Source: a virus. Taken from it: a stretch of 29,944 nt of DNA. The stretch covers positions 1 to 29,944 of IMG/VR virus record IMGVR_UViG_3300027805_000058. One strand, given 5' to 3'. This document shows, piece after piece, positions 1 through 29,944 of this stretch. Positions within the stretch are counted from its first letter, which is position 1; each line of letters begins with the position of its first letter. The translations under genes and the position numbers were made by a program. The notes beneath the pieces were generated by a model that worked only from the letters and a program-made list of their open reading frames with translations, searched no databases and had not been told where the DNA came from.

Positions 1-484
1 CGTTCAATGGCCCTATGCCGAACATGCCAATGTTGTAGTAAATCTTGATCTGCGAGCCTTCACCGCCGTCAATCGTGGCGTCGTAAAAGACTTGGGAATT
101 CACTAACAACGGCGGCAATATGGCGTTACTGCTGGCAACAACAGGGTCGTAAAATACCTGTGTATTGGTCAGCAACTCAGGGGCAATTGTAACCGCCCCT
201 CGCAGTACGCTTGCCGCGTAAAACGTCTGCTCGTTGGTGTACAGACCCGGCAGCAGCGTGTTACTAAACGTCGCTGTCGGACCGTAAAACGTCTGGTCGT
301 TGGTGTAAAACGGCGCCGCGAGGTTATACACAGACCGTGCCGTTAGGGCATAGAAGGTCTGGGTATTGGTATACAGTTCCGGCTCTAGGGTATCGCCCGT
401 TGAGGCCTCACCTAGCAGCAATCCTCCGTCTTCTAGGAGGATATTCCCGCCGTCTTCTAGGACAAGCGGGTCAGTCGCGGGCAT
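1..484 (-). CDS. Repeat-containing phage structural protein, 3' end beyond the left edge
   Basis: An open frame of at least 161 codons starts at ATG 484, 21 bases after the stop of the 135-aa gene, and leaves the window still open. Residues 7-26 carry a LEDGG-x-ILLE-x-GG-x-LL motif. Residues 36-138 are five tandem repeats of about 22 residues with consensus LYTNxQTFYxxTV; the Asn of each repeat is at 40, 62, 84, 107 and 129. Repeats of this TNxxTFY type occur in virion proteins of many phages, and a beta-rich surface or tail-associated role is inferred. It continues the late leftward operon. The Shine-Dalgarno site is weak, so coupling to the gene before it is likely. Exact function is not recognised. 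Confidence 0.8.
   Translation of the reverse strand, partial: MPATDPLVLEDGGNILLEDGGLLLGEASTGDTLEPELYTNTQTFYALTARSVYNLAAPFYTNDQTFYGPTATFSNTLLPGLYTNEQTFYAASVLRGAVTIAPELLTNTQVFYDPVVASSNAILPPLLVNSQVFYDATIDGGEGSQIKIYYNIGMFGIGPLN
71..379 (-). repeat. Five tandem TNxQTFY protein repeats
   Basis: Five in-frame copies of about 66 bp encode ELYTNTQTFYALTA, PFYTNDQTFYGPTA, GLYTNEQTFYAASV, ELLTNTQVFYDPVV and PLLVNSQVFYDATI. The spacing between conserved Asn residues is 22, 22, 23 and 22. The DNA copies have diverged more than the protein motif, which suggests selection on the repeat fold rather than recent duplication. Confidence 0.85.
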
Positions 485-505
485 CGGCACGACTGCGCCT
501 GCCCG

Positions 506-913
506 TTACAGTTGGAAGATGCCGGAGGCGTTCCAGGTAATTACAATGTCGCCGCCGTTAGGCGTGACCGGCAATCCCGTAACGCCCGTGTCGATATAGG
601 CTACAAGGCGGGAAGTAGCCGCACTGCCCGTATCAATGTAGATCAGCAGCGCCTCGATGCTGTTGCCCGTCACCGCCGAATAGGTCACATCGTCACCATC
701 AAACAGGCCGTTGGTGACGGTCGTGTTGTTGATGGTCTGCGGCGTCCCAATGACGGCAGTACCCGATACCGAACTGTAGAACTCGTCCGCAGCGTTATAG
801 GTGTAATTGCCGGTATCAATCAGGGCAACCTTGACCGTGCCATCGTTCAGATCGACGTTGGCAGAGGCGTCAAGGAGCGCCTGTTTGTACTTGGGGTAAA
901 CCGCATTAGCCAT
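506..913 (-). CDS. Conserved phage virion-type protein (135 aa)
   Basis: The 135-residue protein begins MANAVYPKYKQALLDASANV and ends in a run of predicted beta strands around the motif TGLPVTPNGGDIVITW. It resembles a small protein family common in podo- and siphovirus structural operons, where the N-terminal KYKxALL and the VAYIDTG / PNGGDI segments are typical. No enzymatic motif is seen. It sits between the coiled-coil protein and the repeat protein in the leftward head operon, so a virion or head-decoration role is inferred. ATG 913 lies 4 bases after the stop of the upstream gene. Confidence 0.8.
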   Translation of the reverse strand: MANAVYPKYKQALLDASANVDLNDGTVKVALIDTGNYTYNAADEFYSSVSGTAVIGTPQTINNTTVTNGLFDGDDVTYSAVTGNSIEALLIYIDTGSAATSRLVAYIDTGVTGLPVTPNGGDIVITWNASGIFQL

Positions 914-917
914 GCTT

Positions 918-1415
918 TTAGACCTTCAATGCAGCAAGTTTGGCGTTAAAGGCAGCCTTGTCGGCTTCCAACGCCTTACGCTCGGCAGCCACCTTAGCCT
1001 TGTCAGCCTCAACGGCGTTCTGAGCGTCAGCCAGCGCAGCGTTAGCCGCAGCCGAACTCTTCGCAAAAGCCACCTTCTCGGCCTCAAAGCCAGCCGATTC
1101 GCGGGCCAGCGCCGACACATCAGCCGATAACTTAACCTGAGCCGATTTCAGCGCCTCTTCGCGCTTGGCAACATCAGCGCTGAGGGCCAGCACAGCGGCC
1201 TCAGAAGCCTTCGCAGACGCCGCAGTGGCCTCTGCCGCAGCCTTGATCTTTTCGGCATCGGCAAGCGTCTTGACCTTAGCGTCGTGGGCAGCGACCTGAT
1301 CTAGCAGACCGCGCAGTTCCTTGATGCGGCTGTCAAACGCGCCGGTCAGGGCGGCATTGACGGCAGCCACATCCAAAAGGGCCAGATTGTCTACAGTTTG
1401 GGATGAAACAAACAT
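918..1415 (-). CDS. Alanine-rich coiled-coil phage protein (165 aa)
   Basis: The 165 residues are dominated by Ala, Lys, Glu and Asp in heptad-like order from about residue 25 to the end, predicting one long alpha-helical coiled coil. No membrane segment or enzymatic motif is present. The composition and the position shortly downstream of the portal would fit a scaffold-like or fibre-stalk protein, but no family is recognised and no capsid gene is seen next to it. ATG 1415 follows the preceding stop by 3 bases. Confidence 0.75.
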   Translation of the reverse strand: MFVSSQTVDNLALLDVAAVNAALTGAFDSRIKELRGLLDQVAAHDAKVKTLADAEKIKAAAEATAASAKASEAAVLALSADVAKREEALKSAQVKLSADVSALARESAGFEAEKVAFAKSSAAANAALADAQNAVEADKAKVAAERKALEADKAAFNAKLAALKV

Positions 1416-1418
1416 GGG

Positions 1419-1718
1419 TTAGTCCGCCATTCCAATGCAAAACAAGTTGCCGTTCGCCACTTCTTGAATAGCCGACACGGTAATCGGCGCTCCAGTCGTG
1501 TTGTCGGTCGGGATGATGATGGGCGCGTTAGCCGGAATCGGCAGATCTGCCGTCGTTGCGGTTGCGCCCACACGAACGTAAGCCGCCGTGCTGCACCACA
1601 GCAGAACGGACGACGTAGACGGCGGAACGGTCGTCGAGCCTGCCGTGCCGGTGTATGCAGTCTTCGTGGCCGACCCGTAGATCGGGCGACGAATGACTAA
1701 GCCAAGTGATGCAGCCAT
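1419..1718 (-). CDS. Small phage structural protein (99 aa)
   Basis: A 99-residue protein with high Thr, Ser, Ala and Pro and alternating hydrophobic strands; residues 50-75 read roughly VRVGATATTADLPIPANAPI. This kind of small beta-rich protein is common beside head genes in phage operons and may be a capsid decoration or stabilising protein. The start at ATG 1718 has a GAGG Shine-Dalgarno about 9 bases upstream. No enzyme motif is visible; the assignment rests on composition and operon position. Confidence 0.7.
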   Translation of the reverse strand: MAASLGLVIRRPIYGSATKTAYTGTAGSTTVPPSTSSVLLWCSTAAYVRVGATATTADLPIPANAPIIIPTDNTTGAPITVSAIQEVANGNLFCIGMAD

Positions 1719-1729
1719 TTGAGATTACC

Positions 1730-2092
1730 TCAAGCCAAGAATTTCAGTTTATAAATCGTAGACAAGTACAAGCCAAATATGGCGTCTAACAGGTTTTGCA
1801 GCGTTGTGTCGTCTTTACTGACGACTTTATACCGCATTTCCTCAAGTTCCTTAAGTTCCTTTTCCAAAAAGTCAAGCACGTTGTTCGACTTCTGGGCAGA
1901 GGCTAGGGCAATCGGGCCAATCAGCCCGTGCCGCCCCTGATAGGCTTCGGCAAAGTCGTCCGCGAGCGGAATGATGCCCTCGTAGAACTTCTGTAGTGCC
2001 TTGTGTTTAGCGTAGTTACGGGTATTCAGGTGCGTGGAATGGGTCACATCCCGCGCTAGAAATAGCCGTCCGATAAAGACTTCGCAGGTCAT
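1730..2092 (-). CDS. DUF5856-like helical phage protein (120 aa)
   Basis: A 120-residue, mostly helical protein: an N-terminal FxGRLFLARDVTHSTHLNT segment, a middle FYEGIIPLADDFAEAYQGR segment and a helical C-terminus ending in IYKLKFLA. It resembles the phage family I know as DUF5856, which has a helical-bundle, ferritin-like look with conserved His, Asp and Glu; that family name is from memory. The start overlaps the portal stop as ATGA at 2092-2089, so translation is probably coupled to the portal. Function is unknown; a virion-associated or metal-binding role would be speculation. Confidence 0.8.
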   Translation of the reverse strand: MTCEVFIGRLFLARDVTHSTHLNTRNYAKHKALQKFYEGIIPLADDFAEAYQGRHGLIGPIALASAQKSNNVLDFLEKELKELEEMRYKVVSKDDTTLQNLLDAIFGLYLSTIYKLKFLA

Positions 2093-4272
2093 TGCGGCGG
2101 TAACTCCATCGGCATTTGCGGTGGCATTTCCATCGGCATTTCAGCCTCTCTAGGGGCCGGGGCTACAAGGTCGTTGGCGGACAGCATCCCGCTAATCGTG
2201 CCCATTACGATGTCTTGAATCTGCTCTTCGGACATGCCCGCCTGAACCGCGCTGATACGCTTGGTCTCGGCGTCATATGCCTTAATCTGCGCTTCCTGCT
2301 CCTTGATACGCAGTTCCGTGGCTTCCATCGAACGCGAGACGTTCTGGAGCATCTGGAACATCTGATCCATCTCAGCGCCCATCGCCTCAATCTGCTGGTT
2401 AGCAGCCTGCAACGCTGGGTCTTCGTCTGGATCGGCAAGCAGTTTCGGATCAATAGTCTTGGAGAGACGCTTGGCAATTTCCTGCGCCCCCGGCCAATCC
2501 ATGTTCTTGACGAACAGGTCGCCTGCCACGCCCCAGAGGTTCGGGTTGGCTTGCAGGATTTGCGACATCGCGTCCATCGCCTCTTGGCGCTTGGTCATGT
2601 AAGACGGGCCGGTCGTGACGGCTACGTCGTACTTACCAACGGACGGGTTGTAGATTTTCTCGATGACAACGCCAGCCTGATCCATCAACTTACGGACAGG
2701 CTCTTGCTGCATCGGGTCGATACGCACCGTCGAGGTTTCCCCATCGATGCCAATGATGCGAGCGATACGCTGGGTATCGTAAATCTTCGGAATCAAGTCA
2801 ACGAGTTGACGCGTAACGTAGCGGATAGCGCGGGCAAGGTTATCGACGTAATGATATGACCCCGTATCGCCCTGACGTTCACGCGCCAATATGGCCCGAC
2901 CCGAGCGCTCGTTCGACGTGGCGCCAAGGCTAGAGTCATAGTAGCCCGTCGTAGACTTAATGTCGTCCGACGCGCCCATCTTAGCCTGAATAAGGCCCGT
3001 TTGTGCAAGGGGTGGGGCGGCACGTTGGGGCAGCGGCAGCATGTTGCCAGCGCCATCCGTAACGTCAGGATTGACCTCCAAATACGGCCAGTTCTGGGTA
3101 TTGGCGGTCTTCCACTGATGCTCGTATCCCTCGAACTGCCCACCGTAGCCGATAAACGGCGCTTTGGGAGCCAAGGCGAGCATTTCCGCCTCTTGGGATA
3201 CCCAGTAGTTGTACATGCGCTGCGCGTCTTTAGCGTTACGCACAAGGCCGCTGATGTAGATACGGCCTTCCACTTCGTATTCGTTGCCGACGACGCGGAC
3301 AACCGGAATCGACTTACCCGGCCACTCCTGCTCTTCCAGCACCTCATAACCGTTCGTCTTCATCCACTTGATCTTGCGGATGTCTACGTCACGGGTGCGA
3401 ACAGGGGCAAGGCCCATCGCCTCCATCTGCGCGGCTTCGGGCGAGTCGGCGTAGGCGGTCATACCGCCCGGATACAGGTTTAACTTCGCTTTTTCATAGT
3501 AAGCGTAGAAGTATTCCGCAATCCGTACTGAATCGTCGGTAATCCACTGCGCCAGATTCTCGTCACCAATACCACGGCTCTGGATCGACGAGATGGGTTC
3601 GGCGTCAGGAAAATGACGCTCAAACTCCTCACGGGGCATGTCCTCGGTTATAAAACACCATTCTGCATCGGCTCCGCACGGGTCTTGGATGTGCGGGTCC
3701 ATATATACCGAGAACGAGTTACGAACGCGAGCGATACGGATGTCTTGGTCGAACGAATCGGGGTCGCAATACTCGGTCAGGATGCGGATATAACCTTCGC
3801 CGTACGTGACCTGATTCTCACAGGCCGTGTCGTAGGCAACGTCCGCATCCGAGATGTACTCGATGTGCCGGACGATACCGTCAAACACTTCGGCAACTTC
3901 AATGTCTGCCTTGTCATCGACCGGGATGACTTTGCCAGCAGGACGGTTCTGGCGTTGGTCGTTCGTGACCTGTCGAACGTGCTGGGGCAGTTTGTTGATG
4001 GTCAGGCAGGGACGAGCGTTGATCGTCTGACCCTGCACTGCGCCACGGGTGGCTAAGACCTCTTGCGGCCACTGCCAGCGGTTATCTGGAGAACCCGCCA
4101 TAAAGCGCAGGTCGTCCAGTTCGCTGTCCCGAGACTCGCTGTACGCCGTCAGGGACAACTGCATCCGGGTACGCGCTTGGGCGAGGATATCGCCCGTATT
4201 ACGCGCACGGCGACTCTGGGGCGTATTAGCCACCTGAGCCGCGCCCTTCATCCCTGTCGGGTCTTTAGCCAT
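2089..4272 (-). CDS. Portal protein, P22 type
   Basis: The 727-residue protein matches the P22-type portal family in length and in features I recognise: the N-terminal SRDSELDDLRFMAGSPDNRW region, the INKLPQHVRQVTNDQRQNRP segment near residue 100, then a VTYGEGYIRILTEY stretch. A helical region near 620-680 is consistent with crown or barrel helices. Twelve copies are expected at one capsid vertex, forming the DNA channel and docking the terminase and the gp4/gp10-like neck. The C-terminus is Met/Pro-rich with two near-identical octapeptides (MPMEMPPQ, MPMELPPQ). Its start overlaps the stop of the 45-aa gene as TAATG. Confidence 0.93.
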   Translation of the reverse strand: MAKDPTGMKGAAQVANTPQSRRARNTGDILAQARTRMQLSLTAYSESRDSELDDLRFMAGSPDNRWQWPQEVLATRGAVQGQTINARPCLTINKLPQHVRQVTNDQRQNRPAGKVIPVDDKADIEVAEVFDGIVRHIEYISDADVAYDTACENQVTYGEGYIRILTEYCDPDSFDQDIRIARVRNSFSVYMDPHIQDPCGADAEWCFITEDMPREEFERHFPDAEPISSIQSRGIGDENLAQWITDDSVRIAEYFYAYYEKAKLNLYPGGMTAYADSPEAAQMEAMGLAPVRTRDVDIRKIKWMKTNGYEVLEEQEWPGKSIPVVRVVGNEYEVEGRIYISGLVRNAKDAQRMYNYWVSQEAEMLALAPKAPFIGYGGQFEGYEHQWKTANTQNWPYLEVNPDVTDGAGNMLPLPQRAAPPLAQTGLIQAKMGASDDIKSTTGYYDSSLGATSNERSGRAILARERQGDTGSYHYVDNLARAIRYVTRQLVDLIPKIYDTQRIARIIGIDGETSTVRIDPMQQEPVRKLMDQAGVVIEKIYNPSVGKYDVAVTTGPSYMTKRQEAMDAMSQILQANPNLWGVAGDLFVKNMDWPGAQEIAKRLSKTIDPKLLADPDEDPALQAANQQIEAMGAEMDQMFQMLQNVSRSMEATELRIKEQEAQIKAYDAETKRISAVQAGMSEEQIQDIVMGTISGMLSANDLVAPAPREAEMPMEMPPQMPMELPPQ

Positions 4273-4409
4273 TACTTGCCCTTCTTACCGGCTTTACGCT
4301 TGACCGAGAACGCGATGGCAACAGCCTGCTTAACAGGCTTGCCAGCCTTTACTTCAGCGCGAATGTTCTTACGAAAAGCCCCCTTAGAGGCGGACTTTAC
4401 GAGAGGCAT
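4272..4409 (-). CDS. Tiny basic phage protein (45 aa)
   Basis: A 45-residue frame from ATG 4409 to TAA 4274-4272 encodes a very basic peptide starting [16 protein letters not shown], with a [16 protein letters not shown] tail. It overlaps both neighbours in TAATG junctions: its stop with the portal start and its start with the stop of the 62-aa gene. That makes it a near-certain real gene despite its size. Similar tiny Lys-rich proteins with a KQAxAIAxS motif occur near terminase and portal genes of other phages. Nucleic-acid binding is plausible from charge only. Confidence 0.8.
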
Positions 4410-4597
4410 TAACGCATACCCCGTTTCATCGGAGTCGGTCGAAAATCAACCGCAGTGCGGATCATGTCCTCGTTTACGCGCTTTGGCATACGCGGAGCAG
4501 GCATCCGGGGCTTCTGCATCCGGCTGTTTTGGATCATGTCACCGACTGTTGCGCCGGGGGACACGCCGATTGGACCGGGGTTTTTCTTTCCGTACAT
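4409..4597 (-). CDS. Small basic phage protein (62 aa)
   Basis: The 62 residues begin [20 protein letters not shown] and continue with [20 protein letters not shown]; Arg, Lys, Pro and Met dominate. It is likely unstructured in part. The start ATG 4597 has an AAGG Shine-Dalgarno about 9 bases upstream, and the stop overlaps the next start (TAATG). It belongs to a set of four small basic genes between terL and the portal. No functional family is recognised. Confidence 0.75.
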
Positions 4598-4602
4598 GTT
4601 TC

Positions 4603-4776
4603 TTAGCCTTTTTTGGAGGTTTTACGGGGTTTTCGGGCGGTAAGGGCTGACTTTCTGAAATTGGCAGCCGTTGGAGCGCCCTTAGAACCCGGTTTACGCA
4701 TCTTTTCGCCCGATCCCGCAGCGATTCGAGCGCGTTTAGCATGAATGTTCGCATATAGTCCCTTTTTTGCAGCCAT
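4603..4776 (-). CDS. Tiny basic phage protein (57 aa)
   Basis: ATG 4776 to TAA 4605-4603 encodes 57 residues beginning MAAKKGLYANIHAKRARIAA, followed by GSGEKMRKPGSKGAPTAANF. I recognise this sequence type as a very widespread tiny phage protein found near terminase or portal genes, function unknown. A competing 83-residue frame (4539-4790) covers the same DNA but looks like a shadow. The predicted charge is strongly positive, with no hydrophobic segment. The gap to the upstream stop is a single base, so translation is probably coupled. Confidence 0.85.
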   Translation of the reverse strand: MAAKKGLYANIHAKRARIAAGSGEKMRKPGSKGAPTAANFRKSALTARKPRKTSKKG

Positions 4777-4777
4777 T

Positions 4778-5038
4778 TCAGCATTTCCATCGTTTTAAGG
4801 ATGCTTTAGCGCGTTCGGCTGGCCCCTTGGCGTTGCGAACGACCCCTTTCATGCGGGCGCAAAACGACTTTTTACGTCCTGCGTCCGCTTTTGTCTTCGG
4901 ACTGGGCGCCGGAGCCTTCAAATTAGACCCCGTTGCACGATTATATTTTGCACGGCCTTTCGCGGTCAATCCCGCCCCTCTTGACACGGACTGCTTTTCT
5001 CCTCTACCAACTGAGAGGCTGACAGACTTCTTAGCCAT
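4778..5038 (-). CDS. Small basic phage protein (86 aa), DUF6321-like
   Basis: The start is placed at ATG 5038 because it overlaps the terL stop as TAATG, the junction type used repeatedly in this operon; an upstream start at 5053 would add five unlikely residues. The protein begins MAKKSVSLSVGRGEKQSVSR and contains GLTAKGRAKYNRATGSNLKA and a C-terminal CARMKGVVRNAKGPAERAKA segment. This is a recurrent phage family, which I believe is called DUF6321; the name is from memory. It is very basic, and DNA or RNA contact is possible but unproven. Confidence 0.85.
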   Translation of the reverse strand: MAKKSVSLSVGRGEKQSVSRGAGLTAKGRAKYNRATGSNLKAPAPSPKTKADAGRKKSFCARMKGVVRNAKGPAERAKASLKRWKC

Positions 5039-6567
5039 TAAGCACCCATCCAAGTGTTGATCATGCCGCTCTCGCGACTTGTAGTAATCGTGCGGGGACG
5101 CTCGCGGTATTCGCGGTGCGCCACTGGATACGCAAACGTGACGGCGATAGCGTCAGCAGCGTCAGGCGAGGCAAGGCCACGCGATTTCATGTCCTTTTTA
5201 GACTCCAGCAAGATAGCGCCAGAGGAATTAATTTTCTGTTTTGGTCCTGTTAGGTCAGCCTTTAACTGCCTATCATTGGGTAGCGCAGCGTCTTTCAGCC
5301 ACGACTTCATTTCGCCCCACAACTCTGCACGCTTGTTTTGCCACATAGCCGGGGTCTTGGACTTCCATCCGAAGTTAACGCCACGCACTACCTTATAGCG
5401 CTGCTCTTTCAAGCGATCAAGGATGCCGTAGCCTAATCCGCCTTCGTCAAGGACGACCAGTGTGGGCTGGTACTCGTCAATCGCATCAATGACTCGACCG
5501 ACAATCTCCATCGTGTCTTCGCCCTTAAAGCGCTTGATAGCAAGAATGTCTCGCCCCTTACGCACGGCAATAACCGTGGAGTCAGCGCCAGATCGAGCAG
5601 GGTCTACGCCAATCACTATCGGTGCGGTTTCGTCTTTATAAGCAGAGCGAGCAATAGCCTGATCCACCAGGCTTGGCGGTATAAATTGATCGTCTCCTTC
5701 AGACGGAAATTCACCATAGACTTCCACCTTGGCTTGCGGTGAGTCGATGCCGTATTCGTCGATAATCTGTTGATACACCGACTTATCGGTTTCTTCAACG
5801 GTGCGAGCGTCAATGTTGCGGGTGTTCCAGAACGCACGCTTAGAGTGGAACGCCTCGAAGAAGTAGCCCTCGTTACGACGGGGGTTGCTAAAGGACATCC
5901 AAAAGCGATGGGGAGTATTTTCTGTGAAGAAGCCTTGAGCAACGTCCCAGATGGGATCGGGAATACCCGAACTTTCGTCAAATATCAGCATTACACCGTC
6001 TGAGTTGTGCAGACCCGCGTAAGCGTCTGGGTTTTCCTCGCTCCAGAGGCGGCCTTCAACAGCCCAGAATCTTGTGCCTTTCTTTAGGTCGCGCTCGACA
6101 ATTTCGGCTAACCATTTGGCTGGCATAACGCGAGTAGCGGAAATCTCAAACCAATGGCTGTTCATGCTCATGGCAAGCCACTTGGTAATTTCCGACCAAG
6201 TAATTGAACGCAACTGCGCTTCGGAGTTAGCCGAAACAATAGTGGTGGCGCCGATTCGCGTGGACAGCATCCAAATTACGAGCCACGACACCAAGGCTGA
6301 TTTGCCAATGCCGCGACCAGACGCCACAGCCATTCGCAAGACTTGGTAATCAACCCTGCCGTTATTAGCGCTAATATGTTCTGCAATATTGCGAAGTATT
6401 TCGCGCTGCCATTTGCGGGGGCCGGTATGCTTTTCTAACGGCGTACCTTTTTGCCCCCACGGAAAGGCAAAACGAACAAAAGCCTCTGGATCGTTGGCGA
6501 TGTCCTTAGCCCATAGGCGGGACATCAAGGCCATTTCATCTTCGGGGCTATAAATCGGCGTTTGCAC
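5038..6567 (-). CDS. terL: Terminase large subunit
   Basis: The packaging ATPase-nuclease, 509 residues, a normal length. The ATPase half shows Walker A GRGIGKSA at about 84-91 and Walker B VMLIFDES at about 192-199 with the catalytic DE pair. The RNase H-like nuclease half shows the acidic triad in VDPARSG (D322), VVLDEGG (D374/E375) and SPDAADA (D469/D472). The frame begins with GTG 6567 inside the 3' end of the HNH gene (20-base overlap), with AAGGA some 12 bases upstream; ATG 6534 is an alternative start. It drives genome packaging together with the small terminase and portal. Confidence 0.96.
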   Translation of the reverse strand: MQTPIYSPEDEMALMSRLWAKDIANDPEAFVRFAFPWGQKGTPLEKHTGPRKWQREILRNIAEHISANNGRVDYQVLRMAVASGRGIGKSALVSWLVIWMLSTRIGATTIVSANSEAQLRSITWSEITKWLAMSMNSHWFEISATRVMPAKWLAEIVERDLKKGTRFWAVEGRLWSEENPDAYAGLHNSDGVMLIFDESSGIPDPIWDVAQGFFTENTPHRFWMSFSNPRRNEGYFFEAFHSKRAFWNTRNIDARTVEETDKSVYQQIIDEYGIDSPQAKVEVYGEFPSEGDDQFIPPSLVDQAIARSAYKDETAPIVIGVDPARSGADSTVIAVRKGRDILAIKRFKGEDTMEIVGRVIDAIDEYQPTLVVLDEGGLGYGILDRLKEQRYKVVRGVNFGWKSKTPAMWQNKRAELWGEMKSWLKDAALPNDRQLKADLTGPKQKINSSGAILLESKKDMKSRGLASPDAADAIAVTFAYPVAHREYRERPRTITTSRESGMINTWMGA

Positions 6568-7054
6568 TGGTAAGGCTAGTCCTTGCTCGCTGGTAGGCTA
6601 CGGCTGCTTCGGCAGGGTCGTCGAAAAAGCCAAGGCCGCGCAGTTTCCCATCAAACTGGATTTGCGCTGACCACTTATTACGCTGCTTGTTCCAAGTAAC
6701 GCCCGTGTAGCCGCTAGTGTTTGACCGATACGCGCTTTTGTTTTGCATGTTGCCAAAATGATCGGTTTCCAGAAGGTTGGCAAGGCGGTTGTCGGCTTTG
6801 TCTCGGTTGATGTGGTCGATTGACGGTTCAGGCCAGCGACCGTGGATGTAGAGCCATGCAAGCCGGTGCGCTTTGTAGCAATCGCCATCCACCTTGATAT
6901 GGATGTAGCCGCGCTTGTGCAGACAGCCAGCCCGGTCGCCGGGTTTGACCATGCTGTAACGATTGACGGGTTTAAGCCACGTAAAGATGCCGGTTGCTGG
7001 GTCATAGTTCAGCAACTCTTTCAGGCGCTCTTGCGTTAGAATCTTGCGAGCCAT
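6548..7054 (-). CDS. HNH endonuclease with AP2 DNA-binding domain
   Basis: From ATG 7054, with AGAGG about 7 bases upstream, the product is 168 residues. The HNH core (HNH_3 type) includes AHRLAW at 62-67 and DHINRDKADNRLANL at 80-94. An AP2-type domain follows from about 115 to 155 (SGYTGVTWNKQRNKW, then FFDDPAEAAVAY). This domain pair is typical of free-standing phage homing endonucleases, which nick or cut DNA near their own locus. It is wedged between the terminase subunits, overlapping the small one by 53 bases and the large one by 20. An upstream in-frame start at 7123 lacks support. Confidence 0.9.
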   Translation of the reverse strand: MARKILTQERLKELLNYDPATGIFTWLKPVNRYSMVKPGDRAGCLHKRGYIHIKVDGDCYKAHRLAWLYIHGRWPEPSIDHINRDKADNRLANLLETDHFGNMQNKSAYRSNTSGYTGVTWNKQRNKWSAQIQFDGKLRGLGFFDDPAEAAVAYQRARTSLTSANADL

Positions 7055-7562
7055 ATTCAGCCTCTTGCTCAGGTTGATTGGTAAGAAGCCTCGATCCGCT
7101 GGAACGGCTCGGGGCTTCGTCAATTATAGCATCTAGTGGAGCCTCAGTATTCGGCAATACTCGGTGTGCCAAGACGCGAGACTCTGCCTCCTGCAATGCC
7201 GCAACGATGCTGATTTGCGACTTAACGTCCACCTGAACGGCAGTTCGTGCCATCCATCCGTGGAGATGTTGCAGCAGGGCGAGGGCTGCCTTGCTATCTC
7301 CCTCAAGCGCGGCAGAGCGCAGTTGTGCCGCCGCCTCAACCTCAGAGTCCGCACGACCTTTCCCCTCGGCGACCGCAGCCGCGTTATCTAACTGGCAGAG
7401 TCTACGGTACTCGACGGGCAGCAACCCTGCCGCAAAGGCCAAGGCGTCACCTTTTAGCCCGAGTTTAGCGGCGTCGTAAATTTTTTGCAGAACCTCCGGC
7501 GATGCCTTCAGTTCACGAGGCGCAAAAGGAATGGACTTAAAGGATTCTGTTACGAGGTTCAT
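7002..7562 (-). CDS. terS: Probable terminase small subunit
   Basis: From ATG 7562 the product is 186 residues. The first half is helical with FKSIPFAPRELKASPEVLQKIYDAAKLGLKGDALAFAAGL, which looks like the HTH-type DNA-recognition region of small terminases (quoted across two parts of one segment: FKSIPFAPRELKASPEV and IYDAAKLGLKG). The middle, LRSAALEGDSKAALALLQHL, fits the helical oligomerisation region. It lies directly before terL apart from the inserted HNH gene. The C-terminal 20 residues or so (AEYGSQDSNARAPERVAEL) are encoded inside the HNH gene start and may be an insertion-derived tail. The product should bind pac or cos DNA and present it to TerL. Confidence 0.75.
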   Translation of the reverse strand: MNLVTESFKSIPFAPRELKASPEVLQKIYDAAKLGLKGDALAFAAGLLPVEYRRLCQLDNAAAVAEGKGRADSEVEAAAQLRSAALEGDSKAALALLQHLHGWMARTAVQVDVKSQISIVAALQEAESRVLAHRVLPNTEAPLDAIIDEAPSRSSGSRLLTNQPEQEAEYGSQDSNARAPERVAEL

Positions 7563-7740
7563 ACCGGAACTCTTTGCCAGAACAGGCGGGGACGTCAGAC
7601 ATCCATCCGTGGTGGGTGGCATGGGCACACCAGACCTTCTCAGCAACCTTAGTCACCTGAGCGGCCCAGAAGCAAGAGCGGCATACCAGAGACTTGGCAG
7701 CAAACTCTGCCCACTCCAACTCCGACATACGTATCGACAT
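7537..7740 (-). CDS. Small Cys/His-rich phage protein (67 aa)
   Basis: Starting at ATG 7740 the product is 67 residues (MSIRMSELEWAEF...); ATG 7728 is an alternative start. It contains CRSC near residues 27-30, WCAH further on, then HHGWMSDVPACSGKEF, a spacing that could bind one zinc ion. It is the first gene of the leftward packaging operon and overlaps the small terminase start by 26 bases. No Shine-Dalgarno is visible, but TACAGT ends 6 bases before ATG 7740, so a leaderless transcript is possible. The longer upstream frame (to 7926) crosses an inverted repeat and looks non-coding. Confidence 0.6.
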   Translation of the reverse strand: MSIRMSELEWAEFAAKSLVCRSCFWAAQVTKVAEKVWCAHATHHGWMSDVPACSGKEFRYEPRNRIL

Positions 7741-7816
7741 AAGCGGACTGTAACAGAAGGTTTGGCAAGGAAGGAAGGGGAGCGTGTGCGCCTTTTGCGA
7801 CTTTTCCCTAGTCCCC

Positions 7817-7844
7817 CCGTATACGCGTGCGTGTGTGTATACGG
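7817..7844. repeat. Inverted repeat CCGTATAC/GTATACGG
   Basis: Perfect 8-bp arms (7817-7824 and 7837-7844) flank a 12-base GT-rich spacer. It lies about 80 bases upstream of the first leftward gene, where it could be an operator or form a leader hairpin. There is no T-run after it on either strand, so it is not an intrinsic terminator. Confidence 0.6.
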
Positions 7845-8206
7845 TACCTATAGGAGAAAGGCGCAGAAGTCGCAGACGGCAGTAGCAACGTGCAGGGTGA
7901 TCCTGCCGGGAGGCCGCGATCTCCAACGTCCGTGGAGCCTGTGTGCCGAGGCGGAAGCGTCTAGGGATACGTTTAGTGCCTTAGATGGTGGAGTCCTTTC
8001 CTTCAGTTACCTCTCGGTCGCTACCAGCGCATCTGGTCAGACGTTGCAAGGGAAAGTTTAGCGGATGTTAAAAAAAATAAAAAGTTTTTGTGAGGGCTTC
8101 GTAGCGGGGACCGGTCGCTCTCTGGCCCTACCCCCCTTCGTTTTTTCACGACACGGATTGTTGTGCGTGTACCACAAGCCTGGATGCAAACGATTCTCAT
8201 GCAGTT

Positions 8207-8229
8207 ATGTAAACGAGAATTGTTTACAT
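8207..8229. repeat. Inverted repeat ATGTAAAC/GTTTACAT
   Basis: Perfect 8-bp arms at 8207-8214 and 8222-8229 with a 7-base spacer (GAGAATT). It sits 3 bases before the first of three operator-like boxes. The size and symmetry fit a dimeric regulator site. Confidence 0.6.
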
Positions 8230-8232
8230 GAT

Positions 8233-8293
8233 GTTGCGTAGATGCAACACGTTGCGTTTATGCAACATGGTTATTTTGTTGCGTGGGTGCAAC
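8233..8293. promoter_or_regulatory. Three tandem 16-bp operator-like boxes GTTGCGTNNNTGCAAC
   Basis: Boxes at 8233-8248, 8251-8266 and 8278-8293 differ only in the three central bases (AGA, TTA, GGG). Each is a dyad with perfect GTTGC/GCAAC arms plus conserved G and T next to the arms. Start-to-start spacing is 18 and 27 bases. Repeated symmetric boxes in a non-coding region between divergent operons are typical of repressor or initiator binding arrays. Confidence 0.75.
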
Positions 8294-8522
8294 AGAGAGA
8301 AGCCGAAACAGAGAGACGGTATCCGTGATATGCGATTTAGGCTCGCCTATCTCAGTTACCTCCGCTCGATGAAATTTTTGGCAGTAAGAGTCATAGCCTA
8401 TAACGCATACCTTTCAGCCTTCTCCCATGTTTTCTAGTCACTTACGCTCTTTCCCGTTTCACATATTCGAGCGTCATCTATATGGCTAGCAACATGGGTA
8501 ACTATATTTTCGACAACAGGTG

Positions 8523-8551
8523 TTGACGTAGAGATAGCAGAGGGGTATAAA
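8523..8551 (+). promoter_or_regulatory. Sigma70-type promoter for the rightward small-gene cassette
   Basis: TTGACG (8523-8528), a 17-base spacer and TATAAA (8546-8551) make a near-consensus promoter. Transcription would start near 8558, about 67 bases before the first gene. A CAACAGGTGTTG dyad (8514-8525) overlaps the -35 box and could be an operator. GTTGAC hexamers at 8522-8527 and 8558-8563 match the half-site of the palindrome at 16450-16467. Confidence 0.75.
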
Positions 8552-8624
8552 GGAATCGTTGACACACAAACACCAGGCAACGCCGCAGATCGGCATAGCC
8601 AGTACATAACAGGAGCATCTAACA

Positions 8625-8852
8625 ATGTCAGATTGGAAAATTGGCCTAGTCACTATGGAAGCCGTGCGGCTCCTTAACCAACCCAACAGCATTGACCTAT
8701 CGCACGACGCTCGGGTCGCTATGGCTATCGACCTCGCTTACGAGAGACTACAGAGCCGCTTACCGTTCGATGACGCTTCAGACCTTTACTGCGACATTGA
8801 CGCTCGCTTCCCTGAGTATGTCGCCGCTATCAACGCAGAGGTGCTGCAATGA
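8625..8852 (+). CDS. Hypothetical small phage protein (75 aa)
   Basis: First gene of the rightward cassette, with AGGAG at 8611-8615 giving good spacing to ATG 8625. The 75 residues (MSDWKIGLVTMEAVRLL...) are acidic and helical, with no membrane segment or recognised motif; LSHDARVAMAIDLAYERLQS is the most regular helix. It overlaps the next start as ATGA. As the promoter-proximal gene it is probably expressed early and strongly, and small early acidic phage proteins are often host-takeover factors; that role here is only an inference. Confidence 0.75.
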   Translation: MSDWKIGLVTMEAVRLLNQPNSIDLSHDARVAMAIDLAYERLQSRLPFDDASDLYCDIDARFPEYVAAINAEVLQ

Positions 8853-8998
8853 CTCGCCTATCGTCCGTGACTCTGCCCATCGCCTACGCTTGCTTTATCT
8901 GCGCTTTCATCGCAGACGAGCGAGCCATCCTTCCGCTATTCCTTGCCGGTTGCTTCAGCCTCACCGCTGCAATCCTCGGCATACTCACCAACGATTAA
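8849..8998 (+). CDS. Small two-helix membrane protein (49 aa)
   Basis: ATG 8849 overlaps the previous stop (ATGA), and the frame ends at TAA 8996-8998. The 49 residues hold two hydrophobic stretches, about 7-21 (VTLPIAYACFICAFI) and 28-46 (ILPLFLAGCFSLTAAILGI), separated by the charged turn ADERA. A hairpin inner-membrane protein is predicted. Function is not recognised; a role in altering the host membrane or in superinfection exclusion would be speculative. Confidence 0.65.
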   Translation: MTRLSSVTLPIAYACFICAFIADERAILPLFLAGCFSLTAAILGILTND

Positions 8999-9016
8999 TT
9001 TACGGAGACACTAACC

Positions 9017-9295
9017 ATGCAAAACCAAAACACGCACAACGGTTGGACGAACTACGCCACATGGCGCGTCAACTTGGAATTGTTCGACGCAATAGACTCG
9101 CGCTACCTAACTGACGAGGTAGGGACTGCGGATACCTACACGCTTTCCAAAAGGCTGCAAGAGTTTGCGGAAAACGTCATTAGCGATTCCGGCGAGGGAT
9201 TAGCCGTTGATTACGCTCGCGCCTTTCTTGCCGACGTTAACTTCTACGAGATAGCACAACACTTGATCGACGCCGCTCGTATGGAGGCCGCATGA
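9017..9295 (+). CDS. Conserved NGWTNYATW-type phage protein (92 aa)
   Basis: GGAG sits about 11 bases before ATG 9017. The 92-residue product starts MQNQNTHNGWTNYATWRVNLE; the NGWxNYxTW motif is a hallmark of a small family widespread in phages and plasmids (I know it as DUF7249-like, from memory), function unknown. The rest is helical and acidic. It is separated from the preceding gene by 18 bases and overlaps the next as ATGA. Confidence 0.82.
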   Translation: MQNQNTHNGWTNYATWRVNLELFDAIDSRYLTDEVGTADTYTLSKRLQEFAENVISDSGEGLAVDYARAFLADVNFYEIAQHLIDAARMEAA

Positions 9296-9615
9296 ATACG
9301 CAAGACTTTTGGAACCTAGGGTTCAGCCTTGGCGAAACAGGGGGCGGGTGTACAGCGTACACCCTGCCAATTAACGACCGCCGACAGTATGTCATGGTGA
9401 CGGGCAGCAGCGGGTGCACAGTTGACGATCTCGCCGATGACGACTGGATCGTTGCCCTATATGACACCCTGACCGATGAATGTGTGACCTGCTATTGGCA
9501 AGAGAACGGCGAGACGGTCGCACAGATTGACGGGGTGAACTTTTACGCGGGTCACGCTCCGAACGTGCCGACATCAATCCGTGACGCCTTGGTTAGCGTC
9601 GGGGTGGCCGTATGA
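9292..9615 (+). CDS. Hypothetical phage protein (107 aa)
   Basis: The 107 residues are acidic with scattered Cys (C20, C42, C64, C67) and aromatic residues; FSLGETGGGCTAYTLPINDR and DDWIVALYDTLTDECVTCYW are the most distinctive parts. A compact alpha/beta fold is likely. No catalytic signature is seen. It is coupled by ATGA overlaps at both ends, so it belongs to the same transcript as its neighbours. A general accessory role is all that can be inferred. Confidence 0.72.
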   Translation: MNTQDFWNLGFSLGETGGGCTAYTLPINDRRQYVMVTGSSGCTVDDLADDDWIVALYDTLTDECVTCYWQENGETVAQIDGVNFYAGHAPNVPTSIRDALVSVGVAV

Positions 9616-9890
9616 CTACGCAACACACCCCCGCGCCGTGGGAATTACGGCAGTCAGTCAAAGGGTATTGGTTTATCGACTACGAGCAAGGCGGCGAGGG
9701 CTACACGCTGACCAAATTGGAGTGCGGGGAGCGTGACGCTCGCCTTATCGCCGCCGCGCCTGACTTGCTTGACGCCTTGCAAATGGTTAACCGTGTCTGG
9801 TCGCACGATCAGACGGCCAACCTCGCGCCCGACTCGCCCGTTGCAATTGTCCGCGCCGCAATCACTAAAGCCACAGGGGAAACCGCATGA
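9612..9890 (+). CDS. Conserved phage protein with ARLIAAAPDLLDAL motif (92 aa)
   Basis: Starts MTTQHTPAPWELRQ and carries DARLIAAAPDLLDALQ near residues 43-58. This HTPxPW ... ARLIAAAPDLL pattern is one of the most frequent small-protein signatures in proteobacterial phages and prophages; its function is not established. It lies in the rightward accessory cassette with ATGA overlaps at both ends. Confidence 0.85.
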   Translation: MTTQHTPAPWELRQSVKGYWFIDYEQGGEGYTLTKLECGERDARLIAAAPDLLDALQMVNRVWSHDQTANLAPDSPVAIVRAAITKATGETA

Positions 9891-10087
9891 AACGCTACAC
9901 CGTACAAATTGCTCGTATTGAACACAAAATTTACGAGTTTGAAGTAGACGCCGAAAACATCGAAGCCGCTGAAGATATAGCGATGGAGGAATGGGAAAGC
10001 GAAGGAGACCTTTTGTTTACTGATCTCGGATGCGTCCACGGGGAAGAATTTGTTCACGATGTCAAACTCTCGAAGGAGGCCGCATGA
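9887..10087 (+). CDS. Small acidic phage protein (66 aa)
   Basis: The 66 residues begin MKRYTVQIARIEHKIYEFEV, then DAENIEAAEDIAMEEWES. A beta hairpin followed by an acidic helix resembles the N-terminal fold of DpnD/PcfM-like small proteins, a weak resemblance based on pattern only. The overall negative charge could suggest DNA mimicry or binding of a basic partner, but nothing in the sequence proves it. It is coupled to both neighbours by ATGA overlaps. Confidence 0.7.
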   Translation: MKRYTVQIARIEHKIYEFEVDAENIEAAEDIAMEEWESEGDLLFTDLGCVHGEEFVHDVKLSKEAA

Positions 10088-10311
10088 GCGCGCAACGATG
10101 GGAAGTCCTCACGCTTGTGGGCAACTTCTACGAGAACACATGGAACGAGGACGGAGAGCCGCTCACCTTCAACACCTATGCGGAGGCAGAGGCGGAGTTA
10201 TCCGACCATCTAGAGGCTTGCCTAGAGGCGCACCATTTCGGCCACCTTGCCGAAGTGCCGACCCGTGACCAATTCGCCATCGCTCCGTACGTTGAGAGGG
10301 CTACAGCATGA
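10084..10311 (+). CDS. Hypothetical acidic phage protein (75 aa)
   Basis: The start is set at ATG 10084 because it overlaps the previous TGA and follows an AAGGAGG-like site; a start at 10030 would bury 54 bases in the upstream gene. The product (MSAQRWEVLTLVGNFYENTW...) is acidic with a helical AEAEAELSDHLEACLEAHHF region. No family is recognised. The next gene starts within its stop codon. Confidence 0.68.
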   Translation: MSAQRWEVLTLVGNFYENTWNEDGEPLTFNTYAEAEAELSDHLEACLEAHHFGHLAEVPTRDQFAIAPYVERATA

Positions 10312-10493
10312 GGTACTTTGACGTAGTGCTGTGGGCGACCGTACAGGAGACGGTCAGCGTAGGCGCAAGGGATGAGGATGAAGCCGCCGAGATCGCCTTG
10401 CAGATCGTCAGAGGCGGCGTTATCGCCTGTTCAACGATGGATTGGGAGATAGACGAGGTAAACATAGGGAGTTCGCTCGATGTCGCAGAATGA
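10308..10493 (+). CDS. Hypothetical small phage protein (61 aa)
   Basis: A 61-residue acidic protein (MRYFDVVLWATVQETVSVGA...) with strand-strand-helix order: an N-terminal hairpin, then ARDEDEAAEIALQIV, then a short C-terminal strand. The architecture parallels the 66-aa protein encoded at 9887-10087, so the two may be distant relatives. It overlaps the preceding gene as ATGA and the following gene by 14 bases. Confidence 0.68.
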   Translation: MRYFDVVLWATVQETVSVGARDEDEAAEIALQIVRGGVIACSTMDWEIDEVNIGSSLDVAE

Positions 10494-10686
10494 AGCAATC
10501 AAAGCCGCCCTGTTATCGGGGCGGTCACTCACCCCGCTTGACGCCCTGCAAGACTTTGGCTGTTTCCGCCTTGCCGCTCGTGTGGCCGATTTAAGGCGCG
10601 AGGGGCTGGACATTGAATGCCATAGGGAGACGGCCAACGGCAAGCACTACGCCCGCTACAGGCTGCGAGGTGCTGCCCATGCGTAG
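10480..10686 (+). CDS. Helix-turn-helix protein (HTH_39-like, 68 aa)
   Basis: The sequence LTPLDALQDFGCFRLAARVADLRREGLDIE (split: LTPLDALQDFGCFRL, then AARVADLRREGLDIE) matches the small winged-helix family in which GxSLTPLxAL is followed by CxRLAARIxDLRxxG; C-terminal HYARYRL is the usual last strand. Such proteins, about 65-90 residues long, are common in phage accessory regions and are predicted DNA binders. A GGGAG site lies 8 bases before ATG 10480. It could regulate the cassette it sits in. Confidence 0.82.
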   Translation: MSQNEAIKAALLSGRSLTPLDALQDFGCFRLAARVADLRREGLDIECHRETANGKHYARYRLRGAAHA

Positions 10687-10798
10687 CCTATGGGGACGCC
10701 TTTCCGTATGGTATCGGCGCGGCATGGACTGGCGGGAAGTGCCGCCACCGAACTGGCACAGCCGCCGACGTATCAATCCCGACTCCGTGTATTGGTGA
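10679..10798 (+). CDS. Very small basic phage protein (39 aa)
   Basis: ATG 10679 overlaps the HTH gene by 8 bases and the frame stops at 10796-10798. The 39 residues (MRSLWGRLSVWYRRGMDWRE...) are rich in Trp, Arg and Pro. Close packing between two better-supported genes and the absence of any other frame here favour a real gene, but size limits certainty. No function can be proposed. Confidence 0.5.
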   Translation: MRSLWGRLSVWYRRGMDWREVPPPNWHSRRRINPDSVYW

Positions 10799-10801
10799 AC
10801 T

Positions 10802-10999
10802 ATGAACAAACCACACACACCGACCATTACAGAACTTGAAGACCTGTTCCGCTCAATGGATGACCACCCGCCAAGCCGTGATGAATGGATTCGCACCACG
10901 GCTAGGGCTTTGCTGTATGCGTGGGACGAGGGTCTAACCGTTCCGCAACTGCAACCGTTCGTCGAGGAACTCCGCAGGGCATTGGACGGTCGCCTATGA
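10802..10999 (+). CDS. Hypothetical small helical protein (65 aa)
   Basis: The 65 residues (MNKPHTPTITELEDLFRSMD...) are acidic and helical: one helix near 10-20, a DDHPPSRDEWIRTTARALLY segment, and a C-terminal helix VPQLQPFVEELRRALDG. The start is 3 bases after the previous stop, and its stop overlaps the next start as ATGA. No family is recognised. Confidence 0.65.
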   Translation: MNKPHTPTITELEDLFRSMDDHPPSRDEWIRTTARALLYAWDEGLTVPQLQPFVEELRRALDGRL

Positions 11000-11130
11000 C
11001 CGAGTTTCACGAGCGTTGGGGCTTGCAGCCTCGCTATCCAGGTCTAACCCGCTGCACCCGTAGGTTTTGGGTTACTTACCTCGGGCGCTGTATCGACACG
11101 GCGAGGGCTACGCTATGGCGGGATTCCTGA
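10996..11130 (+). CDS. Hypothetical small basic protein (44 aa)
   Basis: ATG 10996 overlaps the previous TGA (ATGA), the coupling used throughout the cassette. The 44 residues (MTEFHERWGLQPRYPGLTRC...) are Arg- and Trp-rich with two Cys. No motif is recognised, and the assignment rests on the coupling and lack of an alternative frame. Confidence 0.5.
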   Translation: MTEFHERWGLQPRYPGLTRCTRRFWVTYLGRCIDTARATLWRDS

Positions 11131-11177
11131 TAGCCGTGCTAGTCACCGTACTGTTCGCGGTACTATTTGACGACTGA
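11115..11177 (+). CDS. Possible 20-aa membrane microprotein
   Basis: ATG 11115 is preceded by GAGGGCTACGCT, and the 20-codon frame reads MAGFLIAVLVTVLFAVLFDD then TGA. It is a single uninterrupted hydrophobic helix with an acidic tail, as in many real microproteins. It overlaps the end of the 44-aa gene in another frame and the 3' end of the opposing helicase gene by 15 bases. Real but unproven is the fair reading. Confidence 0.4.
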   Translation: MAGFLIAVLVTVLFAVLFDD

Positions 11178-12491
11178 TAACGGGGGCGGCGCAGCGGTTT
11201 CGACCATGCGCCGCACCTCACTATTCGACAGGTGCGAGTGTTCGGGCGCGGTGAATATGTGTTTCTTGGTAACGTGCTCCTTCGAATAGATACGCCCTCG
11301 GTCTGTCCATCCCGCGTCCTTCAACGCGATATTGATCGCGGCTTGGTTCACCCGATAGCGATCCCCGAGGGCGTTCTGTAGGTCGCTGACCAACTTGTGG
11401 AACGGGCTAGTGATAAAGCCGCCACGGAACACGCCTTGACGCGCTGCAATCATCTCGGCCAACGCTGCCTCGGTCGGGTTCATGCCAGTCTGTAGCAAGA
11501 TAGCCTTCGCATCGGTCATGGGCGGAGCGGCTCCAGGATTGAACGCGCTAACGTCCCGCTCATCGAGGTAAGCGCAGACGGCATCTAGTCCACCCTGCGC
11601 GTACCAATGCCACATAGCAGCGGCTTCCTCGTTCTGCATCCTCGGAGCGTGTGACCACAGCACAAACCAGCGACGGTCATCGGCGGGTAAGGCAATAGCG
11701 TCCCGCTCGTTGCTGAACGCCAAAACGAAAAGCCGGTTTAGCGCATAGTACGGGTGCAAGCCCTTGCGGTTCACCTGTAGCAGTTCAGGCGGCGCAGCAA
11801 TCAACGGTTTGAGGTTGTTCTCTAACGCTCTCGGGTCTTTACCCGCTTGCCGTAGTTCGTTGATAACGACGACCTCGGACTCAAGCGCGTAGCCCCATTG
11901 GTTCTGCAATTCGTCAGAGCGCACAATCGCTACGTTACTGTTCAGGCCGCCGCCTATGGCGTACAGGAAAGGCGTCCACAGGGTGTCTTTACCCGATCCA
12001 GGTAAGCCGCCGTGCAGGATCGCGTGGTTAATCTTGCGGTTCGGGTTCTGCCGCTTGTACGCCATCACGTTTAAAACGTGTTCGCGCTCCATCGGGTCAG
12101 GAATCATGCGCTCGGCATGGTCAAGCCACGGCGATACGTCAGCCGGTCTGGCCTTTGGCCTCGCATCCCGCCATCGGTTGCCGTAGACCAACCCGCCACG
12201 GGCGACCAGAGCGGCCTCACCAGCGGCGAACGTGATACCCTCTAGGGCATGGCCGCCCATCTCGGCACGGCTCTCATCGAACGCCACAGACGCTTCTATG
12301 CGCCGCTTGTTGTGTATCGAGGCGCACGAAACGTGCCGGTACATGGCATTGAATGACTGGCGCGACAATTCACGCCGCTCAACCATGTCGAAATAACTGT
12401 CCTCGCTTCTGACATAAGCAAAGCGGCCAAACCACTGTGCGGGCGTCAGTTTGCTGATGTCTCGTTCCTTAATCTCGTTCAATATGTCCAT
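11163..12491 (-). CDS. SF3/D5-type helicase (DUF5906-like), replication ATPase
   Basis: A 442-residue protein with Walker A GGLPGSGKDT at about 161-170, Walker B VVVINE at 207-212, a sensor Asn in LAFSNERDAI (N261) and an Arg-finger candidate in ADDRRWFVLW (R273/R274). These match the superfamily 3 helicases linked to primases in phages (the NrS-1 polymerase-type DUF5906 group). No primase domain is fused to the N-terminus. AGGAG lies 6 bases before ATG 12491. It is the last gene of the leftward recombination-replication block and probably unwinds DNA for phage replication. Confidence 0.88.
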   Translation of the reverse strand: MDILNEIKERDISKLTPAQWFGRFAYVRSEDSYFDMVERRELSRQSFNAMYRHVSCASIHNKRRIEASVAFDESRAEMGGHALEGITFAAGEAALVARGGLVYGNRWRDARPKARPADVSPWLDHAERMIPDPMEREHVLNVMAYKRQNPNRKINHAILHGGLPGSGKDTLWTPFLYAIGGGLNSNVAIVRSDELQNQWGYALESEVVVINELRQAGKDPRALENNLKPLIAAPPELLQVNRKGLHPYYALNRLFVLAFSNERDAIALPADDRRWFVLWSHAPRMQNEEAAAMWHWYAQGGLDAVCAYLDERDVSAFNPGAAPPMTDAKAILLQTGMNPTEAALAEMIAARQGVFRGGFITSPFHKLVSDLQNALGDRYRVNQAAINIALKDAGWTDRGRIYSKEHVTKKHIFTAPEHSHLSNSEVRRMVETAAPPPLSVVK

Positions 12492-12586
12492 TGCAAACTC
12501 CTAACCCATCAGATAGTCTGACTGGGCATCGTCCCTCCCAAGTGGTTTGGTTGGGCATCGTTAGTTTCTCCTGTTACAGAGTCCTT

Positions 12587-12611
12587 GCCCCGCTTCGGCG
12601 GGGCTTTTTTT
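12587..12611 (+). terminator. Intrinsic terminator on the plus strand
   Basis: GCCCCGC (12587-12593), a TTCG loop and GCGGGGC (12598-12604) form a perfect 7-bp stem capped by a stable tetraloop, followed at once by seven T (12605-12611). It terminates rightward transcription only; on the minus strand the hairpin is followed by AAGGACTC. The flanking genes run leftward, so its likely target is read-through from the rightward cassette that crosses the helicase gene. Confidence 0.85.
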
Positions 12612-12924
12612 ATCCCTGCCGCTTGTTGGCCTGGATTGTTCTCCACGTATCTAAAATTATTTTTTCGCTCTCACGCTTGTTCGCCATTTTGCTATACACG
12701 GCCATCGCCGCGCAGTAGCGATCATGCGCTTCTTTGGTTGTGGGATGGGTGGCAGCAGTCGCTTGCTTCTGTGCCACCGTACCCTCTGCGTGCGAGAAAA
12801 CGGTTTCGCGGATTGCTTTAAAGGCATATTCCGCACGCTCGACCTCTGCTTTGGCGAGCGCACAAGGCTCGTCGGTATCGACTAGATACCGCAAAGCCTT
12901 CTCTGCTCTCTCGTCGCTGATCAT
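12610..12924 (-). CDS. Conserved phage protein of the recombination operon (104 aa)
   Basis: Begins MISDERAEKALRYLVDTDEP and is helical throughout, with coiled-coil character in CALAKAEVERAEYAFKAI and a C-terminal MANKRESEKIILDTWRTI. The MISDExAEKALRYL opening is familiar from many proteobacterial phages, always near recombination genes, with unknown function. The stop falls at the edge of the plus-strand terminator. The start follows the stop of the SSB-like gene with no gap. Confidence 0.8.
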   Translation of the reverse strand: MISDERAEKALRYLVDTDEPCALAKAEVERAEYAFKAIRETVFSHAEGTVAQKQATAATHPTTKEAHDRYCAAMAVYSKMANKRESEKIILDTWRTIQANKRQG

Positions 12925-13200
12925 TTAGAACCCCAGCGGATCGTTCAGATCAGCCTTTGCCCAGTTGTCCTCAGTCAGAGTACCAGCAGGCATCTCGTTC
13001 TTCGGCGGAATCTTTTGGCCTTCCTTCAACTGGACGCTAATGGACAAAAAGTTGTTGCCCTGCTTGCTGGCCTTCTTCCAGGCTGACAGCCGGTACTCCG
13101 TACCGCCCACGTTTATGTCACCAGTAAAGTCAGGACGTTTTTCGTTGCCTTTCTTATCGTTCGGAAACAAAACGCCACGGTTCGTGTTATCAAAATTCAC
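12925..13200 (-). CDS. Small beta-rich protein next to the exonuclease, SSB-like candidate (91 aa)
   Basis: Starts at GTG 13200, which overlaps the exonuclease stop as GTGA, with AGGAG 8 bases upstream. The 91 residues open NFDNTNRGVLFPNDKKGNEK and continue GDINVGGTEYRLSAWKKASK, resembling the DUF736-like small proteins that accompany phage recombination genes and look like a minimal OB/beta-barrel. Binding single-stranded DNA alongside Erf and the exonuclease is a reasonable inference, not shown by a diagnostic motif. Confidence 0.75.
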   Translation of the reverse strand: MNFDNTNRGVLFPNDKKGNEKRPDFTGDINVGGTEYRLSAWKKASKQGNNFLSISVQLKEGQKIPPKNEMPAGTLTEDNWAKADLNDPLGF

Positions 13201-13805
13201 AGGCTCATCTCCTTCAGTTTTGCCACTTTAACATCGAGTTCAGCAAGGAATTCGCTGACCTCTTTCTCTAACAAGGTAATGCAGTCTGTATCCCTCGGGA
13301 TACGCACTACGAGCAACTGTAGGCTCTCGGGCATACGTGGATCGTATGAAACCCAGTCGCACCAATCTGCACCTTCGCAAGCCATTTGCCATTGCATCTG
13401 GTAAAAGTATTTTTGAGGCGGCTCACGCTCAAAAAGGTACTCGATGTGCGTTGCCGTACTCGGGCATTTGATCTCGACGATCCCTGCGCCGACGATGCCA
13501 TCGGGTGACGCACCAGACATCGGGATGGTCGGGTGGTCGATAAAGCCCACCTCGGTGACAAGTTCGCCCACCTTGGCGCTGTACGCATCACGGGCTGCGG
13601 CTTCTTGCTCAACGCCCCACTCCATTGCTGCGTTGCTGAACCCTTCGGTCGGCTTGCCGGTTAGACGTTCGCACACCAACTGCGCCATGTAGTTAGCGCG
13701 GCTGGCTGCGTAGCCAGTCTTAGTGCGAGCCACTACGTCAGCCACCTTCGAGGCAGTCACCTTGCCAAGTCTGGCGGCGTGCCATTCTGCTGATCGCTGT
13801 TCCAT
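13197..13805 (-). CDS. YqaJ/lambda-exonuclease family recombinase nuclease
   Basis: From ATG 13805, with AAGGTGG well placed upstream, the product is 202 residues. It shows EQRSAEWHAARLGKVTASK at the N-terminus, WGVEQEAAARDAY near 63-75, then SGASPDGIV with D102 and VEIKCP with E111 and K113. These are the PD-(D/E)XK catalytic residues of the YqaJ viral recombinase family. It should resect double-stranded DNA ends to give 3' tails for Erf annealing. A longer frame to 13856 would overlap the upstream gene and lacks a ribosome site. Confidence 0.93.
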   Translation of the reverse strand: MEQRSAEWHAARLGKVTASKVADVVARTKTGYAASRANYMAQLVCERLTGKPTEGFSNAAMEWGVEQEAAARDAYSAKVGELVTEVGFIDHPTIPMSGASPDGIVGAGIVEIKCPSTATHIEYLFEREPPQKYFYQMQWQMACEGADWCDWVSYDPRMPESLQLLVVRIPRDTDCITLLEKEVSEFLAELDVKVAKLKEMSL

Positions 13806-13806
13806 A

Positions 13807-14514
13807 TCAAACCACCTTATAATCTTTAAAAACGGCGCCACGAGCGGGATCGCCAACTTTGCACGACTTTACCCAAACCGTTTTCCCGTTCGGTAAACGC
13901 CGATGATGCCCTCGACGCTCATGGAATCGCGGCGATGCGTGCGTGCCGCCGTGATCCTCGCTACTAATCTTTTTTCCACTGACAATCAGTGTTCGCCACG
14001 TATAAATTGGCGGCTTGTTTCGCTCTAGTCTTTTCTTGTTGATAAAGTTATCAATAGTTGGAATTGATGCCTTCGTTGGCATATTTGCAAGCCGTTGATA
14101 CAACATCGCAATTAAAGTCAGACCCCAGTTGCGATTATCAATATCTTGCTGCGTCTCGCCTTCTTTGCGAGTTAAGAACAACTGACCGTCACGAATTGAA
14201 TATATCGCTGTCGTTAATAACTTCGGAAGATGCTCTCCGTATCTAATCACCACGGAAAACTTAATACCGACTTCCGGGTCATCTCCCTCCAAAGTCATCA
14301 AGACTTCGTGAGACACTTTGTTGTGCTGCGCCTGATATACCAAGACGGTCTTATCAAACGGAGGCCGATATGTTGTTAGCCACAATTCTGGCTCAACGTG
14401 TACCGCGTGATCAGTTGGAATTGATCCGCTTAAATCAAACCAATGCCATTCGCACGGGTTTTTCGACGTAGCAACCCACGTCTTAACCATGCGTTGTAAA
14501 AGCGCACTCATCAT
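13807..14514 (-). CDS. Conserved phage protein with HASPRFHERRGHHRRLPNG motif (235 aa)
   Basis: The 235 residues end with a strongly conserved phage signature, HASPRFHERRGHHRRL then NGKTVWVKSCKVGDPARG and a terminal KDYKVV. This C-terminal block, rich in His and Arg, is known from many phage proteins of unknown function. The N-terminal half is alpha/beta with no motif. ATGATG at 14514-14509 gives two possible starts behind AGGAGAGG, and the first overlaps the upstream stop. Its place between small regulators and the exonuclease suggests nucleic-acid metabolism. Confidence 0.82.
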   Translation of the reverse strand: MMSALLQRMVKTWVATSKNPCEWHWFDLSGSIPTDHAVHVEPELWLTTYRPPFDKTVLVYQAQHNKVSHEVLMTLEGDDPEVGIKFSVVIRYGEHLPKLLTTAIYSIRDGQLFLTRKEGETQQDIDNRNWGLTLIAMLYQRLANMPTKASIPTIDNFINKKRLERNKPPIYTWRTLIVSGKKISSEDHGGTHASPRFHERRGHHRRLPNGKTVWVKSCKVGDPARGAVFKDYKVV

Positions 14515-14702
14515 TCCTCTCCTGTGTCTTTTATGGGATCAAACTTGAACCACTCGCAGATTTCATGCATCACGGCTTGACTGACTTTTTCTGTAACACC
14601 GTCAATCAACGACTCATCGCTATGCTTAAACGCACGATGCAGCCCTCGGGTGACGCCAATCTCAACGCACATCTCAATCAGTTTGTAGGTGTCTGGCTTC
14701 AT
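14511..14702 (-). CDS. Hypothetical small phage protein (63 aa)
   Basis: ATG 14702 overlaps the upstream TGA (ATGA) and follows AAGGAG, so it is preferred over the in-frame start at 14723. The 63 residues (MKPDTYKLIEMCVEIGVTRG...) are helical, with a HRAFKHSDESLIDGVTEKVS middle and an acidic end. No family beyond general phage occurrence is recognised. Confidence 0.72.
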   Translation of the reverse strand: MKPDTYKLIEMCVEIGVTRGLHRAFKHSDESLIDGVTEKVSQAVMHEICEWFKFDPIKDTGEE

Positions 14703-14923
14703 TGCAGTTCTCCTTGTTTCCACAGGATGTAGTCGTACTGCTTGATGCCGCGCTGTAAGGCCGTGCCGATCACGCTCTGACGCACGCCCCAGGCTTGCAC
14801 CAAGTCACGGTAGCGGATGCGCCGACACTCTTCCTCGGCCTCTCGCTTACGCTCCAGCAGCACCTTGTACTGCTCGATGCTTAAGCGCAGGTTGTAGCGG
14901 GACGGCTTGGTATATATGTTCAT
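14699..14923 (-). CDS. Small HTH-like phage protein (74 aa)
   Basis: The 74 residues (MNIYTKPSRYNLRLSIEQYK...) are basic. The segment RYRDLVQAWGVRQSVIGTAL reads like a helix-turn-helix in which a short turn separates two helices. A DNA-binding role in the recombination operon is plausible from this pattern alone. It is joined to both neighbours by ATGA overlaps. Confidence 0.7.
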   Translation of the reverse strand: MNIYTKPSRYNLRLSIEQYKVLLERKREAEEECRRIRYRDLVQAWGVRQSVIGTALQRGIKQYDYILWKQGELQ

Positions 14924-15414
14924 TTCGGTATCTCCAGTCGAAGATACTTCGGGTCAAGCAATCGCGTGTTCTGCGCGTAATCCGATGGTGTGCCGTGCTG
15001 CCATGCAAGGTCATACGGAAACCAACCCAGAATCTCAACCGAACGAAGTTCTGGCATTACCGGTTTGGCGACAAACAACACTAAACGCTTGCCGACTTGA
15101 TGCTCACGCACCGCAGCCGAGTCACTCGTCCTGACGCGCCGCACTTCTATGTTCGTGCCAACGTCCGGCAAGTCCTTGAACTTGTCGTGATCGCGCGCAT
15201 CCCAAACGTGTGCGTGCCAGTAGCGGTTAGTCCACTTAGCCACGGCCAACTCGGCTGCACACGCTGCAACCTGTGCCGTGCGTTCATCTTCCATGCGCTT
15301 CTGGTCGTAGTGCGCCGCGTTGCCGCTGTGCCATCGAGCAGACGCACGACGCGCACCGACAAGGCTCACCAAGTCAAACTCCCATGTTTGCAATTCAACT
15401 AACGGCCTAATCAT
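14920..15414 (-). CDS. PD-(D/E)XK-like phage protein (164 aa)
   Basis: ATG 15414 overlaps the upstream TGA, making 164 residues. The core contains AACAAELAVAKWTNRYW, then PDVGTNIEVRRV with D and E spaced as in PD-(D/E)XK enzymes, then KRLVLFVAKPV and VEILGWFPYDLAWQ. The pattern E-(n)-PDVGxxIEVR-(n)-LV is typical of a widespread phage family with a predicted restriction-endonuclease-like fold; here the usual Lys of ExK is Arg, so activity is uncertain. It lies among recombination genes. Confidence 0.75.
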   Translation of the reverse strand: MIRPLVELQTWEFDLVSLVGARRASARWHSGNAAHYDQKRMEDERTAQVAACAAELAVAKWTNRYWHAHVWDARDHDKFKDLPDVGTNIEVRRVRTSDSAAVREHQVGKRLVLFVAKPVMPELRSVEILGWFPYDLAWQHGTPSDYAQNTRLLDPKYLRLEIPK

Positions 15415-15695
15415 AGCGGTGGAACCTCGTACCAACTTCGCACGATCCGCACAGCCTCAAGGTGGTCGCGCAGAACGCGAAGGTCTTGCGTCTTGTTCTT
15501 GACGAAGAAGCCGTGCTTCCAGTCACCGGCTAACCGTTCTTCAATAATCTGTTCCAAACTGGCCTCCGTGGTCGTCAGCGAGTAACGGACGATGTACGCA
15601 GATACGTCGTCGATTACTTGCCGGAGAGTTGGGTCTTGCGGGTTGAGAAGATCGGCAAGTGGGTCTTTCTTTGTTCGGCGCTTAGACTTTTCCAT
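15411..15695 (-). CDS. Hypothetical phage protein (94 aa)
   Basis: The 94 residues begin MEKSKRRTKKDPLADLLNPQ and are charged and helical, with LRQVIDDVSAYIVRYSLTTT and a C-terminal RVLRDHLEAVRIVRSWYEVP. The gene overlaps the 3' end of erf by 82 bases in another frame, a long overlap but with a plausible start at ATG 15695, and it is coupled to the next gene by ATGA. Function is unknown. Confidence 0.68.
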   Translation of the reverse strand: MEKSKRRTKKDPLADLLNPQDPTLRQVIDDVSAYIVRYSLTTTEASLEQIIEERLAGDWKHGFFVKNKTQDLRVLRDHLEAVRIVRSWYEVPPL

Positions 15696-16189
15696 ACGGC
15701 GTTCAACTCCTCGATAGTGGTGGCGGCATCTACAGACGCTTCAACAGCAGGGTCAGTCGCAGAGACTTCGTGCGTGTGGGCGTCAGCGTCGTTATCGCCC
15801 TCGGTCGGGATACAGAAGGCTTGGAAGGCTGCGTACTTGTAAGCCGCAGACATCGCCTTGTTGCTGGCCTTGTCGCCAGAGTCCATCGCCTCGCCTACCG
15901 TGATGACCGTGTGCTTGCTGCCGTCCTCGGCTGCTACAAAGTCGAACTCAACAGTCAGCGTGACGTAAAACAACGCCGTGCCTTGGCGGTTCTGGCGCTC
16001 GATAACCTGGCGGTCAGTCACGCGAGGCAGGATGCACAAGCCGTGCTTTGACAGCATGGGCGAGAGCGCACCGTACACAGCGTCGATGCCACGGAAAGCG
16101 TAGCCCTGTGATGTGTTCTTGCTGTCCTTGCTGATACCGATCTTGGACAGTTCGGCGGTAACGGCAGCAATCTTCTCGTAGACTTTCAT
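15614..16189 (-). CDS. erf: Erf family single-strand annealing protein
   Basis: The 191 residues match the ERF family: N-terminal IAAVTAELSKIGISKDSKN, the diagnostic YAFRGIDAVYGALSPMLSKH at 30-49, and the conserved SGDKASNKAMSAAYKYAAFQ core near 107-126. It anneals complementary single strands during recombination and genome circularisation. AGGGAACCACA precedes ATG 16189, which overlaps the upstream TGA. Its partner exonuclease is encoded four genes downstream. The C-terminal 30 residues or so are probably a flexible or partner-binding extension. Confidence 0.95.
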   Translation of the reverse strand: MKVYEKIAAVTAELSKIGISKDSKNTSQGYAFRGIDAVYGALSPMLSKHGLCILPRVTDRQVIERQNRQGTALFYVTLTVEFDFVAAEDGSKHTVITVGEAMDSGDKASNKAMSAAYKYAAFQAFCIPTEGDNDADAHTHEVSATDPAVEASVDAATTIEELNAVWKSLSAEQRKTHLPIFSTRKTQLSGK

Positions 16190-16401
16190 TGTGGTTCCCT
16201 CAGTTTGGCGGATGCAGCATCAATAGCAGCGAGGCACTCGGCAAATGCCTGGTGCAATTTGAAAGCGCCTTCGGCTTCGATGCGGTTGAGTTCGTTCAAG
16301 CCTTCGATGACGTTGAAGGCTGCGTGTTCGTACCGGCAGTGCAGTTCCATGAGCCGGTCGCGCTCCTGCTCTTGCAGGATGCGGAAGTCGTCTTGTTCCA
16401 T
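16186..16401 (-). CDS. Small helical phage protein, first gene of the recombination operon (71 aa)
   Basis: From ATG 16401, with GGAG 6 bases upstream, the product is 71 residues: MEQDDFRILQEQERDRLMEL then EHAAFNVIEGLNELNRIEAE. It is helical and acidic. An alternative longer frame would extend through the divergent promoter region to 16500 and is rejected. It is transcribed from the minus-strand promoter at 16439-16466 and coupled to erf by ATGA. Function is unknown. Confidence 0.75.
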   Translation of the reverse strand: MEQDDFRILQEQERDRLMELHCRYEHAAFNVIEGLNELNRIEAEGAFKLHQAFAECLAAIDAASAKLREPQ

Positions 16402-16438
16402 CGTAGTCTCCAGTAAGCGGGGCCGATCCCCGGAGTTA

Positions 16439-16466
16439 AGTATACGCATGTTGACTATGGTGTCAA
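16439..16466 (-). promoter_or_regulatory. Sigma70-type promoter for the leftward recombination operon
   Basis: On the minus strand TTGACA (16466-16461), a 16-base spacer and TATACT (16444-16439) form a near-consensus promoter. The start site would be near 16432, leaving a leader of about 30 bases with GGAG before ATG 16401. The -35 box is one arm of the palindrome at 16450-16467. Confidence 0.75.
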
Positions 16467-16467
16467 C
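16450..16467. promoter_or_regulatory. Palindromic operator GTTGAC-N6-GTCAAC shared by divergent promoters
   Basis: The sequence GTTGACTATGGTGTCAAC has perfect 6-bp arms. Each arm contains a -35 hexamer, TTGACT for the rightward promoter and TTGACA for the leftward one. A dimer bound here would cover both -35 boxes at once. The adjacent Cro-like protein is the obvious candidate ligand. Confidence 0.7.
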
Positions 16468-16479
16468 AGTCGTTACAGT
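16451..16479 (+). promoter_or_regulatory. Promoter for the Cro-like gene, probably giving a leaderless mRNA
   Basis: TTGACT (16451-16456), 17 bases, TACAGT (16474-16479). Only six bases separate the -10 box from ATG 16486, so the start site should fall on the initiation codon. No Shine-Dalgarno is present before the ATG. The spacing equals that of lambda PRM and cI, a known leaderless message. Confidence 0.6.
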
Positions 16480-16485
16480 GCGCCC

Positions 16486-16659
16486 ATGACACCGAAGCAA
16501 CTACTGAAGATTTATGGTTCCCAAGCGGAGATCGCTCGGGCGTTAGGCGTGACTCGTCAGGCCGTGCTGCGTTGGTTTAAGGAAAACAAGATTCCTGCCC
16601 TGCGGCTGTATCAGATTGAATGTGTGGTGAAGCCCAATGATCCAGCAGCAGATCGTTAG
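16486..16659 (+). CDS. Cro-like helix-turn-helix regulator (57 aa)
   Basis: The 57 residues include GSQAEIARALGVTRQAVLRW at 11-30, a classic HTH of the Cro/YdaS type: QAEIARAL helix, GV turn, TRQAVLRWF recognition helix. The following KIPALRLYQIECV matches the dimer-forming strand-helix end seen in P22-type Cro proteins (IPxxxAYxLE). It is transcribed away from the recombination operon and starts 19 bases from the palindrome at 16450-16467. It is the likely switch protein; no CI-type repressor with a cleavable domain is present. Its last 23 bases overlap the next gene. Confidence 0.88.
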   Translation: MTPKQLLKIYGSQAEIARALGVTRQAVLRWFKENKIPALRLYQIECVVKPNDPAADR

Positions 16660-16951
16660 TAGCGACATCTCGTGGGCGTCGCAGGCCAACGTCCGGTATT
16701 GGGAGTCGGTAAGGAATAATCCTTACCATAAACTCCGGTTAGCCGATGCGTACCTTGCCCGGATCAACGTAGGCGAGTGGTCGCAGCGGGCAGAGCGCAC
16801 GTCGTGGCTTAAGAACTACGTGGGCGACATCCTCCGCAGCCTGACCGACGTAAAGGAAGCGTATGGCGACCCGCACATCCGTGGCATGGTCAGGGAGTTG
16901 TGGGGCGAACCTGGCGTGACGCGATTGAAGGCAAGGGCGGAAGCGGCATAA
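16637..16951 (+). CDS. Hypothetical phage protein (104 aa)
   Basis: A 104-residue basic, helical protein (MIQQQIVSSDISWASQANVR...), with aromatic-rich WESVRNNPYHKLRLADAYLA and WLKNYVGDILRSLTDVKEAY. It starts 23 bases before the end of the Cro-like gene, with a GGTGAAG site upstream. No motif is recognised. Placement with the regulator and a nuclease suggests an early function. Confidence 0.7.
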   Translation: MIQQQIVSSDISWASQANVRYWESVRNNPYHKLRLADAYLARINVGEWSQRAERTSWLKNYVGDILRSLTDVKEAYGDPHIRGMVRELWGEPGVTRLKARAEAA

Positions 16952-16958
16952 TAGGCCG

Positions 16959-17267
16959 ATGCGCTACGCCAAACGTCGGGACAACAACCACACGGATATA
17001 GTCGAAGCCCTCCGCAAGGCCAACTTCGAGGTCATCGACTTTGCCAGCGCCGGTCACGACATCCCTGACCTGCTCGCCATTAAGCCCATGCACGACGGCA
17101 TGGCGTGGATATGTTGGGTAGAGGTCAAGGCGAAGGGCGGGCGGCTCTCAGACGGCCAGAAGCGCTTTAGGGGGCTGTTTGAGCCTAGGGGCGAGTGGTA
17201 CGAAGGCAGGGACGCCGACGACACCGTGTGCGCCTTACAAGCCCTGTACTTGCAGCGGCTTAAATAA
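16959..17267 (+). CDS. VRR-NUC-type nuclease (102 aa)
   Basis: The 102 residues follow the minimal VRR-NUC/PD-(D/E)XK layout: N-terminal helix RRDNNHTDIVEALRKANFEV, then GHDIPDLLAI with the catalytic Asp (about residue 37), then WVEVKAKGGRLSDGQKRF with Glu and Lys of the ExK motif (about 55-57). Stand-alone phage VRR-NUC proteins cleave branched DNA such as Holliday junctions or flaps. The start is 8 bases after the previous stop, with AGG close by and CATAAT six bases before the ATG. Confidence 0.9.
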   Translation: MRYAKRRDNNHTDIVEALRKANFEVIDFASAGHDIPDLLAIKPMHDGMAWICWVEVKAKGGRLSDGQKRFRGLFEPRGEWYEGRDADDTVCALQALYLQRLK

Positions 17268-17279
17268 TTCGTTTACAAT
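17250..17279 (+). promoter_or_regulatory. Possible promoter directly before the 87-aa gene
   Basis: TTGCAG (17250-17255), 18 bases, TACAAT (17274-17279), then six bases to ATG 17286. The geometry repeats that of the Cro-like gene's promoter, and there is again no Shine-Dalgarno, which suggests a second leaderless message. Confidence 0.45.
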
Positions 17280-17285
17280 AGCGCC

Positions 17286-17549
17286 ATGAACAACTGGCGC
17301 TCACTAAACCAATCACTGAACTTACTGAACGAGGGGCAGGTCAAAGCCCTGCTTGATGACGAGATCGTCGGCCAACGTCGCACGACGTTCCTCAAGCGGC
17401 TGCACCAACGTTACTGCATCCTGCGAGCCGCTCGGGAACGCGCTGAGATTTTCAGCGCCGTCGCAGATAAGTCAGATAGTCCGCACCTTCCTGCGGGTCC
17501 CACCACACTTTCACCAAGTCTGGATGGTCAGGCGGTAGGTCTGGGTTAA
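17286..17549 (+). CDS. Conserved phage protein (87 aa)
   Basis: The first 58 residues, with SLNQSLNLLNEGQVKALLDD and RRTTFLKRLHQRYCILRAAR then ERAEI, resemble a conserved small phage family with the pattern LxxxxEEQVxxLLxxExxGxRRxxxxxRLHQRYxxLRxxRER; its function is unknown. The last 29 residues (SAVADKSDSPHL...) are encoded opposite the 3' end of the metallophosphoesterase gene and may be a non-conserved tail. The genes converge with a 98-base overlap. Confidence 0.78.
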   Translation: MNNWRSLNQSLNLLNEGQVKALLDDEIVGQRRTTFLKRLHQRYCILRAARERAEIFSAVADKSDSPHLPAGPTTLSPSLDGQAVGLG

Positions 17550-18519
17550 TCGTCGTCAGGACGCAGGGTGACAGGGCGTTGTCCCTGAACCCTCGATCCT
17601 TCGCATAACGGTCGTAGACCTTATACGAGGCGACCTTGCAGGCGTGCATGGTAATGCCGCTAATCGCATCCTTCAGGACGCTATAGGCGCTCTCGTGCTT
17701 ATGCCCTGCCACGTAGATGTGGTCGCGGGTTCCCATAATGGCAGCCTTCATCGGGCCATGCGCCGGGTTCCAGATAGACGAGCCGCTGTGGTCGTGACGA
17801 GCGTTGACCCGCACTTCCATGCCGTTCGGGAACCGAAGCGCTATACGGGCTTCTGAGGACTTATAGAGGGCGTTCTGCTGCTTGGCTATCCACTTTAGCG
17901 GATCGCCCGAGCCTGACCACAGGTCGTGGTTTCCAGCAATCATGTAGAGCCAGTCGCAGCGACCGACGAACCACTCCGCAATCTTCCAGGCTTGCGAGGC
18001 AGACGTACTCTGGTCGGCGTAAAGCCTTGCTAAACGACCACACCAGTTGTTCGTGGTGTCGCCTACGTTGCAGGCAAACAGCCCCTCGGTCTTGTTCACC
18101 AGCGCCGTGTGCCGCTCGATGGCTTCAATGTCGCAGCCGTCGTCGTCTACGTGCGGGTCGCCAAAGTGCAGCAGGCCGATAGCGCCGCCGAGTTTGACCT
18201 TAATAGGAATGAGTTTGGAGGCTTCTTCGTGTTCGCGCTTGTGCAGGAACTTACGCTTGCGCTGCTCAATCAACTCCTCGATGGGAACGTCGTCGTCAGG
18301 CAGCGGGGTAAATGAGAATCCGGGCTTATCTACGTCTTGCTTGACTGCACCCGGCTGATACGTTGACTCAGGGATGATGTAGCCCTTTGCCCTCATCTTT
18401 TTGAGCCGCATCATTAGGCTTCGTTCGTTGACGCCTATCTTGTTAGCGGCTATGGCTCGGATGCCGTTGGCGTCCTGTAGAGCCTTTAGGATTTCATCGT
18501 CAGTGGCTTTTGCTTGCAT
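17452..18519 (-). CDS. Calcineurin-like metallophosphoesterase with N-terminal HTH
   Basis: The 355 residues carry the full metallophosphoesterase set: GDPHVDDDG (D121, H123), GDTTNNW (D154), GNHDLW (N197, H198), RHDHSG (H242, H244) and GHKHES (H273, H275). The first 60 residues look like a helix-turn-helix or winged region (IRAIAANKIGVNERSLMMRL). The enzyme could hydrolyse phosphodiesters in nucleic acid or nucleotides. It is the last gene of the late leftward block, right after the lysis genes, and its 3' end overlaps the converging 87-aa gene. Confidence 0.92.
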   Translation of the reverse strand: MQAKATDDEILKALQDANGIRAIAANKIGVNERSLMMRLKKMRAKGYIIPESTYQPGAVKQDVDKPGFSFTPLPDDDVPIEELIEQRKRKFLHKREHEEASKLIPIKVKLGGAIGLLHFGDPHVDDDGCDIEAIERHTALVNKTEGLFACNVGDTTNNWCGRLARLYADQSTSASQAWKIAEWFVGRCDWLYMIAGNHDLWSGSGDPLKWIAKQQNALYKSSEARIALRFPNGMEVRVNARHDHSGSSIWNPAHGPMKAAIMGTRDHIYVAGHKHESAYSVLKDAISGITMHACKVASYKVYDRYAKDRGFRDNALSPCVLTTINPDLPPDHPDLVKVWWDPQEGADYLTYLRRR

Positions 18520-18522
18520 CGT

Positions 18523-18819
18523 CTACTCCATCGTTGTGAGCATCTGTTGCAGCAAGTGGCCGGTTCGGTCTACGAGTTGTTCGTCTGACGACAGGTCGGG
18601 ATGACCTGCGACATCAAAAAGGGCGTGCATAGCCTCATGCGCCCATACTTGCTGCCGGTTCGTGCCTTTACAAGAACTTATGATGTGAATCTCATACTTG
18701 TCTGGAAGCCACATTCCAACACAATTTTTGCCGTGACGCCACTTTGAAGGCGATATTACTTTGACTTTGATGGTGTGACCGGCTAGTTGGAAGCGCTGTG
18801 GGATGCCGTCTGTACGCAT
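18523..18819 (-). CDS. Zincin-like small phage protein with HEAMH motif (98 aa)
   Basis: ATG 18819 follows AGGAGG by 4 bases, so the product is 98 residues. AHEAMHALFDV has the HExxH zinc motif at 61-65, and DEQLVD at 79-84 supplies a likely third ligand (E80), as in small ImmA/IrrE- or SprT-like metallopeptidase folds. The protein lies between the endolysin and the phosphoesterase. A protease role, possibly in late assembly or host-protein cleavage, is inferred from the motif only. Confidence 0.8.
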   Translation of the reverse strand: MRTDGIPQRFQLAGHTIKVKVISPSKWRHGKNCVGMWLPDKYEIHIISSCKGTNRQQVWAHEAMHALFDVAGHPDLSSDEQLVDRTGHLLQQMLTTME

Positions 18820-18827
18820 GACGCCTC

Positions 18828-19199
18828 CTAATAAGACCAAATATTGGGCCGCAGGCCGCCCTCCAAAGTATCCAAGTGTATAAAGCGACCGCTACCTTTT
18901 TGTTGCACGCCAATACCAGTAAAGCCCATCTGAAAGGCTAACTTCAGCAGTCTGTGCGCGTCCGCACCAACGACAGCAATGTCGCAAGCGCAGCCCGATG
19001 CGTGCGCTCCAGGTTGTGCCTTCTTGGCCTCGATAGGGTGCTTGGCGCAGCGGTAGCCAGACGTAATCTTCATCGGCTTACCGTAGGCGCTACGCAGGGC
19101 TTGGAGTTTGTTCATAAACTCCTGCTTCATCTCGTTCTTGCCGCAGTGCGAGCAGTTGAACTCTTCGGCCTTAAAGTTCGGTACGAACGCCCAGTCCAT
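18828..19199 (-). CDS. Endolysin, peptidase M15 family
   Basis: The 123 residues include SGYRCAKHP at 47-55, GAHASGCACDI at 65-74 (zinc ligands H66 and D73) and FIHLD at 107-110 (H108), the HxxxxxxD...HxD layout of M15 (DD- or L-Ala-D-Glu) peptidases. An extra CSHCG (16-20) may bind structural zinc, as in relatives of the same family. It cleaves peptidoglycan cross-links or stems at lysis. There is no signal peptide, so release depends on the holin. It is next to the spanin pair. Confidence 0.94.
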   Translation of the reverse strand: MDWAFVPNFKAEEFNCSHCGKNEMKQEFMNKLQALRSAYGKPMKITSGYRCAKHPIEAKKAQPGAHASGCACDIAVVGADAHRLLKLAFQMGFTGIGVQQKGSGRFIHLDTLEGGLRPNIWSY

Positions 19200-19201
19200 G
19201 A

Positions 19202-19678
19202 TTAGCCCCCATCTTTTATCCAGCCCTGCAAGGCACGCAGTTTAGCGTTCTCGGCGTCACAGGCGGCGGCTAGGGCGTAGAGGTCGGCTCCGATGTCTGG
19301 CCCTGCTTTAAGATCGCTTCCAGCCGGTCGGTCATTGCTCCCGGTGGGGGTGGTGGCACCATCAGTTCCTTGGGCGGCGTTCCCGGTTGGCGGGGCTGGG
19401 GGACTGACGCACAGCCTGACAGGAGTGCGATTAACAGCACGATCAACAGCACGTTTATTAAGGCGCTCAATCTCCAACTGATACGAGCCTGAAGCGCGTT
19501 CAGCACGCGCTCGGTCAGCCCGTTCCGCTGCCAACTCGGCCTCCAGTCGTTCAATTTGCGGCCTAAGTTCTGCACGTCCCTGCTCCCGAAGTGTATACAC
19601 CGCGTATATACATGTCAGACCCAACACTGCTGCGATCAGAGCGTGTGGGGCATAGCGCCACAGCCACGCAGCCCACAT
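19202..19678 (-). CDS. Rz: Inner-membrane spanin subunit (Rz-like)
   Basis: From ATG 19678 (GTG 19681 is also possible) the product is 158 residues. An N-terminal transmembrane helix (PHALIAAVLGLTCIYAVY) is followed by a coiled coil (LRPQIERLEAELAAERADRA), a Pro/Thr/Gly-rich linker and a conserved-looking end, DIGADLYALAAACDAENAKL. This is the usual i-spanin architecture, with the periplasmic coiled coil that pulls the two membranes together. A second lipoprotein frame is embedded within it. Confidence 0.9.
   Translation of the reverse strand: MWAAWLWRYAPHALIAAVLGLTCIYAVYTLREQGRAELRPQIERLEAELAAERADRARAERASGSYQLEIERLNKRAVDRAVNRTPVRLCVSPPAPPTGNAAQGTDGATTPTGSNDRPAGSDLKAGPDIGADLYALAAACDAENAKLRALQGWIKDGG
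19270..19506 (-). CDS. Rz1: Outer-membrane spanin lipoprotein (Rz1-like), embedded in the i-spanin gene
   Basis: In the +1 frame inside the Rz gene there is a signal sequence and lipobox, LLIVLLIALLSGC, with the acylated Cys at codon position 55 of the long frame. The mature lipoprotein is 47 residues and Pro-rich (CASVPQPRQPGTPPKEL, then VPPPPPG). This matches Rz1-type o-spanins. The initiation codon is not certain: GTG 19506 gives a 78-residue precursor with a basic n-region, TTG 19470 or GTG 19452 would be shorter. Confidence 0.85.
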   Translation of the reverse strand: MLNALQARISWRLSALINVLLIVLLIALLSGCASVPQPRQPGTPPKELMVPPPPPGAMTDRLEAILKQGQTSEPTSTP

Positions 19679-19905
19679 CACTTGTCAGCCTTGGTGCTGC
19701 TCAGTTGGTTAATCAGGTTAAAGATGTCATCCAGCGTCTTGCGAATGTGTTGGATGTCTTCCCGGTAGTCAGCCTTGGTAACGTAAACATGCGGCATGTT
19801 CCGCACGTCCTTGTCTAACCGCTCGATGCTGCGCGTCAGGTTATTGACAGTCCAGCCGCCGAGGAACGCAGCCACGCCTAGAATGATGTTAAAAAGAACC
19901 TGCAT
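19678..19905 (-). CDS. Small membrane protein next to the holin (75 aa)
   Basis: Starting at ATG 19905, the 75 residues hold one N-terminal membrane helix (VLFNIILGVAAFLGGWTV) followed by a charged helical tail with RSIERLDKDVRNMPHVYVTK and IRKTLDDIFNLINQL, probably coiled coil. An upstream frame would begin inside the holin gene and is rejected. Position between holin and spanin suggests a lysis-related regulator such as an antiholin, or a second holin; the sequence alone cannot decide. Confidence 0.72.
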   Translation of the reverse strand: MQVLFNIILGVAAFLGGWTVNNLTRSIERLDKDVRNMPHVYVTKADYREDIQHIRKTLDDIFNLINQLSSTKADK

Positions 19906-19915
19906 GTCATCCACG

Positions 19916-20110
19916 TCACTTCTCCGAGAGCGCCTGCGTGGTGACTGCCCGCAGTACCAAGTTAGCCAAAGCACCTACCATCAGGATGGCCGCAGCCACT
20001 TCCTGGCCCCACAGCACGGTCATGTGACCGCCTACCAACTCCAGACCGCCAAGGACGGCCAGCAGGACGTTCCACCAAACGGTCTTTGATTTCAGTGCGC
20101 CTTTAAGCAT
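19916..20110 (-). CDS. Holin (64 aa, two membrane helices)
   Basis: The 64 residues contain two hydrophobic segments, about 13-28 (WNVLLAVLGGLELVGG) and 36-54 (QEVAAAILMVGALANLVLR), with KSKTVWWN before the first and the C-terminal LRAVTTQALSEK. This form, ending in (T)TQxLSxK, is a familiar phage holin family (I know it as DUF7940-like). The start overlaps the 750-aa gene stop as TAATG. It is the first gene of the lysis cassette and should permeabilise the inner membrane for the endolysin. Confidence 0.88.
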   Translation of the reverse strand: MLKGALKSKTVWWNVLLAVLGGLELVGGHMTVLWGQEVAAAILMVGALANLVLRAVTTQALSEK

Positions 20111-22362
20111 TACTGTGCCCTCAATTGATTAACGGGAGGCGGAGCAAGCGAGTTCATCATTACAGGCGCTTCTTGATAGTCCTTCGCCGCTCGGCTCGTC
20201 ACTTGAACCTGCGCCGCCTGCGCTACTTGCCCAGCAAACTTGTTCCACGACTCTGCGTTCTTAAACTGCTTTAAGAACACGTTTCGCTCACGAGCCGGAA
20301 TTTGGTTTAGAACGCGATTAAACTCGCGGCCTGACTGCGCGGCGCGGATCAGCACGTCCATCGTTTCTGCCTTCATTTTCTTTTCAAGTCCAGCCACAAC
20401 CTCGTTAACCGTTGTGGAGGCACGAGTAAGGAATGGCAGTCGAACGCGAACGCTGGCCTTGCCTTCCGCTTCAGTAAGGGCAGCGCGACCGGCAGCAGCC
20501 TGTTGAACTGCCTTGCGATCCAAATCCAACGTGTCGGCAAGTTGAGTAAGGAATGGCATATCTTTAGCCATTTCTTCACTAATCTTGTAACGACCGGAGC
20601 CAAACAGTTCTTCAATTGCCTCCGGTGATTCACCGCGAACCAAATTGATGATTTGCTCTTTAGCCTCTGGCGTTCCCTTTGCGTACAACTTACGCATTTG
20701 ATCGGCTAATTCCATGCCGCGAATGGACGACATGCCTTTTTCAAAACTATCAAGATAGTTGCCAAAGCCTTTGCCGCCAGCGTTTTCGATTGCTTCAGTC
20801 AGTAGCGGCTTGATTTCAGTCAATACCCTTGCGGTTAACTTCTCTTTGGCTCTCATATCGGCGCCAGGGCTTAATTCCTCAATGACGCTTGATACGCCGT
20901 ATTTTCTAATAGCGTATACGTCAGCAGGATCAAGAACTCCGTTTTCCATGGCTCTATCGGCAAGCATACTTTTAATACGCTTTAATGCAGTCGTTGCTTG
21001 CGTGTTTGCGGCAATGTCAGGTTTACGCAGGACAGAATCAATTGATGACGTAAGTTTTCCAACCGTAATTGGCGTTTCGCCCCTTTCGGTTCTCATTTTA
21101 ATTGTGTTTTCAGCAGCACGAGCGCGAGCGCCTGAACGCAATGATTCTTGAGCGGCCCTATCAACTACAGCGGGGATTCTTGCTGCAAGATCGCCGGGTT
21201 GAGCAAAACGAGGTCCAGCCAGTTTGCTCCAACTTTTTGCCCATTCCTCTGCGCGTTCAATTGCCGGAGTAAGTCGCCTAACAATATCTACTTGTTTGGC
21301 GGCCTCTTCTCTTGCTTCAGCAGCAATTGTCTCCAGCCTTGGAACTACTTTGCCCGTGCGACGAGCGGCGGCAAGAGCCTCTTCTCGCATCGGGGCAGTG
21401 ATACCAGCCAGTGACTCTTTTGTTCCTTCGCGGGCAGCACGCGCCGTTTCGGCAGTTGGGCCACCGGCAATACGGGTCAATTCATTAACGATGTCTTGCG
21501 ATTCGCGTTTGCGGAACGCATTGACCACTTGTTGCGGATCACGCTGTTCTGCGCGAGCAAGCAATGCTTGCAACACAGGCATGTCCAAGTCTGCAATCAA
21601 TCTGCTAACGGGAACGTCGGGTTGTGCATCCCGCATTGGGATTTGACGGCTGGCAATTGCTTGCCGCAACGCATTGACCTCGTTATTAGCGGCAGTGCGA
21701 ATCAACTCGTTAGCGCGCATGTCTGGGGTGCGCCCAGAGAGTGCGTCCACAACAGCGCCGCCACCTTTTGCTAGCACTTTGGCTACGGGCGGCAAAACTT
21801 GCGGCAACAAAGTTCCCACAGCGGCAGCCTCAGTCACCGCCTCTGGGTCTGTTACCAATGCGCCACCACCAGCGGCGCCAGCGCCGCCAGCGCCACTGAC
21901 TACTGCGCGAGTTGTTCTACTAGTCGTCGCAGGTAAGCCGGTGCGAAATCCGCCTGTCTCCAACGACGTGGCAAGAGGCGTTGTAAAGCGCTGCAAAACA
22001 GGGAACGCCGTGCCTGCTCCGCGCACCAATGAACCGAGAACAGGACCGGCAAGCAAACTGCCAGTAAATCCAGCAAAACCGCGCACAGCGCTCTGGCGCT
22101 CTTGTGGCGTCATGCCGGTTTCTTCGACCTGCTGACGGAAGCCAGTTGCGCGATCACCGACATCGCCAATTGCAGGCAATCTGCGAGACGGTATTGCGGC
22201 CTCCGGCGCCGCCGCACGCGGTTGTGCAGGTGCGGGCGCGGGTGCAGCAGGCTTCTGGTATTTACTAAATATCTCTACCAGTTCGGCTTCGGTCGGCGGC
22301 GAATCGCCTTCAAGTTGAAGTGTGACCCCGGTGTTTGGATCACTAACGCGGTACTTTGGCAT
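20110..22362 (-). CDS. Large internal/ejection virion protein (750 aa)
   Basis: The 750 residues begin MPKYRVSDPNTGVTLQLEGD, a start seen in large internal proteins of many podo-like phages, with a SPPTEAELVEIFSKY helix, then an Ala/Pro-rich linker. A hydrophobic Gly/Ala-rich stretch (about 93-185) could be membrane-active, and long helical regions follow to residue 730. No lytic-enzyme motif was seen. Directly before the holin and after the other ejection-type proteins, it is probably injected with DNA or forms the transperiplasmic channel. The role is inferred. Confidence 0.8.
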   Translation of the reverse strand: MPKYRVSDPNTGVTLQLEGDSPPTEAELVEIFSKYQKPAAPAPAPAQPRAAAPEAAIPSRRLPAIGDVGDRATGFRQQVEETGMTPQERQSAVRGFAGFTGSLLAGPVLGSLVRGAGTAFPVLQRFTTPLATSLETGGFRTGLPATTSRTTRAVVSGAGGAGAAGGGALVTDPEAVTEAAAVGTLLPQVLPPVAKVLAKGGGAVVDALSGRTPDMRANELIRTAANNEVNALRQAIASRQIPMRDAQPDVPVSRLIADLDMPVLQALLARAEQRDPQQVVNAFRKRESQDIVNELTRIAGGPTAETARAAREGTKESLAGITAPMREEALAAARRTGKVVPRLETIAAEAREEAAKQVDIVRRLTPAIERAEEWAKSWSKLAGPRFAQPGDLAARIPAVVDRAAQESLRSGARARAAENTIKMRTERGETPITVGKLTSSIDSVLRKPDIAANTQATTALKRIKSMLADRAMENGVLDPADVYAIRKYGVSSVIEELSPGADMRAKEKLTARVLTEIKPLLTEAIENAGGKGFGNYLDSFEKGMSSIRGMELADQMRKLYAKGTPEAKEQIINLVRGESPEAIEELFGSGRYKISEEMAKDMPFLTQLADTLDLDRKAVQQAAAGRAALTEAEGKASVRVRLPFLTRASTTVNEVVAGLEKKMKAETMDVLIRAAQSGREFNRVLNQIPARERNVFLKQFKNAESWNKFAGQVAQAAQVQVTSRAAKDYQEAPVMMNSLAPPPVNQLRAQ

Positions 22363-22377
22363 TAACGCCCCCGACTA

Positions 22378-23577
22378 TTATGGAACTGGAGTAATGATAA
22401 AGCGGCCAGCGGACTCACCGCCGCCAGCAGCCTGACTACCCCTTCGGGCTTTTTCTTCGGCTTTTCGCACGCCAGTCCTAATAATTTCTTGGAACTCACG
22501 CGCCGCCTTAATAAATTCTTTTTCGTCTTGCGCCAGATTCATTCTAGTTATCGCAGCCGTGGCTCTTTTGCCTTCTTCGTTTGCAATCGCACCACCACCA
22601 CGCAACGTGTCGTAAGCCTGCAAGAACGCAGTACCAGTTGCTTGGTCGTACATTGCTTGGAAAGACGCAGCATCCGTACCCGGAATCAGTCGAGCGCCGG
22701 GTTTCCAAGTAGCGCCAACAGCATCAACAAAGCCCTCATGCGGCGCAGTGCCAGCCTCCATAACGTTGCCGTCTTTATCAACCTTTTGTGGCTTTCCAAC
22801 CATGTCGTCGATAAGCGCCAATGTTACGTTTGCTTGTTCAATAGCCCCCGGCAATTCAAGTTGAGCCTGCGCCAAAGCCTTGCCAGTAAACTGCGCTGCC
22901 GCTCTCATTTGTTCAACGCGGCCTAAATACTGGAAGTCGCCTTCACGATCAAACTTTTCACGCTGCAAATCAAGTTCTTTGCGGCGCAACTGAAGATTAG
23001 ACGTAGACAGTTTTCGTTGGAACTCACGATCTTTTTCAACGCGAGCGCGTTCTTCTTCGTCAAATTGCTTTTCAAGCGGCGTCAATTCATCAACATACGC
23101 TTGAATCAATTTAGGCGTAGAAGCAGGGTCGAACGCCTGCGGGAACTTAGAAACGTCATATCCCATGTCGGCTGCCAACTGAAGGCGCGTTCCATAGGAA
23201 GTGGGGTCTTTTATTGCTCCCCGCAAAAGACTCATTGTGTTGTTCAACGTTTCTCTTAACTGCTTTCGCTCTTCCGCTTTAATTTCCAAACCAGTCTTTT
23301 TAGCGGTTTGCTGGGCGGCCATTGTCTGCGAAAGCGATTGCGCTACAGGAGCGCCACCAGGCGTTACGGCAAGCCGATTTAAAAACCCTGGGTCAGTTAA
23401 GTCTTTTTCTGTGGCGCCAGTCAGCATGTTCCGAAGCGCAGCCTTTTCCTGCATGTCTCGCATGGCAGCGGCTTCTTGAGTTCTTGCCAAACGATTGGCA
23501 CGGCCTACTTCCATGCCTTGTGCATACGAGCCAAGGATGTTGACTGGATCAATTTGTGTTGCGCCTATGACTGCCAT
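22378..23577 (-). CDS. Internal virion / DNA-ejection protein (399 aa)
   Basis: Highly helical, with an N-terminal MAVIGATQIDPVNILGSYAQ, coiled-coil-rich residues around 170-220 (FDEEERARVEKDREF, LRRKELDLQREKFD), and a C-terminal globular part containing TAFLQAYDTLRGGGAIANEE, a sequence type I recognise from internal proteins of related phages. It ends in a Gly-rich tail. The neighbours on both sides are ejection-type proteins, so a role in DNA delivery is likely, but no motif proves it. Confidence 0.8.
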   Translation of the reverse strand: MAVIGATQIDPVNILGSYAQGMEVGRANRLARTQEAAAMRDMQEKAALRNMLTGATEKDLTDPGFLNRLAVTPGGAPVAQSLSQTMAAQQTAKKTGLEIKAEERKQLRETLNNTMSLLRGAIKDPTSYGTRLQLAADMGYDVSKFPQAFDPASTPKLIQAYVDELTPLEKQFDEEERARVEKDREFQRKLSTSNLQLRRKELDLQREKFDREGDFQYLGRVEQMRAAAQFTGKALAQAQLELPGAIEQANVTLALIDDMVGKPQKVDKDGNVMEAGTAPHEGFVDAVGATWKPGARLIPGTDAASFQAMYDQATGTAFLQAYDTLRGGGAIANEEGKRATAAITRMNLAQDEKEFIKAAREFQEIIRTGVRKAEEKARRGSQAAGGGESAGRFIITPVP

Positions 23578-23580
23578 GGC

Positions 23581-24411
23581 TTACCCCAAGTTAGCGAATT
23601 GCGGACCGCGATAATTGACTGCCATTCTGTTCGGGCTTGGAGCAAATCCTGCTCCATAAGATCGACTGCCAGTAACTGAAACACCTGGCAAAAGGTCGTT
23701 TAAAGTCCCCATAGACATTTGTTCTTGACCAGGCGATCCGAAGTAACCGCCCTTGTACATGCCATATCCCATAGCAGCCTGACCAAGCGCATTAGACAGC
23801 GCATTGGCCTGTCCTAAATAACCAGACGCACGGGCTTGGCCGCCTTGTGTTATGAGATTGCCAACGTTCACGCCCATTTGCCCAGCCTGACCAGCAATCT
23901 GTTGTGCAGAAGCCTGACCAGCGCCATACAAACTACCCAGCGTACCCAAGCGCGTGCCTAATTGTGCCTGCGCTCGATTAAAAGCGTTCATGTACTCCTG
24001 AGACGCTAAGTCCTGCCCAAACCGCTGACCGGCTTTAATTGCTCCACCAGAGAGCATATTGCCGCGAGCAGACTGCATACGCTCCAAAGCCTTCTCGCCT
24101 TCGCGCAGACGGAAGCCGTAGCCGGGGTCCATTTGCAGATCGCGCTCGCCAAACTGACGGGTCAGCATCCCGTAGTCAGCAGCAGAAGCGTCTCCGCCAA
24201 TGCCAAGCAGCCGCATTAGTTCGTTCTGCGAGGTAATGCCTGCCTGTCGAAACGGCTCTTGCAGTTCTACCTGACGCTCAAACGTCTCGCGCTGTACTTG
24301 CGCGGCCTGATCGGCGGCTTTTTGCTGTGCTTTAGCGGCTTTTCTAGAGCCTATAGCGCTTGCCGCGCCACCAGCCAATGCACTACCAATAATTGCTGTT
24401 TCAATGCCCAT
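23581..24411 (-). CDS. DNA transfer / ejection protein, p32/gp7-like (276 aa)
   Basis: The 276 residues begin with a Gly/Ala-rich hydrophobic segment (ETAIIGSALAGGAASAIG), then a long Ala/Gln-rich helix (KAAKAQQKAADQAAQVQRET). The DPGYGFRLREGEKALERMQS block and the Gly/Ala/Gln-rich second half are typical of phage 'DNA transfer protein p32/gp7' annotations. The gene overlaps the GNAT-like gene by 11 bases. It is the first of three ejection-type proteins in a row, as in P22-like phages. Confidence 0.86.
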   Translation of the reverse strand: MGIETAIIGSALAGGAASAIGSRKAAKAQQKAADQAAQVQRETFERQVELQEPFRQAGITSQNELMRLLGIGGDASAADYGMLTRQFGERDLQMDPGYGFRLREGEKALERMQSARGNMLSGGAIKAGQRFGQDLASQEYMNAFNRAQAQLGTRLGTLGSLYGAGQASAQQIAGQAGQMGVNVGNLITQGGQARASGYLGQANALSNALGQAAMGYGMYKGGYFGSPGQEQMSMGTLNDLLPGVSVTGSRSYGAGFAPSPNRMAVNYRGPQFANLG

Positions 24412-24766
24412 TGTACGGACCTCTTACGAATTCTTCGCCGCGCTTGACAAACCCTAAACGCCCCAGAATCCCGTGCATATACTCATGCCCAGGCGTTACT
24501 TTAGTCGTTACAGTGTGGTTTGCAAACAACTGCTTTAACACACCTTTTGTCGCCCATCGACGCCGCCATTCCGGCAGCACCGATACGTGAATCTCGTCGT
24601 TCTTAAAGTAGGCGGCACCAATAAGGCTGCCGTTCCTAACAATTCCTTTTACAGACCAATCCGACATGGCCTGCTTGTACTGCTCGTAGGAAACCGGGTT
24701 GCTCCAGTCGGTCGCGGCGTAGCCGACCTCAAGAGCCTTTTCCCGGTCATCTACGAGTTCTGTCAC
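24401..24766 (-). CDS. GNAT-like acetyltransferase in the structural operon (121 aa)
   Basis: Starts at GTG 24766, overlapping the upstream stop as GTGA. The 121 residues show the alternating strands and helices of a GNAT fold: GSLIGAAYFKNDEIHVSVLP (beta4 region), EWRRRWATKGVLKQLF (helix after the cofactor loop), then HEYMHGILGRLGFVKRGEEF, the usual end of the family. The acetyl-CoA loop RRRWATKG is short compared with the consensus QxxGxG/A, so activity is uncertain. Its place among virion genes is odd for an enzyme. Confidence 0.78.
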   Translation of the reverse strand: MTELVDDREKALEVGYAATDWSNPVSYEQYKQAMSDWSVKGIVRNGSLIGAAYFKNDEIHVSVLPEWRRRWATKGVLKQLFANHTVTTKVTPGHEYMHGILGRLGFVKRGEEFVRGPYNGH

Positions 24767-25098
24767 GAGACTTCTCGCCCCGACGAACGGATGTTGATAG
24801 CCGACGCCGTACCGGCAATCGTCGAGATAAACCCGCCCGGTTGCAGGACGTGGCCGACCAGTTCGGGGAACGTGTACGTCTCGCTCGGCAACAGTGTCTT
24901 GTTCTTAATGATCAAGTTCTGGTTGCCCGAGGAGTCAAACTGCGTCACGAGGTTAACCGACAGGGTAGCCGCCGAGGCGCTGTAGTTGGTCGCCGTGAAC
25001 TTGTCGATGATGGCCGACACGTTCTGGGCGGTGTATTGGGTTACTTGGGTGTTCTCCGCAATCTTTGCGGGGATCAGGACTTTGACGTTAACTGCCAT
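24763..25098 (-). CDS. Conserved phage virion-type protein (111 aa)
   Basis: The 111 residues (MAVNVKVLIPAKIAENTQVT...) are beta-rich and include SAIIDKFTATNYSASAATLS, ETYTFPELVGHVLQPGGFIS and the end NIRSSGREVS. I recognise this as a very common small phage protein near tail genes, with no defined function. AGGTGA lies just before ATG 25098. It is likely a minor virion component. Confidence 0.82.
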   Translation of the reverse strand: MAVNVKVLIPAKIAENTQVTQYTAQNVSAIIDKFTATNYSASAATLSVNLVTQFDSSGNQNLIIKNKTLLPSETYTFPELVGHVLQPGGFISTIAGTASAINIRSSGREVS

Positions 25099-25105
25099 GT
25101 GTCAC

Positions 25106-25765
25106 CTAAAAGGTAAAGACCATTCGGACGCGGCCATTAGACCCAGACAGGCCAGCGGCACCGCCCTCTACCGGATCGCCACCGTCGCCACCAGCACCGC
25201 CCACAAGGCTTCCTACGCCCGCTATAGGGGCTGCGCCAGTCTGGGTAAAGGCAGCGCCGCCGTTGCCGTTAGTGTTGGTCGTATTGCCTCCAGAGGCCGT
25301 TCCACCAGCGCCTTGCTGGCTGCCGTAGATACCGATGCCGCCGTAGCCACCAAATCCCCCCGTCGCAATCATCTCGGGTAGCGCATACGTTCCGGCATAC
25401 GCCACTGACTGAGTGCCAGCACCGCCTACCGCATCGCCAAGTGAGCCGCCTGTGCCAGCCACGCCGACAGTGTACAGGATCGTTTTACCGGCATCTGGGG
25501 CAGTTAGAACGAGTACAGTTTTGGAGTAGGCACCACCGCCTCCACCGCCACCGGGGTTCTCCTGCGGCTCGTAGGCGAACTCACCAAAGATGTTCGTTAC
25601 CGTACCGTAGCCGCCACCACCACCTGCGCCCCATACCTCGATGGTGACGCCCGTCGCGCTGGCAGGGATCGTCACCGACCCAGACCCGGACGAGTAATCA
25701 ACAACGCCCGCACCGGCTCCTCCGGTCGTACCTGCAATCGCCGCTGCTAGGGTAGCGCCGCCCAT
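25106..25765 (-). CDS. Glycine-rich tail or adhesin-type protein (219 aa)
   Basis: The start ATG 25765 makes a TAATG overlap with the tail-fibre stop and follows GGAGCAGGG, so it is preferred over the in-frame start at 25795. The product has an N-terminal anchoring region, then Gly-rich blocks with GGGG and NGNGG runs (roughly residues 65-170) separated by hydrophobic strands, and a last strand RVRMVFTF. This is the layout of glycine-rich receptor-binding or adhesin domains of phage tails, where polyglycine helices pack in a sandwich. Recognition of the host surface is inferred. Confidence 0.8.
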   Translation of the reverse strand: MGGATLAAAIAGTTGGAGAGVVDYSSGSGSVTIPASATGVTIEVWGAGGGGGYGTVTNIFGEFAYEPQENPGGGGGGGAYSKTVLVLTAPDAGKTILYTVGVAGTGGSLGDAVGGAGTQSVAYAGTYALPEMIATGGFGGYGGIGIYGSQQGAGGTASGGNTTNTNGNGGAAFTQTGAAPIAGVGSLVGGAGGDGGDPVEGGAAGLSGSNGRVRMVFTF

Positions 25766-26565
25766 TAGGTCAACCCTGCTCCGCTGATCAGCCACGAGGT
25801 TGAGCCAATCTTGACGCAGGTCGCCAAGCCGTTCTGCGCGAGGGTACGGGTGCCGGTCGTCGTGCTGTTAGCCAGCGTCAGCGTGTCGGTCGTAATGCCA
25901 ATCGAGAGCGCCGTAGCGTTGAGGTTGACGATAATAACCACCGTGCCCACCGGAAACGCGACAGCGGCGTTAGCCGGAATAGTCAGCGTCAGGCTAGTGC
26001 CGTTCATCAGAATCGACTTACCGCGATCTGCCAGCACTAACTGGTAGTTAGCGGTCTTAGATACGGGCGGCGCTTCTCGATAGCCCACAGCGTAGTTCGC
26101 GCTAACCGTATCGTTGTCGGGGATCAGCGGCGTTCCCGTAAACGTTGGCGAAGCGATTGGTGCGTAAGTGGCCGCAGCGGCCGCCGCCGTAATGCTGTCG
26201 GTGATTCCATACCCTGCAAGCGTCGTCGGTGTGCCGGTAATCGTTGACCAAGCAACCGATTCGGTCGATATGTCATTGATGCCTGCAATGTCGTCGTACT
26301 CGCCAATCTGGACGTCGTTAGAATCAGTCAGCACAAAACGGTACTTAACGCCTTCGGTCAACCACATGTCCTCAGGCAGTCGCCCGCCAGAGTCAAGAAC
26401 AATAGGGTTAGCGTTAAACGTCGCGCCGCTAATAGACGTATACGTTGCTTGCGGGGTAGTAGTGCCAGCGTCGTAGGTATAGATCTTTCCGCCCGACAGC
26501 ACGGCGCCGTCGTCGGTAAAAAACTGCGCCCCGGCTCCTGCAAAGGCTGAAAGGTAAACGGTCAT
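25765..26565 (-). CDS. Tail fibre / appendage protein (266 aa)
   Basis: The 266 residues start MTVYLSAFAGAGAQFFTDDG, a head-proximal adaptor sequence I recognise from many fibre proteins, with GKIYTYDAGTTTPQATYTSI. A repeat-like fibre segment follows, with TLAGYGITDSITAAAAAATY and APIASPTFTGTPLIPDND; the AxIxSPTFTGT and TLAGYGITD motifs are typical of fibre stalks. The C-terminal third is beta-rich with no chaperone motif. It is coupled to the next and previous genes by ATGA/TAATG overlaps. Confidence 0.88.
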   Translation of the reverse strand: MTVYLSAFAGAGAQFFTDDGAVLSGGKIYTYDAGTTTPQATYTSISGATFNANPIVLDSGGRLPEDMWLTEGVKYRFVLTDSNDVQIGEYDDIAGINDISTESVAWSTITGTPTTLAGYGITDSITAAAAAATYAPIASPTFTGTPLIPDNDTVSANYAVGYREAPPVSKTANYQLVLADRGKSILMNGTSLTLTIPANAAVAFPVGTVVIIVNLNATALSIGITTDTLTLANSTTTGTRTLAQNGLATCVKIGSTSWLISGAGLT

Positions 26566-27269
26566 ACGTACACCTGCATAACAGTCAAAATGATTGAAGG
26601 AATGGCCGGGACTGGAGGGGCAGCAGCAAATTGTTGCAACTGCACGTCCAGCGCATCCACGGAAAAGTACAACTGAAAGTAATCGCCGTTAGACAACGGC
26701 AAGAAAAAGTTAGCGGCAGAGAAGATTTCGGCGTTGTTGCCTTGAATCTGAATCAGTGACGCAGAGTTGGCTACGTTAGTGCCGTTGATAGCAGGCCAAA
26801 TGTACAGTCGTCCCGTACCGCCCGAAGTCTTGTCTACCTGAATAGAAAACTGGACGTTGTAGATAGCAGGCCGAGTGACCTTAATTTTGCTGCTGTCGCC
26901 GGGGTCACGGTAAACGCCATACGCCGGATCAGCATTGTTGTACGTGATGGCGTAGGCCGTGTTGATGACCGTTGCCGCTTGAGTCTGCGTTGAGAAAAAC
27001 GAACCGTAGTTGATAAGGCCAGGTTCAAACCGAGGCGGCCCTTTTTGCAAATCGTCTAGTTGCCCTTTTACAACCGCCAACTCGTCCTCGACGTTAGCCG
27101 CTAACGCGGGCGTTAATTCAAGATCAGCAATAGTGGTTTGCGTTGTGCCGCCGCCCGTTAATTGAAACTGGTTGTTAAGAAAGCGAAACCACTCACGCGA
27201 AATCTGGCCTGTGCGCTCGTCAATAAACGGCACACGCGGAGCAGGGATTTGCGTAATGTTCTGCGTCAC
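26562..27269 (-). CDS. Tail protein with N-terminal virion anchor and beta-sandwich C-terminus (235 aa)
   Basis: Starts at GTG 27269 (GTGA overlap with the gp10-like gene). The first 45 residues (PAPRVPFIDERTGQISREWF, RFLNNQF) form an adaptor commonly seen at the start of small phage tail proteins. A helical linker (ELTPALAANVEDELAVVKGQ) joins a C-terminal beta domain of about 140 residues that looks like a jelly-roll or C1q-type fold. It probably attaches to the neck and carries a trimeric fibre domain. Family recognition is partial. Confidence 0.8.
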   Translation of the reverse strand: MTQNITQIPAPRVPFIDERTGQISREWFRFLNNQFQLTGGGTTQTTIADLELTPALAANVEDELAVVKGQLDDLQKGPPRFEPGLINYGSFFSTQTQAATVINTAYAITYNNADPAYGVYRDPGDSSKIKVTRPAIYNVQFSIQVDKTSGGTGRLYIWPAINGTNVANSASLIQIQGNNAEIFSAANFFLPLSNGDYFQLYFSVDALDVQLQQFAAAPPVPAIPSIILTVMQVYV

Positions 27270-28870
27270 GACGCCGTACCGCTGATTTGCAGTTCAGCGC
27301 CCATAATGGCGACTTTGACCGGATCGGTGCCGCTAATCTCATACACGCGGTCGCGCAGTTTGGTCGTCATGCCAAGGCGACGGAAGATGGCGCGAGTGCC
27401 GTACTGGCCAATGCGGCCCATGGATACCTGGCGCTCGCCATTCCAAGTGTGGCCGCCGTCATCTGACCAACGCAGCATCAACTGCGGGTCAGCCCCTGTG
27501 GTGGCGTTTACATCCAAAATAATGTCCTGGCCGATTTCTGTTTGCAGGATCTGCAACAACTCGCTGCCCAAAAATTGCTGATCGGTAAACGCATAGCCCG
27601 ATAGGCCGACACCCGTTTCGCAGTCGATTTGTAACGCGTGATGCGCCGTGCGGGTCAGGTTGTTGGCGCCGGTAGGCAACGCACGCCAAGTGCGTAGCCA
27701 CTTTTGCGTGACGCCCGCGTCGGCGTATACGTCAAGGCTAAACGCGTACAAACGTCCGTTTTCATAATCACCAATAATCGGTTGGCCTACAAACCGAGCG
27801 TGGTTGTTGCCGCGATGGCGCTTAAAGTCGCCATTACGGAAACCAGCACGCTCGTGCCAAGCGCCCGTAGCCGCGTCAAACACCCATGTCGTATCGGCAT
27901 CCGTAAAGTTCAGCACGTAGAACGTGTGACCGTCCTGCTGATACGTATAGCCAACTGCGTCGGCAAGGTTGTCGTACTGCTGAATGGCAAACTCAACGGC
28001 ATGGGTCGATACGCGCACGCCTTGATAGCCATTGGCTCGATACACAATGCCCTGACCCCGAGCATCTGCGCCGAGCCAGAAGACAGAGTTGTCCATCTTG
28101 GCTACCGAGTACGGCGCGATGCAGCCGATCTCGTTATAAGCGCCTTGGATGCGGGTGAGCGGAAAGTCGGCGTCGCCGGAGTTGTACCAGACCTCCACGG
28201 AGTTCGTGCCAAACAGCCACGCCTCTCGATGGTCAATGATCAGGGATACTAGCCCGTCTGGTGAACCCTCAGCGCTTGCAAAATCCAAGGGGTCAATCGA
28301 CAAGCCATCCAATAGGCTCGTGACCCAGACACGTTGCGAGTTCGGCTCGTTGAATACAAAGTAACCGTCAAGATAGCCAACGGTCACTGCACCCGGAAAG
28401 TCCTCGTCAGTAATTTGCGCTAGTTCTTCCGTAATAGAATTAAAAATGTAACCGTCTGGGTTGGCGGCAATAAAAATTTGCGTGCCGTTGTCAGCCATAG
28501 AAACAGGGCCAGTGCCGCTGATTTCACCTAACGCCACTGGAGTGTTGTTTTCAGCCAGTAAGTCGCCGCCGCTTTCTAACAATATGTCGCCGCCGTCTTC
28601 TAACGCCAAGTCAACTGAAGCGTCAAAAGTGTCGTCTACCTTAAAAAACTCGTTACCTGAAACAACATAAAGGTAGTTGCCTAGCGACCACAGCCCTCGA
28701 ATCGGGCCAGTGCCATACGTGCCTTTTAACGTCAGGCCGGGGCAGCGTTGCAGGTAAGCAGGCTCCTTGCCGCCCTCGGGAATCACCTCTGGGTAAAGAT
28801 TCACGCATCGGCTGTCGGCTGCATTGACCGACCGGATGACGTACGACGATCCGAGAATCGGCGTCTTCAC
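27266..28870 (-). CDS. gp10-like packaged DNA stabilisation / tail hub protein
   Basis: The 534 residues match the P22 gp10 head-completion family in length and features: N-terminal SSYVIRSVNAADSRCVNLYP and PAYLQRCPGLTLKG, repeated beta-propeller-like strands, GSPDGLVSLIIDHREAWLFG near 200 and a conserved WLGADARGQGIVYRANGYQG. In P22 six copies form the hub that plugs the portal-gp4 channel. It begins with GTG 28870, directly after the gp4-like stop. Residues 88-107 carry a LEDGG-x-ILLE-x-GG-x-LL insertion that also occurs in the first gene of this window. Confidence 0.93.
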   Translation of the reverse strand: MKTPILGSSYVIRSVNAADSRCVNLYPEVIPEGGKEPAYLQRCPGLTLKGTYGTGPIRGLWSLGNYLYVVSGNEFFKVDDTFDASVDLALEDGGDILLESGGDLLAENNTPVALGEISGTGPVSMADNGTQIFIAANPDGYIFNSITEELAQITDEDFPGAVTVGYLDGYFVFNEPNSQRVWVTSLLDGLSIDPLDFASAEGSPDGLVSLIIDHREAWLFGTNSVEVWYNSGDADFPLTRIQGAYNEIGCIAPYSVAKMDNSVFWLGADARGQGIVYRANGYQGVRVSTHAVEFAIQQYDNLADAVGYTYQQDGHTFYVLNFTDADTTWVFDAATGAWHERAGFRNGDFKRHRGNNHARFVGQPIIGDYENGRLYAFSLDVYADAGVTQKWLRTWRALPTGANNLTRTAHHALQIDCETGVGLSGYAFTDQQFLGSELLQILQTEIGQDIILDVNATTGADPQLMLRWSDDGGHTWNGERQVSMGRIGQYGTRAIFRRLGMTTKLRDRVYEISGTDPVKVAIMGAELQISGTAS

Positions 28871-29584
28871 TTAGAAATTTCCAGTGAAAATATTGAAGCG
28901 CGGTCGGTTGACAAGCAGTGCCGCTGGCATTGCCATCAAGTCATCCGGGTTATTGATGCGCTTCAAGTCGCGCTTGCTAGTCATAGCAATGCGCTGCACT
29001 TGCGGAGAGGGTTCGACACCAAACTCCGCCGCAAGTTCACAAGCCAAGTTAAATCGGAAAGCCCGCAGGTATCCCGGCGGGAACGCTAAGTCGGTGTCTA
29101 GCGCAGCAGGCTGCGTCAGCGGGCGCACCGATACGAAGTGAAATTCCAGTACTTTGGTTGGCACTGGGTAGATGTAAATCTCCACGTCCGGGTAGGTCAT
29201 GTTGACCCACATCAACTGCGGATACGTGGACGTTACCGTCTTAACAGCAATACTGTTGTACTGCTGGTTATTGATCAGTTTGATGCCATACGACACGTTG
29301 GTCGAGGCGTCACGAAAATAGGTAGCGTCATCCATCAGGATAGGACGCTCGGCCACAAACGTGCCGGTCGGCCCCATCGTAATGGTGCGGACGTTAGGCA
29401 GCCAGTTATAGACCTGATCTTGGGTCGAGTAGACAGCCAGACGCTCGGTACTCCATGAGTCGAGCATCTGGTTCAAAGCGGTGAGGGCATCCTGCGAGGT
29501 GGCCGCAGAAGGGACTTCGCCCTCGGCCAACTGCCCGATCAGCCGCAACGCGCCGTTGATTTGATCGGCAGCAGTTGTAGCCAT
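28871..29584 (-). CDS. gp4-like tail accessory / head completion protein
   Basis: The 237 residues start MATTAADQINGALRLIGQLA, then SAATSQDALTALNQMLDSWS and TERLAVYSTQDQVYNWLPN. This is the helical N-terminal adaptor typical of P22 gp4-family tail accessory factors, which bind the portal base. The length is above the roughly 166 residues of P22 gp4, with additional beta-rich sequence in the middle and a long C-terminal part. A strong AAGGAG lies before ATG 29584. It sits just before the gp10-like gene, the same order as in P22. Confidence 0.9.
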   Translation of the reverse strand: MATTAADQINGALRLIGQLAEGEVPSAATSQDALTALNQMLDSWSTERLAVYSTQDQVYNWLPNVRTITMGPTGTFVAERPILMDDATYFRDASTNVSYGIKLINNQQYNSIAVKTVTSTYPQLMWVNMTYPDVEIYIYPVPTKVLEFHFVSVRPLTQPAALDTDLAFPPGYLRAFRFNLACELAAEFGVEPSPQVQRIAMTSKRDLKRINNPDDLMAMPAALLVNRPRFNIFTGNF

Positions 29585-29587
29585 GAT

Positions 29588-29794
29588 TTACTCCTTACGG
29601 CGGCGACGCGTTCTCAACGCATTATGCTGAGAATCCCCCAGCGCCGCCACATCTGACGACGCCGAGGGTTCAGACTCATCAGGATCAGAGGGGTCAAATT
29701 CCTCCCATCCTTGTTCCATATCTTCCCTCGCTTCCATCCATGAGATAGCGATTTTTTCCCCATGTCTGGGGTGGCGAAGGTAGATATTGGACAT
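29588..29794 (-). CDS. Small phage protein MSNIYLRHPRHGEK (68 aa)
   Basis: ATG 29794 starts one base after the preceding stop, so this is preferred over the in-frame start at 29887, which overlaps the upstream gene. The 68 residues begin MSNIYLRHPRHGEKIAISWM, with AREDMEQGWEEFDP, then an acidic stretch and a basic RTRRRRKE end. This small protein, IYLxHPxHGxK ... GWExFxP, recurs before gp4-like genes in many phages; function is unknown. Confidence 0.8.
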   Translation of the reverse strand: MSNIYLRHPRHGEKIAISWMEAREDMEQGWEEFDPSDPDESEPSASSDVAALGDSQHNALRTRRRRKE

Positions 29795-29795
29795 A

Positions 29796-29944
29796 TTACG
29801 AGACGCTAAAGTTGAGCATGTAGACCGGGAACGTGACAGTGTTGGCAAGCGTGCCCGTTGCCGCAGCGCGGATACGGAGACGATCACCGGCTGCCACCAC
29901 CAAGTTGGCTGCCGTGCCGTTCAGCGACAAAACGCGTCGAGCAT
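29796..29944 (-). CDS. C-terminal part of a phage structural protein, cut by the right edge
   Basis: The frame enters from the right edge and ends at TAA 29798-29796. It encodes 48 complete codons: ARRVLSLNGTAANLVVAAGD then RLRIRAAATGTLANTVTFPV and YMLNFSVS. The beta-rich, Ala/Thr/Val-rich end fits a virion surface or decoration protein. The frame phase matches that of the left-edge gene (position 1 supplies the first base of a codon, 29944-29943 the next two). Confidence 0.75.
   Translation of the reverse strand, partial: ARRVLSLNGTAANLVVAAGDRLRIRAAATGTLANTVTFPVYMLNFSVS

Follow-up and report, generated by a model that had tools for sequence, protein, structure and literature searches.

A short octad-repeat module recurs in unrelated phage virion proteins and is linked to one class of tail fibre genes

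The stretch of DNA analyzed here, referred to as the window, is an IMG/VR virus record of 29,944 bases. Two of its genes, both on the minus strand, are the subject of this report. The first, at positions 27266–28870, encodes a gp10-like head-closure or tail-hub protein that is matched over residues 3–426 by the profile of PHROG 578 (head closure Hc3, E 9.1e-126). Its AlphaFold model, with a mean pLDDT of 62, matches the structure of P22 gp10 (8eap_D) with a Z-score of 29.5 and an rmsd of 5.0 over 423 aligned residues. The second gene, at positions 2–490, extends past the edge of the window, and its product, the left-edge protein, combines a short N-terminal module with repeats of the YTNTQTFY type. 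At E 1 it has no match in Pfam or PHROG. Repeats of this type (window 2–490 and L090–L128) are found with very different N-termini and C-termini across phages and also occur in a protein of Pseudanabaena phage Pam2.

A first-pass annotation made from the letters alone had pointed to a nearly identical segment of 20 residues in these two proteins, and this holds true. One copy, LVLEDGGNILLEDGGLLLGE, lies near the N-terminus of the left-edge protein (407–466, minus strand; 23.3 bits with the profile described below), and the other, LALEDGGDILLESGGDLLAE, inside the gp10-like protein (28550–28609, minus strand). These correspond to residues 9–28 and 88–107, respectively; the residues 7–26 given earlier for the left-edge copy are the same ones counted from the ATG at 484 and not from the GTG at 490. 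The copies agree at 15 of their 20 residues, and at the DNA level 36 of 60 positions are identical. The local alignment of both host proteins scores 75, a value attained by none of 2000 shuffles of the left-edge protein (mean 36, maximum 69). When the whole record is searched with a degenerate DNA pattern, only these two places match, and the reversed control gives no match.

The gp10 copy had been described as an insertion in an otherwise conserved region, and the alignments agree: window residues 84–110 (28541–28621, minus strand, calculated from the gene start at 28870) stand opposite a gap in the module-free relative L016, a clean insertion of 27 residues with both flanks aligned. Among the best 80 matches to the gp10-like protein, 77 cover the insertion site (L032, L033 and L036 do not cover the left flank), and the module is present in 28 of these and absent from 49. 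The possibility raised with the original observation, that the motif is a universal part of the gp10 fold, therefore fails. In a midpoint-rooted tree calculated without the insertion columns, 27 module rows of 76 are interspersed among empty rows and need three changes, for which one gain and two losses are a possible history. P22 gp10 and PHROG 578 are like the window protein in sequence family and fold; three profile alignments place no insertion at this site in the solved relatives P22 gp10, Pam1 and Pan3. Modelling of both segments had been proposed as well. For the gp10 copy, the AlphaFold model has a pLDDT under 50 at residues 85–108.

The description of the gp10-like protein has to be amended in one respect, as a second variable site at residues 425–461 (27488–27598, minus strand) bears octad repeats of a related kind in certain relatives, among them some whose first site is empty. 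A pair of octads was found there in 16 of 59 parsed sequences, while 22 of 81 could not be parsed, and the window's own second site holds a degenerate octad form at most. With this hypervariable stretch bearing octad repeats in relatives, one hub protein has two sites for repeats of this kind. Examples from relatives (L045, L071, L077, L080) are LLAESGDTLTTESGDSFLV and YLVTENDDFLMTENDDFLVTED.

The module is built from the unit x-L-L-E-D-G-x-x with a period of eight residues, and its consensus reads xLLE-DG-xx-[LI]LLE-DG-xx-[LI]LLE, with core positions that are partly set by the search pattern itself. From the leucine runs and DG turns we infer a three-stranded β-meander as its putative fold. 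In viral contigs at least 120 stretches match the degenerate LLEDGxxxLLEDG pattern, and a separate viral scan for the GG form yields 43. In bacterial and archaeal contigs totalling 257 Gb, the LLEDGxxxLLEDG pattern matches 20 stretches, of which 11 lie in an open frame, two of these (L251, L262) being unlike the module. A profile HMM built from 46 family representatives was applied to the 32,848 ORFs found in 361 loci. It recovers 205 of them at 16 bits or more, and from 10 bits upwards no reversed decoy is hit. The module is not confined to the two window proteins: 131 distinct module ORFs fall into 48 families of host proteins, in which the module is C-terminal (24), internal (18) or N-terminal (6). 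These clusters were cut at a blastp E of 1e-3, where single linkage merges some unrelated proteins, and 48 is a count of hosts and not a frequency because the loci were mostly collected via the module itself. Three units stand in register in 32 of the families, two in 13, one in 2 and four in 1.

Some proteins carry two or three modules (L194, L293, L178). Two different module proteins within one record occur in the window and in G036, G012 and G008, the gp10 copy of G008 being outside the strict module pattern. The idea that two modules pair within one virion was weakened by the observation that hits lie kilobases apart in only one of 50 module-bearing records (G036); in six further records of the 50 the additional hits are separated by a few hundred bases at most.

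Which proteins carry the module? Of 30 family representatives scanned against PHROG, 14 received a functional assignment, and all 14 belong to a virion category, among them central tail fibre J, minor tail protein, head closure Hc1, major tail protein and baseplate wedge. Two assignments are weak, that of L135 resting on an E of 0.0046 and L210 having a weak amidase family match in addition. Together with the gp10-like protein (Hc3), these carriers show that the peptide recurs in many other virion proteins, the search for which had been proposed. The sequence preceding C-terminal modules is linker-like (0.62 versus 0.47, p 0.004, 22 families), and several phages of the window lineage have proteins of 54–60 residues that end in the module. 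For the small carriers scanned, none of the models in Pfam, NCBIfam or PHROG extends over the module. A literature search found no description of it, although the search was noisy and absence from print is not established. Likewise, tblastn of a 22-residue consensus gave no match in named phages, perhaps owing to the low-complexity filter, and is not evidence of absence; the named genome DSL-LC05 (L387) has a weak, drifted module of 8.8 bits.

When the genes downstream of C-terminal modules are listed, many of their products are seen to start with MADxKISxL. This N-terminal motif has the form M-x-x-x-KISxL and is often followed by G-x-E-x-x-P-[IV]-V. A KISxL gene lies within 120 bp of 20 of 42 C-terminal module genes (15 of 25 families), compared to 12 of 706 other ORFs of at least 200 residues in the same loci (p 9e-20), a count that is not an independent test because the KISxL regex was drawn from the same downstream genes. 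In the other 10 of the 25 families the next gene is not of this type. As the sequences are related, p-values overstate independence here and family counts are safer. The 54–60 residue proteins of the window lineage mentioned above directly precede KISxL genes. In P22-like phages (L394, L391, L392, L409, L406) we also observed small proteins consisting of a hydrophobic RNGxAIGLGSII-type stretch, a linker and an octad module directly before KISxL genes; DSL-LC05 has a similar small protein with its drifted module, but a different gene comes next.

The reverse approach starts from the fibre side. A DNA pattern for MADxKISxL...QGG yielded 118 genes, and the module HMM, which predates this test, finds a module ending at most 150 bp upstream in 30 of them with a threshold of 8 bits and in 25 once it is raised to 10 bits, the lowest value with decoys counted. 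One of the module-preceded genes (L146) was already in the module sample. A looser octad regex matches 43 of 92 upstream C-termini versus 9 of 2,616 other ORFs, corresponding to 17 of 36 upstream families, but it was written from those upstream C-termini and the count is therefore not an independent test; the remaining 49 of the 92 genes have no octad upstream. Drifted modules upstream of KISxL genes retain the rhythm of E and G, for example LLTESGANLVQENGDYILLE.

For a second sample, new loci were collected via a different KISxL pattern with the octad regex frozen. It matches 18 of 110 upstream C-termini versus 1 of 2,562 others (6 of 42 upstream families) and 8 of 16,125 short ORFs elsewhere in these loci, and 92 of the 110 genes are without an octad upstream. 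Where the upstream protein is unlike those of the earlier sets, octads are found in 3 of 66 cases at E 1e-3 and in 0 of 32 at E 1; this sample is dominated by lineages like those already seen. KISxL genes are thus frequent without the module, which is not obligatory.

Some KISxL proteins can be identified as fibres or spikes. The genes after L140, L133, L139 and L289 match PHROG tail fibre families, and a Pfam search of eight KISxL proteins returned a pectate-lyase domain (PF12708, E 1e-15) in one, collagen in one and nothing in five. That translation might read through the stop codon of the module gene into the fibre frame was considered but not favoured, as the downstream frame is open for at least 100 codons in 11 of 25 families, which is near one third.

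The left-edge gene fits into this arrangement through its relatives. It has 48 viral relatives, of which the nine nearest (L081–L089) retain the N-terminal module and the others start differently. Seven of these nine were scanned, and in each of them the gene that follows has a KIS[QE]L start; in the window the position of the corresponding gene would be past the edge. L081, the relative examined in this respect, has further downstream a second KISQL protein with the pectate-lyase domain PF12708 (E 1e-15). Its two fibre-like genes (L081:3571–5073 and L081:6094–7497) have the same KISQL start and are otherwise different, one having a Peptidase_S74-like end that scores below its Pfam cut-off and the other a pectate-lyase fold.

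Presence or absence of an internal module at a fixed site is also seen in a family unrelated to gp10, the lambda-gpL-like minor tail protein, which matches the lambda tail-tip L structure 8iyk and whose predicted model (mean 37) is too poor for use; here the loop module is missing in 4 of 28 aligned sequences (L356, L362, L374, L375). Within this family the module has two positions, the YLDAxNF loop and, in L148 (8876–10381), a place closer to the N-terminus; loci L148 and L145 represent this family. KISxL-start genes occur in 11 of 16 gpL-module and in all six J-module siphophage records, in one of four other module-bearing records and in neither of two module-free gpL records, with five matches of the reversed control in the 29 records of this comparison; all eight records checked do contain open frames that begin with MADRKI[ST]xL. 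Among named gpL phages without the module, one of ten has a KISxL match, the atypical MKCGKISVL, against two control matches in 14 records, a comparison confounded by relatedness. Within 150 bp downstream of gp10 (n = 20) or gpL-like (n = 20) modules with room, there is no KISxL gene. Of ten examined genomes whose gp10 lacks the site-1 module, eight have KISxL-start genes, and since such fibres also occur in module-free relatives, KISxL is not discriminating in that lineage.

The module is real and widespread, is kept at the peptide level and shows a link to a single class of fibre genes. What could a peptide of 20 residues do that is found in unrelated proteins, is gained or lost as a unit and often precedes fibre genes? 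These properties suggest that it may be a fibre plug. Our main reading, to which we assign a probability of roughly 0.37, is that the module is a mini-tag which would dock KISxL-type fibres onto the virion; the linkage is measured, and the docking is proposed. The earlier suggestion of virion contacts remains plausible and is sharpened by the link to KISxL fibres, with the contact itself being putative. The module is self-contained, with short leucine-rich segments, an eight-residue period and acidic-glycine turns that would fold as a β-meander, and diverse virion proteins bear it at the C-terminus, the N-terminus or in a loop. The carrier would present it at the neck, in the tail hub or tube or at the tail tip, in many cases via a flexible linker, and the meander may then serve as the docking site for the N-terminal KISxL anchor of a class of tail fibres or tailspikes. 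The gene of this fibre would lie directly after the carrier gene or elsewhere in the genome, and where both adjoin directly, carrier and fibre could conceivably bind co-translationally as they are made. In the window lineage, the tail-hub protein gp10 would be one candidate port and the left-edge protein, with relatives that directly precede a fibre gene, the other.

A broader version goes further: the octad module and the KISxL N-terminus might be the two halves of a general plug-and-socket of phages, in which a tag grafted onto any exposed virion protein lets phages of different morphology attach fibres that share an anchor class, whether at neck, tube, hub or tip, and exchange them. We regard this generalization as tentative and on balance somewhat improbable.

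Unlikely, though the strongest of the competitors, is the notion that the module is a surface ornament, an exposed sticky hairpin that weakly binds the host surface or environmental polymers and docks no fibre. Such a role has been proposed for phage Ig-like domains, which are accessory units too, appended to or embedded in a variety of unrelated virion proteins; the presence or absence of the module, its many unrelated virion carriers, its terminal or loop positions and the preceding linkers would all suit it. However, the position next to KISxL fibre genes would not be expected of an ornament. The module also differs from Ig-like domains, which comprise roughly 90 residues, in its length of about 20 residues and in this link, and Pfam detects no Ig family in eight window proteins and ten proteins of other loci.

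The adjacency itself invites a second alternative, which we consider a rather weak candidate, namely that a fibre cassette recombines between phages and the module forms its upstream edge, becoming the tail of whichever gene comes before it, with a role in gene coupling or none. Module and KISxL genes overlap or are spaced by 0–10 bp, the stop-to-start gap being at most 10 bp in 41 of 43 module pairs versus 30 of 49 module-free pairs, and the upstream proteins are unrelated, as the spread of the module over 17 of 36 families indicates. A boundary would hardly account for the internal insertions in gp10, gpL-like and J proteins, which lie away from any gene boundary, or for a peptide that is conserved when synonymous codons are not. 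Next in rank and also rather improbable is a structural arm, a β-hairpin stabilizing rings or trimers of the carrier with the fibre link being secondary. Two carriers match solved virion-assembly proteins, P22 gp10 (8eap, Z 29.5) and lambda tail-tip L (8iyk), which form rings or trimers. Yet the carriers of 50–60 residues are little more than a hydrophobic stretch, a linker and the module, and close relatives exist without it.

At the level of DNA, a selfish in-frame element such as the Rickettsia palindromic elements or PARCELs would insert into unrelated genes just as the module does. The PARCELs (palindromic amphipathic repeat coding elements) are described (PMC2996958) as repeats of 25 residues, often in membrane-targeted proteins, with dyad-symmetric DNA; judged by that description, they resemble the module as a short amphipathic repeat in unrelated proteins, but the module has a period of eight residues, resides in virion proteins and lacks a palindrome. 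No signal of palindromes or dyad symmetry was detected in the DNA of 46 modules, whose folding energies are close to those of synonymous recodings (mean z −0.17; two modules below −2). Of the 15 residues shared by the window copies, 4 are encoded by the same codon, where 5.6 would be expected, and codon agreement across families is near expectation (4,473 of 13,491 versus 4,299, from 1,035 pairs). The peptide is therefore kept and the DNA is not, and as the carriers with assigned function are virion proteins, a selfish element is very improbable. The first two units within a module do share slightly more codons than expected (125 of 276 versus 105), and this small excess may reflect unit duplication in some families. 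The first-pass annotation had called the module mobile or convergent: recently copied DNA finds no support in the codon and palindrome tests, and the module appears to be convergent or long-diverged and kept at the peptide level, two histories that these data do not separate. Finally, a chance likeness of two leucine- and glutamate-rich stretches of simple composition is practically dismissed by the shuffles and already contradicted by the decoy test, in which 205 ORFs at 16 bits or more face no reversed decoy.

The module was also compared with other known systems. For the bulb-type MMBL lectin repeat, the consensus module aligns to pyocins L2 and L1 at E 0.69–1.5 only. The tail fibre gp22 of crAss001 is reported to dock with its N-terminus (residues 1–26) on a hub of dedicated virion proteins (PMC10172136); the KISxL consensus aligns to residues 25–53 of gp22 with an E of 1.4, which is not significant and not evidence. 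A survey of protein-fragment mosaicism from 2023 describes fragments common to phage proteins of different function (PMC10684548). Its sequence-based definition, as given there, requires at least 50 aligned residues, and a module of 20 residues falls below it for this reason.

How new receptor-binding fibres become attached to old virions bears directly on the evolution of host range. If dozens of unrelated clusters of virion proteins have a tag in common that is genetically tied to a single fibre-anchor class, this attachment would become predictable from sequence, and the module together with the KISxL anchor would provide a defined candidate pair for binding. The shared tag and its link to the anchor would also suggest functions for many small unannotated tail genes. 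More generally, the module represents protein modularity below the 50-residue floor set in that survey (PMC10684548).
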